DNA of 59,064 bases from Saprospiraceae bacterium (GTDB lineage Bacteria; Bacteroidota; Bacteroidia; Chitinophagales; Saprospiraceae): the NCBI GenBank assembly GCA_020848995.1, contig JADLHA010000031.1:1-59064 (forward strand). Reading direction: 5' to 3'. Below, piece by piece: positions 1-59,064 of the stretch (position 1 is the first letter of the stretch; the number at the start of each line of letters is the position of its first letter). The notes beneath the pieces are model-generated. The model had not been told where the DNA came from, did not search any database, and was given only the letters and a program-made list of their open reading frames with translations. Both the position numbers and the translations under genes were made by a program.

Positions 1-30
1 TCGCTGCGCCTCGGCTTGTTTTGCTAAATT
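1..30. repeat. End of the core of a dispersed repeat (cut by the window edge)
   Basis: These bases match the last part of the core of the repeat seen at 26100-26218 and 58832-58950: they share the CGCTGCGCCTCGGCTTG stretch and run into the CATTCTGGCATCAA segment. The left half of this copy lies outside the window. No coding capacity is apparent. Confidence 0.8.
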
Positions 31-237
31 CATTCTGGCATCAACAGGGAGTGGAGGGAGGCAGCCCTTTTCATTCTGGCATCAACAGGGAGTGGAGGGA
101 GGCAGCCCTTTTCATTCTGGCATCAACAGGGAAGTGGAGGGAAGCAGCCCTTTTCATTCTGGCATCAACAGGGAAGTGGAGGGAGGCAGCCCTTTTCATT
201 CTGGCATCAACAGGGAGTGGAGGGAGGCAGCCCTTTT
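31..237. repeat. Tandem array, five units of 41-42 bp
   Basis: Five head-to-tail units start at 31, 72, 113, 155 and 197. Each begins CATTCTGGCATCAA and ends in GGAGGCAGCCCTTTT. Units 3 and 4 carry one extra A (42 bp); the others are 41 bp. There are no spacers between units. The unit is a variant of the element right end that follows at 238-279, with TTTTTAGAGGTGCCC replaced by a GGAGGGAGGCAGCCC-type sequence. The array therefore looks like repeated copying of one element end. It is open in one frame but has no sign of being translated. Confidence 0.9.
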
Positions 238-279
238 CATTCTGGCATCAAAATGGAGTTTTTAGAGGTGCCCTTTAAA
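238..279. repeat. Right terminal inverted repeat of MITE-like element, type 1
   Basis: CATTCTGGCATCAAAATGGA is followed by GTTTTTAGAGGTGCCCTTTA. The last part is the reverse complement of the left end seen at 58803 (AAAGGGCACTTCTAAAAAC) with one mismatch. The same right end occurs at 26219-26258. The element stops in TTTAAA at 274-279, 43 bp before the stop codon of the minus-strand Fic-like gene. Confidence 0.8.
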
Positions 280-321
280 GGGCTGCTATGTCGATTGGTC
301 GGCCTGTTCCCGGTGTGGCCC

Positions 322-1224
322 TTAACTGAGGAGGCATTGTATGAGTTTAAGGATGTCTTCGCGGTCGTCTGGCCGGCTTTGGGCTACCAGCAGGGCAAGG
401 ACCGTCAGCGCCAAGGCATCCAATTTTGGCCTTCCATCGGGACGACGCCGGTACTGGTTGATTTCGAGGAACCAGCTAAAGAGAAATGCGCCAATGCGCT
501 TATTGCCATCTGAAAAGGAGTGGTTTTTTATGACTGAGTAAAGTAGGTGGGCAGCCTGTTCCCCAATGCCGGGGTGGAGGTACTGGCCGCCGTACGTCTG
601 GGCAATGGACTGAAGGGTGCCTTGAAAACTTTCATCTTTTTCATGGCCAAACAGTGCGGTGGCTTCGTTCAATCCCGTCAGGCGATCCTTTAGCGCCGAG
701 ATGGCTGAGTGGGCCTCGGGGTGGCTGAGTTCGTTTCGGATGGGGCTGGATTCCCCTGTAATGGGAAGCCGGTGGCCATCGTATTGATTTAGGAGCAGAA
801 AGCAAGGCAGGTAGCTTTCGATGAGGGCAGCTACATCCAGTGTCGTTGGGGCTGCCTTGAGGTGTCCTTCCGCGCTCATTTCTGCAGGTGGTGCCAAACG
901 TCGAAGGGCATCTCCGGCCCAGCGGTAAAACGCCAACGCGGCCTGGTGATGCATCCGAAAACCCAGTGAAAGAACAAATTCCCGGCTAAAGTGCTCCCTC
1001 AATCCGGTCCCACCTTTTCCGTCATCGACAGCAAGCAACTGGGCATGGCGCGTTGAACGCCATGTTTCAGTGGTTGCTTCTTCAATTGCTGTCCGATCCA
1101 GGTCTTGGGTCGAACACCCGAAGAGAACCGGAATCAGAATGCGGTCAATCCATACCTCTGCGTGGTCAATCAACACCGCAATTTCCTTTCCGGTGCCGGG
1201 TAGTGTGTAAAATATTTTTTGCAT
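322..1224 (-). CDS. RhuM/Fic-like protein (Fic-DOC family)
   Basis: The C-terminal half carries a Fic/Doc core motif, HSFSDGNKRIGAF, at residues 235-247. The N-terminal 110 residues resemble, weakly, the RhuM virulence-protein domain: an EVWID...LFGCS stretch at 23-37 and LSLGFRMHHQAALAFYRWA at about 85-103, matching the usual isVGYRV..FRiWA block. Fic enzymes transfer AMP or another phosphate-containing group from a nucleotide to a protein hydroxyl; the motif histidine is the catalytic base. The last motif glycine is replaced by lysine (GNKR), as in Doc and RhuM-Fic proteins, so the reaction could be phosphorylation rather than AMPylation. No inhibitory or antitoxin partner is seen next to it. 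It sits between the repeat island and an AT-rich gap, which suggests accessory DNA. The ATG at 1224 is the first that keeps the whole RhuM-like part. Confidence 0.7.
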   Translation of the reverse strand: MQKIFYTLPGTGKEIAVLIDHAEVWIDRILIPVLFGCSTQDLDRTAIEEATTETWRSTRHAQLLAVDDGKGGTGLREHFSREFVLSLGFRMHHQAALAFYRWAGDALRRLAPPAEMSAEGHLKAAPTTLDVAALIESYLPCFLLLNQYDGHRLPITGESSPIRNELSHPEAHSAISALKDRLTGLNEATALFGHEKDESFQGTLQSIAQTYGGQYLHPGIGEQAAHLLYSVIKNHSFSDGNKRIGAFLFSWFLEINQYRRRPDGRPKLDALALTVLALLVAQSRPDDREDILKLIQCLLS

Positions 1225-1817
1225 GGCTGCAATGTATAAAATGGTACCCTTATTGTCGATCAGAACTTGTATGAACGTTCGTTCGTTAGATGGTGATTAA
1301 TTTATCTTTAATTAGGGTGTTTGGTCATCAAGGATAAAAAAATTGCTTAATGAAATTGAATGGTCTCAGCATGCTCATGAATTGAATATTGATTTGGTCA
1401 TGAGCGACCATCACCTCAATTGATGAAACACCTTCATGAAGTTTTTAATGCACAAAAGCAATGATGTAATTTCAAAATCCAAGATGCAATAGGTAATATC
1501 GGTAACTTCAATTCAGGATGTTTGCAAACAAAAGTGAACACGCATTTATAGATCGAAAATCACAAATGAACTAACGATTGTTAGATGTTCAGCAATGTAC
1601 CGAAATGGATAGCATTCATAGGAGTTTATCATGGACTGCTATGCTCTTAAACCCAATGAATACGGGCATTAAGTGGTTTCCACAGCAATGGAGAATTGCT
1701 ATGGAAATGCCTGTCATTACTTATAAATTTTGAGGAAAGAATTATTAAATGAGAAGAAAAAGAACGGATAGAAAATGCAGTGTATTTTGCCTGTTAGCGG
1801 GCGTTTTTTTGAAACGC
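1225..1817. other. AT-rich intergenic region, no gene seen
   Basis: About 590 bp, clearly more AT-rich than the flanking genes, lying upstream of the Fic-like gene and downstream of the ArsR-type gene. I see no open frame worth calling on either strand. It holds a GAACGTTC palindrome (1273-1280) running into CGTTCGTTAG (1280-1289), a related CTAAC-GATT-GTTAG at 1571-1584, and a small hairpin TGGTC...GACCA near 1395-1411. The composition suggests decayed or transferred DNA; that is an inference. Confidence 0.5.
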
Positions 1818-2156
1818 TCAACCTGCTAGGTCTTCAACTAATTTAGAAATCTGGCTGAGGCGGTCGCGGTCTAATGAATAGTAAATAAACTTACCACTTC
1901 TGGCTGTAACTACGACGCCGGCCCTTCTTAGAATTGCGAGATGCTGAGATGCAACACTCTGTTCTAACCGCAATTTAATGTAGATGTCTGTAACCGTCAT
2001 CGTGTCATTTTCTTCGAGCAGGTCGATCACGCGTTGTCTCAATTTGTGATTGACCGCTCTCAAAACCAGCACGGCCCTACGCAAATTTGCATAGTCGAGT
2101 TGTACCTCCTTCGACCCCTTTTTGAGCGTAATCGTTTCGTTCTTTTTATTTCTCAT
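1818..2156 (-). CDS. ArsR/SmtB-family winged-helix transcriptional regulator
   Basis: A 112-residue protein with the ArsR fold: an N-terminal helix region (about 25-50), a helix-turn-helix with recognition helix QSVASQHLAILRRAG at 66-80, and a wing (VVVTARSGKFIYYSL, 81-95). It contains no cysteine, so the classical ELCVC metal site of ArsR/SmtB is absent, and it is more likely a metal-independent or redox-independent member. About 20 basic, polar residues precede the domain. No efflux or metal-resistance gene lies next to it, so the target is unknown; autoregulation is usual for the family. Confidence 0.85.
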   Translation of the reverse strand: MRNKKNETITLKKGSKEVQLDYANLRRAVLVLRAVNHKLRQRVIDLLEENDTMTVTDIYIKLRLEQSVASQHLAILRRAGVVVTARSGKFIYYSLDRDRLSQISKLVEDLAG

Positions 2157-2346
2157 GCCACAGTTTTTAGTTGATTCGCAATATCGATGACGATGGAATC
2201 GGGTTCAAATACCGGGCCAATTTTGAAATTTTGGGCAGAATTTTTTAACCGTGCCAAATGGCAGAACAGAAACGAATTGTGGGTGCACTCAATCAAAACG
2301 GTACATATTGAAAATAATGCTATGGATCAGGAAAAAGTTCAACCGG

Positions 2347-3030
2347 TCAGCACTTTTTCCGGGCTTGTGTGATGTTGGGATCGCGCAGATAGGTCGGCTG
2401 GAGGGAATGGGGCGTTTCCCAGTCACCGCGGAGGAAAGCGCTGACCGCAGGGTCAATGAGCAGGGTAGCCGACAGGGGACTGGCGAGCACCATGGGCCAG
2501 GTGAAGCCGGTGCAGGAAGGCCATTTGGACGTTCCGCTTCCGGACAAGGCGCAGCCTTCCGGGGTGAGGTCCATGTTGAAGGGCCATTCGGGACTCAGGG
2601 TAGAAAAGGCTGGGGGGAGGCAGATGGCCCCGGATGCTTCATAGAGGGCATAATACACGTCGCACCTGCGCGCATCGATGATCGCAAGATGCCGCCGGGC
2701 CTCAGGAAATTCCTTTCGGCTGGCCGAGGCCAGAGCCTGCAAGCTGTTGATGGAAATCAGGGGTTTTTTGCTGGCAAAGGCCAGTCCTTTGGCGAAGGCA
2801 ATGCCAATTCGCAGAGCCGTGTAGGCGCCCGGGCCGGTATCCACACAAATGGCATCCAGGGTTTGGAGTGTCCACGACTGTTGTTGCAGCAGCTTACCAA
2901 CCGCGATGGCGAGGATGGCGTTGTGATCGGCATGGGCTTCAAAACGGCTATCCAGGCACTGGTTTCCAACGGAAAGTGCAAGGCTGCAGTCGGGGCCTGA
3001 AGTCTCAATGTGCAGAAGGCGCGGTTCCAT
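2347..3030 (-). CDS. tsaB: tRNA threonylcarbamoyladenosine biosynthesis protein TsaB
   Basis: A 227-residue ASKHA-fold protein that partners TsaD and TsaE in making N6-threonylcarbamoyladenosine at position 37 of ANN-decoding tRNAs. Seen: the N-terminal phosphate-1-like strand LLHIETSGPDCSLAL, the DHNAILA stretch, and the family block GPGAYTALRIGIAFAKGLA (usual form GPGSFTGLRIG). The ATG at 3030 is chosen because the family starts right at this strand; the longer open frame upstream runs into the S41 protease gene. It lies 8 bp downstream of that gene on the same strand and is probably co-transcribed with it. Confidence 0.92.
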   Translation of the reverse strand: MEPRLLHIETSGPDCSLALSVGNQCLDSRFEAHADHNAILAIAVGKLLQQQSWTLQTLDAICVDTGPGAYTALRIGIAFAKGLAFASKKPLISINSLQALASASRKEFPEARRHLAIIDARRCDVYYALYEASGAICLPPAFSTLSPEWPFNMDLTPEGCALSGSGTSKWPSCTGFTWPMVLASPLSATLLIDPAVSAFLRGDWETPHSLQPTYLRDPNITQARKKC

Positions 3031-3038
3031 GGGCTGGA

Positions 3039-4685
3039 TCAGAGGCCGGACAGCAACCGCTGGTAGCGCGACCTGTCGGCCAGGAGCAGGGAGGCTTCCA
3101 AAATGACTGGATCGTGGTCCATCCGTTTTTGGATGATGGCCTCCCGGTAACCGGTCCGCCCAACGATCTCTTCCTCGATGAGGTCGCATATCAATCCGGC
3201 ATTCCGGTCGAGGGCCTCCCATTGCCGTTTTTGTGCCATATCCTTAATCTTTTGAATCTCCGGCAACAGCGGGGAGGAAGGGGCTTCCCTGCTGGCTTCG
3301 GCCGACAGGTCCGCGATGCGCTGTTTTAGCAGACTCCCGTCGTCGAAGCGCTTGCGAACGAGGTAATCTCTGAAATCCGGGTATTCGGCGAACTGGAAGT
3401 TCCGGGCCGAATCGGGTGCAGGATGTTTCAGACAATAATCCGTTGCGTATTCGAAGATGTGATCCCGGTCGAGCACTTGCTGAACGATTTCCGGATAGTT
3501 GGCGGAAGGAAGCTCAACGTCTGGCTGAATCCCTCCTCCATCGTAAACCCGTCTGCCATTTTTAGTTTTAAAGGGTACCCTCAGGGAGTCGGGCAAGTGG
3601 ACCGGCTCTCCGTTTTCGTAGCGAACGCTCTGGATGCACCTTCCCGAAGGAATGTAATACTTGGCGATGGTGAGCTTAACTTTAGCATTGTACCCCACTT
3701 CGCGGGTGTTTTGTACCAAGCCTTTGCCATAACTGATCTGTCCGATCACCAGGCCGCGATCGAGGTCCTGGATGGTCCCGCTGACGATCTCAGAAGCTGA
3801 GGCCGATTTGCCGTTGATCAAAACGACGAGAGGGATCTGGGCATCTTCCGCCGTCTGACGGGTGTGGTAGGCCTGGTCTTTTTCTTTGTTTTTTCCTCTT
3901 GTGGTGGCAATTAGCTGGCCCTGTGGCAGGAAGACGTTGCAAACTTCGACGGCTTCGCCCAGCAGCCCGCCCCCGTTGTCGCGCAGGTCAAGGATCACTG
4001 CACTCATGGATGGGTTGGCAGTGCGCAGTTTTTTAAATGCTTCCCGGACGTTTTTTCCCGCATTTTCAGTAAAAGTCGTCAGCAGGATATAACCCACAGA
4101 ATCCGAGACCATGCCGGAGTAAGGGACGTTGGGAATGTTGACCTCGTCGCGTTGCAGGGTAAGCTGAAGCGATCCCTCCTGGCCTGGACGCGCAATGGTC
4201 AATTCCACTGTGCTGCGAGGCATGCCCCGCATTATCTGAAACAAATCTTCGCTTTCTTTTCCTTTTCCGTCGAGTCCGTTTACCGCCAGGATCTGATCTC
4301 CCACGCGGATACCCGCCACGTCGGCGGGATAGCCGCGGTAAACCTCGGTAATGGTGACATAGTCGCCTATTTTTTTGGCCCGTACACCCATGCCATTGTA
4401 TTTGCCTTCAAACACCAGCCGGTAATTCTCGATCTGAACTTCGCTGATGTAATTGGTAAAGGGATCCAGTTGCTGCAACATGGCGTCAATTCCCGCCTTC
4501 ATCAGACGCGACGGGTCGGTCTCATCGACGTAATGGGCATTGATCTCCTTGTACACATTGGCGAAGATTTCGATGTTCCGGGCAATCTCAAAGTGCTTGT
4601 CGTAAGACACGAAAACAGCACTGGACAGCAGGAGTGCCAGGGCTGACAGAGCTATGGGTTTTCTAAAAGACATGCGCGCTTTCAT
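3039..4685 (-). CDS. S41 family C-terminal processing peptidase (CtpA-like, PDZ domain)
   Basis: A 548-residue periplasmic serine protease. An N-terminal hydrophobic segment (PIALSALALLLSSAVFVS) is a signal peptide or anchor. A tail-specific protease N-domain follows (YVDETDPSRLMKAGIDAMLQQLDPFT), then a PDZ domain (YNGMGVRAKK...GYPADVAGIRVGDQILAVNG), then the S41 core. The catalytic dyad is visible as the serine of SASASEIVSG and the lysine of SYGKGLVQ. The family trims protein C-termini in the envelope. The ATG at 4685 (MKARMSF) is used; an ATG four codons later is equally possible. The open frame extends 42 codons further upstream, but that part does not look like protease sequence. Confidence 0.9.
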   Translation of the reverse strand: MKARMSFRKPIALSALALLLSSAVFVSYDKHFEIARNIEIFANVYKEINAHYVDETDPSRLMKAGIDAMLQQLDPFTNYISEVQIENYRLVFEGKYNGMGVRAKKIGDYVTITEVYRGYPADVAGIRVGDQILAVNGLDGKGKESEDLFQIMRGMPRSTVELTIARPGQEGSLQLTLQRDEVNIPNVPYSGMVSDSVGYILLTTFTENAGKNVREAFKKLRTANPSMSAVILDLRDNGGGLLGEAVEVCNVFLPQGQLIATTRGKNKEKDQAYHTRQTAEDAQIPLVVLINGKSASASEIVSGTIQDLDRGLVIGQISYGKGLVQNTREVGYNAKVKLTIAKYYIPSGRCIQSVRYENGEPVHLPDSLRVPFKTKNGRRVYDGGGIQPDVELPSANYPEIVQQVLDRDHIFEYATDYCLKHPAPDSARNFQFAEYPDFRDYLVRKRFDDGSLLKQRIADLSAEASREAPSSPLLPEIQKIKDMAQKRQWEALDRNAGLICDLIEEEIVGRTGYREAIIQKRMDHDPVILEASLLLADRSRYQRLLSGL

Positions 4686-4958
4686 TTGAGCAACAACACT
4701 ATTAACGCAGCCACCCCACCACAAGTATATCAGTACAAAACCGCTCCAGGGCACCCCGGTCTTGTGCTTTGAGGGGGTCCTGGTAACCGATGGGGGTAAG
4801 CCGGGCCGCAAAGTTTGGGCGAAATGGGCAAATTCGCCGACATTGATTTATTTTTCGCTTTGAGAGGCGACGACGCCTAATGGGTTCAGGGATTCCCTCG
4901 ATAAAGGAAGCCCCAATCCTGGCAAGATCATTAGACCAATGTTTAATCCACAGAGAAC

Positions 4959-5981
4959 TTGTTGCGCTTTATCCTGAGCCGGTTCATTACAGGAGCCTTT
5001 GCCTTTATGGCGATCCTGTGGCTGGGCTTGTGGATCATCCGGCAAATTCCGGGTAGCCATGCGGAGCTCGCAGCCTGGGAAGCTGAAGCTGAGCAGTCCA
5101 CCCCTGCAGGGCAAGAAGCCCCTTTGCCAGGATTTTACTGGAGCATCGGCAGCATTTTTTCGAAAAGCAGAGGGCCCTTTCTTCAATGGAACGGAACCGG
5201 GAATTCATTTCACCTTTGGGCTTGCCGTTACGCGAAGATGGATTTTGGGAATTCGCTGGTGGATGGCCTGCCAGTGAAAGAAAAATTCCGCAGGGCCTTG
5301 CCCTGGTCGATGGCTTTGCAGTTGCCAGCCATCGCCTTATTGTTATTGCTCAGCGTCTGGCTTGCCCTTGAAGCGGTCATGCGCTCCGGCTCCTGGTCGA
5401 TGGCCATTGCGGATCGCTTGCTTACAGGCCTTTACGCGGTTCCCGGCTTTTGGCTGGCGACCGTGTTGCTGTTGCTTTTTGCCAATGCAGAATGCCTCCA
5501 GATCCTGCCCACGGGCATGCACGGAGCTCCTTCGCCAAACCCCTATCGCCTGTGGTGGGTGGCCCCTCAGTATTACCTGCTCCCCTTACTTTGTTTGGTA
5601 TTGCCCTCGCTGGCATACCTGCAGCGGCTGGTGCGCAATGGCTTGCTGGAGCACCTGCAAAAGCCTCACTGGAAAAGAGCGCTGAGCACAGGGCTGCCAA
5701 TCCGAACGGCTTTGTTGATGGAAGCCCTGCCGGCAGCGCTGCCTCCATTGGTCACCTGGATGGCCGGAGTACTCCCGGCCCTGGTATCTGGATCGGTCAT
5801 CATTGAGCAGATTTTTAGCATTCCCGGTCTGGGCCGTTTACTCTACCAGAGCATTGCCGTGCGCGACTGGCCCATGGTCCAGTTTTTGTTTTTCCTTGGT
5901 TCCGCCTTGACGGTGCTGGGCTTCATGTGTTCGGACCTCCTGCTCCGATGGCTGGATCCGAGGCTAAAACAAACCGCGTGA
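4959..5981 (+). CDS. Peptide-type ABC transporter permease (DppB/OppB-like)
   Basis: A 340-residue inner-membrane permease. The first transmembrane segment begins almost at the start (FILSRFITGAFAFMAILWLGLWII), and further segments follow around 125-145, 160-185, 205-225, 265-285 and 305-330. The coupling (EAA) region reads ALPPLVTWMAGVLPALVSGS, followed by the family hallmark VIIEQIFSIPGLGRLL. The start is TTG at 4959: an in-frame stop at 4944 rules out anything more than a few codons upstream, and the first ATG (5007) would remove half of helix 1. It overlaps the next permease gene. No binding protein or ATPase lies nearby, so the substrate is unknown. Confidence 0.87.
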   Translation: MLRFILSRFITGAFAFMAILWLGLWIIRQIPGSHAELAAWEAEAEQSTPAGQEAPLPGFYWSIGSIFSKSRGPFLQWNGTGNSFHLWACRYAKMDFGNSLVDGLPVKEKFRRALPWSMALQLPAIALLLLLSVWLALEAVMRSGSWSMAIADRLLTGLYAVPGFWLATVLLLLFANAECLQILPTGMHGAPSPNPYRLWWVAPQYYLLPLLCLVLPSLAYLQRLVRNGLLEHLQKPHWKRALSTGLPIRTALLMEALPAALPPLVTWMAGVLPALVSGSVIIEQIFSIPGLGRLLYQSIAVRDWPMVQFLFFLGSALTVLGFMCSDLLLRWLDPRLKQTA

Positions 5982-7186
5982 ACGCATACTCCCAACTTCG
6001 AAAGCAAAGGATCTGGCTGTTTGTGTCGCTGCACCTCCTTTTGGGATGGACAGTCCTTGCCAGTTGGGTTACCGGTTCGAAGCCTGTGGTGTGCAAATAC
6101 CAGGGGGAATGGCATGTACCTGTTTTGGACGACCAACCGCGGAAGGGATCCAGGTTGGCCCTCGACCTCATTGAGAGAGCAGGCTCCGACTACAAGCTCC
6201 TTTCTTATGATCTGGTCCTGTGGCCCTTGTTTAGCCGGGACCCCCACCTGCTAAAGCCAGAAGCGGCATGGCTCCATCCGCTGGAAAAGGATCTTGCCGG
6301 CAATGTTTATTGCTTGGGCACCTACGAGTTGGGGCGCGACCTGCTTGCTGCCTGCATTTTTGGTTTGCAGCGGAGTGCGTGGCTTGGCCTGCTGGCCATG
6401 GGCATCGCCGGGGTACTTGGAGGCATCATTGGATCTTTTGCAGCGTTCCAATCACAGCGGCACGGCAGGATCTCCTGGGTGAGTGCTGCCGCCGTAAGCC
6501 TGCTGCTCTTGCTCATACTGGTCGAAGCCCTGCATTTTGCCGAACCGGGAAACTTTAGCTGGACGGGACTGTCCGGGCTGGTCGCTGTGGTGATCTCGCT
6601 GGCTTGGCTGTCAGTAAAAACCTGGAAATGCAGGCCTAAAATCCATTTTTCCCTCGACCGGATCAGCCTGGCCTATGTGGAAATCATGAAATCCATACCC
6701 GGATTGTTGTTGTTGCTCTTGCTCGTTCAAATTGTACCCAATGCCGGCGCCATAGAAATCGCTCTGATGTTGGCCTTGCTCTACAGTCCGGTGGCCATCA
6801 AGTACAGCCGTTCTTTTGCCATGCGCCGCATTCCCGAGCCCCACATCGACGCCCTGTTGGCCTTGGGGGCTTCCCCGGCCAGGATTTATTTCCGCCATGT
6901 GCTGCCCAGGGTTTGGCCGGAACTGTTCCCCGTTTTGGTCTTTGGGTTTGCACAGGTCGTCCTGCTCGAAGCCAGTTTGTCTTTTCTAGGGCTTGGCCTG
7001 TCATTGGATACCGTCAGCCTGGGAACCATCATGCATGCCGCGCGCAGCAACCCGTCGGCCTGGTGGGTCGTCGTTTTCCCAGCCATCCTGCTGTTTTGGC
7101 TCGTTTACTCGCTGAACGCACTGGGAGATTGGTTGTCCCGGGACTTTTCGCAGGACCATTCTGGAGGCGGATCAGCATTCCCTTGA
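5948..7186 (+). CDS. Peptide-type ABC transporter permease (DppC/OppC-like)
   Basis: A 412-residue partner of the preceding permease, starting 34 bp inside it (ATG at 5948). Helix 1 (WLFVSLHLLLGWTVLASWV) is followed by a long periplasmic loop of roughly 90 residues, then helices typical of DppC. The block EAWLHPLEKDLAGN...LGTYELGRDLLAACIFG-type region corresponds to the conserved H-x-LGTD-x-GRD segment of DppC (here LGTYELGRD). The EAA loop reads LALGASPARIYFRHVLPRVWPELFPVLV and continues into LLEASLSFLGLG. It presumably forms a heterodimeric channel with the upstream protein. The ATPases and solute-binding protein must be encoded elsewhere. Confidence 0.87.
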   Translation: MAGSEAKTNRVNAYSQLRKQRIWLFVSLHLLLGWTVLASWVTGSKPVVCKYQGEWHVPVLDDQPRKGSRLALDLIERAGSDYKLLSYDLVLWPLFSRDPHLLKPEAAWLHPLEKDLAGNVYCLGTYELGRDLLAACIFGLQRSAWLGLLAMGIAGVLGGIIGSFAAFQSQRHGRISWVSAAAVSLLLLLILVEALHFAEPGNFSWTGLSGLVAVVISLAWLSVKTWKCRPKIHFSLDRISLAYVEIMKSIPGLLLLLLLVQIVPNAGAIEIALMLALLYSPVAIKYSRSFAMRRIPEPHIDALLALGASPARIYFRHVLPRVWPELFPVLVFGFAQVVLLEASLSFLGLGLSLDTVSLGTIMHAARSNPSAWWVVVFPAILLFWLVYSLNALGDWLSRDFSQDHSGGGSAFP

Positions 7187-7200
7187 AGTGCAGCCAGACT

Positions 7201-7398
7201 TCATTTCATCTTGCGGAGGGTCCTCTTATCGAAGAGACCGGATTTGGCTTTGGAAGTCGGCATCCCTTTTTTGTTGGTTTTGGTATTGGCATCTTCTGCC
7301 GGGCAGCCTGTCCCGCGGTTGCACGACCCCAGTAACCCGATGAAGACCACCAGGCAGACTGGCAAAAACTTTTGCCAGAACTTTCTCAACCTTCCCAT
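7201..7398 (-). CDS. Small predicted lipoprotein, conserved in Bacteroidota
   Basis: 65 residues with a lipoprotein signal peptide: basic MGRLRKFWQKF, a hydrophobic core, then the lipobox LGSC with the acceptor cysteine near residue 26. The mature part is short, polar and lysine-rich, with a second CPAED motif and a C-terminal KSGLFDKRTLRKMK. I recall similar short lipoproteins with a GLFDK-type end in related genomes but know no function. The gene lies antisense to the tail end of the permease operon, 14 bp from its stop. Confidence 0.6.
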   Translation of the reverse strand: MGRLRKFWQKFLPVCLVVFIGLLGSCNRGTGCPAEDANTKTNKKGMPTSKAKSGLFDKRTLRKMK

Positions 7399-7520
7399 TT
7401 GCAGGGCTTTTGGAGGGGATTCATTGCAGATGTCCTTATTTTACAGGTGGTTGCGGGCGCTATAGGGCCCAAATGCCCGTAAGCAGGGCATTTCAAGGAT
7501 GAAATATTTTCAAATATGTA

Positions 7521-7551
7521 TTGCATAACCAAAAAATGTAATATATATTTG
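7521..7551 (+). promoter_or_regulatory. Bacteroidota-type promoter for the HU gene
   Basis: A TTG at 7521-7523 and TATATTTG at 7544-7551 are separated by 20 bp and fit the Bacteroidota -33/-7 consensus (TTG, about 19-20 bp, TAnnTTTG). An A-rich leader precedes the ATG at 7583. Confidence 0.75.
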
Positions 7552-7582
7552 TGTCGTAAATTTAATCATTTAAAAAAAAAGC

Positions 7583-7858
7583 ATGAACAAATCTGATCTG
7601 ATCAACGCGATCGCAAAAGAAGCAGAAGTTACAAAAGTACAGGCTGGTACAGCATTGGACACGGTGCTTACTGCAATTGAGAAAAGCCTTAAAAAAGGTG
7701 ACAGTGTAATCCTGGTTGGTTTTGGCACCTTCTCAACGGCTGAGCGCAAAGCAAGGACCGGAAGGAATCCCGCCACAGGTAAAGCCATCAAGATCCCCAA
7801 ACGCCGCGTAGTGCGTTTCAAGGCCGGCAAGGGGCTCGCCGATGCTGTAAAAAAGTAA
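7583..7858 (+). CDS. hup: HU family DNA-binding protein
   Basis: 91 residues, full length for HU. MNKSDLINAIAKEAEVTKVQAGTALD is the N-terminal helical dimerisation part. The signature GFGTFSTAERKARTGRNPATG (about 48-68) leads into the DNA-binding beta arm, with the intercalating proline in the RNPATG loop. The C-terminal FKAGKGLADAVKK is standard. HU bends and compacts DNA in the nucleoid. The gene is a single-gene transcription unit: a good -33/-7 promoter upstream (7521-7551) and a strong intrinsic terminator 22 bp after the stop (7881-7911). Confidence 0.97.
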   Translation: MNKSDLINAIAKEAEVTKVQAGTALDTVLTAIEKSLKKGDSVILVGFGTFSTAERKARTGRNPATGKAIKIPKRRVVRFKAGKGLADAVKK

Positions 7859-7880
7859 CTGCAGCTTTTTTGGCTCAGTG

Positions 7881-7911
7881 ACCCGGATGGCTCCCATCCG
7901 GGTTTTTTTTT
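7881..7911 (+). terminator. Intrinsic terminator of the HU gene
   Basis: A perfect 10-bp stem, ACCCGGATGG (7881-7890) and CCATCCGGGT (7894-7903), with a 3-nt loop, runs straight into a stretch of nine T residues. Confidence 0.95.
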
Positions 7912-8043
7912 GCAATAGAATTTCTGCTCTTCGGGTCTTTATTCCGGCTTTACTTTCACATTAATTGATATTTTTGTTTTTTCCTGGTCCGGGATAGGAT
8001 CGGGAAAGGCATATTCAGGACGTGACCAACACCTGAACAAGAG

Positions 8044-9633
8044 ATGAAGAATCATTACAGCCGTTCGATTCAAGACCTGAACGTACTCTCAGGCAAAGAC
8101 GATTCTCAAAGCAATACATTGAGGATCAGTATTTTGCAAGAAATGAGGCGTTCCCAAACCCTGCCGCTGCAGGCCATTCCGGCCTACGTTTCAACGTTGA
8201 TTTACCAATTGGCCTGCCCAAGTTCACCAGAGTTGAGATTGCTCGCCGAAGACGAGTTGGCCCGCCTTACCCAGCGGCTCAAGCGGACGGCAAAGGCCCC
8301 TCCTGCGTGGTTAAATTCCGGTCTGCCGTACACTTCAATCCAGTGCGCTCTGTCTCACAGGATGTTGCGTTGGTTGTTGCACGACGAGGCCGAATTTGAG
8401 TTGTCAGGTTTGAAAGCAACTAAAAGTGACCTGCTGAATCTCCTCCGGGTAACCTTACCCGACCTGGAGCGCGGGATGGCAGATCTGGCCGGGAACAATG
8501 GCCAGATCCTGGAACTGTTGAAGCTGAAACCCAAGCAGTTGCAGTCTTTCTTGTTGTCGGAGTTTCAAAAGCTGGACCACCTGCCCTTTTTAAAGGACCA
8601 GCTTTTTCAGCAAATGGGACTGATTTGCAAGCTTCGCCTCAGCGATCCTGCACTTTCCCTGCCTTTCAACCGCGTTCCGGTCGACTCAGTGCACTACGCC
8701 CGATCGGCCAAGGTTCCGGAACTGGCCTTGCGTGAAGCGATCTGCGAGCCAATTCCCGCACCTGAATTTTTATCGATCGATATGCGCAACGGCATTCCCA
8801 GGGTGTGCAGGATGCAATTGCTCTACGATGGCGTTGAGTTGGATGCCGTGACCTACATGGATACGGAAAGCCTCCACTATTACGCCTTTGAGAACGGGTT
8901 TACCGTGGCCATTTTTGCTGCAGGGCACGATCGGCAGTTGCCGCTGGAATCCCTGGTTGGTTTTGCGCTGTTTCAAAATGGCATACCCGCATGCATTGGA
9001 GAAGCAAGGGTTTTCGGAAGAAAGGTGCAGGTATTTCCTCATTACAGCGGATGGTTCCGGCAGGCTCTCTCTCTCCGATGCGGATTTGCAAATGTATTGA
9101 GGACTCTGCACGGCGTTTTTGGGGTCTGGCGGCTGGAGATCGCGGGCCACACGGCCGACGAAGTTCGGCAATTGCTTGCGCTGGGATTCCGGACTGCGGA
9201 GCAGTCAGCTCCCAAATTGAATGGAAAATCCAAGAAATCTCCCCAAGGCGGGCCTGAGGTTTCCAAAGAGTTGCTGAAAAAGCTCGTTTCGCGTCCTTTG
9301 GCATTTGCCTTGCACAAATCCGGCGGACCCGACTTGGAGACCATCCGCGCCAAGGTCACGGCATACATCAACAAACATCACGACGGCAACCGCCACCGGG
9401 CTGAGCGGGCATGCGTACAGAACTTTTTGCAAAAGACCGGATTCAGGAAGCCACACGAGCCGGAATTCCGGAGGACACTTGCTGATGTGGCCTTCGTCTA
9501 CGACGCCATGCAATGGAACCACCCCGATCAGGTACTCCACTTGAAGGAGATGATCCTCAAAAAACCAAAGGACGTCTACCGATACCAGGAAGAACTGCTC
9601 AAAGTGTTGGAGTTCACGGTGCGGAAGTCCTGA
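8044..9633 (+). CDS. Hypothetical protein, 529 aa
   Basis: I do not recognise this protein with confidence. It is soluble: no signal peptide or membrane segment. The N-terminal 230 residues are mainly helical and leucine-rich (LKLKPKQLQSFLLSEFQKL). A mixed alpha/beta section follows (about 240-390: CRMQLLYDGVELDAVTYMDTE, then FGRKVQVFPHYSGWFRQAL and a hydrophobic stretch around VFGVWRLEIAGH). The C-terminal third is charged and helical. The 330-385 section vaguely recalls GNAT-like proteins of proteobacteria that end in a GFR motif; this is a weak impression only. A -7 box TATTTTTG (7969-7976) lies about 70 bp upstream. The gene stands alone between HU and the phosphate operon. The start at 8044 follows a CAAGAG stretch, and no better ATG is present. 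Confidence 0.75.
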   Translation: MKNHYSRSIQDLNVLSGKDDSQSNTLRISILQEMRRSQTLPLQAIPAYVSTLIYQLACPSSPELRLLAEDELARLTQRLKRTAKAPPAWLNSGLPYTSIQCALSHRMLRWLLHDEAEFELSGLKATKSDLLNLLRVTLPDLERGMADLAGNNGQILELLKLKPKQLQSFLLSEFQKLDHLPFLKDQLFQQMGLICKLRLSDPALSLPFNRVPVDSVHYARSAKVPELALREAICEPIPAPEFLSIDMRNGIPRVCRMQLLYDGVELDAVTYMDTESLHYYAFENGFTVAIFAAGHDRQLPLESLVGFALFQNGIPACIGEARVFGRKVQVFPHYSGWFRQALSLRCGFANVLRTLHGVFGVWRLEIAGHTADEVRQLLALGFRTAEQSAPKLNGKSKKSPQGGPEVSKELLKKLVSRPLAFALHKSGGPDLETIRAKVTAYINKHHDGNRHRAERACVQNFLQKTGFRKPHEPEFRRTLADVAFVYDAMQWNHPDQVLHLKEMILKKPKDVYRYQEELLKVLEFTVRKS

Positions 9634-9690
9634 TTGGGGCGACTTGTCCGGGATACCAAGGCTGCTCCTGGTCTCGACGCGGAGCTCGAT

Positions 9691-9746
9691 TTAATCATTT
9701 CTTAATATTAGCTACATATTCGCCGGGTAAGTGGGGTCTACCTTTG
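9691..9746 (+). promoter_or_regulatory. Promoter and candidate Pho box of the phosphate operon
   Basis: The -7 box TACCTTTG lies at 9739-9746. Just upstream of where the -33 element would fall are two direct TTAAT copies (9691-9695 and 9702-9706) exactly 11 bp apart. An 11-bp direct repeat at this position is the architecture of PhoB/PhoP boxes in other phyla. There is no clear TTG at -33, as expected for an activated promoter. The regulator assignment is an inference; no phoB or phoR gene is in the window. Confidence 0.5.
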
Positions 9747-9783
9747 TGGGGTAAAAGGTGTTTTTTTAAAAAAAAAGTGTGAA

Positions 9784-11019
9784 ATGAAAGTCTTTCTAGG
9801 GCTTCTCCTGGGATGCGTGTCTTGTACCCTGTCCCTGGGCCAGGATGCTGCAGTGCATGACAGTATTGTTCTACAATTGAACCAGGAATTGAGCGATCTA
9901 AAAAAATTGAAGATCAGTGGTTACCTGCAGGCCCAGTTCCAGCTTGCAGAGGCGAAGGGCATTGCCTATCCGGGTGGAAATTTTGCAAGTGGTGTCGATA
10001 AGCGGTTCAGCATGCGCAGGGCGAGATTCAGCGCAAACTACGAAACCCGTTCCATGCGTTGGGTCCTCGTTACGGAGAACACGGAGCGGGGCATCAGCCT
10101 CCATGATATTTTTGGGGTTTACAAAATTCCAGAGGCCAATATGCAATTGACTGCCGGACTCTTTCCTCGGCCATTTGGTTTTGAGCAAAGCTACTCGACC
10201 CGCAACCATGAAGGACCAGAACGTGCCCGGTTCTCTACGACCCTCTTACCCGCAGAAGCAGACCTCGGCTTGATGTTGAGTCACACGGCGCTTGGTCCCG
10301 TGCGACTCGATGTAGGAGTGTTTAACGGTACCGCTACGGCTGCCGATTTCGATTCCTATAAGGATTTTGTCATGCGCGCATCCGTGAAGCAGAATTTCGG
10401 AAAACAATCGCTGAGCGCTGGCTTGTCTTATTATACCGGGTCGGTGGCACAGGGCACGGCTTATCGTTATGAACTGAAGAATAATTTGGACGTACCCGAA
10501 TTTATCTTGCGCGACACCCTTGCTCACGTCAAGGGCAGTGCAGTACCTCGCCAATATTTCGGCGCAGATGCGCAGTACTCTTTCACTACTTCGATTGGAA
10601 AAACCACCCTGCGAGCTGAATATGTCGGTGGGCAGCAACCCGGCCTCGCAGCAAATTCTGATAGCCCAAAGAGCAGTGCACCTCCTGGCACAGATGCCTA
10701 CCTGCGCGATTTCAACGCGGTGTGTGGATATTTCCTGCACCGGTTTGGAACTTCCCCCTGGATGTTGGTATTGAAGTTTGACTGGTACGATCCCAATACA
10801 GCAATCGGTGGAGTCGACATCGGGCAATCCGGATCAAGGACCGGTGCGGCAGATATCAAGTACACGACCCTGGGTCTCGGAGTGAACTGTTATCTGAAAA
10901 ACGTTTATTTCATGGCGTACTACGACTTTATTACCAACGAGGAAGCTCCCTTTTTAGCGGGATTCAAACAGGACATTCGTGACAATGTATTTACCATAAG
11001 AACACAATTTCAATTTTAA
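9784..11019 (+). CDS. Phosphate-selective porin (OprO/OprP family)
   Basis: A 411-residue outer-membrane beta-barrel with a signal peptide at 1-19 (MKVFLGLLLGCVSCTLSLG, then QD). After a short helical stretch (LNQELSDLKKLK) come alternating strands rich in tyrosine and aromatic ends, closing with FTIRTQFQF, an ideal C-terminal barrel strand ending in phenylalanine. The KRFSMRRARFSANYE segment near 70-85 is the usual early block of the OprO/P family (fRRaRl.). It is the first gene of the pst operon, 4 bp before pstS, so anion selectivity for phosphate is strongly suggested by context. It would carry phosphate into the periplasm for PstS. Confidence 0.85.
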   Translation: MKVFLGLLLGCVSCTLSLGQDAAVHDSIVLQLNQELSDLKKLKISGYLQAQFQLAEAKGIAYPGGNFASGVDKRFSMRRARFSANYETRSMRWVLVTENTERGISLHDIFGVYKIPEANMQLTAGLFPRPFGFEQSYSTRNHEGPERARFSTTLLPAEADLGLMLSHTALGPVRLDVGVFNGTATAADFDSYKDFVMRASVKQNFGKQSLSAGLSYYTGSVAQGTAYRYELKNNLDVPEFILRDTLAHVKGSAVPRQYFGADAQYSFTTSIGKTTLRAEYVGGQQPGLAANSDSPKSSAPPGTDAYLRDFNAVCGYFLHRFGTSPWMLVLKFDWYDPNTAIGGVDIGQSGSRTGAADIKYTTLGLGVNCYLKNVYFMAYYDFITNEEAPFLAGFKQDIRDNVFTIRTQFQF

Positions 11020-11023
11020 CTTT

Positions 11024-11869
11024 ATGATTATGAAAAACAGCTTATTATTTACTGCTCTTTGCCTGTTGGGGTATGCCTGCGGCGGCCCAGGGAGCAGCGC
11101 GACAAAATCCATTACCGTAAAAGGCAGTGATACCGTTTTGCCCGTTGCGCAAAAGACCGCCGAATCGTTCATGGCGGCCAACCCCGGAGTATCCATCACC
11201 GTTGTGGGAGGGGGTTCCGGAACGGGGCTTACAGCCCTCATGGATGGCAACACCGATATCGCTATGTCATCCCGGGATCTCAAAGCAGATGAAAAACTCA
11301 AATTGCAGGACAAACAGATTGAATTTGAGATCAAGACACTTGCAGTGGACGCCCTTGCAGTCATTGTTCATCCATCCAATCCCGTTCAACGGCTGACACG
11401 CGAGCAGCTCGAGGGCATCTTTACCGGTAGCATTACCAACTGGAAAGACCTTGGCGGAGAAGATGCTCCCATTGTCGTGTATTCCAGGGAAAACAGCTCC
11501 GGTACCTATGAGTTTTTTAAAGAGCACGTGATGGACAAAAAAAATTATGCTAGTTCAGTGCTCAACATGCCTGCCACGGGTGCCATTGTTCAAAGCATTA
11601 GTCAGACCACTGGCGCCATCGGTTATATAGGTTTTGCATATATGACTCCTGAGGTAAAACCATTGGAAGTATCTTATGATCAGGGACAGACTTTTGTCGG
11701 CCCCAGTATGGAGTCCGCAAAAGACAAGAGTTATCCAATCTCCCGTCCGCTCTATTACCTGTACGATGTTAAAAATGCAGAGAAAGTTGCCGCGTATATG
11801 GATTATGTTCTTTCTGCCGAGGGGCAGCAAATCGTAGAGCAAGTTGGGTATATCCCTTTGAGCAAGTGA
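11024..11869 (+). CDS. pstS: Phosphate ABC transporter substrate-binding protein PstS
   Basis: A 281-residue lipoprotein with signal MKNSLLFTALCLLGYAC and acceptor cysteine at about residue 19. Ligand-site motifs are visible: KGSDTVLP at 33-40 (the usual GSdTv/GaGAt loop), GGGSGTGLTALMDGNTDIAMSSR at about 62-84, HPSNPV at 116-121, and YSRENSSGTYEFF at 153-165, whose R..SGT binds phosphate. It captures phosphate for the PstCAB permease. Two in-frame ATGs lie at 11024 and 11030; the second gives a cleaner signal peptide. It is located between the porin and pstC. Confidence 0.95.
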   Translation: MIMKNSLLFTALCLLGYACGGPGSSATKSITVKGSDTVLPVAQKTAESFMAANPGVSITVVGGGSGTGLTALMDGNTDIAMSSRDLKADEKLKLQDKQIEFEIKTLAVDALAVIVHPSNPVQRLTREQLEGIFTGSITNWKDLGGEDAPIVVYSRENSSGTYEFFKEHVMDKKNYASSVLNMPATGAIVQSISQTTGAIGYIGFAYMTPEVKPLEVSYDQGQTFVGPSMESAKDKSYPISRPLYYLYDVKNAEKVAAYMDYVLSAEGQQIVEQVGYIPLSK

Positions 11870-11876
11870 TTCGGGG

Positions 11877-13067
11877 ATGAAGCGGTTGGTTGAACGGAGT
11901 GCAGAGGGATTGATCAAGGCATGCGGTTTTGCATCTGCACTGACCGTATTGCTCATCGTATTTTTTTTGTTTAAAGAGGGGATATCCTTTCTCAACTCCT
12001 CTCCGGTTGAGGATCATCACGCTTTATTTGTGCATTCCGGCAACCCCGTCACCCAACTTGAAGAAGGCCAGATCAAGGATTTATTCGACAAGAAAATCAA
12101 TCATTGGAAACAGCTGACCGACTACGGCCATCCAGTGGTCCTTTTAACTGCCAACGACCTGGAGCGCCTGTTTACTCCGGAGCAACTGGGGAACAATCTG
12201 GAGTACCTCAGCGCATGCGTTGCCCATTACATCGACACGGTGCCAGGCACGCTGGCATATTTTTCTGAGCGACAACTGAGTCTGAGCCCTGCAATCCGCA
12301 TCGTGCCGGTGCCGAACATCAGTTTGTGGAAATTTCTTTCTGGCAGGCAATGGTTTCCCACCGCCCAGCCGGCCGCCATGATGGGCACCTTACCACTGAT
12401 TTTGGGTACGCTGCTGGTGAGCCTGCTCGCCATTTTGATTGCGCTTCCTCTGGGTTTGGCTGCCGCGATTTACCTTGCAGAGATCGCCGATCCCAGGATG
12501 CGAAACATTTTAAAACCGGTCATCGAACTCCTATCGGGGATCCCTTCCGTGGTGTACGGGTTTTTCGGCTTGGTGGTGATTGTGCCCTTTATTCAAAATC
12601 TATTTGGGCTGCCCGTTGGTGAAACGGCGCTTGCTGGAAGCCTGCTGTTGGCCATTATGGCCCTTCCGACCATCATTACGGTATCGGAAGATGCCATCCG
12701 GACGTGCCCCATTGCGGTTAAGGAGGCAAGCCTGGCACTGGGTGCTTCGCATTGGCAAACCATTTTTCGCGTCATCCTGCCCTATGCCTCGTCGGGCATT
12801 ACGGCAGCTGCCATACTGGGAATTGGCCGTGCAGTGGGCGAGACCATGGCCGTGCTGATGGTCACGGGCAATGCAGCCCTGATGCCTACTTCGCTCACCC
12901 AGCCGGTGAGAACGATTCCCGCAACCATTGCGGCTGAGCTCGGAGAAGCTTCCTTCGGCGGTTTGCATTTCAAGGCGCTCTTTGCCCTGGGTTGTCTGCT
13001 CTTTCTCATTACCCTGGCCACCAACCTGCTGGTTGAACGCACCACCAGCAAAAGTCGAAAAAGCTGA
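11877..13067 (+). CDS. pstC: Phosphate ABC transporter permease PstC with a PstS-like periplasmic insertion
   Basis: A 396-residue inner-membrane permease. Helix 1 is at about 18-33. Helices 2-6 run from about 168 to the C-terminus, with the MetI-like coupling block EASLALGASHWQTIFRVILPYASSGI and the PstC segment LLSGIPSVVYGFFGL. Between helix 1 and helix 2, residues 46-146 form a large periplasmic domain that aligns with the middle of the neighbouring PstS: HSGNPVTQLEEGQIKDLF / INHWKQL here against HPSNPVQRLTREQLEGIF / ITNWKDL there. The phosphate-binding R..SGT of PstS is not kept (ANDLERLF). PstC is usually about 300 residues, so this insertion accounts for the extra length. It starts 7 bp after pstS. 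Confidence 0.93.
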   Translation: MKRLVERSAEGLIKACGFASALTVLLIVFFLFKEGISFLNSSPVEDHHALFVHSGNPVTQLEEGQIKDLFDKKINHWKQLTDYGHPVVLLTANDLERLFTPEQLGNNLEYLSACVAHYIDTVPGTLAYFSERQLSLSPAIRIVPVPNISLWKFLSGRQWFPTAQPAAMMGTLPLILGTLLVSLLAILIALPLGLAAAIYLAEIADPRMRNILKPVIELLSGIPSVVYGFFGLVVIVPFIQNLFGLPVGETALAGSLLLAIMALPTIITVSEDAIRTCPIAVKEASLALGASHWQTIFRVILPYASSGITAAAILGIGRAVGETMAVLMVTGNAALMPTSLTQPVRTIPATIAAELGEASFGGLHFKALFALGCLLFLITLATNLLVERTTSKSRKS

Positions 13068-13072
13068 AAACC

Positions 13073-13954
13073 ATGATCTCCTTCCCCAAACAAGTTGACC
13101 GCGAGAAGAGATTGCACCAGGCCATTGCTTTTTGGATTGCCCGGATCATTTCGTACTCGATCCTGCTCATCCTCTTTCTCATTCTGTTTTTTATTCTCAA
13201 GCGGGGCATTGGGGTAATCAACTGGGAGTTTCTGACGGCCATGCCAATCGACGGTATGACCAAAGGCGGCATTTTGCCCGCCATCGTTGGAACCCTCTAC
13301 CTCGTTTTGATGAGCATGATCATAGCATTTCCCGTCGGCGTGTTGTCGGGAATCTACGTCAACGAATACGCCAAGGAAGGAGCAATCAAGCAGTTTGTCA
13401 AAATGATGACGAACAACCTGGCAGGTGTACCCTCTATCGTGTTTGGATTGTTTGGAATGGCGCTGTTCGTCAACCGGTTGGGATTTGGTGCCTCCATCCT
13501 CGCGGGATCGCTCACTTTGGCGTTATTGGCTCTGCCTTTGATCATACGCACGACGGAAGAGAGTCTCAAAGCCGTGGACGACACATTCCGCCATGCAAGT
13601 TATGCCTTGGGTGCCAGCAAATTGCGCACCATCCGGAAAGTAGTCCTGCCTATTGCCTTTCCCAACATCATTACGGGGCTGATTTTGGGAATTGGCCGCG
13701 TCTCGGGTGAAACAGCACCTATACTGTTTACCGTGGCAGCGTATTTCCTACCAAAGTTGCCCCAGTCCCTTTTTGACCAGGCAATGGCCTTACCCTACCA
13801 CCTTTACGTCATTTCGACGAGTGGCACCAACATTCAGGCATCCCGCCCCATTGCCTATGGAACCGCCGTCATCCTGATTCTGATCGTTCTGGGAATGAAC
13901 CTCCTGGCAAATTTTGTACGAAGTCACTACAGCCGCAAGGTAAAAATGAAATAA
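13073..13954 (+). CDS. pstA: Phosphate ABC transporter permease PstA
   Basis: A 293-residue inner-membrane protein of normal PstA length. Helix 1 is at about 22-45 ([21 protein letters not shown]), followed by the [16 protein letters not shown] loop typical of PstA. The MetI-like coupling loop reads [32 protein letters not shown]. The block [17 protein letters not shown] corresponds to the conserved PstA/PstC segment. It pairs with PstC to form the channel. The gene starts 5 bp after pstC and ends 4 bp before pstB. Confidence 0.95.
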
Positions 13955-13958
13955 GGCT

Positions 13959-14717
13959 ATGCGCACGAAAATAGAAGCGAGCAATGTGCACTTGCATTAC
14001 GGAGATTTTCATGCATTGAAAGGCATCAATATGCAAATCCCCGAACGCACCGTGACGGCCCTGATTGGGCCCTCCGGTTGCGGGAAGTCGAGCTATTTGC
14101 GTCTTTTCAACCGGATGAACGACCTCATCGATGGCGTGCGCATTGACGGAAAAGTCCTGATCGACAACACGGACATATACTCCATTCCCCAGTCGGAGGT
14201 CGACCGTTTGCGCAGAAAGGTTGGGATGGTCTTTCAAAAGCCCAACCCGTTCCCAAAAACCATATTTGAGAATGTTGCTTACGGATTGCGGGTAAACGGA
14301 TTGAAGGATAAAAAGGTCATTGGCGAACAGGTTGAGAAGGCTTTGCGCCAGGCAGCATTATGGGAGGAAGTCAAAGACAAACTAAAAAAATCTGCTTTCG
14401 AGCTTTCGGGAGGACAGCAGCAGCGCCTTTGCATTGCGCGTGCCATGGCCATTGAGCCTTCAATTCTGCTGATGGACGAGCCGGCATCGGCACTTGATCC
14501 AATTTCAACCGGAAAGATCGAGGAGCTCATTTACGAGCTCAAGAGCAACTTTACCATCATCATCGTTACCCACAATATGCAGCAGGCTAGCCGCGTGAGC
14601 GATTACACCGGATTTTTCCTGCTGGGCGAACTCATCGAATTCGATGAAACGAAAAAGATCTTCCGCAATCCGGAAAAGCAACAAACAGAGAACTACATTA
14701 CAGGCCGATTTGGTTAA
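13959..14717 (+). CDS. pstB: Phosphate ABC transporter ATP-binding protein PstB
   Basis: A 252-residue ABC ATPase with all motifs: Walker [10 protein letters not shown] at about 36-44, Q-loop in [21 protein letters not shown] (the KPNPFP stretch is diagnostic of PstB), signature [16 protein letters not shown], Walker [14 protein letters not shown], and H-loop [10 protein letters not shown]. It powers phosphate import through PstCA. The C-terminal [23 protein letters not shown] is typical of PstB. It starts at the ATG 4 bp after pstA and is followed 18 bp later by phoU. Confidence 0.97.
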
Positions 14718-14735
14718 TACTATAAGCAGATCATC

Positions 14736-15413
14736 ATGCTACATGTTGAAAGTGAAATCCAGGAACTAAAGGACAGGCTCATTGCGATGTGGGACCTCGT
14801 CATCAAACAACTTGACAAAACACAGCAGGCGCTGGAGGGTCACGATCGCGACCTGGCCCTCGAGATCCAGGCTACAGAGCGGCGAATCAATGCATTTGAG
14901 CTTACCATCGACCGCTCCTGTGAGGATTTTATTGCGCTGTTACAGCCAGTTGCTTCAGACCTGCGCTTTGTGCTCACCGCACTCAAGATCAACACCAACC
15001 TCGAGCGAATCGGCGATATTGCCTGCGGGATCTCAGAATTCATTAGCGATCATGATACTGAATTCAACCGGGAAATCGTCAAGCATATGGAGGCCGACCG
15101 CATGCTGATCCTGGCCATTGAAATGGTCAAAAATTTACGGGAGGCCTACCTCCTGGAAAATACTGCGAAGGCCCGCACCGTTTACAAGCGCGACCGCATG
15201 CTCGACAAGATCAACAGCGTGGCATCTTTCCGGGCAGTAGATTGCCTGGACAAATACCCGGACCAGAAGCGGCAGACACTTCACATGCTTTCGATGATTC
15301 GAAAAATTGAGCGGATTGGCGACCAGGCCAAGAACATTGCCGAAGAGATCATCTTCTACATCGAAGCCAAAGTGATCAAACACAAACGCAAGGAGAAGGA
15401 CAAAGAAGAATAA
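14736..15413 (+). CDS. phoU: Phosphate signalling complex protein PhoU
   Basis: A 225-residue all-helical protein built of two PhoU three-helix repeats. The metal-binding motif copies read VASDLRFVLTALKINTNLERIGDIA (first) and a second repeat ending MLSMIRKIERIGDQAKNIAEEIIF; the E..RIGD cores bind metal. PhoU bridges PstB and the PhoR kinase to repress the Pho response when phosphate is plentiful, and limits import. As last gene of the operon its position is standard. A lysine/glutamate-rich tail (KHKRKEKDKEE) ends the protein. Confidence 0.95.
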   Translation: MLHVESEIQELKDRLIAMWDLVIKQLDKTQQALEGHDRDLALEIQATERRINAFELTIDRSCEDFIALLQPVASDLRFVLTALKINTNLERIGDIACGISEFISDHDTEFNREIVKHMEADRMLILAIEMVKNLREAYLLENTAKARTVYKRDRMLDKINSVASFRAVDCLDKYPDQKRQTLHMLSMIRKIERIGDQAKNIAEEIIFYIEAKVIKHKRKEKDKEE

Positions 15414-15461
15414 TCCTTCTTTTGATGAGTCGGTTTCGTTTGCTGCATTCGTTCTCTAAAC

Positions 15462-15488
15462 AAAAAGGCCGCTTTCGGGAAGCGGCCT
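15462..15488 (-). terminator. Intrinsic terminator for the minus-strand haloperoxidase-like gene
   Basis: AGGCCGCTT (15466-15474) pairs with AAGCGGCCT (15480-15488) around a 5-nt loop. The run of five A residues at 15462-15466 gives the T tract only on the minus strand, so the terminator serves the gene at 15518-16984. It could also slow transcription leaving phoU. Confidence 0.85.
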
Positions 15489-15517
15489 GAATGCATTCAC
15501 TTAGTAAAAAGGGTGCC

Positions 15518-16984
15518 TCACATATTCTTTTCTTCTTCGCATTTATGCGTTCCGTCAAAATATTTTTGAATCACTTCTTCCCAGAGGTAGTGAGCGATCT
15601 TTCTCCCCATGCTGAGACCTTCGATGTTGTCGGTTTGGATGTGATATCCGCCGAGAACCCTCGAAATTCCTGCAAGTTCTGCGGTAGCCGTGAACGTTGG
15701 CAGCGGAATGGACACGGGATCACCCGGCGTCTCAGTAATGATGCCCGCTACGCGCTTTTCGACTTCTCCAAAATGGTCACTCCCCGTAAAGAGTTCGAGC
15801 ATTTTTGAACAAGCTCCACTTACCGTACTGTGACCGGACACATAAGCCGGAAACGGAGGAGAAACGAAATCGGCAGGGGAGTAAGGATGCCATCTTTCGG
15901 CAGGGATGTCCAACGTTCCCTTGTCGGGACCGCCCCAGCCGCGGATGGACTTTCCTTTGTAATATTCGCGCACCAGTGTCCAAGGACGGGAAATGTCGTA
16001 ATACCTCTTGGTTTCCCAGCAGGCGATAAAGGCATCCATGCTGGTATTGCCCACGGCAAAATACAATTTTACGTCGCGGTCGAGGTCATTTTTATCCCTG
16101 TAGGATACCATTTGTGCAAACCGCAGCCAGTGTCCAGCCTGACCCGTCGAGCGAGGACCATCGCGCATAAATTCGATGGTAGCTTTCCGCTCCGCGTCGA
16201 GGTGTGAATTAAAGTCAATCAATTGATCCACCTCCGCTTTGAGTTTGGGATCTCCGTACTTCAGTGGATCTGGTGCGCGGAATTGCGCAGCAGTCCGGAG
16301 CCCAAAAGGCTTTACTCGGTACCAGTGAGGCACAATGAAATCGACGAGAAAGGTATCTCCGTTGGCTCTCACAAATGGGAGGGGGTGCCAGCGATCGGGA
16401 TCGATCACGCGGTTGTAGTGATTGACTGGTTTGTAATACGTGTAATCAGAATAGGGGGTGCCGATTGAACCGGGTTCATCTCCCAACTGATTTGAGCCAT
16501 CGTTGTGGCGATAGCGTATGATCTCCTGGGCTACCAGCGTGCCGATACCTTCGGGTTGGGTTTTGTCTGTTGAAGCCTGTCCGGGATCATAGCCAAGTTT
16601 GCGAAATTCCCCTTCGAGGTACGCTTTGTCTTTTGGGAAAAGGTCCATGAGCACGGGCAGCATGGCATAACTAATGGCCTTCTCTTTATTTTTCTGCGTG
16701 TGCTCGGTTGACGGTCTGCGAAGTTTTCCCCCAAACCGGGTTCCTACTGCCTTTTTGTCGTAGCAGGCCCATGCATCGTACATCGCGGTCATGGCTATGC
16801 CCAACTGCCTGGCCTGGATCGGCGGAAGGGCGCCGTACCGGTCAACGTCGTTGGCAGTAACTTCCAGTGCAATGTCGAGCCACTTATTCGCAAGACTGGG
16901 TTTGAAAGAGGTAGACTGCTGGCCGGAAAGTTGAAACTGCAGGCCGAGCAAAATAAAAATGGTGAGAACGCTAAGTCTTTTCAC
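15518..16984 (-). CDS. Vanadium-dependent haloperoxidase-like / PAP2 superfamily secreted protein
   Basis: 488 residues with an N-terminal signal peptide (MKRLSVLTIFILLGLQFQLSG). The C-terminal part has the acid-phosphatase/vanadium haloperoxidase site: KRYYDISRPWT at 326-336 (the K.....R part), YVSGHSTVSGA at 381-391 (the SGH part) and RVLGGYHIQTDN at 442-453 (the R......H part). These residues hold vanadate or phosphate. The N-terminal 300 residues match the helical part of bacterial haloperoxidase homologues. Substrate and whether it binds vanadate cannot be told from sequence. It is monocistronic, ends at a good terminator (15462-15488), and is divergent from the LytTR gene across a 361-bp gap. 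Confidence 0.85.
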   Translation of the reverse strand: MKRLSVLTIFILLGLQFQLSGQQSTSFKPSLANKWLDIALEVTANDVDRYGALPPIQARQLGIAMTAMYDAWACYDKKAVGTRFGGKLRRPSTEHTQKNKEKAISYAMLPVLMDLFPKDKAYLEGEFRKLGYDPGQASTDKTQPEGIGTLVAQEIIRYRHNDGSNQLGDEPGSIGTPYSDYTYYKPVNHYNRVIDPDRWHPLPFVRANGDTFLVDFIVPHWYRVKPFGLRTAAQFRAPDPLKYGDPKLKAEVDQLIDFNSHLDAERKATIEFMRDGPRSTGQAGHWLRFAQMVSYRDKNDLDRDVKLYFAVGNTSMDAFIACWETKRYYDISRPWTLVREYYKGKSIRGWGGPDKGTLDIPAERWHPYSPADFVSPPFPAYVSGHSTVSGACSKMLELFTGSDHFGEVEKRVAGIITETPGDPVSIPLPTFTATAELAGISRVLGGYHIQTDNIEGLSMGRKIAHYLWEEVIQKYFDGTHKCEEEKNM

Positions 16985-17061
16985 AATATCGGGTTTTAGT
17001 AGTCTTTCTGATCTGAACGATTCGGCATCCTGCTCCCAGTGTGAATTCCCTACCGCCTGAC

Positions 17062-17110
17062 CCCAGTCATCTAAAGGTACCCGTGATCAAAGGTCTTTTA
17101 GATGACTGGG
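17062..17110. repeat. Long perfect inverted repeat in a divergent intergenic region
   Basis: CCCAGTCATCTAAA (17062-17075) and TTTAGATGACTGGG (17097-17110) are exact inverse complements, 14 bp each, with a 21-nt spacer. It lies in the 361-bp gap (16985-17345) between the divergent haloperoxidase-like and LytTR genes, which otherwise holds nothing I can call. It has no T tract, so it is not an ordinary terminator; it may be an operator or the remains of a small mobile element. Confidence 0.75.
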
Positions 17111-17345
17111 AAACGGTTCCAAAACTATTTCAAATCGTTTAGGGATCGTTCGGGGGACAAAAACCAAATCAAATGTTTAATCGCCGGCTTTCGGCGCAAT
17201 CCTCATGATGCATCAAAGGTACCGGCAGACCGGAGTGAGCCCTGGCTTTTTATGCGAAACGGCTTCACACATGGACAAAGGGGTGGAAATATTATTTGAA
17301 TCCAGGACCCCTGCCCGCCTGTACGAACTAACTTTACCACATCAA

Positions 17346-18032
17346 ATGCCACTGCGCTGCCTGGTCGTCGATGATGACCCCCTGGTGGGGGACTTGCTCC
17401 GGCACTTTTGTGATAAGTCCGAACAGGTGAGTTTCTGCATTGTTGCCTCCACGGCCCTGGATGGTTTGAACACACTGGCCGGGGGCGGAATTGACCTCGT
17501 TTTTCTCGATTACCACCTGCCGGACATGAAGGGACAGGAGTTTCTGGAGCGGATGCCCTATGCCCTCCCGGTAGTGATGGTCACCAGCGAAGCAGACTTT
17601 GCTGCCAGAAGTTACGATTACGACCAGGTAGTTGATTTTCTGGTGAAGCCGCTGCAGTACGATCGCTTTGCAAAGGCGGTTGGCCGGGTAAGCCCGTCAT
17701 CGTCAATGCCTCCTGCGGAATCTGCACAATCCATCTTCATTAAGGACGGAAGCAAATTGGTCCGCGTCGAACTCGATCGATTGCTCTACATCAAGTCTGA
17801 AGGCAATTATGCCAGCTTTGTTACGGAAAATAGCCAGTTCCTTAGCCTGATCAGCATGAAGGAACTGGAGGAAAAGCTACCACCAAACTTTGTACGTACG
17901 CACCGTTCATACATCGTCAATATCAAGAAAATTCAGATCATCCAGGCTGACGGGGTGACCGTTGGCGGCAAAGAATTGCCGGTTGGGGAGAAATACAAAG
18001 CGGAGCTGATGGGCAAGATCCGCGAATGGTAA
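17346..18032 (+). CDS. LytTR family response regulator
   Basis: A 228-residue two-domain regulator. The receiver domain (1-115) has acidic pocket D9-D11, phospho-acceptor Asp55 in LVFLDYHLPD, Thr80 and Lys101. A LytTR DNA-binding domain follows (about 130-225), with IKDGSKLVRVELDRLLYIKSEGNYASF and FVRTHRSYIVNIKKI, the canonical start and middle of the domain. LytTR proteins bind direct repeats in promoters. The ATG at 17346 starts exactly at the receiver's first strand. The gene is convergent with the hybrid histidine kinase at 18118-20757, separated by 85 bp; a functional link is plausible but not shown. Confidence 0.92.
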   Translation: MPLRCLVVDDDPLVGDLLRHFCDKSEQVSFCIVASTALDGLNTLAGGGIDLVFLDYHLPDMKGQEFLERMPYALPVVMVTSEADFAARSYDYDQVVDFLVKPLQYDRFAKAVGRVSPSSSMPPAESAQSIFIKDGSKLVRVELDRLLYIKSEGNYASFVTENSQFLSLISMKELEEKLPPNFVRTHRSYIVNIKKIQIIQADGVTVGGKELPVGEKYKAELMGKIREW

Positions 18033-18117
18033 TGGCCATTGATCCAAGCGCAATCAGGTTATTTAGGAGACGAAGGTTTTGATGTGGTGAGAACCAGGAC
18101 CACCTTGAGGAGCATCT

Positions 18118-20757
18118 CTACGGCTGGTTTATGGCTTCGCGCAATTGGCGAATGCAACAGCGGAAAGCCAATTGGACAATGGCAAGGTCTTCGCCGGTTG
18201 CAGCATGGCTTGGATGGATGCGCGCCCTCATCTCCCGGAGGGTGATTTCCAGGATTTCAAGACCGGTCAGTCGCATTCCATTTGCCAGTCTGTGGGCAAT
18301 GCGATCAAATTCTTTGCGGTCGCCGGTGGTCATGGCGACCTGCAACTTATTGTCCAGGTCTGTCCATTCCTTTACCATGAGTTCCAGTGCTGTCCGCACT
18401 TTTTCCCGGTTGCCATCGTATTGTTGAAGCAGAGGCTGGAGTTGCATGTTGCCAAAGCGTTTTTGGAAGATGGCGCGTTCAACGGAATCCAGCAATTGAT
18501 CCGGACTAACTGGTTTTTGCAGCAAAGCGTCGACCCCCTTGCTCAAACCGGTGAGCCATTCCGGCTGATCGTCCATCCCCGTTACGGCAATGAGGATGCA
18601 TTGGGGGCCGAGGTGTTTGCGCAATTGGCTGAGGTGTTCCTGCAGATGGGTATCCTGAAAGTGAATGTCGGTGATGACCAGGTCAAATTGTTCAGCCGAT
18701 GCCAGCAGCGCTCCGGGATTGTCAAAACAGCTTAGCGGAATGTCAACCTGTTCAAAGAGATGTTGGTAATAAAATGCATTTTGTGCATCGTCGTCTATGC
18801 AGGCGCCAAGCCTTACCAGTTTATGCAAAAGCGACTGAGCTTGCACAGCTTGCTTTTTCCCGGATGGTGTTTTGTGGAGTGGCGTGGGCAATGTGAAATG
18901 AAAGCGCAGGCCGGGACCCTGATTTCGATCGATGCGCAATTGGGTTCCCATCAGGTTCAGGAGCCGGATGGCAATGGGCAGGCCCAGTCCGACGCTTTGT
19001 GAATGGCTGACCTCACCGCTGACGGGCTTCAAAGCCAATACATTGGCAATGTTCTCGTCGCTCATGCCGGGCCCCTCATCCACAATGCTCAGCGCAATGC
19101 CCTGCCCCCCGGCTTCCCGAACGCCCAGTCGCACTTCGCTGCCTTCGGGTGCGTAGCGAATGGCATTCGTCATGAGGTTGTTGACGACCTGTCCAAGACG
19201 CACCGGGTCAGCGTATACACTGCAGTTTTCCAATGCTTCGCTGAGTTTGAGCGCGATGCGGATCTTTTTGCGACTCGATTCAAACAGATGCCCTTTGATC
19301 AATTGTTGGAAATAATCCCGCAGCTCCAGATTTTCCGGGTGCAGGGATATCTGGTCGTTGAGCAACTTCCGGTAATCGAGGATATCGTTGACCAGAGTGC
19401 GGAGGTGTTCGGCGCTGAAGCGAAGATTTTCCACAAAGGTCTTCTGATCCTGTCTGGGCTGGTGCTGTTCAAGCAGGTGAACCATGCCAAGGATAGACTG
19501 CAAAGGATTGCGCATCTCGTGGCTCATGTTTTCAATAAAGGCCTGTTTGGCGCGGTTTGCCGCATCGGCGTCGCTTTTTGCCTCGCGCAACGCCCATACG
19601 TAGTGGTGTATCCGGGACGACATCTCCTGAAACGATTGAGCCAGGTCGCCGATCTCGTCGTTGCGGTTGATGTCGAGCGTTACCACGTTGGGATTTTTCC
19701 CAAAATCGATGATGCTCTGGGTGATTTTGCGGAATTGGCGTGCCTGCCGGCGCGTCCACCACATGGCCAACAAAACCGCACCGAATATGAAGCCTAAGGT
19801 AATGTTGACGATGCTCCACTTCCAGCGGTTGAAAACGGCGAGCAAATCTGCCTGTGCAGCTTCGAGGGTAAAGTAGAGCTTGTAATTTCTGCGCGGATAG
19901 GCATAGGTTACGACCGAGGCCCCGTTGACCTTGTCGAAAAAAGCTGCATGCGAACTTGAGGGCAGGGGTGCTGACGTCCATAAACTCTGCAATTCGGAAG
20001 GATCGACATCCGGTCCATGGCCAAATTCAAAGCGAAAAGTGTGGTTGGAATCCGGGTGTATCAGGTAATATCCATCTGCATTGAAGAGCTTCAAGACATT
20101 TTGCTGTCCGGCAAGCTGCCTCAGTTTAGAAAAAAACGGGCGCAAATCAACATTGATGATGACAATGCCCCAAACGCGGCCATCGCGATACAATGGGGTT
20201 CCCACCCGCAACGTGGGCGTGTGTGGCACAAAGATCTTTCCGTATTCCTGATTGAGATTGATCGCCGAGAAATAAATGGAATCCTGCGGCAAGCGGATGG
20301 TCTCGCGAAAGTAATCACGGTCGCCCTTGACTTGCAACAGAGAATCAGGCACCACAAACAACCGATCGTCTAACTGGTCAACCCGGATTTGCTCCTTCCC
20401 CTTGTTTTCCAGTCCGATCACGCGGATTTGTGCATAATGGTTCTTTGCGGTCAGCAACGCTAGAAACTCCTGTGCAATTTTGTTGCGCAGACCGGTACCG
20501 CCATTTCCCTGGAGGTAGTCTGCGAGAAAGGGATTTTTTGAAAGGTATATGGCATCCTTACAAACATCCTGCAGAAAAGCATCGAAATGTAAAACGACCG
20601 TCTCGTTGTTATGGATCAGGGTGAGGGTCGTATTTTCGAGCACTTTTGCCGAGCTCAGCCTGTATAGGGCATAACCCAGGGTTGCACTGGTCAACGCGAT
20701 GATGACGAGGTAAACCAGAGCATTTTTTACCGTGATTGAAATGCGGGGGATCCCCAT
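18118..20757 (-). CDS. Hybrid sensor histidine kinase with receiver and Hpt domains
   Basis: 879 residues. Order seen: TM1 (12-32); a periplasmic double-Cache-like sensor (about 35-305, with DRDYFRETI at 146-154 and YRDGRVWGIVIINVDLRPF at 190-208); TM2 (about 314-335); a HAMP-like linker (336-390); HisKA with His413 in ENMSHEMRNPLQ; HATPase with N531, DEGPG at 560-564 and the G-box GLGLP at 590-594; a receiver (648-765) with Asp697 and Lys748; and a C-terminal Hpt domain with His822 in AHRLANGMRL. The protein can thus run a whole phosphorelay in cis. The output is unknown; the convergent LytTR regulator is a candidate. A TATCTTTG -7 box on the minus strand lies 21 bp before the start. Confidence 0.95.
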   Translation of the reverse strand: MGIPRISITVKNALVYLVIIALTSATLGYALYRLSSAKVLENTTLTLIHNNETVVLHFDAFLQDVCKDAIYLSKNPFLADYLQGNGGTGLRNKIAQEFLALLTAKNHYAQIRVIGLENKGKEQIRVDQLDDRLFVVPDSLLQVKGDRDYFRETIRLPQDSIYFSAINLNQEYGKIFVPHTPTLRVGTPLYRDGRVWGIVIINVDLRPFFSKLRQLAGQQNVLKLFNADGYYLIHPDSNHTFRFEFGHGPDVDPSELQSLWTSAPLPSSSHAAFFDKVNGASVVTYAYPRRNYKLYFTLEAAQADLLAVFNRWKWSIVNITLGFIFGAVLLAMWWTRRQARQFRKITQSIIDFGKNPNVVTLDINRNDEIGDLAQSFQEMSSRIHHYVWALREAKSDADAANRAKQAFIENMSHEMRNPLQSILGMVHLLEQHQPRQDQKTFVENLRFSAEHLRTLVNDILDYRKLLNDQISLHPENLELRDYFQQLIKGHLFESSRKKIRIALKLSEALENCSVYADPVRLGQVVNNLMTNAIRYAPEGSEVRLGVREAGGQGIALSIVDEGPGMSDENIANVLALKPVSGEVSHSQSVGLGLPIAIRLLNLMGTQLRIDRNQGPGLRFHFTLPTPLHKTPSGKKQAVQAQSLLHKLVRLGACIDDDAQNAFYYQHLFEQVDIPLSCFDNPGALLASAEQFDLVITDIHFQDTHLQEHLSQLRKHLGPQCILIAVTGMDDQPEWLTGLSKGVDALLQKPVSPDQLLDSVERAIFQKRFGNMQLQPLLQQYDGNREKVRTALELMVKEWTDLDNKLQVAMTTGDRKEFDRIAHRLANGMRLTGLEILEITLREMRARIHPSHAATGEDLAIVQLAFRCCIRQLREAINQP

Positions 20758-20777
20758 AGCTGTTGTGAATCTGCGTT

Positions 20778-20883
20778 CAAAGATACAGCCGGCGCGTCAG
20801 CATGGACTCCGGATTGGAGTTCCGTTGTGCCCGGTCTTGTCAAGACTGCTGGGACGGTATCGCAGCACATTGCGTAATTTTGC
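20778..20883. promoter_or_regulatory. Divergent promoter region between the hybrid kinase and serC
   Basis: Minus strand: TATCTTTG (CAAAGATA at 20778-20785) serves the kinase gene. Plus strand: TAATTTTG at 20876-20883 lies 16 bp before the serC ATG. Both fit TAnnTTTG. A clear TTG at -33 is not present for serC. Confidence 0.6.
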
Positions 20884-20899
20884 ATTTTGCAGAAGACAT

Positions 20900-21973
20900 A
20901 TGACTAAAAAACACAATTTTTATGCAGGCCCGGCCATCTTGCCTCAGGAGGTGTTGGAAGGTGCTCAGGCAGCCATCCGGGAATTCGCAGGAACGGGGTT
21001 GTCTCTGCTCGAGATCTCACACCGGAGTAAGGCATTTGAAGCGGTGATGGAGGAAGCAGGCGCCCTCGTACTGGAACTCATGGGTCTCGACAACAGCTAT
21101 GCCGTGTTGTTTCTCACAGGTGGGGCGAGTTCGCAGTTTTACATGGTGCCGATGAATTTTTTGAACGAAGGCGATCGGGCTTGTTACGTCAACTCCGGGG
21201 TCTGGGCGGCCAAGGCCATCCGGGAGGCTTCCCTGTTTGGAAAAGTGGAGGTGCTGGCCAGCTCGGAATCAAGTGCTTTTCAGTTTATTCCCAAAGATTT
21301 TGCCATTCCTCAGGATGCTGCCTACTTCCACATCACCTCTAACAATACGATTTACGGAACCCAATACCACCGTTGGCCCGAAGCGGGCGAGGTGCCTCTT
21401 TTTTGCGATATGTCGTCTGATATTTTCAGCAGGAAACTGGATTTTTCGAAATTTTCCCTCATCTACGCCGGGGCGCAAAAAAATCTGGGCCCTGCAGGCG
21501 TCACCTTAGTTGTGTTGCGACGCAGTATGCTCGATCGCGTGCAGCGGAAACTGCCTTCCATGCTACAGTATCGCACGCACGCAGAAAACGGAAGCATGTA
21601 CAACACCCCGCCGGTTTTTCCAATTTACGTCAGTTTGCTGACCTTAAAATGGATCCGCAACCTTGGGTTGGATGCCATTGAGGCCCAAAACCTCGAGAAG
21701 GCTACGCGCCTTTACGACGAGATCTCACGCAACACCTGCTTTTTCTCTCCGGTAGCCGAGGAAGACCGGTCCTGGATGAACGTCGTTTTTCGAACGACCC
21801 GCCCTGAACTGGAAGCCGTTTTCCTGGACCGCTGCAAGGAGGCCCACTGCGTCGGACTTGCCGGGCACCGGTCTGCCGGAGGATTCCGGGCCTCGCTGTA
21901 CAATGCACTGGGCCTTGAGAGCGTAGAGGTCCTTATCCAGCTTATGCGGGAATTTGAACGCGCACATGGCTGA
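20900..21973 (+). CDS. serC: Phosphoserine aminotransferase SerC
   Basis: A 357-residue PLP enzyme converting 3-phosphohydroxypyruvate and glutamate to phosphoserine in serine synthesis; the same fold serves pyridoxine synthesis in some bacteria. Seen: the N-terminal NFYAGPAILPQEVLE, LLEISHRSKAFEAVMEEA (substrate-site H-R), FLTGGASSQFYMVPMNFL (PLP phosphate grip), and YAGAQKNLGPAGVTLVVLR with the Schiff-base lysine. The C-terminal HRSAGGFRASLYNA is standard. The start at 20900 (MTKKHNFYAGP) matches the family; upstream open frame sequence is non-homologous and overlaps the promoter. It overlaps the next gene by 8 bp. Confidence 0.96.
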   Translation: MTKKHNFYAGPAILPQEVLEGAQAAIREFAGTGLSLLEISHRSKAFEAVMEEAGALVLELMGLDNSYAVLFLTGGASSQFYMVPMNFLNEGDRACYVNSGVWAAKAIREASLFGKVEVLASSESSAFQFIPKDFAIPQDAAYFHITSNNTIYGTQYHRWPEAGEVPLFCDMSSDIFSRKLDFSKFSLIYAGAQKNLGPAGVTLVVLRRSMLDRVQRKLPSMLQYRTHAENGSMYNTPPVFPIYVSLLTLKWIRNLGLDAIEAQNLEKATRLYDEISRNTCFFSPVAEEDRSWMNVVFRTTRPELEAVFLDRCKEAHCVGLAGHRSAGGFRASLYNALGLESVEVLIQLMREFERAHG

Positions 21974-22715
21974 TCGAAGCGGCACGGAGTACCGCTATCT
22001 CCGCATCAGGGAAGATGAAATCCCCCTGGAAATCGTAACGGAGCGGAGAAACTCAGCCCGGATTTCCCTGGCTACGGGAAGGGCCATACTGAGAATTCCA
22101 GCTGGAGCAGATACAGCGCGGCGCGAGTCTCTGGTGAAATGGGCCAGCGACTGGGTGCACAAACGAATCCAACGGTCGCCCGACTTGTTGTTGCGATACC
22201 GGCATAAGGATTACCGGAGCGGTAGCCTCATCCAAATGCAGGGAATGGAATTTGAGTTGGTCGTCGAAGAGGACACGCCCCAAAAAATGGCCACCGGACA
22301 ACTCGAAGGCAGGATAATACGCATCCGGCTTCCCCGTGCCATCAGCCCGGCACAAAAGCAGAAATGCTGCAGCACGATCCTCTCCCGCATATTGGGAAAA
22401 CTGTTTTACCCAAAACTCCTCAATCGGGTGATGGAACTCAACGCACTCCATTTTCAAAAGGAGGTCCGGAGCATACTGCTCAAGCACAACCAGACCAACT
22501 GGGGTAGCTGCAGCAGCGATCAGCGGATCAATCTATCGACGAGGTTGCTGCTGACTCCTCCTCAGGTTATCGACTACATCATCGTCCACGAACTGACCCA
22601 TCTCATCCATATGGATCATTCGCCCAAATTCTGGGCACGCGTCCGACAGGTCATGCCCGACTACGAAAGGGCTGAAGCCTGGCTGGCCCAGCATGGCGAC
22701 CGCTGCCGGTATTGA
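21966..22715 (+). CDS. YgjP-type M48 metallopeptidase-like protein (former DUF45)
   Basis: A 249-residue protein with the zinc-protease motif HELTHLIHMDHSPKFW near its C-terminus: HELTH gives two histidine ligands and the catalytic glutamate, and the downstream H in MDHSPKFW is the third ligand, as in the YgjP family. The N-terminal half (about 10-130) is beta-rich, with the family block NSARISL..GRAILRIPAG. NQTNWGSCSSDQRINLSTRLLL just before the active site is also diagnostic. The function of the family is not established. It starts inside the end of serC, indicating translational coupling. Confidence 0.88.
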   Translation: MADRSGTEYRYLRIREDEIPLEIVTERRNSARISLATGRAILRIPAGADTARRESLVKWASDWVHKRIQRSPDLLLRYRHKDYRSGSLIQMQGMEFELVVEEDTPQKMATGQLEGRIIRIRLPRAISPAQKQKCCSTILSRILGKLFYPKLLNRVMELNALHFQKEVRSILLKHNQTNWGSCSSDQRINLSTRLLLTPPQVIDYIIVHELTHLIHMDHSPKFWARVRQVMPDYERAEAWLAQHGDRCRY

Positions 22716-22823
22716 AGGCCTTGAGCCTGTGGGAGTTGGACCGGGAATTTAAAAAATGTGCTCCCGGCGTGCAACGCTGGGAATCGGAGTGCATCTTTAG
22801 TGAAAACGCAGAACGAAGGACAC

Positions 22824-23405
22824 ATGCAGGCTTGGATCCAGGAACTCAAAAAGGGCGACGGGGCAGCCTACAGGCAGCTTTACGATCGCTACGCCGGTTC
22901 CATGTACAACCTGTGTTTGCGGATCACTGGTGATCCTGAAGACGCCAACGACGTGCTTCAGGAAAGTTTTGCCAAAGTCTTTGAAAAAATCGGACAGCTG
23001 AAATCTGCCGACTTTTTCCCCGCCTGGATCCGGAAAGTTTGCGTAAACACGGCTCTGCAGTTTGTTCGCCACAAACGGCAGCTGCGCTTTGAAGATTTTG
23101 AAACACATGCAGATAAAGTCAACGCGAGCGAGGAAGCCGTCCTGCTGTCTGAAAGCGACGATGCAAGGCTCATCGATTGCATTCACGAGGGCATCGCTGA
23201 GTTGCCCGACCGCTATCGCATCGTATTCACGCTTTACGCCCTGGAGGACTATTCCCATGAGGAAATTGGACGCGAATTGGGAATTGTTGCAGGCACTTCG
23301 AGAAGTCAGTACCTGCGCGCAAAGCAAAAACTTTTGGAAATCGTAAAAAGAAAATACAGCCATGGAGGACAAACTGAAAGACTTCATCCGGCAATCAAGG
23401 CATGA
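22824..23405 (+). CDS. RNA polymerase ECF-type sigma factor
   Basis: 193 residues. Region 2: YDRYAGSMYNLCLRITGDPEDANDVLQESFAKVFEKIGQLKSADFFPAWIRKVCVNTALQFVRHKRQ. Region 4: IAELPDRYRIVFTLYALEDYSHEEIGRELGIVAGTSRSQYLRAKQKLLEIV. An ATG at 22824 is used; a GTG at 22800 in the same frame would add eight residues. It overlaps the next gene, whose product has a single membrane span, by 44 bp; this is the usual arrangement of an ECF sigma factor with its anti-sigma factor. The promoter targets are unknown but may include the gene cluster itself. Confidence 0.92.
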   Translation: MQAWIQELKKGDGAAYRQLYDRYAGSMYNLCLRITGDPEDANDVLQESFAKVFEKIGQLKSADFFPAWIRKVCVNTALQFVRHKRQLRFEDFETHADKVNASEEAVLLSESDDARLIDCIHEGIAELPDRYRIVFTLYALEDYSHEEIGRELGIVAGTSRSQYLRAKQKLLEIVKRKYSHGGQTERLHPAIKA

Positions 23406-24363
23406 GTTTGACCGGGGGATTCCCGGAAGCAGTGTATTTGATGGGGCTCTGTCGGTGATGCAGAGGCGTCGCGCCGCATTGCGCAAACGGCGGCTGGTCA
23501 TGGCGGCTGCAGCATGTTTGACGACCCTCATCGTGGCAGGAATTGCGCTTTTGTGGTCGGGTGGCGACACGGTGAATCCGGAAGGAGGACTGGCCCAGAC
23601 CGTTACCCGGGAACAGCGCCTTGAGCTTCCATCACCCAAGGCGACCCCGTCCCTTCCCATGCCGGATCCATATGGAACGGCCTTGGCAATAGAAACACAT
23701 CCAAGCAGACCCCCGCATCCCGCTGCTCCTAAAAGAACAAATCGAAAGCCTGAACAACACGAACGAACGTTCGTTCGTCCTGTTACCGCTTCTGAATCAA
23801 TTCGCCAGGAGCTGGCCGTCGCAGAGGCACAACCAGGGGAGCAAACGGCTTCCGGTCAGGAAACCGGTTCCTTGACCGGATCGCGGGAACGGGAAATCTC
23901 GGGTAACGAGGAAGCAACGACACCTGCCGTTGCCGGCGCATCCTCAAACGGGCAGTTCGATGCGAGCGGGATCATACAACACGAAGTGGATGCAACGGAA
24001 TCTGCTGCACATCCGACTTCACAAGAGGTGGTCGCAAACCAGGAAACCCCATTGTCATCAAATGCCGGCGCGGATGAATTAGGGGACGAGGGTCCCAAGG
24101 AAGCTGCCGTTGCACAAGCCGTGCCGGAGGATCCGGCTGCCGAAGCGCCAAAATCAAACACCGATGGAGAAAGCGAACACCCGACGTTTTCGTTCGCTCG
24201 CAATGTGCTGCGAAAAGTTGGAAGGACCTTGGGCGAAATCAGGGAGAATGCGCTTGAAAAAGTTGAAGAGACCGATTCCGGTGAAAGCGGCCTTGCCGCG
24301 CAGTTTTCCTCGGGCCTGATTGATTTGTACAAATCCTACCGCAGCAGGCGGTCAGAGGACTGA
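23362..24363 (+). CDS. Probable anti-sigma factor-like single-pass membrane protein
   Basis: 333 residues. A cytoplasmic N-terminus of about 45 residues (MEDKLKDFIRQSRHEFDRGIPGSSVFDGALSVMQ) and basic RRRAALRKRRL precede one transmembrane segment (about 47-66, VMAAAACLTTLIVAGIALLW). The remaining 260 residues are a low-complexity extracytoplasmic region rich in Glu, Ala, Pro, Ser and Thr. Only the topology and the position behind the ECF sigma gene suggest an anti-sigma role; I see no ZAS zinc motif. A 16-bp perfect palindrome GAACGAACGTTCGTTC sits inside the gene at 23761-23776. Confidence 0.75.
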   Translation: MEDKLKDFIRQSRHEFDRGIPGSSVFDGALSVMQRRRAALRKRRLVMAAAACLTTLIVAGIALLWSGGDTVNPEGGLAQTVTREQRLELPSPKATPSLPMPDPYGTALAIETHPSRPPHPAAPKRTNRKPEQHERTFVRPVTASESIRQELAVAEAQPGEQTASGQETGSLTGSREREISGNEEATTPAVAGASSNGQFDASGIIQHEVDATESAAHPTSQEVVANQETPLSSNAGADELGDEGPKEAAVAQAVPEDPAAEAPKSNTDGESEHPTFSFARNVLRKVGRTLGEIRENALEKVEETDSGESGLAAQFSSGLIDLYKSYRSRRSED

Positions 24364-24419
24364 TCCATGCTGTGATATTCATTCAATCCATTCATCAAAC
24401 AATCCATCAATTTATCGAC

Positions 24420-25520
24420 ATGAAAAAGTTCCTAATTGCCATCAAACTTGTCTCCGCGTGCATTTTATTTTTCGGTAGTGCGATCGCACAGGAGCAGCCA
24501 CCCGCTCCACTTCCCCCGGTTCCGCCACCGGCCGGCATGGAAGACACCTCCCGCATACAGATTGGAAACCGGCAGATATTGATCATTACATCAAAGACCA
24601 CCAAGGACACAACCGCGAATGCAGAAAGCGGCAAACGGGAGGACTGGACGGATGAGCTGGAGCGGGAACTCGAAGCGGCAGGACGGGAAATTGAAGAAGC
24701 CATGCGCGAACTCAAAAGAGAATTGTCTGACAGCACCCAGTCCCATACTGAACTGGAGGAGGCCAGGCGCGAGCTCGATCAGGCGAAAAGGGAACTGGAA
24801 GATGCGCGGCGGGAACTCGACGACGCCCGGTTGGACCAAGACCCTGACCGCAGAAGGAAAAGACACCGCGAAAACATCCCGCCGATACCCGAAGTGCCCT
24901 CTGTACCAAAGAAGAAGAAAGTGGCATCCATGGATTTTCTGGACATTGAAGCCGGATTGAATTATCTTGATTTTGGAAGCAGCATTACTGAAACGACTCA
25001 AAGTGATCTCGACCTCAAAAACTGGCCTTCGCCCAGTTTTACCCTGACTTTTTTCCCGACCCGGTTTTACCTGGGTAGCAGAAATGTCATGCTGCGGTCT
25101 GGTCTTTCCTGGCGCATTTCCCAATTTGAATTTCGGGAGAAACTGGTTTTTGAACCCGGGCAAACCCTTGTTTACTCAAAGGATACACTGGTCAAGAAAT
25201 CTCAGTTTATGGCGCATTACCTCCAATTGCCCCTGAACCTGTATGTTGAGAGCAACAAAATCCGGGGACTTGGCCGCATAGGAGCCGGCCTCGGTGCGTA
25301 TGCCGGTGTTTTGCTGCACCAGGAGCACGAACTGACGCTGAACAATCCCAAGCGTTTCATCGAAACAGAAGAAAACTTTGGATTTGCCAAGATCCGTTAT
25401 GGCTTGTCAGCCCATCTCGACATCGGCGCATTTAAACTCTTTGGCAAAATGGATCTAAACGACCTTTGGGATGATTCCGATATTCGTAACCTCGAGTGTG
25501 GTTTGTGGATAACGCTTTGA
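24420..25520 (+). CDS. Predicted outer-membrane beta-barrel protein with coiled-coil segment
   Basis: 366 residues. Signal peptide MKKFLIAIKLVSACILFFGSAIAQ (cleavage near 24), a proline-rich stretch (PPAPLPPVPPP), a strongly charged coiled-coil region at about 75-140 built of repeated EL-E-ARREL units, then from about 175 a beta-rich domain (LDIEAGLNYLDFGSSITE ... LECGLWITL) like the small outer-membrane barrels with an opcA-type pattern common in Bacteroidota. It is the last gene of the sigma / anti-sigma unit (56 bp downstream) and may be the controlled envelope protein. No function is known. The start at 24420 places the signal peptide at the N-terminus. Confidence 0.75.
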   Translation: MKKFLIAIKLVSACILFFGSAIAQEQPPAPLPPVPPPAGMEDTSRIQIGNRQILIITSKTTKDTTANAESGKREDWTDELERELEAAGREIEEAMRELKRELSDSTQSHTELEEARRELDQAKRELEDARRELDDARLDQDPDRRRKRHRENIPPIPEVPSVPKKKKVASMDFLDIEAGLNYLDFGSSITETTQSDLDLKNWPSPSFTLTFFPTRFYLGSRNVMLRSGLSWRISQFEFREKLVFEPGQTLVYSKDTLVKKSQFMAHYLQLPLNLYVESNKIRGLGRIGAGLGAYAGVLLHQEHELTLNNPKRFIETEENFGFAKIRYGLSAHLDIGAFKLFGKMDLNDLWDDSDIRNLECGLWITL

Positions 25521-25552
25521 TACAGTCTCTTCTGCCAAAGTATTTCCAGTAG

Positions 25553-25590
25553 TTTAATGGGCACTTCTAAAGACCCCCTCTTGTGCCAGC
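25553..25590. repeat. Left-end-like copy of the MITE-like element
   Basis: TTTAATGGGCACTTCTAAAG followed by ACCCCCTCTTGTGCCAGCC matches the left end at 58803 (AAAGGGCACTTCTAAAAAC, then CCCCTATTGCGCCAGCC). The usual core does not follow; instead the sequence runs into a different hairpin cluster, so this is a truncated or recombined copy. Confidence 0.7.
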
Positions 25591-25611
25591 CTGACCGAAC
25601 GGTGCAAAGCA

Positions 25612-25633
25612 AAATGGAGCGACAGCTCCATTT
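25612..25633. repeat. Short hairpin
   Basis: AAATGGAGC (25612-25620) and GCTCCATTT (25625-25633) form a perfect 9-bp stem with loop GACA. No T tract follows. It is part of the 780-bp gene-free repeat island between the outer-membrane protein gene and queG. Confidence 0.7.
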
Positions 25634-25716
25634 AGTGAGGGAATCAGGCTGCATACAGTCTGGCTGGCCCTGTTTTTAGCGGGGCAGAGCTATTATGCAG
25701 CTGCAGTAAATGCCTC

Positions 25717-25793
25717 AAAAACACCCTCGGCGGAGCTCGGGTGTTTTTTCGGTTCGCTGCGTCGAAAGCCACACTTGGTGGCTTTCTCCTTGC
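25717..25793. repeat. Two-hairpin repeat module, copy 1
   Basis: Hairpin one pairs AAAACACCC with GGGTGTTTT around TCGGCGGAGCTC (25718-25747). Hairpin two pairs GAAAGCCAC (25764-25772) with GTGGCTTTC (25778-25786) around loop ACTTG. The same module, with the same spacing and flanks, occurs on the other strand at 47423-47499. Stems are identical, while three of five bases differ in the loop of hairpin two. Confidence 0.85.
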
Positions 25794-25837
25794 TCATGCT
25801 CAACTGACGCAGCCCAAACCCAGGCCGCAGGACACGG

Positions 25838-25919
25838 TCACGCCGTTGCATGGAAGCCAAGCAGTAGATTATCTATTGCCATTAGGGTTAGCCAAGCGCG
25901 GTGAATGAGAACGGCGTGA
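25838..25919. repeat. Inverted repeat with 62-bp spacer
   Basis: TCACGCCGTT (25838-25847) and AACGGCGTGA (25910-25919) are exact inverse complements. The interior has no open frame. It lies between the two-hairpin module and the hairpin at 25949. Confidence 0.6.
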
Positions 25920-25948
25920 GCGCCTAGCATACTGAAGAGCTTTCTTTG

Positions 25949-25979
25949 GTTACTTTCTTTTGCGGCAAAAGAAAGTAAC
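25949..25979. repeat. Perfect 13-14 bp hairpin
   Basis: GTTACTTTCTTTT (25949-25961) and AAAAGAAAGTAAC (25967-25979) pair perfectly around GCGGC. I have seen closely similar GTTACTTTC...GAAAGTAAC hairpins in repeated sequences of unrelated bacteria; that is memory, not a search. Confidence 0.75.
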
Positions 25980-26070
25980 AACCCAATTCACATAGGGTAA
26001 ACAAGAAATGTAGAAAAAATATTCCAACAGCGCACCAACCCCTGCGACTCTAACAATTCCTGGCTGAATT

Positions 26071-26258
26071 TAAGGCACTTCGAAAAAATCCCTCCTGCGC
26101 CAGCTAGTTTGCCGCACAGGCTCGTTCACTCAATGAATTTAGCTTCACAATCCTTCGTTGCAGCTCAGTCAGTTATCGCTCCACATAGCTTCCTTCGCTG
26201 CGCCTCGTCTTGCAAAATTCATTCTGGCATCAAAATGGAGTTTTTAGAAGTGCCCTTA
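26071..26258. mobile_element. MITE-like element with terminal inverted repeats, complete copy (about 188 bp)
   Basis: The left end TTAAGGCACTTCGAAAAAA and the right end, read on the minus strand, TTAAGGGCACTTCTAAAAA, are near-perfect inverted repeats. Both outer boundaries contain TTAA, which could be part of the repeat or a duplicated target. The core (26098-26218) matches 58832-58950, 58977-59064 and bases 1-30. It encodes no protein. This makes it a non-autonomous element, if mobile; no matching transposase is in the window. It ends 46 bp before queG and so may carry the queG promoter. Confidence 0.75.
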
Positions 26259-26304
26259 ACATTTGGTGCATTCCTCTTTTTTGGCCACCTTGTTGGCCAA
26301 AGTG

Positions 26305-27228
26305 ATGGACACCGGCTACCAGGAAAAGCTCACTGGGGAGATCCACGCCCAGGGATTCGACCTTGTGGGGTATGCTGCACTACGACCCCTCAAAGATGAT
26401 GCTGTGAAATTGCGAGCATGGCTCGACGCTTCCATGCATGCAGGGATGGATTACCTCGCACGGCATTTTGAGTTTCGCACCGACCCGGAAACCCTGGTTC
26501 CCGGAAGTCATTCGGTCATCGCACTTGGAATGAACCATTACAATGAAACAGGCGACGGGGATGCCCAGTCCTTGAAAATTGCGCGCTATGCCTCCGGGGT
26601 AGATTACCACAAGACCATCCGCAAAAAGCTCAAGCAGATCGTGCGCTACCTTAAAGAGACCGGAGGTGCAAGGGTTGCCAGAGGCTTTGTCGATTCAGGG
26701 CCCGTTTTGGAGCGGGTTTGGGCTCGCGAAGCGGGGATCGCCTGGAACGGGAAAAACACCCTCTCCATCAATCCCCGGATGGGTTCTTACTTCTTTTTGG
26801 CATGCATTTTTACAGACCTGGAATTCAACTACGGCAATCCCATACCCGACCATTGTGGCCGGTGTCGCCGTTGCATAGACGCTTGTCCTACGGAGGCGAT
26901 ACATCCCGAAGGCCATTTACTGGATGCGGGAAAGTGCATATCTTATCTCACCATCGAACACAAGGGAGAAATTCCCGATGCCTTCCGTGGAAAATGGCAG
27001 CAGTGGATTTTCGGATGCGACATTTGCCAGGAAGTCTGTCCCTGGAACCGCTTTTCACGGCCCACTATGCAGGCGGAATTCCAGACCTGCGACGACCGCA
27101 GATTGCTCGACATCGATGCCTGGCTGAACCTCACCGAAGAGGAATTTCAAAGCCGGTATGGCCAGTCCGCCCTCGTCCGAAAGGGTTTGGACGGAATTCA
27201 GAAGACCGCTCGCTTTCTTCGAAAATGA
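26305..27228 (+). CDS. queG: Epoxyqueuosine reductase QueG
   Basis: A 307-residue cobalamin-dependent iron-sulfur enzyme for the last step of queuosine synthesis in tRNA. Seen: the N-terminal LTGEIHAQGFDLVGYAALRP, SVIALGMNHYN, the catalytic-aspartate region FVDSGPVLERVWAREAGIAWNGKNT, and two 4Fe-4S clusters, CGRCRRCIDACPTEAI and CDICQEVCPWN. Length is slightly short of the longest forms but complete for the short type. The ATG at 26305 is chosen because homologues begin about 10 residues before the LTGEI-type helix. The upstream 46 bp separate it from the right end of the MITE-like element. Confidence 0.95.
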   Translation: MDTGYQEKLTGEIHAQGFDLVGYAALRPLKDDAVKLRAWLDASMHAGMDYLARHFEFRTDPETLVPGSHSVIALGMNHYNETGDGDAQSLKIARYASGVDYHKTIRKKLKQIVRYLKETGGARVARGFVDSGPVLERVWAREAGIAWNGKNTLSINPRMGSYFFLACIFTDLEFNYGNPIPDHCGRCRRCIDACPTEAIHPEGHLLDAGKCISYLTIEHKGEIPDAFRGKWQQWIFGCDICQEVCPWNRFSRPTMQAEFQTCDDRRLLDIDAWLNLTEEEFQSRYGQSALVRKGLDGIQKTARFLRK

Positions 27229-27426
27229 CGTCAATCCACTATCGAACCGGGAACCGGGATCACATTTTTTTTGTTCATATTCTTACTTTTTCTCCGCCTA
27301 GCCCCGTCGGGTGCTGAAATTTATATATGCATTATTACCTGCATGTATTGCAGGAAAGACGTTTTCAGCGTCTTTCAGACCCCAAAAAGCGTTTGCGTCC
27401 TGATTTTGTGTTAAATTGCCCTGCTT

Positions 27427-29394
27427 ATGCGTACGATTTATGGCTTGCTGGCCGGCTTGATTATGCCGGTTCTGTCGTTTGCAGACGTGTGCGGAGTTGA
27501 GCGTCCCTCGACCCTGACGGTTGATTGTCCGCTCCCTGTTACCCTCAAGGAAGGATCTGCGTTTGACACGACCGTAACCGGAGTTCCCAAAGTCACTGCC
27601 AACACCGGTGGCAAGGTGACCATATCCTACCTGGAAGTTTACCAGAAGGGCGATTGCAAAAACCGCGCTGACCTGGTTACCCGCATTTTTACAATTACCA
27701 ACGCCGCGGGCGAACAGGTGCGCTGCAATCAGTTCATCACCCTTCAGCACCTCACCATCAACGACATTCGCATTCCCGTCGACACCACGATCGATTACCC
27801 CGACAGCCTCAGTACCCTGACGGTGAAATTGTTGCGCATTCCCAAGAGTCTGGGATCGGTCAAGATCAACTTTTTCGATACCCGCATTTCCGAAAACTGC
27901 AACATCCCACTGCGGATCCGCAGGCAATGGTCGATAGAGGATGTATGCAACGGGCAGGTCCGCACGGGAACGACCTTCATGTACGTCCACAAATATTTCA
28001 ACAATTACAAGCAAATCATCAGCAAATCTGACGCCGTGTGCGAGGAGGAGGGTTTCATTACCCTGTCTCCTGTTGGAGAATTTGCACCTTACAGTTATCG
28101 CTGGCATACGGGAGATAGCGTGGCGTTTTTGTTTGATAAGCCAGCAGGAACTTACACCCTGACCATCACCGATCGATTCAACTGCACCGCTTCCGTAGTA
28201 TACGACCTGCTATCGATGTCGCAACGCGCCGATATCGGTGGACTCGTTCGCAACGACAAAGGCTACCGAGTCACTCCGGATTCTGTGCTATTTGAGAATG
28301 AAGACCTGATCCGCAAATTCTGCATTTCTGAAAATGCCGGACTTCATTATGGCTTCACCCTTAAAAACCGGACACCTGGATTGTACAAATACCGCATGGT
28401 GAAGAATTCTCAGGTCCGCGACGGGATCAGCACCCGCGATATCGTACTTATACAAAGGCACATCCTGCAACTGGAGCAATTTGCTGATACCGCGCAGATC
28501 ATCGCGGCCGATGTCAATTTCAACGGACAACTCACTGCCGCCGACATCACGGAGATACGGCGCATCATACTCGGTGTCCGAGAGCAGTTTACCAGCGCAA
28601 AGCCCTGGTACTTTCTTCGCCCGGACTGGCGAAACGTTGCCAAACCGTATCGGCCCATTTCGGAAATTGAGTTTAAAGGCATCCAGGTCAACAATTTTCC
28701 GCTGACCAATGTCAACGTCTTTGCCCTTAAAATGGGTGATGTGGACCTCAGTTACCGTGGTTTTCGCCAGAGTTTAGCGGAGGACCGGTCAAGTTCCAAC
28801 ACGGCAATTCTCGAAGCCGGACCCCTTCAACGCAAAGGCGTACCGGTATACCTGAGCAGCTCAAAAGCGCTAACGGGTCTTCAATTCTCTCTGCAAAACA
28901 AAGGAGGTCTGCCTCTTGAGATTGGGGAGGTAATCCTGCCTGACGTTCACGTCTATGCGGTAGGAGGGGCCCTGAACCTGAGCTGGACTGCCCCGGAACC
29001 AGTGCATCTCAATCCGGAACAGCCGGTGCTCTACGTGAAAACGTCGCACCCTGAAGATCTGACATTGGGAGGTTTCGTCGTTGCAGAATGTTACGATGCA
29101 GACATGACAATCAATACCTTAGAATTTAGGGTTCGCAAAGAGTTAAATTCAAATGGGATTGAAGGCCCCGGCTGGTTCGGTCCAAACCCCGCATCAGACC
29201 AGATGACCATCAATTTGGGCATTGAACCAGGCGGATGGCTGGAGTTGTATAGCCCGGATGGCCGGAAACATCAAGGTTACCGGGTTGAAAATGGCAGCAC
29301 AATTCCTACGCAGCAGTTGTCCTGTGGGGTGTATTTGCTGCGACTCGTCAGGGAAGGATTGCCCGACCGGTACGCGAAACTCATGGTGAATTGA
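27427..29394 (+). CDS. Secreted protein with dockerin-like repeat and T9SS C-terminal sorting domain
   Basis: 655 residues. Signal peptide MRTIYGLLAGLIMPVLSFA. A central SprB-like segment (VGEFAPYSYRWHTGDSV...TYTLTITDRFNC) is followed by a dockerin type I-like part: ISTRDIVLIQRHILQLEQF and DVNFNGQLTAADITEIRRIILG, with the calcium-loop pattern D.N.NG.LTAAD. The C-terminal 70 residues form a type A sorting domain: GPNPASDQMTINL, LYSPDGR, and the final GVYLLRLVREGLPDRYAKLMVN. The protein is therefore predicted to leave the cell by the type IX system and be attached or released at the surface. Substrate or partner is unknown. It stands alone, with a 198-bp upstream gap. Confidence 0.85.
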   Translation: MRTIYGLLAGLIMPVLSFADVCGVERPSTLTVDCPLPVTLKEGSAFDTTVTGVPKVTANTGGKVTISYLEVYQKGDCKNRADLVTRIFTITNAAGEQVRCNQFITLQHLTINDIRIPVDTTIDYPDSLSTLTVKLLRIPKSLGSVKINFFDTRISENCNIPLRIRRQWSIEDVCNGQVRTGTTFMYVHKYFNNYKQIISKSDAVCEEEGFITLSPVGEFAPYSYRWHTGDSVAFLFDKPAGTYTLTITDRFNCTASVVYDLLSMSQRADIGGLVRNDKGYRVTPDSVLFENEDLIRKFCISENAGLHYGFTLKNRTPGLYKYRMVKNSQVRDGISTRDIVLIQRHILQLEQFADTAQIIAADVNFNGQLTAADITEIRRIILGVREQFTSAKPWYFLRPDWRNVAKPYRPISEIEFKGIQVNNFPLTNVNVFALKMGDVDLSYRGFRQSLAEDRSSSNTAILEAGPLQRKGVPVYLSSSKALTGLQFSLQNKGGLPLEIGEVILPDVHVYAVGGALNLSWTAPEPVHLNPEQPVLYVKTSHPEDLTLGGFVVAECYDADMTINTLEFRVRKELNSNGIEGPGWFGPNPASDQMTINLGIEPGGWLELYSPDGRKHQGYRVENGSTIPTQQLSCGVYLLRLVREGLPDRYAKLMVN

Positions 29395-29484
29395 TGTTGA
29401 CCCTCCCAGGCCTGCGCTCGTGGTGGGTCTTCACTATCCCTGCGGTCTGGCCGGATATTCCATAAGCCTGTGTAATTTTCCGTC

Positions 29485-30186
29485 ATGAATGCACTCATCA
29501 CCGGAGCCAGTAAAGGCATTGGAAGGGCCATTGCGTTTGAACTTGCCTCAAGGGGTTACTCCCTTTTCCTCACGGCGCGTTCTGCGCATGAACTCGAAGA
29601 CCTGCGTTTGGAATTGCTCGGGAAGACTTCCTGCAAGCAGGTGCATTGCCATGCCTGTGACCTCACCGATTGGAAACAAATCGATGCACTTTCGGAGTCG
29701 GTACTCCAGACCATGAGTCCCCTGTACGCCTTGATCAACAATGCGGGACGTTTTCAGCCCGGAAACATCCTGGACGAAGCGCCCGGCAATATGGAGGGAA
29801 TGATGCGGATCAATTTTGAAAGCGCCTATCATCTTACCAGGGCTGTTTTGCCGATGATGCTGGCACATAAGCGCGGGCACATCTTCAATATGTGTTCAGT
29901 AGCCAGCCTTGAGGCCTATCCGGGCGGGAGTTCGTATTGCATTAGCAAGTTTGCCCTGCTCGGCTTTTCAAAATGTCTTCGCGAAGAGTTGAAGCACAGT
30001 GGCATCAAAGTCACTGCGGTGATGCCCGGAGCAACCTGGTCGGACTCCTGGAAAGGGGTGGATTTGCCGAAAGAGCGCCTGATGGAAGCTGAAGACGTTG
30101 CTCGGGCTATTGGATGCGCCATCGACATGGGACCGTCAGCCGTCGTCGAAGAGATCATTATGCGCCCGCAGGCTGGCGACCTGTAA
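29485..30186 (+). CDS. SDR family NAD(P)-dependent oxidoreductase
   Basis: A 233-residue classical short-chain dehydrogenase. Cofactor motif TGASKGIGRAIAFEL at 6-20, NNAGRF at about 90-95, catalytic Ser in MCSVASL and YCISK (Tyr and Lys) at about 152-156. The arginine after the second strand (TARSAHELEDL) suggests NADP preference. Substrate cannot be told. It lies 26 bp upstream of the deiodinase-like gene on the same strand, so the two are probably co-transcribed. Start at 29485 (MNALITGASKG) puts the dinucleotide fold at the N-terminus as expected. Confidence 0.92.
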   Translation: MNALITGASKGIGRAIAFELASRGYSLFLTARSAHELEDLRLELLGKTSCKQVHCHACDLTDWKQIDALSESVLQTMSPLYALINNAGRFQPGNILDEAPGNMEGMMRINFESAYHLTRAVLPMMLAHKRGHIFNMCSVASLEAYPGGSSYCISKFALLGFSKCLREELKHSGIKVTAVMPGATWSDSWKGVDLPKERLMEAEDVARAIGCAIDMGPSAVVEEIIMRPQAGDL

Positions 30187-30212
30187 ATTTCAGAATGAAT
30201 AAAATTGTATAG

Positions 30213-30878
30213 ATGGATACGCCCTCTTTCATTCCCTACGACGCCGTGAGGTTCTCACCGGATAAAATGCTGCTGCGCGCGGAACATTTTTACAACCTCA
30301 TGGATGCCCGCAGATCGGTGCGGGACTTCTCTTCGCGCCCGGTGCCCCGTGAACTCATCGAGTTCGTCGTCCGCACGGCCTGCTCGGCTCCTTCGGGAGC
30401 AAACAAACAGCCATGGACGTTTTGCATACTTGGTAAAACGGATTTGCGTCGCCGCATCCGGGAAGCTGCAGAGCAGGAGGAGTACCAAAACTATCACGGG
30501 CGGATGACCGGAGAATGGCTGCAGGACCTTGCACCACTTGGTACAGACTGGCACAAACCCTTTCTGGAAACGGCGCCCTGGTTGATTGCCGTATTTCGTC
30601 AAATCCATTCGGTTGACGACCGGGGGCAGAAAAAGAATTATTATGTTCAGGAATCTGTGGGAATTGCGTGTGGTTTGTTGATTGCAGCCATTCAGAATGC
30701 CGGGTTGTCCTGCCTCACGCATACCCCGAGTCCAATGAATTTTTTACAGGAAATCCTCGGGCGTCCTGAAAACGAAAAGCCTTTCCTGCTGATCCCCATA
30801 GGTTATCCGGCTGACGACGCCTGCGTACCCGCCATACGCCGCAAACCCTTCGCTGAAATGGCCATATTCTATGAATGA
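30213..30878 (+). CDS. Nitroreductase-family flavoprotein, iodotyrosine deiodinase-like
   Basis: A 221-residue FMN protein. FMN-binding RRSVRDFSSRPVP and SAPSGANKQPWTF are at about 31-43 and 58-70. The active-site lid reads EEYQNYHGRMTGEWLQDL...WHKPFLETAPWLI; the Glu, Tyr and Lys in this stretch occupy the places of the three residues that clamp the zwitterion of the substrate in iodotyrosine deiodinase. The second half (YYVQESVGIACGLLIAAIQNAGL...LGRPENEKPFLLIPIGYP) is very close to the animal enzyme. Bacterial homologues, including one from Haliscomenobacter, remove halogen from halotyrosines. The true substrate here is not known. Probable operon with the SDR gene upstream. Confidence 0.88.
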   Translation: MDTPSFIPYDAVRFSPDKMLLRAEHFYNLMDARRSVRDFSSRPVPRELIEFVVRTACSAPSGANKQPWTFCILGKTDLRRRIREAAEQEEYQNYHGRMTGEWLQDLAPLGTDWHKPFLETAPWLIAVFRQIHSVDDRGQKKNYYVQESVGIACGLLIAAIQNAGLSCLTHTPSPMNFLQEILGRPENEKPFLLIPIGYPADDACVPAIRRKPFAEMAIFYE

Positions 30879-30894
30879 ACGAACGTTCGTTAGT
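30878..30894. promoter_or_regulatory. Palindrome AACGAACGTTCGTT upstream of the WD40 gene
   Basis: A perfect 14-bp palindrome (30878-30891), extended on the right by AGT, starts on the last base of the deiodinase-like stop codon and lies 44 bp before the WD40 ATG. Related sites occur at 1273-1289, 23761-23776 and 35902-35921. The form resembles operators of TetR-family repressors, though no such gene is in the window. Confidence 0.5.
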
Positions 30895-30934
30895 AACGTG
30901 ATTGGCGCTTTGCAAATAGAGGGATAAACGGATC

Positions 30935-31858
30935 ATGGTACCCGGACAAATCGCTTTCTCACGCAAACTGACCGGCCATACAGGCGCTGTGTACTGCCTG
31001 TCACCTGGTTTGGAGCCGGGCACCCTACTCAGTGCAGGTGGCGACGGTCGCATTTGTTGCTGGACGCCGGAGCAATCGGGAGATGCCATGGTAGTTGCTG
31101 AAACGGGTGAGCGCATCTTTGCGATGAGGGTCTTTCCACAATACCGCCTCATAGCAGCGGCAACGATGTCGGGCGACCTGCTGTTTCTGCGTCCGGGGGA
31201 GCCTATCCCGGTCCGCAAAATCCGCGTGCATAGGAAGGCCGCTTTTTGCCTGCTGGAAATGGACGGGAATCTGGTAGCCGCAGGTTCTGATGGATTGCTG
31301 AGCGCATGGGATCCCGTCACCGGAGAGGCCCTGGCGTTATTGCAGTGCACACATCACCGGTTGAGGGCTGCAGCATATTGTGAAAAGCAAGGGGTTCTGT
31401 TGCTCGGAGATCATACCGGTGCCTTGATGCGCATGAAGTGGCCGGAAGGTAATGCCGAGCGAATTGAAGGCCGTCATGCGCGCACCATCTTTTGCGTCTG
31501 GTGTGACCCCGTATCCGGCAGGATCGTCAGCGGCGGCCTGGACGCGCAATTGGTGGTTTCCCAGGACTTCGACTCAGGAGTAGTGCGCATTCCCGCTCAC
31601 CGGTTCTGCGTCCATGCGATCTGTGACCTTCGAGGTACACCCTGGGTCGCTACGGCCAGCCGGGATAGGACGGTGCGGTTATGGGATCGCCGGGACTTCC
31701 GTTTGGCAGAGGAAATTTCTAAGCCTAATTTTGCCGCTCACGACCATTCCGTCAATGCACTTTGGTGGGACGAAGATCGACGCCGACTCTTTACCGCCGG
31801 CGACGACCGCCAGGTGCTCGTCTGGAATTTAATAGGAAACCATGATCCTGAGCGATAA
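30935..31858 (+). CDS. WD40 repeat protein (beta-propeller)
   Basis: 307 residues made of about six to seven WD40-type blades: GHTGAVYCLSPG...LLSAGGDGRICCW at 14-45, HRKAAFCLLEMDGNLVAAGSDGLLSAWD, HHRLRAAAYCEKQGVLLLGDHTGALMRMKW, RTIFCVWCDPVSGRIVSGGLDAQLVV, HRFCVHAICDLRGTPWVATASRDRTVRLWD and HSVNALWWDEDRRRLFTAGDDRQVLVWN. There is no signal peptide, so it is cytoplasmic and likely binds a protein partner. No enzymatic domain is fused. It overlaps dcd by 17 bp, suggesting translational coupling to a nucleotide-metabolism enzyme, a pairing I cannot explain. Confidence 0.88.
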   Translation: MVPGQIAFSRKLTGHTGAVYCLSPGLEPGTLLSAGGDGRICCWTPEQSGDAMVVAETGERIFAMRVFPQYRLIAAATMSGDLLFLRPGEPIPVRKIRVHRKAAFCLLEMDGNLVAAGSDGLLSAWDPVTGEALALLQCTHHRLRAAAYCEKQGVLLLGDHTGALMRMKWPEGNAERIEGRHARTIFCVWCDPVSGRIVSGGLDAQLVVSQDFDSGVVRIPAHRFCVHAICDLRGTPWVATASRDRTVRLWDRRDFRLAEEISKPNFAAHDHSVNALWWDEDRRRLFTAGDDRQVLVWNLIGNHDPER

Positions 31859-32378
31859 AAAAATACTTGAAGCCATTGCGGCTGGGCACATTGTGATCGA
31901 GCCATTTTCGCGCGAGCACCTCGGAACGAATTCCTATGACGTGCACCTCGGAAGCACGCTGGCTGTTTACGACCAGCATCATCTTGACGCCCGCCTGCAC
32001 AACACCATATCCCATTTTGAAATCCCGGAGGAGGGCTTTGTATTGCAACCTGGAACCCTTTACCTGGGCGTCACGGCAGAGTACACTGAAACGCACTGCG
32101 CGGTGCCCTTCCTGGAAGGAAAGTCGAGTGTCGGCAGGCTGGGTATTGACATTCACGCAACTGCCGGTAAGGGCGATGTCGGTTTTTGCAATTCCTGGAC
32201 CCTGGAGATCAGTTGTGTGCAACCCGTGCGTATCTATGCGGGAATGCCCATTGGGCAACTCATCTACTTTGCCATTGACGGCGAGGTGGAAAACTACTAC
32301 CACGCAAAGCCAGGGGCAAAATACAACCAGCGCACAGTTCTCCCCGTGGAGAGCATGATGTGGAAAAATAAGTTTTAG
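31842..32378 (+). CDS. dcd: dCTP deaminase
   Basis: A 178-residue trimeric enzyme that deaminates dCTP to dUTP. Seen: the start MILSDKKILEAIAAGHIVIEPFS, LGTNSYDVHLGSTL, and the nucleotide-binding/catalytic block CAVPFLEGKSSVGRLGIDIHATAGKGDVGF (Ser/Arg and the downstream glutamate in WTLEI). The C-terminal YHAKPGAKYNQRTVLPVESMMWK is standard. Whether it is monofunctional or also has dUTPase activity cannot be judged. It overlaps the WD40 gene and is convergent with kup, 73 bp away; a small GCATTA/TAATGC hairpin lies between them at 32425-32439. Confidence 0.95.
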   Translation: MILSDKKILEAIAAGHIVIEPFSREHLGTNSYDVHLGSTLAVYDQHHLDARLHNTISHFEIPEEGFVLQPGTLYLGVTAEYTETHCAVPFLEGKSSVGRLGIDIHATAGKGDVGFCNSWTLEISCVQPVRIYAGMPIGQLIYFAIDGEVENYYHAKPGAKYNQRTVLPVESMMWKNKF

Positions 32379-32451
32379 ACTGCCAACGGCCTGACGACCA
32401 TCCAGGAGGGTAAGCTCGCAAAACGCATTAGCGTAATGCAGCTTCAGGTCC

Positions 32452-34398
32452 TCATTCCCGCTGGAGGTTCATTTCCGCTTTGGGGCCGACGAGGATCGGC
32501 ACAATTTCTTCGTCGACATTCGACATCTCCAATCCAAAATCTTCTACGGCTGGAAGACTGAATTTTTTAAACATGCGGTAGGTGCGAACCACCCATTGCT
32601 CAAAACCCGTAAGCTCGGTATCGGCAGAAACCCGCGTGTGCAACAGAATAAATTTGAAGTCTGCTTCCAGATTGTGCTTGCGAATGGACGGGTACGGGCT
32701 GCGGATATCGACCTCTCCGCTGGCAACCATCTGATCGACAATTTCATGAAACATGGCGTTGACGCGGTGCTGCACTTTAAATCCGAACTTCAGCTGAACG
32801 AAAAAGATCCGGTTGGGGACTATGGTATCTACATGATAACTCTTTGTATAGGGTTGATCCAAAATGTGCACGTGGACAAACCAATAGGTGTCTGCGCGTT
32901 TGGGCCGCTTGCGAAGGATCGAATACATGATGTTCGAATCGATGGTTTTCCGGTTCTCCGACATGCTGAGGTAAACGAGGTGGCTCGACTCTTTGGCGAT
33001 CGATTCATCGTCAATGATGTCTTTTAAGACCGGGACGTAATCGTCCAACGGAACAAATCGAGTGTGCTTGTTGCGGATTTTCTGCGCATTGTGGTGAACG
33101 AAAACCACCGTGGCAAAAACGATGGTGAGCATGAGCGTAAACCAGCCCCCGTGCAGGAGTTTGTCGAAATTGGAGATCAGGAAAACCGTTTCAAAACAGA
33201 GGTAGAAGATCAGCAGCGACAGTCCAAGCCAGGTCTTGTGCGAACGGATTTTGTAATAATAGCTGAGCAGCAGGGTCGTCATCAGCATATCGATGGTGAT
33301 GGCAAGTCCGTAAGCGGCTTCCATCTTTTCCGAAGTCTGAAAGATCAACTGCACGGCAATGCACCCCACCATGAGGAACCAGTTGATGGAAGGAATGTAG
33401 ATCTGGCCCATAAACTTGGAAGGATAATTTACGCGCATGCGGAACCACAGATGCAGCTTCATGGCTTCGTTGACCAGGGTAAACACACCGCTGATCAGGG
33501 CCTGGCTGGCAATGATGGTGGCCGCCGTGGCGATTGCGATTCCAAAGGGCAGGAACCATCCGGGCATGAGTTCGTAGAAGATCCTCAAATTGGAGGGTAT
33601 GGCCTGTCCGTTGAGGTGGTCGAGCAGCCACGCCGCCTGGCCGAAATAATTGAGCAGCAGACAGGTCAGAACGAAGGTCCAGCTCACGCGGATGTTTTGT
33701 TTGCCACAATGGCCCAGATCGGAGTACAGCGCCTCGGCTCCTGTGGTGCAAAGAAAGACGGCTCCGAGCAACCAGAACCCTTGCGGGTAATTCATCAGCA
33801 GGTTGACGGCATAGTAGGGGTTGAATGCGGCCAATACTTCGGGATGATCCAGGATGTGAATGGTCCCGAGGGTGCCCAGCATGCTGAACCACACGAACAT
33901 GATGGGGCCAAAGGTCTTGCCTACCAGCTGGGTTCCGGCCTGCTGAAAGGTAAAAATGCCAATGATGATGCCGATGACGATGGGCACCGTCCGGATACCC
34001 GGAAAAAGGATGGTAAGCCCCTCGACCGCAGCGGAAATGGAAATGGGTGGGGTGATAAAGCCGTCGGCGATGAGGGTTGCACAACCGATGATGGCCGGAT
34101 AAATAACCCATTTCGTATTGTAGCGGCGGACCTTGGCGTAGAGCGCAAAAATCCCGCCTTCCCCGTTGTTGTCGGCGTTGAGGGCGAGGAATACGTACTT
34201 CACCGTGGTCAGAACGATGAGGGTCCACAGCACACAGGAAACGCCACCGAGCACGAGTTCGGGAGAAATGGTCTTCCCCTTGGTGATGGCCTGCATCACG
34301 TACAGGGGCGAGGTGCCGATGTCCCCAAAGATGATTCCCAGGGTAATCAGCAGGCCCGCAAGGCTTAGTTTGTGGTGGTGGGTCGATGCAGAAGCCAT
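32452..34398 (-). CDS. kup: Kup-family potassium uptake transporter
   Basis: A 648-residue KUP/HAK/KT transporter. The first helix carries the family hallmark LGIIFGDIGTSPLYVMQAI (about 18-36). About twelve membrane spans follow up to residue 450, and then a C-terminal cytoplasmic domain of about 190 residues. It imports potassium with protons. NADNNGEGGIFALYA at about 74-88 is the conserved second block. The gene is monocistronic, convergent with dcd, and preceded by a 179-bp gap shared with the divergent DUF4197 gene. Confidence 0.95.
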   Translation of the reverse strand: MASASTHHHKLSLAGLLITLGIIFGDIGTSPLYVMQAITKGKTISPELVLGGVSCVLWTLIVLTTVKYVFLALNADNNGEGGIFALYAKVRRYNTKWVIYPAIIGCATLIADGFITPPISISAAVEGLTILFPGIRTVPIVIGIIIGIFTFQQAGTQLVGKTFGPIMFVWFSMLGTLGTIHILDHPEVLAAFNPYYAVNLLMNYPQGFWLLGAVFLCTTGAEALYSDLGHCGKQNIRVSWTFVLTCLLLNYFGQAAWLLDHLNGQAIPSNLRIFYELMPGWFLPFGIAIATAATIIASQALISGVFTLVNEAMKLHLWFRMRVNYPSKFMGQIYIPSINWFLMVGCIAVQLIFQTSEKMEAAYGLAITIDMLMTTLLLSYYYKIRSHKTWLGLSLLIFYLCFETVFLISNFDKLLHGGWFTLMLTIVFATVVFVHHNAQKIRNKHTRFVPLDDYVPVLKDIIDDESIAKESSHLVYLSMSENRKTIDSNIMYSILRKRPKRADTYWFVHVHILDQPYTKSYHVDTIVPNRIFFVQLKFGFKVQHRVNAMFHEIVDQMVASGEVDIRSPYPSIRKHNLEADFKFILLHTRVSADTELTGFEQWVVRTYRMFKKFSLPAVEDFGLEMSNVDEEIVPILVGPKAEMNLQRE

Positions 34399-34577
34399 TA
34401 GAGTATTGGGCTAGTGAGCAATGAAGGGGTAAAAATAATGCGCTTTGGACGCTGAGGCCGGGGATTTTAAAAGACCGGGCTGTCAGAGGGTTGACCCAAC
34501 CCTCGGTGGTTTTCACAAACATTTAACCAGGAGCGAGGTACTGAAATGCGACATTTGCTGTTTAAAACATAAAAGCC

Positions 34578-35282
34578 ATGAAGTTTGCCTTCCTTGCCCT
34601 GTTCAGCCTGTTGATTTTTAGCTCTTGCAACGCCCAGTTGGATAAACTCCTTAAAAAAGTGAAAACCCTGGAAGTCAGCACCGAAGATGTTGCCACAGGT
34701 TTGAGAGAAGCGCTCACGAAGGGAGCCGTCCAGGGATCCGAGTTGTTGCACCAACGCGACGGCTATTTTAAAAGCATTTACAAGATTGCCCTACCAGAAG
34801 ATGCCCGGCAAGTTTGCAACAAGCTCAGGGTCGTTCCTGGCTTCAGCGAAGTCGAAGACGAGGTGACAGAAAAAATAAACAGGGCCGCTGAGGATGCAGC
34901 CATTCGTGCAAAACCCATTTTCGTCGATGCCATCCGCCAAATGACGATCCAGGATGCATGGAACATTCTCAAGGGAAGCGATGATGCTGCCACCCGCTAC
35001 CTGAAAGAGACAACAACGCAAGCGCTGTACGACGCGTTCCAACCCGTCATCGGCGAATCGATGGAAAAGGTTGGAGCCGTGCAGGTTTGGAGCGTTGCGG
35101 TGAATCAATACAACCAGATTCCTTTTGTGAAGAAGGCTAACCCGGACATGTCGGATTACGTGACGAGAAAGGCCCTCGACGGACTCTTCCTCAAAATTGC
35201 AGAAGAGGAGCTCAACATCCGAAACAACATTTCTGCGCGGACCAGCGACATGTTGCGCCGGGTATTTGCGCGCCAGGATTAA
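34578..35282 (+). CDS. DUF4197 domain lipoprotein
   Basis: 234 residues. Lipoprotein-type signal MKFAFLALFSLLIFSSC with the acceptor cysteine at 17. The remainder is helical and matches the DUF4197 pattern: EDVATGLREALTKGAVQGSELLHQRDGYFKS, KIALPEDARQVCNKLRVVPG, ITIQDAWNILKGSDDAATRYLK-type block (here MTIQDAWNILKGSDDAATRYLKETT), and the C-terminal YVTRKALDGLFLKIAEEELNIRNN. The family is widespread in Gram-negatives with no established role. It stands alone and is convergent with kmo. Confidence 0.9.
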   Translation: MKFAFLALFSLLIFSSCNAQLDKLLKKVKTLEVSTEDVATGLREALTKGAVQGSELLHQRDGYFKSIYKIALPEDARQVCNKLRVVPGFSEVEDEVTEKINRAAEDAAIRAKPIFVDAIRQMTIQDAWNILKGSDDAATRYLKETTTQALYDAFQPVIGESMEKVGAVQVWSVAVNQYNQIPFVKKANPDMSDYVTRKALDGLFLKIAEEELNIRNNISARTSDMLRRVFARQD

Positions 35283-35309
35283 AAGGAAGTTGTCAGGTTG
35301 TTTTCCGGG

Positions 35310-36680
35310 TCAATCGCCGGTGCGGTTATTCATTTCCTGCAATCGGGTAAAGAGTGCCTGCAACTGGACATCCGTCTCCGGGATCAGGCCCGTTTTGCAG
35401 ATCTCCATCAACAAGGCATCCTGCCGCCTTCCCTTAACCATGGCGGAGTAATAACTGAGGTCGGGCCGGAAAGTCACCATGGAGTATTTGGAGTAATATT
35501 GCGGGAAGGCCTGTTCCAGCCTAAGTTCGAGTTTGCGTTTTTTCTGAAACACGGGATCGGCCACCTTGTCGCGCATTTCCAGAAAGTTATCTTCCGCGAG
35601 GTCTGCAATGGCATCGCCATTTGGCTTTCTGATGGTGGAGAATGCGGTGAAAAGGGATGGCCAGTCATCAAACTGATCCAGTAATTCGTCCAATGCGCCA
35701 ACATCTTCGAAGCCACAATTCATGCCCTGGCCGTAAAAGGGTATGATGGCATGGGCGGCGTCGCCGATGAGCAAAATGCGTTCGCCATAATGCCACGGAT
35801 TGCATTTTACCGTGTAGAGGTATCCCGTGGGATTGTTGAAAAAATCCACTTCCGGATTTTCAATTAGCCCCATGGCATCGGGAAAGTAGGTATTCATAAA
35901 TACTAACAAACGTTCGTTAGTGTCAAGAGCGTTGAAGCCCTCTCTTCCTTGGTAGGGCAGGAAAAGTGTTGCTGTAAAACTTTCGTCGGGATTGGGCAGT
36001 GCGATCATCATAAAATGACCCCGTGGCCAGATGTGAAGAACATCCCCCTGCAGCGCAAATCCGCCACCTGGGCGCGGGGCTATGGTAAGTTCCTTGTAGC
36101 CGTAATCCTGAAAGTGCTGGCTGTAGTTGAAATGGAAACCCGGAGTACGGGAAAGCATCCATTTTCTGGCAGCAGATCCGGCTCCATCGGCAGCGATCAG
36201 GATGGAATCGCGAAACTCAGTTGCATGGCCCAGCGCATCCTCGAACACCACGTGTGCACCTTCGTCTTCAATGCGCATAAGGCGTTGGTTGAACTGGAGG
36301 GCACCCGGCTTCAGCGCATCGATGGCGTCGAGAAGGGTGCAGTTCAGAGTCCTTCGGGAAATGGAATGGATGCAGTCCCCGGGACGCACGCTGTATGGTT
36401 GAAACTGGACACTCCCATCCACGGAGTGCACCAGCCGTCCTTTCATGGCAATTGCCTGCGACAACAAGGCTTCATCGAGTCCACACAGGGCCAGCGCGCG
36501 AATTCCCCTTGGCGACAGAGCCAGGTTGATCGACCTTCCAGCCCGTATGGGTGTCCGTCGCATGTCTTCGCGTTGCTCAAAAACCGAAACGTCAAAGCCC
36601 CGTTGCAGCAGGCGCAGTGCGGTTAAGCAGCCTACCAGCCCTCCGCCAGCGACGACAACTTTTCTGCTATCTGTTTTCAT
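35310..36680 (-). CDS. kmo: Kynurenine 3-monooxygenase
   Basis: A 456-residue FAD enzyme hydroxylating L-kynurenine at position 3 in tryptophan degradation. Rossmann motif VVVAGGGLVGCLTALRL at about 8-24; GRSINLALSPRGIRAL at 47-62 (the Kmo-specific block); DG motif ADGAGSAARKWML; and the second FAD motif ERILLIGDAAHAIIPFYGQGMNCGFEDV. The C-terminal part (about 370-456) has no strong membrane helix, unlike the animal enzymes. The ATG at 36680 lies 14 bp inside the end of kynU, so the two genes form one unit. A near-palindrome ACTAACAAACGTTCGTTAGT lies within the gene at 35902-35921. Confidence 0.94.
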   Translation of the reverse strand: MKTDSRKVVVAGGGLVGCLTALRLLQRGFDVSVFEQREDMRRTPIRAGRSINLALSPRGIRALALCGLDEALLSQAIAMKGRLVHSVDGSVQFQPYSVRPGDCIHSISRRTLNCTLLDAIDALKPGALQFNQRLMRIEDEGAHVVFEDALGHATEFRDSILIAADGAGSAARKWMLSRTPGFHFNYSQHFQDYGYKELTIAPRPGGGFALQGDVLHIWPRGHFMMIALPNPDESFTATLFLPYQGREGFNALDTNERLLVFMNTYFPDAMGLIENPEVDFFNNPTGYLYTVKCNPWHYGERILLIGDAAHAIIPFYGQGMNCGFEDVGALDELLDQFDDWPSLFTAFSTIRKPNGDAIADLAEDNFLEMRDKVADPVFQKKRKLELRLEQAFPQYYSKYSMVTFRPDLSYYSAMVKGRRQDALLMEICKTGLIPETDVQLQALFTRLQEMNNRTGD

Positions 36681-37962
36681 AGAGGAGTTCCTGAATGATA
36701 TCCACGAGTTGGGCGATGTCTTCAAAACGGTTGTAGAGCGCCACGGGGGCCAGGCGAATGACGTCGGGTTCTCTCCAGTCTGCCACAACGCCCCGGAAAC
36801 TCAATCCATCGAAAATCTTTTTCCCCACGCCGGCGATCCGGATTGACAATTGTGCGCCGCGCTCGTCTTCGCGTGCTGGGGTGAGGATTTCGATGCGTTC
36901 GTCGGCCAGGCCCTGCAGCCCTTCGATGAGCAGGTTTCCAAGGGCAAGGTTTTTGGTGCGGATGAGCGGTATCCCAGCCTGGCAAATCAAACGGAGCGAT
37001 TCGAGCAAACAGGCCATGGGCAGGATGGGGGGGTTACTCAGCTGCCAGCCTTCCGCTCCCGGGATCAACGAAAGTTTGGGTTCCATGAGAAACCTCCGCC
37101 GTTTGTCGTGGCCCCACCATCCTGCAAAGCGCGGCAGCGAAAAATTTTCGCGATGCCTGTCGTGCACAAAACAACCGGCTAAAGTCCCCGGCCCGCCATT
37201 GAGGTATTTGTATCCGCACCAAACGGCAAAATCGGGGCCGTCGTCGTGCAGATGCAGGAGCAAATTGCCGGCACCGTGGGCCAGGTCAAAGCCAATGTTG
37301 CATCCGCAGCTCCGGGCGAGTTCGGACATCCGTTTCAATGGGTATGCCTGTCCGGTGTAGTAATTGACAGAGCCCACCAGCACGAGCGCGATTTCATGGC
37401 CATGGCGGCGAAAGGCTTCTGTGATGTCTTCTTCCGATAGGTGCACTTTTCCGGGTGCGGGCTCCAGTGCGATCAAGGCATCATCAGGGTTGTATCCGTG
37501 AAAGCGGATTTGTGAATCCAGCGCGTAGCGGTCGGATGGAAAGCAGCTATACTCCACTAAAATCTTGTGGCGTCCCGGAACGGGCCGGTAAAACGAAACC
37601 AACATCAGGTGGAGGTTGACCGTCAGAGTATTCATGACAACGGTTTCCGTAGGAAGGGCACCCACAATTTCGGCCATGGGCCCGGCGAGTTGTTCGTGAT
37701 AGCTGAACCAGGGTGGATCAGCGCGGTGATGGCCCAGCACACCATGGCGTTGCCAGGCAGTAAGTTCGCGTTCTATCACTTCGCGTATGCCGCGCGATTG
37801 CAATCCAAGGGAATTTCCGCAGAAGTACAAGGCTTCTTTTCCGCCCGGACCTTGCGGAATCAGAAACTCATCGCGAAATGCACGCAGCGGGTCGGTCGCA
37901 TCCAAATGCCTCGCGCGCTCCCGGAGCCCTCGTTCATGCCCGTTTTTTATATTGCCAGCCAT
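36667..37962 (-). CDS. kynU: Kynureninase
   Basis: A 431-residue PLP enzyme cleaving kynurenine or 3-hydroxykynurenine to anthranilate or 3-hydroxyanthranilate plus alanine. Seen: DATDPLRAFRDEFLIP, LYFCGNSLGLQ, VVMNTLTVNLHLMLVSFY, DLAHGAGNLLLHLHDDG, and WCGYKYLNGGPGTLAGCFVH with the PLP lysine (GYKYLN). The ATG at 37962 precedes the first conserved block by about 18 residues and lies 7 bp after a minus-strand -7 box TATTTTTG (37969-37976), so the message would be nearly leaderless. The first gene of a kynU-kmo unit. Confidence 0.95.
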   Translation of the reverse strand: MAGNIKNGHERGLRERARHLDATDPLRAFRDEFLIPQGPGGKEALYFCGNSLGLQSRGIREVIERELTAWQRHGVLGHHRADPPWFSYHEQLAGPMAEIVGALPTETVVMNTLTVNLHLMLVSFYRPVPGRHKILVEYSCFPSDRYALDSQIRFHGYNPDDALIALEPAPGKVHLSEEDITEAFRRHGHEIALVLVGSVNYYTGQAYPLKRMSELARSCGCNIGFDLAHGAGNLLLHLHDDGPDFAVWCGYKYLNGGPGTLAGCFVHDRHRENFSLPRFAGWWGHDKRRRFLMEPKLSLIPGAEGWQLSNPPILPMACLLESLRLICQAGIPLIRTKNLALGNLLIEGLQGLADERIEILTPAREDERGAQLSIRIAGVGKKIFDGLSFRGVVADWREPDVIRLAPVALYNRFEDIAQLVDIIQELLYENR

Positions 37963-37968
37963 ACCCGG

Positions 37969-38053
37969 CAAAAATACACCGATTTCGATCCGGCAGTGGA
38001 AACCTTGCCGGATCCGGAATGAACGCTCATTCCTGCCTGAGACCTTATCTTTG
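37969..38053. promoter_or_regulatory. Divergent promoters and near-palindrome between kynU and the Xer recombinase
   Basis: Minus strand: TATTTTTG (37969-37976) for kynU. Plus strand: TATCTTTG (38046-38053) for the recombinase, only 4 bp before its ATG, pointing to a leaderless transcript. Between them lies the near-palindrome GGAATGAACGCTCATTCC (38016-38033; one mismatched pair), which covers the -33 region of the recombinase promoter and is a candidate operator. Confidence 0.6.
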
Positions 38054-38057
38054 GGCA

Positions 38058-38960
38058 ATGGACTGGACCGGGGCCATCGGGGGATTCCGGCAATACCTGT
38101 TATTGGAGCGCAGCTTGTCGGCGAATACCATTGAAGCTTACCTGCATGACGTGGAGAAATTGCAGTCATTTGCCCTGCAACAAAATATGGGCATGGCGCC
38201 AGACGCCGTAAAGCAAAAGGATATCGAGGCTTTTCTTGCCTGGCTGCGGCCATTTGGTTTTGAGGAGAGCTCCCAGGCGCGCATTTTGTCCGGCATCAAA
38301 GCTTTTTTCAGGTACCTGGTACTCGAACACGCTCTTGCCGACAACCCGGCAGCGCAACTGGAAGGCCCCAAATTGCATCGCAGCATCCCCGACGTTCTGC
38401 GCATCGACGAGATCGAACAAATCTTTGCCGCTGTTGACCTCAGTCAGAACCACGGCCATCGCGATCGGGCCATCCTCGAAACCCTTTATGCGTGTGGCCT
38501 TCGGGTCAGTGAACTCATTTCGCTATGCTGTTCTCAGGTTTTTGCTGAAGATGGCTACGTTCGCATCATCGGCAAAGGCAATAAGGAACGGCTGGTGCCC
38601 ATCGGGGGGCAGGCTTTGCGCCAGATTGAAACCTACCGGCAACACGAGCGCGACCTTCCTGCCAGAGGACACGAAGACATTCTTTTTCTCAACCGGTTTG
38701 GCAAAAAGCTCTCACGCGTCAGCATCTTCAAACTGGTAAAACATTATGCGGCCAAGGCCGGACTGGACAAAGAGATCAGTCCGCACACGTTCCGCCATTC
38801 TTTTGCAACCCACCTGGTAGAAGGGGGTGCCAATCTGCGCGCTGTACAGGAAATGCTGGGGCACGAGAGCATTACTACCACAGAAATTTACACCCACCTG
38901 GACATACACTTTCTGCGGGATACGGTGTTGCAGTTCCATCCCATCAACCGCAAAGCGTAA
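38058..38960 (+). CDS. Tyrosine recombinase, XerD/XerC family
   Basis: A 300-residue site-specific recombinase, full length for Xer. N-terminal core-binding SAM-like domain (1-105, FRQYLLLERSLSANTIEAYLHDV) and a catalytic domain with all active residues: Arg149 (ACGLRVSEL), Lys173 (GKGNKER), His243 and Arg246 (HTFRHSFATHLVEGG), His269 (LGHESI), nucleophile Tyr278 (EIYTH). Xer recombinases resolve chromosome dimers at dif. The context has no integrase-type cargo or att site, so a housekeeping role is likely. Whether it is XerC or XerD cannot be decided here, though the sequence looks more like XerD. A -7 box ends 4 bp before the ATG. Confidence 0.93.
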   Translation: MDWTGAIGGFRQYLLLERSLSANTIEAYLHDVEKLQSFALQQNMGMAPDAVKQKDIEAFLAWLRPFGFEESSQARILSGIKAFFRYLVLEHALADNPAAQLEGPKLHRSIPDVLRIDEIEQIFAAVDLSQNHGHRDRAILETLYACGLRVSELISLCCSQVFAEDGYVRIIGKGNKERLVPIGGQALRQIETYRQHERDLPARGHEDILFLNRFGKKLSRVSIFKLVKHYAAKAGLDKEISPHTFRHSFATHLVEGGANLRAVQEMLGHESITTTEIYTHLDIHFLRDTVLQFHPINRKA

Positions 38961-38974
38961 GCTATTACCAAACC

Positions 38975-39409
38975 TCAGGATCTGCGGCGGACAAAAGTGA
39001 AGACGATGAGCAGCACGGATCCCAATTTCACGGCATTGAGCAGCAGGAAGAGTGCCAGCGATGGCCGGATGGCCTGTTCGGGTTCGCTCCAGTACCTGAA
39101 AAAGGGAACGAAGCGAATATCCATAGAAACGGGCGTTTGCAGGGTTCCGGAACACCGCAGCGGTTCGGGTATCAGGCCATCGAGTGCTTCGACATAACCG
39201 TCATAGCGCTGGAGGTATGCCTCGCCGGCAAGCTCGTACGAAAACAAATACGTGCGGTCGGGATCGCAGCGGTGTTCGTACAGTTTTGCCTGTGCCGGCT
39301 GCGAGAAAACGCGAAGGGAAATGGAACGGAAGGGATCTTCGACCCGGAGAAGAGGCAAAACAAAAAAACAAAAGACAAAGAACGCCAATGTGCGCAGCAA
39401 CCAGGTCAT
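38975..39409 (-). CDS. Hypothetical membrane protein, 144 aa
   Basis: Not recognised. Two hydrophobic segments are seen: the first at about 5-22 (LRTLAFFVFCFFVLPLL) and the second at about 115-138 (SLALFLLLNAVKLGSVLLIVFTFV), with a roughly 90-residue region between them that has two cysteines (HRCDPDR, LRCSG) and would be periplasmic. It ends in RRRS. A minus-strand -7 box TATTTTTG (39426-39433) lies 17 bp before the start, back to back with the mtgA promoter. It is convergent with the recombinase, 14 bp apart. Confidence 0.65.
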   Translation of the reverse strand: MTWLLRTLAFFVFCFFVLPLLRVEDPFRSISLRVFSQPAQAKLYEHRCDPDRTYLFSYELAGEAYLQRYDGYVEALDGLIPEPLRCSGTLQTPVSMDIRFVPFFRYWSEPEQAIRPSLALFLLLNAVKLGSVLLIVFTFVRRRS

Positions 39410-39425
39410 GTCGTATAACGTCCGC

Positions 39426-39443
39426 CAAAAATAAGTAAATTTG
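39426..39443. promoter_or_regulatory. Back-to-back -7 boxes of divergent genes
   Basis: TATTTTTG on the minus strand (39426-39433) and TAAATTTG on the plus strand (39436-39443) are two bases apart. They would direct transcription of the 144-residue membrane protein and of mtgA respectively, and the two polymerases could not bind at once. Confidence 0.6.
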
Positions 39444-39460
39444 ACGTAGCGCTGTCTGAA

Positions 39461-40213
39461 ATGGAATGGAAGGAGAAATTGCTGACTTTAGGTGGGCGGG
39501 TCCGCATGCGTTATCGTGCATTGCCCTGGTATGCTAAGATTTTGAGCTGGATGGGGATTTTGTGGGCCGTGCAAATGATGTATGTGTTGCTGCTGATGGT
39601 GGTATTTCCACCGCTCACATTGACACAATTGGGTAGCATGGGGCGCGATGGCCGGATATCGCGCGATTATGTGGGCTTGGAGAAGATATCCAGGAGTGCC
39701 GTTCTCGCGGTAATAGGTGCCGAAGACCAATTGTTTATGGAACACAATGGGTTTGACTTCGAGAGCATCGAAAAGGCAATGGACCACAACCGCAAGCATC
39801 CGAAGCGGATGCGGGGAGCGTCGACCATCAGCCAGCAGGTTGCAAAAAATGTGTTTCTGTGGCAGGGAAGATCCTGGTTGCGAAAGGGACTGGAAGTATA
39901 TTTTACAGCGGTGATTGAGCTGTTGTGGTCGAAAAGGCGCATCGTTGAAATGTACCTTAACTGTGTGGAAATGGGGCCGGGTATTTTTGGGATCCAGGCA
40001 GCATCGCAGAAATATTTCAACCGGGATGCAAAAAAGATCAGTCGCGAACAAGCCGCCATGATTGCAGCCAGCCTTCCCAATCCACGCCGGTACCGGGTCA
40101 AGCCGCTTTCGCCCTACGTTTCCTTCCGTTTGCCTTGGGTTCTCCAGCAAATGGACCAACTTGAACCGGATAAAAACATACAGAAGTTGCTGCGCGGACT
40201 GAACGGCAAATAA
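39461..40213 (+). CDS. mtgA: Monofunctional peptidoglycan glycosyltransferase MtgA
   Basis: 250 residues, normal length. One N-terminal membrane anchor (about 28-52, LSWMGILWAVQMMYVLLLMVVF). A GT51 domain follows, with the catalytic glutamate in GAEDQLFMEHNGFD (Glu88 and Asp89), then RGASTISQQVAKNVFLW, WLRKGLEVYFTAVIELLWSKRRIVEMYLNCVEMGPGIFGIQAASQKYF and AAMIAASLPNPRRY. It polymerises lipid II into glycan strands. There is no transpeptidase domain. Start at 39461 follows a -7 box at 39436-39443. Convergent with cutC, 23 bp apart. Confidence 0.95.
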   Translation: MEWKEKLLTLGGRVRMRYRALPWYAKILSWMGILWAVQMMYVLLLMVVFPPLTLTQLGSMGRDGRISRDYVGLEKISRSAVLAVIGAEDQLFMEHNGFDFESIEKAMDHNRKHPKRMRGASTISQQVAKNVFLWQGRSWLRKGLEVYFTAVIELLWSKRRIVEMYLNCVEMGPGIFGIQAASQKYFNRDAKKISREQAAMIAASLPNPRRYRVKPLSPYVSFRLPWVLQQMDQLEPDKNIQKLLRGLNGK

Positions 40214-40236
40214 CGCAATGGCTGTTGAAAAAGTCC

Positions 40237-40950
40237 TCAGAATTTGACTTCCAGTATGGCCCTCAGGCTAGTCGAATCGATTTCGTCGGGACTGCCGAGT
40301 TGGATGGGTTGAAGAGTTTGTTTCGTCTTTCTGCGAAGTGCGCAATGGATGCGCCGGATACCGGTTGCCGACACGATCTGCTGAACCTGCGTATGGTCTA
40401 TGCTGCCTGCGGCAACCCATTCTATGGATTTTCCGGAAATGACCTGCCACCTGCTGAGGTTTTCTATGCCATCCAAGGCCCGAGCGCACCCGCCACCGCT
40501 GAGGATGCGGTCAATTTGCATTTCCATGAGCTGGTTCAGCAGCAGTTCTGGTTGCGGGGAGACGTCAAATGCACGGTGAAAGGTGAGCGGAATGCCGTTG
40601 CTGCGCACAACCAACCGCTCCATTAACTTCCGGTCGAGATCACCGTCCTTCAACAAACAACCCAGCACTAAAAAATCGGCCCCTTCATCGCAGGCAGCAG
40701 CAAGTTCGTCGAGCATGACTTGCTGTTCCAACGGCGAGTAGCAAAAATTTCCTTTGCGGGGCCGGATCAGCATCCCCAATTCTCCGGTAAATAACTTTCG
40801 GGATTGCCGCATCAAACCCAGGGAAGGGCTAAGTCCACCGCAGCTGAGGTCTGTACACAATTCGATAGCGGGTACATCGTAGCATTCCGCAGTTTGAACG
40901 GAATGGATGTCCGCACAGCATAGTTCAAGCGTGAATGGCGCGGACTGCAT
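40237..40950 (-). CDS. cutC: CutC family protein
   Basis: A 237-residue TIM-barrel protein. Family blocks: ELCCADIHSVQTAECYDVPAIELC (strand 1-2), TDLSCGGLSPSLGLM, LIRPRKGNFCYSPLE, LGCLLKDGDLD, LTFHRAFDVSPQPE, IDRILSGGGCARALDGIENL and IEWVAAGSID. Originally linked to copper tolerance, CutC is now thought to have an uncertain role. The length (about 240-250 in the family) is normal. It lies 33 bp downstream of sodB on the same strand, so the two are likely co-transcribed. Confidence 0.9.
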   Translation of the reverse strand: MQSAPFTLELCCADIHSVQTAECYDVPAIELCTDLSCGGLSPSLGLMRQSRKLFTGELGMLIRPRKGNFCYSPLEQQVMLDELAAACDEGADFLVLGCLLKDGDLDRKLMERLVVRSNGIPLTFHRAFDVSPQPELLLNQLMEMQIDRILSGGGCARALDGIENLSRWQVISGKSIEWVAAGSIDHTQVQQIVSATGIRRIHCALRRKTKQTLQPIQLGSPDEIDSTSLRAILEVKF

Positions 40951-40983
40951 AGGTCATTTATTGAAATGCCTTATGCCGCAGGC

Positions 40984-41592
40984 TCAGCGGTTATCCTGGA
41001 AGCGCTTTTCTGCTTTGTCCCAGTCGACGAGGTTAAAAAAGGCATTGACGAAGTCGGCCCGTCGGTTTTGGTACAACAGGTAATAGGCATGTTCCCATAC
41101 GTCCAGGGCAATGACCGGGCTGCCACCGCATCCCGTTGAGGGCATCAGGGGGTTGTCCTGATTGGGCGTACTGCAAATTTCGAGTTTTCCTCCCTTGTGA
41201 ACACACAGCCATGCCCATCCCGAACCAAATCGGCCCATGGCAGCCTGGCTGAATTTTTCGCGAAAGGCATCGAAATTTCCAAAGGCCCCGACAATGGCTT
41301 CCATGAGTGCACCTTTCGGCTCGCCTCCACCATGAGGTGAAAGGACATTCCAAAAAAGGCAGTGATTGTAATATCCACCTCCATTGTTTCTCAGCGGCAT
41401 ATTGGTCATATCCAACGTTCTGAGAATGTCTTCGATGGAGCGGTGCTCGAGTTCCGTATCTTTTATGGCGGCGTTTAAGTTTGCGGTATAGGCAGCATGG
41501 TGTTTTCCGTGGTGGATCTCCATGGTCCTGGTGTCGAAATGCGGCTCAAGCGCCTGATACGGGTAAGGAAGATCTGGAAGGGAAAAAGCCAT
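40984..41592 (-). CDS. sodB: Superoxide dismutase, Fe/Mn family
   Basis: 202 residues. Metal ligands are visible: the first histidine in METHHGKHHAAY-type block (here MEIHHGKHHAAY, about 24-35), the second in GGGYYNHCLFW, and Asp plus His in the signature DVWEHAYYLLYQ (about 163-174). GSGWAWL is also present. It converts superoxide to peroxide and oxygen. Iron against manganese cannot be decided with certainty. A minus-strand -7 box TATATTTG lies at 41624-41631. The peroxiredoxin gene lies a little further upstream on the other strand, giving a small oxidative-stress neighbourhood. Confidence 0.96.
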   Translation of the reverse strand: MAFSLPDLPYPYQALEPHFDTRTMEIHHGKHHAAYTANLNAAIKDTELEHRSIEDILRTLDMTNMPLRNNGGGYYNHCLFWNVLSPHGGGEPKGALMEAIVGAFGNFDAFREKFSQAAMGRFGSGWAWLCVHKGGKLEICSTPNQDNPLMPSTGCGGSPVIALDVWEHAYYLLYQNRRADFVNAFFNLVDWDKAEKRFQDNR

Positions 41593-41623
41593 AACGCGTT
41601 TTTTTGTTGGTTAGAAGAGAACG

Positions 41624-41631
41624 CAAATATA
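41624..41631 (-). promoter_or_regulatory. -7 box of sodB
   Basis: TATATTTG on the minus strand, 31 bp before the sodB start codon. It matches TAnnTTTG; no clear TTG at -33. Confidence 0.55.
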
Positions 41632-41656
41632 GGAAGGCAGTTCATTCGCCCGGCGT

Positions 41657-42565
41657 TTATTTGTCCTGATCCGCCATCTTGAGTTTTCCCGGAAAGCGCC
41701 TCTTCAACATGGGGTACAGGAATACCGTAGCGAGCAGGATGGCCACTCCCAGGTAAAATGGGGGGTTGAGTTCTTTGTGCTCCTTTAGCAGGGCCATTGC
41801 GAAAAGAATGCCATAGACGGGTTCGAGGTTAAAGGCGAGCATTGCGGAGAAGGCGCTGGTGTGGTAAAGTGCTTTGAGGCTCATGACGTAGGCAAGCGCA
41901 GTGCAGAAATATGAAAGGATCACCAGGTAAATGGCCGAACTGAGGTCTGGTAAAAAGGCCGCCTGAGGAGCACTCATGGCATAAAACGGAAGCAACACAC
42001 TGAGAACCAGCCAAACTGCAAAAAGCTCGAGCCAGGAGATCTGGATGGGCCCCGCGCCGTGAATGTACTTTTTGTTGAGCGTCACGAAAACTGCGGAGAG
42101 CAGGGCGGCAAGGACGCCGACTAAAAAGCCCACGCGATACTGCAAATCAATGTTTTGAAGAATGAGCCACATGGCGGGAATGGTCAGGCATCCGGTTAAG
42201 ACATCCACCATCCGGAGTGGCCGCCAATGGAATATGCTCTCGCAAAAAGCCGTAAAAACGGGAATGAATGCCAGACAAACCATTGCGACAGAGGAGTTGG
42301 ACAATTTGATGGACCCATAAAAGCAGATCCAGTGAAGTGCAACCACCCCGCCAATCCCCAGGTAAATCCAGAAGCGCCTGCGGTCTAACGATTTGAGTCC
42401 ACCCGCCTTTTTGAGGTGCGGCAACATAAAGATCCAGCTCAGCAAGGACCTCCACCAGACCAGGGTCAACGCAGGGAGGAGTATGAGCTTGCCCAGGATA
42501 CCCGTAAATCCAAACAGAAAAACGGCAAGGTGCAACTGCAGATAGGCTTTTTTGCGGGCTTCCAT
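41657..42565 (-). CDS. EamA/DMT-family transporter
   Basis: A 302-residue inner-membrane protein with about ten hydrophobic helices in two homologous EamA halves (about 8-135 and 145-290). The first half begins LHLAVFLFGFTGILGKLI; the second ends MLAFNLEPVYGILFAMALLKEH..PPFYLGVAILLATVFLYP, with the conserved E-P-V/L in helix 9. DMT exporters move small metabolites or amino acids outwards; the substrate is unknown. A basic, lysine-rich cytoplasmic tail ends the protein. It is divergent from the peroxiredoxin gene with a 57-bp gap. Confidence 0.9.
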   Translation of the reverse strand: MEARKKAYLQLHLAVFLFGFTGILGKLILLPALTLVWWRSLLSWIFMLPHLKKAGGLKSLDRRRFWIYLGIGGVVALHWICFYGSIKLSNSSVAMVCLAFIPVFTAFCESIFHWRPLRMVDVLTGCLTIPAMWLILQNIDLQYRVGFLVGVLAALLSAVFVTLNKKYIHGAGPIQISWLELFAVWLVLSVLLPFYAMSAPQAAFLPDLSSAIYLVILSYFCTALAYVMSLKALYHTSAFSAMLAFNLEPVYGILFAMALLKEHKELNPPFYLGVAILLATVFLYPMLKRRFPGKLKMADQDK

Positions 42566-42593
42566 TTGAATTAGGTAAATTGTGGCAAATATC

Positions 42594-42601
42594 TATTTTT
42601 G
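42594..42601 (+). promoter_or_regulatory. -7 box of the peroxiredoxin-clpS unit
   Basis: TATTTTTG lies 21 bp before the ATG at 42623, a typical distance for a Bacteroidota promoter. Confidence 0.55.
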
Positions 42602-42622
42602 TGCCCGCTTTAAACGAACTCT

Positions 42623-43096
42623 ATGGCAGGTCTAAAAATAGGTGAAAGGGCACCATCTTTTTCACTCGTTTCCTCCGATAAGAAAGTTGTGCACCTATCA
42701 GACTTTAAAGGTAAAAATGTCGTACTGCTCTTCTTTCCTTTCGCGTTTACGGGAGTATGTACCCGCGAATTGTGCATGGTCCGGGACGCAATGGCATCTT
42801 ATAACACCGCAAACGCCCAAGTGCTTGGCATTTCGGTAGATTCTCCTTTTACCCTTGCTCGCTATAAAGAAGAATTAAACATCTCATATCCGCTTCTATC
42901 GGATTTTAATAAAACGGCTTCCCGCGCCTACTCCTGTCTTTATGAGGAATTTTCTTTTGGCCTTAGGGGAGTTTCCAAAAGATCTGCCTTTGTCATTGAC
43001 GCAGAGGGCATAGTCCGGTATGCAGAGATTTTGGAAAATGCCGGAGAATTGCCTAACTTCGATGCGTTGAATAAAACTTTGAGTACGATCAACTGA
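42623..43096 (+). CDS. Peroxiredoxin (AhpE/BCP-like)
   Basis: A 157-residue thioredoxin-fold peroxidase. The peroxidatic Cys46 sits in FPFAFTGVCTRELC, with a second cysteine five residues later (Cys51), the spacing of PrxQ-type resolving cysteines; a third lies in YSCLYEEF. The rest (VLGISVDSPFTLARYKEELNISYPLLSDF...GLRGVSKRSAFVIDAEGIVRYAEI) is closest to AhpE-like proteins. It reduces peroxides. It is followed 7 bp later by clpS on the same strand and preceded by its own -7 box. Confidence 0.92.
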   Translation: MAGLKIGERAPSFSLVSSDKKVVHLSDFKGKNVVLLFFPFAFTGVCTRELCMVRDAMASYNTANAQVLGISVDSPFTLARYKEELNISYPLLSDFNKTASRAYSCLYEEFSFGLRGVSKRSAFVIDAEGIVRYAEILENAGELPNFDALNKTLSTIN

Positions 43097-43103
43097 TTCC
43101 GCT

Positions 43104-43406
43104 ATGCCAAAATCAAACCCTGCAAGCTGGGAAGCACTGGAGGAGGAAGTGCAATTGGAAGACGCCACGGGAGAAATTGCCGAACTCGTATTGCTGAACG
43201 ACGAAGTCAATACGTTTGATTGGGTCATCGAATGCCTCGTGGACGTTTGCCGACACACTTTTGAACAGGCAGAACAACTCTCGCTGATCGTTCATTTCAA
43301 AGGAAGGGCCGTGGTGATGACGGCCGGTTACGACGTACTCAAACCGATGAAAGACGCTTTGTGCGAACGGGGTTTATCGGCGATCATCGAGACGATCCCC
43401 GTTTGA
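43104..43406 (+). CDS. clpS: ATP-dependent Clp protease adaptor ClpS
   Basis: A 100-residue adaptor that brings N-degron substrates to the ClpAP/ClpCP protease. Conserved core: LVLLNDEVNTFDWVIECLVDVC (the NDE-N-T-F-V block, with residues lining the N-degron pocket) and QAEQLSLIVHFKGRAVVMTAGYDVLKPMKDAL. The acidic N-terminal extension (about 25 residues) is the usual flexible part. Its neighbour 161 bp downstream is aat, which makes the N-degrons that ClpS reads. Confidence 0.95.
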   Translation: MPKSNPASWEALEEEVQLEDATGEIAELVLLNDEVNTFDWVIECLVDVCRHTFEQAEQLSLIVHFKGRAVVMTAGYDVLKPMKDALCERGLSAIIETIPV

Positions 43407-43566
43407 ACTTTCCAAACCGTTTATAGCAACCGGTCGAATGAACGCTCTGGACGTAAGGTGCGTTTCTTCACATGTCATGGGCCTTGCGGCTGTATGGGCT
43501 TATTGGATTTGACCCCGATGATGGAGGAGGGCTTTGGGTTCTTTGTACATTGCATTTGCAATTGAC

Positions 43567-44319
43567 ATGCGGATATTCCAGGTCGATGAACAGGCGTTTC
43601 CATTTTCGGCTACCGGCTTGCGTGGCCGGACCGGACTGGTTGGAACTGGTGGCAAGCTCGAAACCGATTGCCTCCTCGCAGCTTATTCCCGGGGAATTTT
43701 TCCCTGGTACCCACATGGCTGGCCGGTTATGTGGTTTTCCCCTGCACCCAGACTCATCCTCCGCCCCGAGGCCGTCCATATCTCTCACAGCATGAGGGCG
43801 CTGATCCGGAAAAAGCAGTATCGGGTGAGTGTTGACCTGGCGTTCAGCGAGGTCATCGGGCAATGTCAGCTCATTCTCCGGGATGGACAGCCGGGTACCT
43901 GGATCCACAACGAGGTGGTAGAAGCGTTTACGCGGCTGCATCTGCTTGGACTCGTGCACTCCGTTGAAGTCTGGGAAGCCGGTAATCTGGTAGGTGGTTT
44001 GTATGGCCTTGCCATCGGTCGGATGTTTTGTGGGGAATCCATGTTTTCCATTAAGGCCAACACCTCCAAACTGGCCCTCGTGGCCCTTTGCTACGAACTC
44101 GTAAGGCGGGGATTCCTGTGGGTGGACTGCCAGCAGGATACAGATCACCTCAAGTCGATGGGTGCCGGCCTGTTTTCAAGAAAGGCCTTTGATCAAATGC
44201 TGGTGGAAAACCGGCTTTACCCCATCATTGGAGAGACCTGGGTAAGACCCCCGGCTGAGTTTACATTGGACCAACCGTTTAGTGTATTAAAGGCTGGAAG
44301 TGATCCTTTTGCAAACTGA
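43567..44319 (+). CDS. aat: Leucyl/phenylalanyl-tRNA-protein transferase
   Basis: A 250-residue enzyme that adds Leu or Phe from aminoacyl-tRNA to proteins with N-terminal Arg or Lys. Family blocks: GLVGTGGKLETDCLLAAYSRGIFPWYP (about 22-48), MWFSPAPRLILRPEAVHISHSMR, TWIHNEVVEAFTRLHLLGLVHSVEVWEAGNLVGGLYGLAIGRMFCGESMFS, and ALCYELVRRGFLWVDCQQDTDHLKSMGA. The ATG at 43567 is used; the longer open frame upstream starts with sequence not seen in the family. It directly follows clpS and completes the pathway for N-degron creation and recognition. Confidence 0.95.
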   Translation: MRIFQVDEQAFPFSATGLRGRTGLVGTGGKLETDCLLAAYSRGIFPWYPHGWPVMWFSPAPRLILRPEAVHISHSMRALIRKKQYRVSVDLAFSEVIGQCQLILRDGQPGTWIHNEVVEAFTRLHLLGLVHSVEVWEAGNLVGGLYGLAIGRMFCGESMFSIKANTSKLALVALCYELVRRGFLWVDCQQDTDHLKSMGAGLFSRKAFDQMLVENRLYPIIGETWVRPPAEFTLDQPFSVLKAGSDPFAN

Positions 44320-44354
44320 AAAGATGCGCCCGCCATGCAATTAAAACTTCTGCT

Positions 44355-45662
44355 TTGAATTACAGGGAACTGCAACAATTTCTGCTCGATACCCTGCCGA
44401 TGTACCACCGGCAAGGGGCATCTGCCTATAAAAAGGATCTTGGCAACATCCGCAAACTATGCGATGGTCTTGGCAATCCTGAAAATAAATTCAAGGCAAT
44501 CCACATTGCCGGCACCAATGGCAAAGGCAGCGTTTCACATATGTTGTCGGCGGTGTTGCAGGCCAACGGTTACCGGACGGGACTTTATGTTTCTCCGCAT
44601 TATGTGGATTTTCGCGAACGCATCAAAGTTGATGGCCAATGCGTTCCAAAGCGCTGGGTGCTGCAATTTGTTGAACGGAACCGCCATCTGATCGAGATCG
44701 TGCAGCCTTCCTATTTCGAAATGCTGGTTGCCATGGCCTTCTGCTATTTTGCAGATTGCCGCGTTGAATGGGCCGTCATCGAAACTGGGCTTGGCGGAAG
44801 ACTTGATTCGACCAATATCCTGCAAGCATCCCTCTGCATCATAACCAACATCAGCTGGGATCATGCGGACATCCTGGGAAACACCCTGGAAGCCATAGCA
44901 AGGGAGAAAGCCGGGATCATCAAACCCGGAAGCCTGGTACTCGTTGGCAGAAACCAAAGCGAATCCATGCCCGTTTTTGTGCAAAGGGCCGAAATCGAAG
45001 GCACTTCCCTTTTTGAAGCGGAGAAACTCATCGAAAATTGGACCATTGAAACCGCACAAACCGGTCTGAAAGCGCTCCATTTTAATTTATGGAATGGCCG
45101 GGTAACTCTGGAGCCTGAACTGAGGGGGCTCTACCAGGCGGAGAACATCCGCACCGTCCTGGCCGCCGCACTGCTGCTCAGAGAACCCCTGGGGCTAAAA
45201 TTATCGATCGATCGAATCGTCCATGCCCTCGAGCATGTGAGACAATATACCGGAATTGCAGGGCGCTGGCAGGTTTTGCAAACACATCCGGTGGTCGTTT
45301 GCGAAAGTGCGCACAACGAAGATGGCATTCGCTACCTGATGCAGCAGCTTGGTGTTTACCCACGTCAACAACTGCACATCGTATGTGGCTTTGTCCGCGA
45401 CAAGGACCTGAGTCCGGTTCTCAGCCAATTGCCGGTTCAGGCAACATACTATTTCGTACAGGCAAAAATTCCACGGGCACTTGCAGCAGGGGATCTCAAG
45501 CAGATGGCAGACCCGTATGGTCTCAAAGGAAATGCTTACCACACCGTTCGCAGGGGCCTTGCTCAGGCTCTTCGAAATGCACGAACAGATGACCTGGTAT
45601 TGGTGACCGGAAGCATTTTTGTGGTGGGTGAGGTGCTCGAGCGCTACCGACTGCAAGCCTGA
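44355..45662 (+). CDS. folC: Folylpolyglutamate synthase / dihydrofolate synthase FolC
   Basis: A 435-residue Mur-ligase-fold enzyme that ligates glutamate to folates (and to dihydropteroate if bifunctional). Start region NYRELQQFLLDTLPMYHRQGASAYKKDLGNI, P-loop IHIAGTNGKGSVSHMLSAVLQ, YVSPHYVDFRERIKVDGQ, IETGLGGRLDSTN, ITNISWDHADILGNTLEAIAREKAGIIK, and C-terminal CESAHNEDGI. The start is taken as TTG at 44355, because family homology begins there and the first ATG (44400) would cut conserved residues. The stop overlaps by one base the longest possible ubiX start. Confidence 0.94.
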   Translation: MNYRELQQFLLDTLPMYHRQGASAYKKDLGNIRKLCDGLGNPENKFKAIHIAGTNGKGSVSHMLSAVLQANGYRTGLYVSPHYVDFRERIKVDGQCVPKRWVLQFVERNRHLIEIVQPSYFEMLVAMAFCYFADCRVEWAVIETGLGGRLDSTNILQASLCIITNISWDHADILGNTLEAIAREKAGIIKPGSLVLVGRNQSESMPVFVQRAEIEGTSLFEAEKLIENWTIETAQTGLKALHFNLWNGRVTLEPELRGLYQAENIRTVLAAALLLREPLGLKLSIDRIVHALEHVRQYTGIAGRWQVLQTHPVVVCESAHNEDGIRYLMQQLGVYPRQQLHIVCGFVRDKDLSPVLSQLPVQATYYFVQAKIPRALAAGDLKQMADPYGLKGNAYHTVRRGLAQALRNARTDDLVLVTGSIFVVGEVLERYRLQA

Positions 45663-45736
45663 TGGCTGCCCATGGAAGCAAAGAGGTCTGCAAGCCGATC
45701 CTCCGTATCTTGCTGGCCGTATTGTTTGTCCTTCCT

Positions 45737-46285
45737 ATGAAACTCGTCATCGGTGTCGGCGGTGCCAGCGGCTCAATTTATGCTGCAGCCTTGTTGAGAA
45801 CCCTTCACAAGATGGGAGAACATACCGTTGAACTTGTATTCAGCGAAAACGCCCTGACCAACTGGCAACTCGAAAACCCTGGCTACCCGGTGGATTCAAT
45901 TCCCTTTCGCCGCTATGGGAACAGGGATTTTTCTGCAGGATTCGCGTCTGGATCGGCACGTTATGATGCCATGATCGTTTGCCCCTGCTCGGCTGGCCTG
46001 CTCGGCCGCATTGCAAATGGAGTGTCTGACGACCTGATGACCCGGGCGGCTGACGTCATGCTCAAAGAGCGGCGAAGGCTCGTATTGGTTTTTCGGGAAA
46101 CCCCGCTTAGCCTGATCCACATCGAAAACATGGAACGGGTCACGCGTGCCGGCGCCATCGTATGCCCTGCCATTCCTTCTTTTTATTCTCAGCCCTCTGA
46201 CCTGGATGCCCTGGTAAGTACCGTGACCGACCGGGCATTGGAATTGTGCGGCGTTCATACGGATTCCTTCCGTTGGGGCACTTAA
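45737..46285 (+). CDS. ubiX: Flavin prenyltransferase UbiX
   Basis: A 182-residue flavoprotein that makes prenylated FMN, the cofactor of UbiD-type decarboxylases. Blocks seen: LVIGVGGASGSIYAAALLRTL at the N-terminus, MIVCPCSAGLLGRIANGVSDDLMTRAADVMLKERRRLVLVFRETPLSLIHIENM, and AGAIVCPAIPSFYSQPSDLDALVSTVTDRALELCGV. The ATG at 45737 is preferred because UbiX usually starts at this strand; an ATG at 45662 would add 25 residues and overlap folC by one base. No ubiD is in the window. Confidence 0.94.
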   Translation: MKLVIGVGGASGSIYAAALLRTLHKMGEHTVELVFSENALTNWQLENPGYPVDSIPFRRYGNRDFSAGFASGSARYDAMIVCPCSAGLLGRIANGVSDDLMTRAADVMLKERRRLVLVFRETPLSLIHIENMERVTRAGAIVCPAIPSFYSQPSDLDALVSTVTDRALELCGVHTDSFRWGT

Positions 46286-46296
46286 TTTCCGCAATC

Positions 46297-46935
46297 ATGC
46301 CCATGCTGGAGAACCGGCTTTTCGATGACGGCTGCCAAATCTTTCTTTGGGATATCACAGAGAGCGAACAATTTTTTCTGGAAGCCATGGTTTGGAACTC
46401 CTGGCCACTGGAAATGCTGTCCAATGCACCCCTACACCGCCGGAGGGAATTCCTCGCTTCGCGATACCTGATCCATCTTGCCACCGGCCTCACCGCAAAA
46501 GAGGTTTCCAGAACTGAAGTGGGACCATGGGTAATTCAGGGAGGAGGCTACCTGTCCATTTCTCATTCCGGCCATTGGACTGGCCTCGCGATGTCATCCC
46601 AAGCGGTAGGATTTGATCTTCAGCAACATACTCCTAAATTGCGCACCATTGCCCCTCGCTTTCTCGATCCCGGTGAGCGCATGGCCCTAGGTGGACTGGA
46701 TGGCGAAGACCTCCACAACCTCTGCACGGCCTGGGCGGTCAAAGAAGCCGTTTACAAAGCAAATTCCCAAAGGGGCATTGCATTTGCCCGGCAGATCCGT
46801 CTGGAAATAGCCGTGGTGGAAGGGGAAATAGTGATTCCAAGTGCTTGCGTTCACGCAAACCAGGGTATTCGACCGTTCAACATAAAACATGACAAGAATG
46901 CAGATTTTGCCTGGGCCTTGGCGATTGCCCGTTAA
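46297..46935 (+). CDS. 4'-phosphopantetheinyl transferase superfamily protein
   Basis: 212 residues. Sfp/AcpT-like fold in two halves. Motifs: RRREFLASRYL at about 47-57 (the R-x-x-E-W block), YLSISHSGHWTGLAMSS at about 84-100, GFDLQQHTPKLRTIAPRFLDPGE (metal-binding Asp; the usual GVDIE glutamate is replaced by Gln), and the signature CTAWAVKEAVYKA with Glu and Lys. It transfers the phosphopantetheine arm from CoA to carrier proteins. The Gln for Glu change at a metal-site position is worth noting. It overlaps the following lipoprotein gene by 47 bp. Confidence 0.88.
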   Translation: MPMLENRLFDDGCQIFLWDITESEQFFLEAMVWNSWPLEMLSNAPLHRRREFLASRYLIHLATGLTAKEVSRTEVGPWVIQGGGYLSISHSGHWTGLAMSSQAVGFDLQQHTPKLRTIAPRFLDPGERMALGGLDGEDLHNLCTAWAVKEAVYKANSQRGIAFARQIRLEIAVVEGEIVIPSACVHANQGIRPFNIKHDKNADFAWALAIAR

Positions 46936-47368
46936 CGTGCTGCTCCTTTGGCTACTCTTTGAGGGTTTGGCCTGTCGCAATGCAGGAACTCCAGTAGCCG
47001 GGCCGGTCATACCGGAAAACGAGCTCCCCGCAGATTTTGGAACCTTCTACGCGAAGTTCCATGAGGACAGCACCTATCAGATTGCCCACATCGATTTTCC
47101 GCTTCGTGGACTGCCGGACGGAGCCGATGTAGAAGATCCGGACGTCGAAGATTATTACTACACGGCGGACCAGTGGCGCATGCACCGCCTTTTTGATCCC
47201 AAGGACTTTGAAACGCGATTTCTCATCTTAGCCGACATGTTGATTGAGGAACGCATCATCGACCGCAGGCAGGGATGGATGATCATTCGCCGCTACGCCA
47301 GGGACAACGTGGGGTGGAAACTCATATACTACGCCGGGGTCAACAATTACCGCACGCGAACAGAGTGA
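46889..47368 (+). CDS. Hypothetical lipoprotein, 159 aa
   Basis: Not recognised by family. The N-terminus has a signal-type sequence (LPVNVLLLWLLFEGLAC) whose cysteine at about residue 29 fits a lipobox. The mature part contains an acidic stretch (ADVEDPDVEDYYY) and a compact alpha/beta region (FGTFYAKFHEDSTYQIAHIDFPLRG ... GWKLIYYAGVN) of the sort found in small Bacteroidota lipoproteins such as DUF4348-like ones; this is a tentative comparison. Starts at 46889 or 46898 are possible. Translationally coupled to the phosphopantetheinyl transferase gene. The following 30 bp lead into the second repeat island. Confidence 0.65.
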   Translation: MTRMQILPGPWRLPVNVLLLWLLFEGLACRNAGTPVAGPVIPENELPADFGTFYAKFHEDSTYQIAHIDFPLRGLPDGADVEDPDVEDYYYTADQWRMHRLFDPKDFETRFLILADMLIEERIIDRRQGWMIIRRYARDNVGWKLIYYAGVNNYRTRTE

Positions 47369-47398
47369 CCGTGAAAATCATCGAATTGAGCATGCCTT

Positions 47399-47499
47399 CC
47401 CCGCTGAAAGCGGGGGGTGTGAGCAAGGAGAAAGCCACTTAATGTGGCTTTCGACGCAGCGAACCGAGAAAACACCCGAGCTCCGCCGAGGGTGTTTTT
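47399..47499. repeat. Hairpin followed by two-hairpin module, copy 2 (minus orientation)
   Basis: CCCCGCT and AGCGGGG (47399-47415) form a 7-bp stem with loop GAA. Then, in reverse order to copy 1, GAAAGCCAC (47430-47438) pairs with GTGGCTTTC (47444-47452) around TTAAT, and AAAACACCC (47469-47477) pairs with GGGTGTTTT (47490-47498). The module is the reverse complement of 25717-25793. The last hairpin ends in a T run and could terminate transcription of the lipoprotein gene, which stops at 47368. Confidence 0.85.
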
Positions 47500-47525
47500 G
47501 AGGCATGTCGGCGGCTGCATAACAG

Positions 47526-47552
47526 CCCGAATTCGGCATGGGTGTGGGTGTG
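47526..47552. repeat. 27-bp direct repeat, copy 1 (copy 2 at 47775-47801)
   Basis: CCCGAATTCGGCATGG followed by GTGTGGGTGTG occurs identically at 47526-47552 and 47775-47801. The second copy overlaps the first four bases (5' end) of tRNA-Pro. The two copies thus flank the tRNA, 249 bp apart. Confidence 0.85.
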
Positions 47553-47584
47553 AGCAAGGAGAAAGCCACTCGAAGTGACTTATG

Positions 47585-47620
47585 ACTCCGCTGGCTTCGG
47601 CTCCGCTCAGCCAGCGGAGT
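47585..47620. repeat. Perfect 12-bp hairpin
   Basis: ACTCCGCTGGCT (47585-47596) and AGCCAGCGGAGT (47609-47620) pair perfectly with a 12-nt loop. Just before it (47561-47580) is a partial third copy of the GAAAGCCAC hairpin with changed arms. No T tract follows. Confidence 0.7.
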
Positions 47621-47704
47621 TGATGCCTGGATAGCTGCTTGAATAATCTGTGAGATCAATATACGCTGAGGAAGAGCTGCGAATCTGCGACACACTAAAG
47701 AGGG

Positions 47705-47778
47705 TCGGGATGACTGGATTCGAACCAGCGGCCTCTTCGTCCCGAACGAAGCGCGCTACCAGGCTGCGCTACATCCCG
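47705..47778 (-). tRNA. tRNA-Pro (anticodon CGG)
   Basis: On the minus strand a cloverleaf folds: acceptor CGGGATG with CATCCCG, D arm GCGC...GCGC with the AGCCTGGTA loop, anticodon stem CTTCG/CGAAG with loop TTCGGGA (anticodon CGG), T arm GCTGG-TTCGAAT-CCAGT. The discriminator base is A. CCA is not encoded. The 5' end overlaps copy 2 of the 27-bp direct repeat. Confidence 0.93.
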
Positions 47779-48093
47779 AATTCGGCATGGGTGTGGGTGT
47801 GGGTGTGGGTGTGGGTGTGGGTGTGAGAGAGAGTGGGTGTGAGTGTGCCTGCCCCGCTACAAGCGGTGGGTGTGAGTGTGAGAGAGTGTGGGTGTGGGTG
47901 TGAGAGAGAGTGGGTGTGAGTGTGCCTGCCCCGCTATAAGCGGTGGGTGTGAGTGTGAGAGAGTGTGGGTGTGGGTGTGAGAGAGTGTGGGTGTGAGTGT
48001 GAGAGGGTGTGGGTGTGAGTGAGAGAGAGAGGGTGTGAGTGTGAGAGAGAGGGTGTGAGTGTGCCTGCCCCGCTGAAAGCGGGGAGTGTGAGC
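47779..48093. repeat. G-rich low-complexity spacer (GGGTGT / GAGTGT repeats) with hairpins
   Basis: About 300 bp between two tRNA genes made of runs of GTGGGT, GAGTGT and GAGAGA. Close to the tRNA-Pro end the plus strand has six GGG runs three bases apart (from 47789), able to form a G-quadruplex. Three hairpins of the CCCCGCT / AGCGG(G/T)G type are embedded at 47852-47868, 47929-47945 and 48068-48084, each preceded by GTGCCTG and followed by TGTGAG. The fourth copy of this hairpin is at 47399-47415. Open frames here encode only His-Thr-Ser-Leu repeats and are not genes. Confidence 0.85.
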
Positions 48094-48113
48094 ACTAGCA
48101 TTAGGAACCCCTG

Positions 48114-48186
48114 AGCCACCACGCAGACTCGAACTGCGGACCCACGCATTACGAATGCGTTGCTCTACCGGCTGAGCTATGGTGGC
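48114..48186 (-). tRNA. tRNA-Thr (anticodon CGT)
   Basis: Minus strand cloverleaf: acceptor GCCACCA/TGGTGGC, D arm with AGCTCAGCCGGTAGAGCA, anticodon stem ACGCA/TGCGT with loop TTCGTAA (anticodon CGT), T arm CGCAG-TTCGAGT-CTGCG. The discriminator is T. CCA is not encoded. The gene lies upstream of tRNA-Pro on the same strand. Confidence 0.95.
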
Positions 48187-48281
48187 TTGATGAGTCCGGG
48201 GGTTTGTTCCCGGACAGGCAGGCAAAAGTAGCAAGTTTGCAGAAATGTGGAGCAGGTGAGGGTAGGGAATGGGGGCCAAAT

Positions 48282-48310
48282 AAAAAAGGCCGCATCGGGC
48301 GATGCGGCCT
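48282..48310 (-). terminator. Intrinsic terminator for the minus-strand sigma factor gene
   Basis: AGGCCGCATC (48287-48296) and GATGCGGCCT (48301-48310) form a perfect 10-bp stem with loop GGGC. The six A residues at 48282-48287 give a T tract on the minus strand, about 120 bp after the stop of the sigma factor gene. Confidence 0.9.
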
Positions 48311-48432
48311 CCCTAATCCCTGTGGGAAAACAAATCCCGATTTTAAACGAAGCCTAAAAAACTCTCATTTATATCCTTAACGCCTCAAAAAGCCAAATGG
48401 TTTTCCGTTTTAGTTAAGGAATTCCTAATGAT

Positions 48433-49014
48433 TCACTGAAGTACGATGGACCGCTCCTCCATGAGTTTGCGGATGTTGATCAGGGCATAACGCATCCTGC
48501 CAAGGGCCGTGTTGATGCTTACCCGGGTGAGCTGGGCGATCTCTTTAAAACTGAGGTCTGCGTAATGCCGGAGAATGACGACCTCCCGTTGTTCTTCCGG
48601 CAGCAGGTCGATCAGTTGGCGGATGCGCTGGTGCGTCTCTGAGCGGATCATCTGGTCTTCGCGATTCTCGTCGGGAAGTTCCAGCACGTCGAAGATGTCA
48701 AAATCGTCGTTGCCGCCGACTTTTGTACGGCGCTTGTTGCGGCGAAACTGGTCAACGCACATGTTGTAGGCGATCCGGATCGCCCATTGCGAAAATTTGC
48801 CCTCGTGGTTGTAACCACCCCGCTTCAGCGTATCGATGATCTTGATAAACACATCCTGAAACAAGTCCTCGGCCTGGTCGCGGTCCTTGACAAACAAATA
48901 AATGGAGGTGTAGATTTTCTGCTGATGGCGCTGGAGCAATTCGGCAAAAGCCTTTTCACTTCCCTGCAGATAACGATCGATCAATGCCTGATCCGACAAA
49001 TGACAAACTTGCAT
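48433..49014 (-). CDS. RNA polymerase ECF-type sigma factor
   Basis: 193 residues. Region 2: FAELLQRHQQKIYTSIYLFVKDRDQAEDLFQDVFIKIIDTLKR...FSQWAIRIAYNMCVDQFRRNKRR (about 18-102). Region 4: IDLLPEEQREVVILRHYADLSFKEIAQLTRVSINTALGRMRYALINIRKLM (about 134-184). The pattern is like the housekeeping-type ECF sigma factors of Bacteroidota that are encoded without an anti-sigma factor, and no anti-sigma gene is adjacent here. The start at 49014 gives MQVCHLSDQALIDRYLQGSE, the normal beginning. Followed by a strong terminator; divergent from uvrA. Confidence 0.94.
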   Translation of the reverse strand: MQVCHLSDQALIDRYLQGSEKAFAELLQRHQQKIYTSIYLFVKDRDQAEDLFQDVFIKIIDTLKRGGYNHEGKFSQWAIRIAYNMCVDQFRRNKRRTKVGGNDDFDIFDVLELPDENREDQMIRSETHQRIRQLIDLLPEEQREVVILRHYADLSFKEIAQLTRVSINTALGRMRYALINIRKLMEERSIVLQ

Positions 49015-49272
49015 ACCCTTATTTATTTAAGAATGAATAAAGTGTAGAAGTCTGTCTCTATAGGCGCTTGTTTGCGTTTAGGCGAATTGTAATCGAAAGA
49101 TACGACGATTGACCAAACTGTTACGGCAAAATCAGGTCTTTAACGAAATTTTAACCGGCAAAGTTGGGTTTACGGTGTAAAAGTAGCAAATTCAATGCCA
49201 TTTGTATGGAATTTTTTGAAATGCTTCCCCGGGACCTCAAAATGTGTTCATTTTGCATCTTCAATAAGTGGC

Positions 49273-52068
49273 ATGGCAAGCCGGTCAACAGGTAAGGACA
49301 CAATAGAAATTAAAGGCGCAAGGTCTAACAACCTTAAAAACATCGACGTCGAGCTACCCAAGAACAAGCTCGTCGTCGTGACCGGAGTCTCGGGTTCTGG
49401 AAAATCTTCCCTCATCGTGGACACCCTCTACGCTGAAGGCCAGCGCCGCTACGTGGAGAGCCTTTCTGCTTATGCGAGGCAGTTTCTCAACCGGATGAAA
49501 AAGCCCGACGTTGACTACATCAAGGGACTCTGCCCTGCGATCGCCATTGAACAGCGGGTCGTCTCGGGGAGTGCCCGGTCGACCGTGGGGTCATTGACCG
49601 AACTTTACGATTACCTGCGCTTGCTCTTTGCCAGGCTCGGAAAGACCTATTCGCCCGTAAGTGGCCAGCTGGTCAAGCGCCATGAAGTGAGGGATGTGGT
49701 CGACTTCCTCTGCAATCTTACACCCGGCGAGCGGGTCTACATCGCATTTCCCCTTGGAGCAGGGCATGCCCCGAAAACAACCGCGCGCGAACTGGAAATG
49801 CTGCACCAAAAGGGATTTACCCGGGTCTTTGCAAATGGTGCGCTGGTCAACATTGAGGACCTCCTTGGGGCTCCGGCCAAAAAGTCTGGGGCAGTGGCCA
49901 ATGGCTATGTAGTCGTCGACCGTTTACTCATGCAGGAGCCCGACGAGGATTTTCGAAAGCGCGCAGCCGATTCTGTGCAAACAGCCTTCGCCGAGAGCCA
50001 GGGCTTGTGCGACCTCATCGTGGGTGAGCAAGACGTGGTCCGCTTTTCCGGAAGGTTCGAACTCGACGGCATGTCCTTTCCTGAACCCAGCCCGGAATTC
50101 TTCAACTACAACAATCCATACGGAGCCTGTCCGACGTGCGAGGGGTACGGTCGCATCATTGGCATCGATGAATCGAAAGTTGTGCCCAACTCCGGCAAGT
50201 CGGTGTATGGAGGGGCAATCGCATGCTGGTCAGGAGAAAAGGGGAAGGAATGTCTTGAACCCCTCTATGCCATGGCAGGGCGCATCAAATTTCCCATCCA
50301 CGCGCCCTACCGCGACCTTACCGACGAACAACGCGAAGTCCTCTGGTATGGCAAAGGGGCATTTTTGGGCATCCATGCCTACTTCAAGGACCTGGAGCAG
50401 AAATTATACAAGATCCAGAACCGCATCATGCTCGCCCGCTTTCGCGGCAAAACGACCTGCGCCGACTGCAGGGGAAGCCGTCTCAGACCTGAAACGCAAC
50501 ATGTCAGGTTTGGCAACAAGCGGTTTTCTGATCTGATGTTCATTCCGGCCGACGAGTTGCTGACTTTTTTCGAATCCCTCGAACTCAGTCCTTACGAACG
50601 CGAGGTTGGAAACCGCCTCATCCTTGAAATCACCAGCAGGCTGAAGGTTTTGGTCCAGATCGGATTGGGTTATCTGAGCATGGACCGGCTGGCCTCCACG
50701 CTGAGCGGCGGAGAATCACAACGCATCCACCTGACCAGAACCCTGGGTTCTAATCTGACTTCTTCTCTCTATATTCTCGACGAACCCAGCATCGGTCTCC
50801 ATCCGCGGGATACTTCCCGGTTGGTCGAAGCCCTTCACCACCTGCGCAACCTGGGCAACACCGTCATTGTCATCGAACACGAGGAGGAGATCATCCGTAA
50901 GGCAGACCAAATCCTCGACATTGGGCCTGGGGCAGGCATCCATGGGGGGCAAGTTGCGTTCAGTGGACCTTACTCTGAGTTTTTGGAACGGGGCGGAGAA
51001 AATCTGACCGCTTCTTACCTAACGGGTCAACGCAGCATCGCCATACCGCCGCGTAGGATTCCCGGGGCGGATCGCCTGGTTCTGACCGGGGTGCATATGC
51101 ATAACCTCCACGACCTGACCGTTCACTTTCCCCTGCGCTGCATGATTGGCGTTTCCGGGGTTTCGGGATCTGGAAAAACGACCCTGGTCCGACACGTCCT
51201 GCTCCCACTGTTGCAGACTGCGCTGCAAGGGGACGGAGCCCCGGCACAGGACTTTGGTGTGCTCGACGGGGCATTGCGCCAATTGAATATGGTGGAGATG
51301 GTGGGTCAACAGGTGATCGGCAGATCCTCGAGAAGCAATCCGGCGACGTATGTAAAAGCATACGACGACATTCGCGACATTTTCCGCAACCAGCCGCTGG
51401 CAAAATTGCGCGGCTACCAGCCTCGCCATTTTTCCTTCAACGTCGAGGGGGGGCGATGTGAAGCCTGCAAAGGGGAAGGAGAGATCGTCGTGGAGATGCA
51501 ATTTCTTGCCGACGTGGCGCTGGTTTGCGAAGACTGCAACGGTAAGCGCTTTACCAACGAAATACTGGAAGTGCGTTTTCGCGACAAATCCATTTTCGAC
51601 GTGCTGGAACTCAGCGTCGAACAGGCACTGGAATTCTTTTCCGACCACCGGGAAATCTGCAAAAAACTCAAGCCACTGGCAGATGTCGGGTTGCATTACC
51701 TCAAACTGGGACAGTCTTCCTCTACCCTGTCGGGGGGTGAAGCCCAGCGACTTAAGCTGGCATACTACCTGGGATTGGAAAGCGCTGCAGAACGCATATT
51801 CTTCATCTTTGACGAGCCCACTACCGGACTGCACTTCGACGACATCCGCAACCTCCTTTATGCCCTTCATGCACTGGTCGACAAAGGCCATACGGTGCTT
51901 GTGATCGAACACAATACAGAAGTCCTCAAAACGGTCGATTGGCTGATCGACCTCGGACCCGGTGGCGGAAAACATGGCGGTCGCCTTTTGTACGAAGGTC
52001 CACCTGAGGGGATCACAGGCTCTGAAGAGTCCCAAACTGCCATTTTTCTTAAACCTAAATTTCACTAA
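49273..52068 (+). CDS. uvrA: Excinuclease ABC subunit UvrA
   Basis: A 931-residue nucleotide-excision-repair ATPase, near the usual 940. Two ABC modules: Walker [12 protein letters not shown] near the N-terminus and [10 protein letters not shown] in the second half; signatures [13 protein letters not shown] and [13 protein letters not shown]; Walker [14 protein letters not shown] and [13 protein letters not shown]. Zinc modules: CPTCEGYG..., CADCRGS, and [32 protein letters not shown]. It scans DNA for damage with UvrB. The ATG at 49273 ([21 protein letters not shown]) matches the family; upstream codons are not conserved. It is monocistronic, in a 258-bp divergent gap with the sigma factor gene. 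Confidence 0.96.
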
Positions 52069-52186
52069 TTCAGTTAAAAGGGGCGGTTCGAGCTGCGCAC
52101 CGTTTACTTGATTGCAATGTAATTTGTTGCAAATAAGTCTTATACACTTTACGAAAAAAAATATTTTAAAAAAACTTCCAAATAAT

Positions 52187-52218
52187 TTGGATTTCCTGAA
52201 ATCCCGTACATACCTTTG
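52187..52218 (+). promoter_or_regulatory. Promoter of the ABC transporter / GntR operon
   Basis: A TTG at 52187-52189 and TACCTTTG at 52211-52218, 21 bp apart, fit the Bacteroidota promoter consensus. Confidence 0.75.
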
Positions 52219-52219
52219 C

Positions 52220-52243
52220 AGTGTACTAATAAACTAATACACT
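52220..52243 (+). promoter_or_regulatory. Candidate YtrA-type GntR operator (AGTGTA-N12-TACACT)
   Basis: Starting two bases after the -7 box, AGTGTA (52220-52225) and TACACT (52238-52243) form a perfect inverted repeat with a 12-bp, AT-rich, internally repetitive spacer (CTAATAAACTAA). As I recall, the B. subtilis YtrA site is AGTGTA-N13-TACACT. A YtrA-like repressor is encoded as the third gene of this operon, so autoregulation by blocking the start site is expected. Confidence 0.8.
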
Positions 52244-52256
52244 AAAACAAAAATAC

Positions 52257-53075
52257 ATGATTGACGTACGCGACCTGAGATTTGGTTACAAAAAGAAGGC
52301 TGCTCCACTGTTCGAGGGTTTGCACCTGGAAATCGCTCCGGGAACCATCACCGGGATTCTGGGCAAGAACGGTGCGGGCAAAACCACCTTCCTCCGCCTG
52401 GTGTCGGGTTTATTGTTCCCTCAACACGGCAGTGTCCGGATTGACGGAATCGATAGCCGCAACCGCCCGGTCCACCTGCTCGAATCGATGTATTACGTCC
52501 AGGAGGAGTACATTCTTCCCGACGTGAGCATAGAGCGGTACCTGATGATGTACTCCGGTTTTTACCCCAACTGGAGTGACGACAAGTTTGATCAGATCCG
52601 TCAGGCATTTGAACTTCCTCTGCGCAAGCGGCTGAAGGAATTGTCTTTCGGTCAAAAGAAAAAGTTTCTCATCGCCTTTGCATTGTCGACCGGATCAAAG
52701 CTGCTCATCCTCGACGAACCCACCAACGGTCTCGACATTCCTTCTAAAACGGTATTCCGGAAAGTGGTCTCTTCGTCGCTTTCCGAGGACCAGAGCCTGC
52801 TCATTTCGACCCATCAGGTAAAGGATGTCGAAAACCTGTTGGACCGCATCGTCGTAGTAGAAGGGGGGCGCGTGATCTTCAACGAAGAGCTGTTTGCCGT
52901 AGCATCTAAATTCCGCTTCGACTTTCATCCGGGTTCGGCGCTTCCTGAAAAATACCTCTACGCCGAGCCAGTTCCCGGAGGTCACGTCGTCATGTCCGCC
53001 AATGCCGATTCGCAGGCACAAACGGACGTCGACATCGAGATCCTCTTCAACGCGATCATTTCAAATTCCATTTAA
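52257..53075 (+). CDS. ABC transporter ATP-binding protein
   Basis: A 272-residue ATPase. Walker A GILGKNGAGKTT (33-44), Q-loop YYVQEEY (79-85), signature ELSFGQKKKF (128-137, a variant of LSGGQ), Walker B LLILDEPTNGLD (149-160), H-loop LISTHQ (182-187). The C-terminal 70 residues (ELFAVASKFRFDFHPGSALPEKYLYAEPVPGG) are a regulatory-type extension of efflux ABC ATPases. It pairs with the membrane protein 24 bp downstream, as in YtrB-like systems. Start at 52257 lies 14 bp after the operator. Confidence 0.92.
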   Translation: MIDVRDLRFGYKKKAAPLFEGLHLEIAPGTITGILGKNGAGKTTFLRLVSGLLFPQHGSVRIDGIDSRNRPVHLLESMYYVQEEYILPDVSIERYLMMYSGFYPNWSDDKFDQIRQAFELPLRKRLKELSFGQKKKFLIAFALSTGSKLLILDEPTNGLDIPSKTVFRKVVSSSLSEDQSLLISTHQVKDVENLLDRIVVVEGGRVIFNEELFAVASKFRFDFHPGSALPEKYLYAEPVPGGHVVMSANADSQAQTDVDIEILFNAIISNSI

Positions 53076-53098
53076 TCACGCAGTAGAATACCACAACC

Positions 53099-53854
53099 AT
53101 GAATACAACTGTTAGTTTGCAACGCATTGGCTGGCTGAGCAAAAAGGAATTCTTCCAGTCATTTTTGCCCTTTTTTCGCATCATGGGCATCGTTTTCGGG
53201 GCTTTTCTGATCGTGAGTGCGCTCGTCGCCTATTTCAATCCGAACGAAACCTTTGACGTCTCCATCAATATTGCCATTTTCATCTTTGGCTTTGTCTATG
53301 TCGCCAATTCTTTCTCCGAACTGAAAAAACTTCCCACACGGGCCGACTTTCTGATCCTGCCGGCTTCGGCTGGCGAAAAGGTTTTCACCAAGTGGTTGTT
53401 TACGCACGTGTTGTACTGGATTGGCGCATGCATCCTTTTTCTGGTGTACTATCTCTTGTCGGAGTTCATCATAGGATGGATCCTTCAGCGTCCCATTCCC
53501 GATATGCACATGAGCCTTTCGGAGAATTTACGTGGGCTGCATTTTGCAACGATCATCTTCAGCATCTTCTTCTTTGCTGCGGCGACGTTCAACAATGGAG
53601 GATGGTTCAAATTGCTGGCATGGGCAATCGGCGGATTCCTCACCTACATGGCCCTCGTAGCCGCATTCGCATACCTGCTGTTTCCCGAACTTCGCATGGA
53701 CGGAGAGACCATCAATTTCGACGGAAATTTTCCGCTGGATCTGATGATGGAAGATTTCTGGCTCGTGCGCCTCGGGAAATTTTTCATCAGCTACCTGGCT
53801 GCACCTTTCTTCTGGTTCATGAGTTATTTAAAAATTAAAGAAAAGGAGGTCTAG
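53099..53854 (+). CDS. ABC transporter membrane subunit (ABC-2-like)
   Basis: A 251-residue inner-membrane protein with about six hydrophobic helices (for example FRIMGIVFGAFLIVSALVAYF at about 24-44, INIAIFIFGFVYVANSF, WLFTHVLYWIGACILFLVYYLL, LHFATIIFSIFFFAAATF, LLAWAIGGFLTYMALVAAFAYLL and FFISYLAAPFFWFMSYL). No binding-site motif tells the substrate. In homologous operons the pair often serves antibiotic or envelope-stress export. The adjacent ATPase, GntR regulator and GIN-domain protein complete a four-gene unit; start to next gene is 2 bp. Confidence 0.85.
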   Translation: MNTTVSLQRIGWLSKKEFFQSFLPFFRIMGIVFGAFLIVSALVAYFNPNETFDVSINIAIFIFGFVYVANSFSELKKLPTRADFLILPASAGEKVFTKWLFTHVLYWIGACILFLVYYLLSEFIIGWILQRPIPDMHMSLSENLRGLHFATIIFSIFFFAAATFNNGGWFKLLAWAIGGFLTYMALVAAFAYLLFPELRMDGETINFDGNFPLDLMMEDFWLVRLGKFFISYLAAPFFWFMSYLKIKEKEV

Positions 53855-53856
53855 TC

Positions 53857-54240
53857 ATGGAATTCAAAAAATCATTGTCCATTTTCGAACAGATCGGTAT
53901 GTCGGTCCAGGAAAACATCATCAACGAATCATGGAAAGAAGGAGATCGCATCCCTTCGGTCCGCGAATTCGCAACCAACGTCCAGGTAAACCCCAATACC
54001 GTGATGCGATCATACACCCTGCTGCAAGACATGGGAATCCTTGAAAACCGGAGGGGAATCGGATTCTTCGTAGCAAGCGGTGCGCGAAACCGGAGCATTC
54101 AAAGCAGGAAGGACCAGTTTGCCGAGGAATTCCTTCCCGAACTGTTTAAGGCCATCGACCAGCTCGGCATCGGATGGGACGAACTGAAAGCTTATTACTT
54201 CCAATGGAAAAATAAAAACAACCATGAAACTCAGCACTAA
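53857..54240 (+). CDS. GntR family transcriptional regulator (YtrA-like)
   Basis: A 127-residue short GntR protein: winged helix at 1-75 (IFEQIGMSVQENIINESWKEGDRIPSVREFATNVQVNPNTVMRSYTLLQDMGILENRRGIGFFV) followed by a short helical tail of about 50 residues, as in the YtrA subfamily, with no effector domain. The recognition helix reads NPNTVMRSYTLL. Such small regulators repress the ABC operon they sit in. Overlaps the downstream gene by 17 bp. Confidence 0.93.
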   Translation: MEFKKSLSIFEQIGMSVQENIINESWKEGDRIPSVREFATNVQVNPNTVMRSYTLLQDMGILENRRGIGFFVASGARNRSIQSRKDQFAEEFLPELFKAIDQLGIGWDELKAYYFQWKNKNNHETQH

Positions 54241-55027
54241 AATATCCCTCGCCGCCTTGGTTGCGGTAATGCTTACCACGCTGTACATGATGATCGTGGT
54301 CAAAATGGAAATCCGGAAATATTTTGGAGAGATGACCATCGGTAATGGCGTAATGAAAACCTTCGACGTGCCCCTCCAGGATTTCTCAGCAGTCGATGTC
54401 AGCGATTATTTCGACATCCACTGGACCCGGGGCTTGCCACAGGCACGCGTTCAGGTGGACAGCAACCTCATGGAATTCGTCGCCATCAAACAGAATGGAT
54501 CCCACCTGACCATCGAAGTCGACAGCTTACACCGGCTGCGCGCCAAGAAAAGGATCCGGATTGAACTGCAATCTGATAGCTTGGTACAAATCGACCTGCA
54601 GGATTACGTCAACCTGACCGTTCACGACACCTTGCGCCAGAATGAACTCCGCCTGAAAGCCGGCGACTACTGCAACGCAAAATTGACCCTTGAAGTGGCG
54701 CTCCTGAACATTGAATTGGGCGACTTTTCAGACATCCGGGTTGGCGGAACGGCAGCAAACTTCAACGCCACGATGGCAGACCACTCGGACTTCAACGGCA
54801 AAGCGCTCGTCGCAACGAATGCCGAATGCAGCTTACAGGATTTTGCTTCCGCCAGGCTTCGGGTCACCGGGCTGCTCAAAGCGAGCTGCTCAGATCATGC
54901 CGACCTGAGGTATGACGGTCCGGACAGTTTGCGAACAGAAACCCAGGTCACCGACTTTGCCGATATCCGGAAGTCCGAATTTTCGGGTTCCGCTTCCGAT
55001 GACCACCACAAGGGTGAAGGCGATTAA
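54224..55027 (+). CDS. GIN domain (DUF2807) protein
   Basis: 267 residues. One N-terminal membrane segment or signal (about 7-27, ISLAALVAVMLTTLYMMIVVKM), then the GIN/DUF2807 beta-helix-like fold: FDVPLQDFSAVDVSDYFDIHWTRGLPQARVQVDSNLMEFVAIKQNGSHLTIEV, continuing through short repeated rungs (IELGDFSDIRVGG, ATMADHSDFNGKALVATNAECSLQDFASARLRVTG, ASCSDHADLRYDG). Ladders of alternating D, S and hydrophobic residues are visible. The family is common in Bacteroidota envelope proteins and often accompanies regulators. It is the last gene of the ABC/GntR unit, overlapping by 17 bp. Confidence 0.88.
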   Translation: MKLSTKISLAALVAVMLTTLYMMIVVKMEIRKYFGEMTIGNGVMKTFDVPLQDFSAVDVSDYFDIHWTRGLPQARVQVDSNLMEFVAIKQNGSHLTIEVDSLHRLRAKKRIRIELQSDSLVQIDLQDYVNLTVHDTLRQNELRLKAGDYCNAKLTLEVALLNIELGDFSDIRVGGTAANFNATMADHSDFNGKALVATNAECSLQDFASARLRVTGLLKASCSDHADLRYDGPDSLRTETQVTDFADIRKSEFSGSASDDHHKGEGD

Positions 55028-55325
55028 TGCAAAAAACAGAATAAAATATTGTTTTGATCACTCATTGATCGACTTTTGAAAATTTAATTTAACAAATATT
55101 TAAAAACAAAAAATAAAAAACAAGTTCTCCATGAAAACATTTGCTTCCGTGCAACGTTCCCATTACAACCGAATCATTAGTGCAAAACCCGCCGGTTCTG
55201 CCGGACAAAGGCCCGGATCTTCCTTGCGCTCTGAAGGTGGCGCAGTGGACCTCCGGTTGCCACCCCGGGAGGGGTTCGTTGAGCAGGTGGGGGCGCAGAA
55301 TTCAAAAAACACTAAAACCCAGTAT

Positions 55326-56075
55326 ATGAATCAGTATCTTACCATGTTCAGCCTCAAGTTGGCTCTGCTAACCGCATTCCTGATTGCCGGGCTCCGGTCT
55401 GCAAGCGCTACGGAGCAGTTTCCCGGATGGCCGGAGTCTTTAGAGCTCCGTTTTTCTACCATCCAATGTAAGGGAAAAGACGTGGCAAGTCCGGTGCTCT
55501 ACACTGCTGAAACCGAGCGGCTGACCTACTTTTTTATGATGACGGGGTTTGCGGTTCGCCTTCCCGAAATTCCCGTTGACGACGCGACGGGAGGATTCGA
55601 AGCGGGTCCCAGGGTTGAATTGCAGTGGGAAGGCCTCAACCCACAAATGGACATCGTGGGAGCTGACGAATTCAAAGCCCGCAAATCCAGCATAGCGGTG
55701 CGGGACTGCGTTGAAAAGCAGTATCGTAAACTGTATTACAACCAGCTGTATCCCGGCATCGACCTGATGTACGCGGATCGTGCCGACCAGCTCGAGATGG
55801 ATTTTTACGTCGAGGCGGGATTTGATTACCGTTCCATTCAGTTTCGTGCCGACGACGCTGCGGTCCTCACTCTCGGTCCCGGAGGAAAGCTGCAGATCCG
55901 TCTTGGCGACTCGGTGGTGGCTATTGAAAGACCTTTGGTGGTTCAGGATGGCAAACCCCTCGCCGCAAACTGGGAGCTCTCGGGTCAACAGGTAAGCCTT
56001 CACATCCCTTCGGCAGATCCGGAGAGGGCGTTGCGGATTCAGACCTTCCTCGGCAATGCACTTCAGCGCATCTGA
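55326..56075 (+). CDS. Secreted protein with a DUF7948-like domain, without SBBP repeats
   Basis: 249 residues if started at the ATG at 55326, which gives the signal peptide MNQYLTMFSLKLALLTAFLIAG..SASA. The mature part has the pattern KLYYNQLYPGIDLMYADRADQLEMDFYVEAGFDYRSIQF and IRLGDSVVAIERPLVVQDGKPL, as in the N-terminal domain (DUF7948) of SBBP beta-propeller proteins. The usual propeller and T9SS tail are missing, so it is either a stand-alone domain or a truncated protein. An in-frame ATG at 55131 would add 65 residues of atypical, arginine/glycine-rich sequence upstream; 55326 is preferred. A strong terminator follows 58 bp after the stop. Confidence 0.7.
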   Translation: MNQYLTMFSLKLALLTAFLIAGLRSASATEQFPGWPESLELRFSTIQCKGKDVASPVLYTAETERLTYFFMMTGFAVRLPEIPVDDATGGFEAGPRVELQWEGLNPQMDIVGADEFKARKSSIAVRDCVEKQYRKLYYNQLYPGIDLMYADRADQLEMDFYVEAGFDYRSIQFRADDAAVLTLGPGGKLQIRLGDSVVAIERPLVVQDGKPLAANWELSGQQVSLHIPSADPERALRIQTFLGNALQRI

Positions 56076-56132
56076 TGAACCTGCCCGTCAGGACGCAAAG
56101 ACCAAGATAATTCGAAAGGTGTAGTTTCAAAG

Positions 56133-56168
56133 GCGGGCCGCCCCTGCGGTCCGCTTTTGGTTTTTTAT
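56133..56168 (+). terminator. Intrinsic terminator after the DUF7948-like gene
   Basis: GCGGGCCGC (56133-56141) pairs with GCGGTCCGC (56146-56154) with one G-T wobble and loop CCCT, and is followed by TTTTGGTTTTTTATT. It lies 58 bp after the stop of the DUF7948-like gene and ends just before the convergent prfC. Confidence 0.85.
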
Positions 56169-56199
56169 TGCGACCCTGAATTCAGCTTGCCCTATCCAT

Positions 56200-57783
56200 T
56201 CAGGACAATTCGTTGCTCGTGTGAAATTGAACGTTTGGGAAGTTTTCCTGCGCCAGTTTGAGTGTCCACGCGCTTTCGGCCAAAAAGACGAGCTTGCCAT
56301 CTTTGTCTCTTGCAAGGTCCTTTTTCCGCCGCAACATGAATTCCTGAAGTTGTTGCGGATCTTGAGAAGAAACCCAGCAGGCCTTGTGAAGTTGCACCGT
56401 CTCGTAGCTGCAGGTGGCTCCATATTCGTGTTCAAGGCGGTATTGGATCACGTCAAATTGCAGGGCGCCGACGACGCCGATGATCTTGCGTTGGTTATCC
56501 TCGCGCACAAAAAGTTGGGCTACGCCCTCGTCCATCAGTTGGTCGAGCCCTTTGGCAAACTGTTTGAATTTGGAAGGGTCGGCGTTGTTTACGTAGCGGA
56601 AGATCTCCGGCGAAAAACGGGGAATCCCTTTGAAATGCAGTGATTCTCCTTCCGTCAATCCGTCTCCGATCTTAAAATTGCCCGTGTCGAACAAACCAAC
56701 GACATCTCCTGGGTAGGCTTCGTCGACGATTTCTTTTTTTGCAGCCATAAAGGCCGTTGGATTTGCAAACCGGAGTTGGCGTTCGAGCCGGACATGGTGG
56801 TAATTTTCATTTCTGCGAAAGACGCCGGAGCACACCCTGAAAAAGGCGATGCGGTCGCGGTGCCGTGGGTCCATGTTGGCGTGGATTTTAAAGACAAATC
56901 CCGTCATGGCTTCCTCCTCCGGCCGGACCCAGCGCTCTTCAGTCTCCCTGGGCAAAGGGCCCGGGGCGATTTCTACAAAGCAGTCGAGCAACTCCCGCAC
57001 CCCAAAGTTGTTTACGGCGCTGCCGTAGAAAACGGGGCTCAGCTTGCCGTCGAGGTAATCCTGGGTAGAAAATTTGGGATACACCGCAGTCACCGTCTCG
57101 ACATCGTGAAGGAAAGATTCATGGGCGCGTTGGCCGATGAGTTGGGAAAAACGCTCGTCCCGCAGGTCTTCCACAGCGACGACGTCTTCTCCTTCTTGTT
57201 TCCCATGGGGGCGGAAATGAATAAACTTCCCTTCGTAAAGACTGTATACGCCACGAAAGCTTTGGCCCATACCAACGGGCCAGGATAGGGGAGTACAGTG
57301 CAGTCCGAGTTTGAGTTCGATCTCGTCGAGCAGGTCGAATGCATCTTTTCCTTCGCGGTCCAGTTTGTTGATGAAGACGATGATGGGCGTTTTGCGCATC
57401 CGGCACACCTGTACCAGTTTTTCCGTTTGTTCTTCAACCCCTTTGGCGACGTCGATCACCACGATGGCGCTGTCGACGGCCGTAAGGGTTCGGTAGGTAT
57501 CTTCTGCAAAATCTTTGTGGCCGGGGGTGTCGAGGATGTTGACCTGCAAATCCCGGTAAGGAAAGGACATGACGGAGGTCGCTACCGAGATGCCCCGCTG
57601 CCTCTCGATGTCCATGAAGTCGGAGGTGGCGTGTTTCCGTATTTTATTCGACTTGACGGCTCCTGCAGTCTGGATGGCACCTCCAAACAGCAGCAATTTT
57701 TCGGTGAGCGTAGTTTTTCCCGCATCGGGATGGCTCACGATGCCGAAGGTCCGCCTTCTCTGCATTTCGCTATGGTGTTCCAT
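56200..57783 (-). CDS. prfC: Peptide chain release factor 3
   Basis: A 527-residue translational GTPase that recycles RF1/RF2 after termination. G1 [24 protein letters not shown] (near residue 15), [25 protein letters not shown] (switch I, RF3-type), [16 protein letters not shown] (G3), [20 protein letters not shown] (G4). RF3-specific C-terminal blocks include [38 protein letters not shown] and [22 protein letters not shown] minus-strand -7 box TACCTTTG lies 9 bp before the ATG. Monocistronic. Confidence 0.97.
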
Positions 57784-57791
57784 GGGCGGCG

Positions 57792-57799
57792 CAAAGGTA
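57792..57799 (-). promoter_or_regulatory. -7 box of prfC
   Basis: TACCTTTG on the minus strand, 8 bp before the prfC start codon; the transcript leader would be only a few nucleotides. Confidence 0.6.
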
Positions 57800-57973
57800 G
57801 CAGAAGGCCTTCAAAATCAAAGGGTACCGGCGACATGGAATTCCCGGAAATCCGTCTTGGAGCACGAACCCAAAAGCTGTAGCGACAAATTGCCAGTTAC
57901 CGGGCATGCATTCACTGGAGCAAGGGTTAGGTTCCGGGGGCTTCAGGTCGAGAATCGTATGCTTAAGAAAGCA

Positions 57974-57981
57974 TAACTTTG
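57974..57981 (+). promoter_or_regulatory. -7 box of the OmpA-like gene
   Basis: TAACTTTG, 101 bp before the ATG at 58082, within the roughly 300-bp gap between prfC and the OmpA-like gene (57784-58081) that is otherwise empty. Confidence 0.5.
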
Positions 57982-58081
57982 CCGCGTTTTAGGGCCATCC
58001 TGGCTTCTTGCTTCGGTGTTCAACCGGCGGAGAGTATCAGACCAGGTGACTCGCCCGGAGCATGGCAAAAAAGGGATAAAC

Positions 58082-58777
58082 ATGGAAAGAACCTATGGAT
58101 GGTGGATTTGGGTAATCGGTTGCGGAGTCGTCATTGGCCTGCTCTGGATGCGGATCGGCTCCTGCCGCGATTCAGAATTGGCAGATCGCGCCAACCAGGC
58201 GATGTGGGGGTATACGGCACCCATTGATTCAGCAGCCTACAAGATCGAGGAGGCCCGCAAGCGCGCTGCCGCGATCTACGATTCGGCGGCAATGGCCTTC
58301 CGCGACGGATGGACGGCACTTGGGAACCCAATCAATGTTCGCATCGACACGGTCAACCGCAGTATTCCCGCCAAGGGCATAGAGGTCGTGATGCTCGAGT
58401 GGATCGCAAAGGCCATCAAAACCCAGACGGGCGATGCCTGGTTTACGATGGATCGCGTGCTTTTTAACTCGGGTACTGCCGAAATCAATGCCGTGTCTGA
58501 AGAGCAGCTCGATAACCTCGCCCTCATACTCCGGACCCATCCGCGTTTTATGGTTGAAATCGCCTCGCACGACCTTAGCTCACAGGATCCTGAAGCCAAC
58601 CGCAAATTGTCGCAACTGCGCTCGGAGGCCATCCTCCAGGCCTTGCTGGGCCGTGGTGTCGATATAAACCGGTTGACGATAGCAAACTTGGTCTCAGAAC
58701 TTCCGGGTGCACAGGATCCCAAAATGGAAGGACAAGCACCCATTCACCAGAACCAATTGCACCTGTTGTGGAAATAG
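58082..58777 (+). CDS. OmpA-family C-terminal domain protein
   Basis: A 231-residue protein with one N-terminal membrane segment (about 5-24, YGWWIWVIGCGVVIGLLWM), a helical linker with repeated Ala/Arg (KIEEARKRAAAIYDSAAMAF), and a C-terminal OmpA-like peptidoglycan-binding domain: DRVLFNSGTAEINAVSEEQLDNLALILRTHPRFMVEIASHDLSSQDPEANRKLSQLRSEAILQALLGRGVDINRL. The F.SG...I and the N..LS..RS...L pattern match. The usual TD motif is changed to SHDLS. The protein probably anchors to peptidoglycan from the inner membrane. The ATG at 58082 starts right before the anchor. Confidence 0.8.
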   Translation: MERTYGWWIWVIGCGVVIGLLWMRIGSCRDSELADRANQAMWGYTAPIDSAAYKIEEARKRAAAIYDSAAMAFRDGWTALGNPINVRIDTVNRSIPAKGIEVVMLEWIAKAIKTQTGDAWFTMDRVLFNSGTAEINAVSEEQLDNLALILRTHPRFMVEIASHDLSSQDPEANRKLSQLRSEAILQALLGRGVDINRLTIANLVSELPGAQDPKMEGQAPIHQNQLHLLWK

Positions 58778-58802
58778 TTTTGCGATGAGCAGTCTGTTAA
58801 GC

Positions 58803-58950
58803 TAAAGGGCACTTCTAAAAACCCCCTATTGCGCCAGCCAGCCCGCTTAGGCCCACGCGCTCAATGAATTTAGCTTCACAATTCTTCGTTGCAGCTCAGT
58901 CAGTTATCGCTCCACATAGCTTCCTTCGCTGCGCCTCGGCTTGTTTTGCT
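58803..58950. mobile_element. MITE-like element, left end type 1 and core
   Basis: The left end TAAAGGGCACTTCTAAAAAC is followed by CCCCTATTGCGCCAGCCAGC and the core (CAATGAATTTAGCTTCACAA near 58864-58883; CAGTCAGTTATCGCTCCACA near 58898-58917). Where the right end CATTCTGGCATC would be expected, a second element begins instead. It lies 26 bp after the OmpA-like gene. Confidence 0.8.
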
Positions 58951-59064
58951 TGGGGGCTGCCTCCCTCCACTCCCTGCTGCGCCAGCCAGCCCGCACAGGC
59001 TCACGCGCTCAATGAATTTAGCTTCACAATCCTTCGTTGCAGCTCAGTCAGTTATCGCTCCACA
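58951..59064. mobile_element. MITE-like element, left end type 2 and core (cut by window edge)
   Basis: The left end reads GGGCTGCCTCCCTCCACTCC (58954-58973) then CTGCTGCGCCAGCC and the same core as before, almost base for base. GGGCTGCCTCCCTCCACTCC is the reverse complement of the GGAGTGGAGGGAGGCAGCCC motif of the tandem array at 31-237. So the family has two interchangeable end sequences. The copy is cut by the end of the window. Confidence 0.8.

Follow-up and report, generated by a model that had tools for sequence, protein, structure and literature searches.

A lobe of the phosphate-binding protein PstS, without its phosphate loops, lies within the permease subunit PstC of a Saprospiraceae bacterium and other Bacteroidota

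The phosphate permease subunit PstC of a Saprospiraceae bacterium contains an insert of about 104 residues (44–147), which lies between helices 1 and 2. Judged from its sequence, this insert corresponds to a PstS-type binding protein's lobe II, which is present whole and not as a scrap. It was found in a stretch of 59,064 nucleotides, contig JADLHA010000031.1, here termed the window. A complete PstS is encoded directly upstream, and the lobe in the permease has lost the phosphate loops that PstS retains.

The genes pstS-pstC-pstA-pstB-phoU form one operon (11024–15413, + strand), and every gene exceeds the cut-off of its curated model (Table 1). The assignment of PstC to TIGR02138 is thus above the curated cut-off, and pstC adjoins the pstS, pstA and pstB genes. 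The lobe-bearing PstC is the sole PstC of this genome and therefore should be the working one. Directly upstream of pstS is a porin-like frame of 411 aa (9784–11019, + strand) that matches Pfam Porin_O_P with E 8.7e-4 and, at 19.1 bits, falls slightly short of the cut-off of 20.9 bits; together with pstSCAB-phoU it would form a phosphate island. Further upstream, a 529-aa frame (8044–9633, + strand) has no Pfam match at E ≤ 1 and no NCBIfam match at E ≤ 1e-5. A 488-aa frame convergent with phoU (15518–16984, − strand) matches DUF6851 (E 1.2e-43) and the second domain of vanadium chloroperoxidase (VCPO_2nd, E 1.4e-16).

Table 1. The pst operon and the parts of its pstC gene, in window coordinates
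Feature	Coordinates	Strand	Description
pstS	11024..11869	+	phosphate-binding protein, 281 aa, complete, ligand loop present; TIGR02136 262.1 bits, cut-off 206.6
pstS lobe II segment			begins at residue 109 of PstS
pstC	11877..13067	+	phosphate ABC permease subunit, 396 aa, lobe insert inside; TIGR02138 288.6 bits, cut-off 196.45
PstC residues 1–43	11877..12005	+	N-terminus and helix 1 (model helix 2–40; AlphaFold)
Lobe insert, PstC residues 44–147	12006..12317	+	PstS lobe II homologue without phosphate loops
Insert residues 56–87	12042..12137	+	best conserved half, common to PstS: N-P-V ... I-F-D ... W ... G-G ... I
Insert residues 91–96	12147..12164	+	counterpart of the PstS phosphate loop (SR.SSGT), with another residue for Arg and a deletion of Gly-Thr
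PstC residues 148–396 and stop	12318..13067	+	W-x-P-T segment, permease core helices 2–6; Pfam BPD_transp_1 193–387, TIGR02138 147–389, model helices
pstA	13073..13954	+	second permease subunit (293 aa), insert-free; TIGR00974 290.9 bits, cut-off 193.45
pstB	13959..14717	+	ATPase; TIGR00972 398 bits, cut-off 343.2
phoU	14736..15413	+	phosphate signalling regulator; TIGR02135 159 bits, cut-off 130.25

The unusual length of this PstC, 396 residues against a usual 300 or so, had been pointed out in the original prediction, and a length survey agrees, as lobe-free PstC proteins have about 300 residues. The TIGR02138 alignment starts only at residue 147, which is position 36 of the 296 in the model, and therefore about 100 additional residues follow PstC helix 1. 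It was also predicted that a PstC segment aligns with the middle of the upstream PstS. The alignment quoted is found by BLASTP (PstC 46–94 against PstS 109–157), with 16 of 49 residues identical and E 8e-7 in a single comparison. Local alignment of PstC 44–147 with PstS gives a score of 79, a value not reached by any of 2000 shuffles of the insert (mean 27.8, maximum 55). Control segments of 104 residues taken from PstC residue 101 onward score 25–37 against PstS, the one at 101–204 (score 35) still overlapping the second half of the insert. Pairwise comparison thus makes the homology visible for the first half only (46–94), and the second half is brought in by profiles.

An hhalign comparison of 45 inserts with 44 PstS sequences gives a probability of 98.8 and E 6.2e-17 over insert columns 5–94. 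Against PDB sequences, the insert profile matches the PstS entries 4q8r (E 4.8e-16), 4gd5 (6.4e-16) and 4exl (3.4e-12), and the alignment with 4q8r places insert model positions 3–99 of 108 onto PstS 79–186. These profile comparisons match the insert to lobe II columns only, and to nothing in lobe I. The best-supported borders (12006–12317, residues 44–147) are slightly wider than the 12012–12314 (residues 46–146) first proposed, which stand in substance. Of the 45 homologous inserts, Pfam PBP_like_2 (PF12849) matches 43 when E ≤ 0.01 is required and 27 when E ≤ 5e-6 is, and the domain is therefore in principle visible to automatic annotation. The relation to this family is borne out by the relatives, but the window's own insert lies outside both sets and, at 14.8 bits, below the gathering cut-off of 27. 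This low score is what could be said for a chance resemblance, with the insert unrelated to PstS; that reading is hardly credible, as it is refuted by the BLASTP match, the shuffles, the profile–profile and PDB matches, and the predicted structure.

Structural modelling agrees with the profiles. The AlphaFold model of the whole PstC, built with 45 sequences, is moderately sure (pLDDT 77.0, pTM 0.66) and consists of a long helix at 2–40, strands and short helices at 48–143, and the permease helices from 172. Its best Foldseek matches are three E. coli PstC chains, with E from 2.8e-14 (9k3y_B) to 6.2e-14. Modelled alone, the insert gives a pLDDT of 84.6 and a pTM of 0.74, and its 22 best Foldseek matches in the PDB are all phosphate-binding proteins (best E 1.4e-4; six hits in total at E ≤ 0.001). 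The TM scores by query are 0.56–0.65 with an rmsd of 6–10 Å, so that the insert matches lobe II in topology rather than closely. The prediction that helices 1 and 2 of the permease flank an embedded part of a solute-binding fold is therefore upheld by profiles, AlphaFold and Foldseek alike, and the part is a whole lobe.

What the lobe has lost and what it has kept are clear from an alignment of 100 inserts with 89 partner PstS. The ligand Arg of the R..SGT motif is in none of the 100 inserts and in all 89 PstS. The Gly-Thr of SGT is deleted in all 100 inserts, whereas the PstS partners retain the Gly in 89 of 89 and the Thr in 88. A second PstS loop, a Thr-Gly ahead of the next helix, is likewise deleted in all inserts, and its Gly is retained in 88 of the 89 PstS. 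In PstS these positions are phosphate contacts. The absence of R..SGT, correctly noted for the window insert, thus extends to its relatives, and the insert also has neither the two lobes nor the cleft of a functional PstS. An Arg one column ahead of the old ligand Arg is found in 59 of the 100 inserts; the window's own insert has Thr-Ala-Asn-Asp at the old loop site. Residues that make the fold are retained, Trp77 in 100 and Asn56 in 99 of 100 inserts. The Gly pair of the GG turn is present in 88 and 91, the window's own being Thr-Asp. Other positions are conserved specifically in the inserts: D71 in 87% (Thr in 91% of PstS), K67 in 81% (Glu in 88% of PstS) and G105 in 90%. The inserts carry a mean net charge of −5.9, compared with +0.75 for the PstS lobe II segment. 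With the ligand Arg and both loops gone, the lobe would not be expected to bind phosphate.

Among 396 genomes of the window's class (figures tallied by hand from match tables), the PstC of 58 aligns with the lobe-bearing profile starting no later than position 14, and 58 others have a PstC match at E 2e-50 or better that begins at position 113 or later, mostly in frames of about 300 aa; the remaining 50 genomes with any match have weaker ones only. In a phylum sample of 392 genomes, seven have an insert match at E ≤ 1.2e-34, all labelled own or same class, and the next insert-profile matches (5.5e-16 and weaker) are inside PstS-sized frames. Each of the seven has exactly two insert-profile matches, which in the window's genome are the insert and PstS. 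Within the genus of the window, lobe-bearing PstC is found in six of eight other genomes and there is no match in two. Seven genomes of one genus, with genomes of about 2 Mb, carry a diverged and shorter insert (PstC frames L191–L196).

A scan of 84,980 species' genomes, which picks up only near relatives of the query, yielded 50 loci. The whole architecture is present in 46 of these, and those that are named belong to Bacteroidota groups. Isolates among them are Rufibacter, Adhaeribacter, Sabulibacter, Parabacteroides and Millionella. Neither a frame error nor an artefactual gene fusion explains the window's pstC, because the identical architecture recurs in these 46 loci as one match over the whole protein, isolates included. 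As to the other four, L048 and L049 are without the insert, L050 is cut by a contig end, and L047 has the gene in two frames. In L047, a Tannerellaceae metagenome contig, the lobe-bearing pstC (3988–5187) is split into frames of 174 and 278 aa, which may be an assembly error. Of 101 lobe-bearing pstC, 87 are preceded by a pstS gene of the same orientation no more than 1.5 kb away. For five Parabacteroides loci with lobe-bearing pstC (L040, L042, L043, L044 and L051), the retrieved sequence of at most 4 kb contains no same-strand pstS. A crude lipoprotein-signal pattern does not distinguish the PstS partners of lobe-bearing PstC (40 of 89) from others (24 of 51).

In other classes of the phylum, the loop between PstC helices 1 and 2 is often long, acidic and of low complexity, and 14 of the 17 printed examples have ETYGE- or YNPE-like repeats. 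PstC frames with such a loop are L211–L214, L217–L223, L226, L229 and L230. These loops imply that the helix 1–2 site tolerates filler. No insert match within PstC was found in any of 20 stretches from these classes.

The history of the lobe was approached with 184 distinct PstC frames. Lobe status was defined by the residue count in the insert columns. Of 105 frames above the threshold, four from two genomes (L118, L124, L212 and L229) were excluded, as they have a low-complexity filler loop and fall on the lobe-free side of the tree. This leaves 101 frames with the lobe and 82 without it; the broken frame L047 was placed with the former, for a comparison of 102 with 82. In trees of the permease core, the lobe-bearing PstC are all on one side of a branch, with a FastTree support of 0.971 for all sequences; IQ-TREE recovers the same branch with a thinned set of 22 + 22 at 93/86, below the starred level. 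The lobe side has no lobe-free sequence. The inserts themselves form one group (99/97 in the careful tree, 0.998 in FastTree). One gain of the lobe with no loss within the sample looks the simplest reading of these trees.

The partner PstS may or may not have been the source of the lobe. In FastTree the partner PstS are nearest to the inserts by distance, whereas in the careful tree, which has 114 columns only and a bootstrap that had not settled, the inserts do not group with the partner PstS; forcing them together is not rejected (p-AU 0.238). PstS profile A3, built from the partners of lobe-bearing PstC, matches these at E 1e-93 or better and the partners of lobe-free PstC at 2.5e-21 to 8e-67.

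Median Ka/Ks is 0.077 for the insert, and the permease core has 0.021; in PstS the values are 0.054 (lobe I) and 0.038 (lobe II). The insert value is from 13 usable of 14 close pairs: the insert Ks of L001–L003 is saturated, the distant pair L016–L189 (0.97, with a doubtful Ks) is retained in the median, and several other Ks values exceed 1. Judged by these ratios, the insert is under purifying selection and is maintained rather than decaying. It is also the fastest-evolving part of the system, the mean distance over 68 systems being 1.36, against 0.43 for both the permease core and PstS lobe II. Across these 68 systems, once the PstC core and PstA are controlled for, insert and PstS show no correlated divergence (partial correlation 0.09, with 76 of 500 permutations as high), and the partial correlation of insert and PstA is 0.43.

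Perhaps the lobe is a non-binding periplasmic docking or clamp domain similar to MalF-P2. This reading by analogy is the one we favour, and it is held tentatively. From the topology (a basic N-terminus and an odd number of helices before the insert), the lobe is inferred to face the periplasm, and it would sit beside the transporter mouth, at the side formed by PstC. In PstS the two chain ends of lobe II run on into lobe I; in PstC they would run into helices 1 and 2, and the permease would thus occupy the place of lobe I. The lobe might then contact the incoming phosphate-loaded PstS and help keep it above the entrance, and PstS held in this way would favour delivery and ATPase activation, as MalF-P2 does for the maltose-binding protein. 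Docking is preferred because a folded, non-binding lobe at such a place has a working analogue in MalF-P2 (residues 91–271), which a passage of PMC3150292 describes in contact with MalE, and also because the two binding domains of OpuA touch each other according to part of PMC11065425.

In favour of docking are the homology, the fold, the helix 1–2 position in an otherwise normal PstC, the loss of the ligand loops, purifying selection, and the complete PstS that is still present. Against it, the correlated divergence of insert and PstS is nil while that of insert and PstA is not, the insert diverges about three times faster than PstS lobe II, which is more than a tight conserved interface would predict, the same loop tolerates filler in other classes, and the fold of MalF-P2 is a different one. 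It is conceivable, although doubtful, that the lobe acts as a blind 'third lobe' built into the permease, one whose competition or cooperation with the real PstS over docking would determine the threshold at which high-affinity phosphate uptake sets in; this would be regulation by partial mimicry of the partner.

The nil correlation with PstS and the filler-tolerant loop keep two other readings alive. A partial pstS copy may have landed once in a permissive loop and been kept merely because it must fold, with no special role. The acidic low-complexity loops of other classes and the fast evolution of the insert are what such a spacer would predict, but the lobe is in 101 intact sequences and one broken frame on one branch and absent from none, the Ka/Ks of 0.077 speaks for constraint, and D71, K67 and G105 are conserved in the inserts specifically; we consider a pure spacer somewhat unlikely. 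A lid or plug, which we regard as unlikely, would cover the permease mouth in the absence of docked PstS, reduce leak or idle ATPase activity, and be displaced by loaded PstS, its fold being a copy of the lobe that is normally there. The chain ends would turn the old cleft face towards the permease, to judge from the fold, the lobe has no ligand site, and its divergence follows PstA more than PstS. Yet the full-length model that bears on this orientation is only moderately sure, and the PstA correlation may reflect shared ancestry.

Very improbable is a sensing role, in which the lobe itself would detect phosphate or another anion, or complete a second site with PstS lobe I, and feed PhoU signalling. 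The presence of phoU in the operon and the Arg one column before the old ligand Arg are compatible with it, but the ligand Arg is missing and Gly-Thr deleted in every insert, an acidic residue stands beside that Arg column in 87%, the mean charge is negative where that of PstS lobe II is slightly positive, and the window's own insert has Thr-Ala-Asn-Asp there.

In the open-access literature, as judged by titles and the openings of abstracts, no description was found of a single blinded binding-protein lobe inside a permease. Each ingredient is already known separately: PstC, PstS, periplasmic docking domains, and binding domains fused to permeases. Binding proteins of ABC importers are otherwise known as free or fused whole to the permease, and a single lobe without a ligand site, inside a permease next to a full PstS, would amount to a natural experiment that separates the other tasks of a lobe from substrate holding. 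The finding bears on how type I importers divide docking from gating, and this transporter has the further role of feeding PhoU-mediated phosphate signalling. It also indicates a possible origin of a MalF-P2-like docking domain, here from the binding protein itself.

Comparison with known systems sets the insert apart. Its likeness to lobe II of PstS (PBP_like_2; PF12849, TIGR02136) is one of homology over the whole lobe, as given by the hhalign match and by 4q8r and 4gd5 in both sequence and fold. However, PstS has two lobes with ligand loops, whereas the insert is one lobe, without either phosphate loop, and part of a membrane protein. E. coli PstC (9k3s/9k3x/9k3y) is alike in the permease core and is the best fold match, but has 319 aa and no lobe. 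The DUF3708 domain (PF12501) of some PstC-like proteins is named by Pfam as a phosphate-transporter domain; its profile detects Caulobacter among 14 control genomes and has no match in the window's genome, nor in PstC at E ≤ 1.

GlnPQ and OpuA likewise have a binding-protein fold joined covalently to the permease, but these are complete two-lobed substrate-binding domains at the chain end. The PstC insert is not a complete substrate-binding domain; it is a non-binding half domain within the chain, with a free PstS alongside. If MalF helices 3–4 correspond to MalG helices 1–2, MalF-P2 would be at a place in the helix order that matches the position of the PstC insert between helices 1 and 2 in the AlphaFold model. 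The two differ in fold, that of MalF-P2 not being known to be related to a binding-protein lobe, whereas the PstC lobe derives from a binding protein. MalF-P2 is said to signal substrate availability, going by titles cited in PMC8134467. As the PstC lobe would be, it is a periplasmic domain of considerable size carried by a single permease subunit, and in the maltose system that domain contacts the binding protein, as a passage of PMC3150292 describes.
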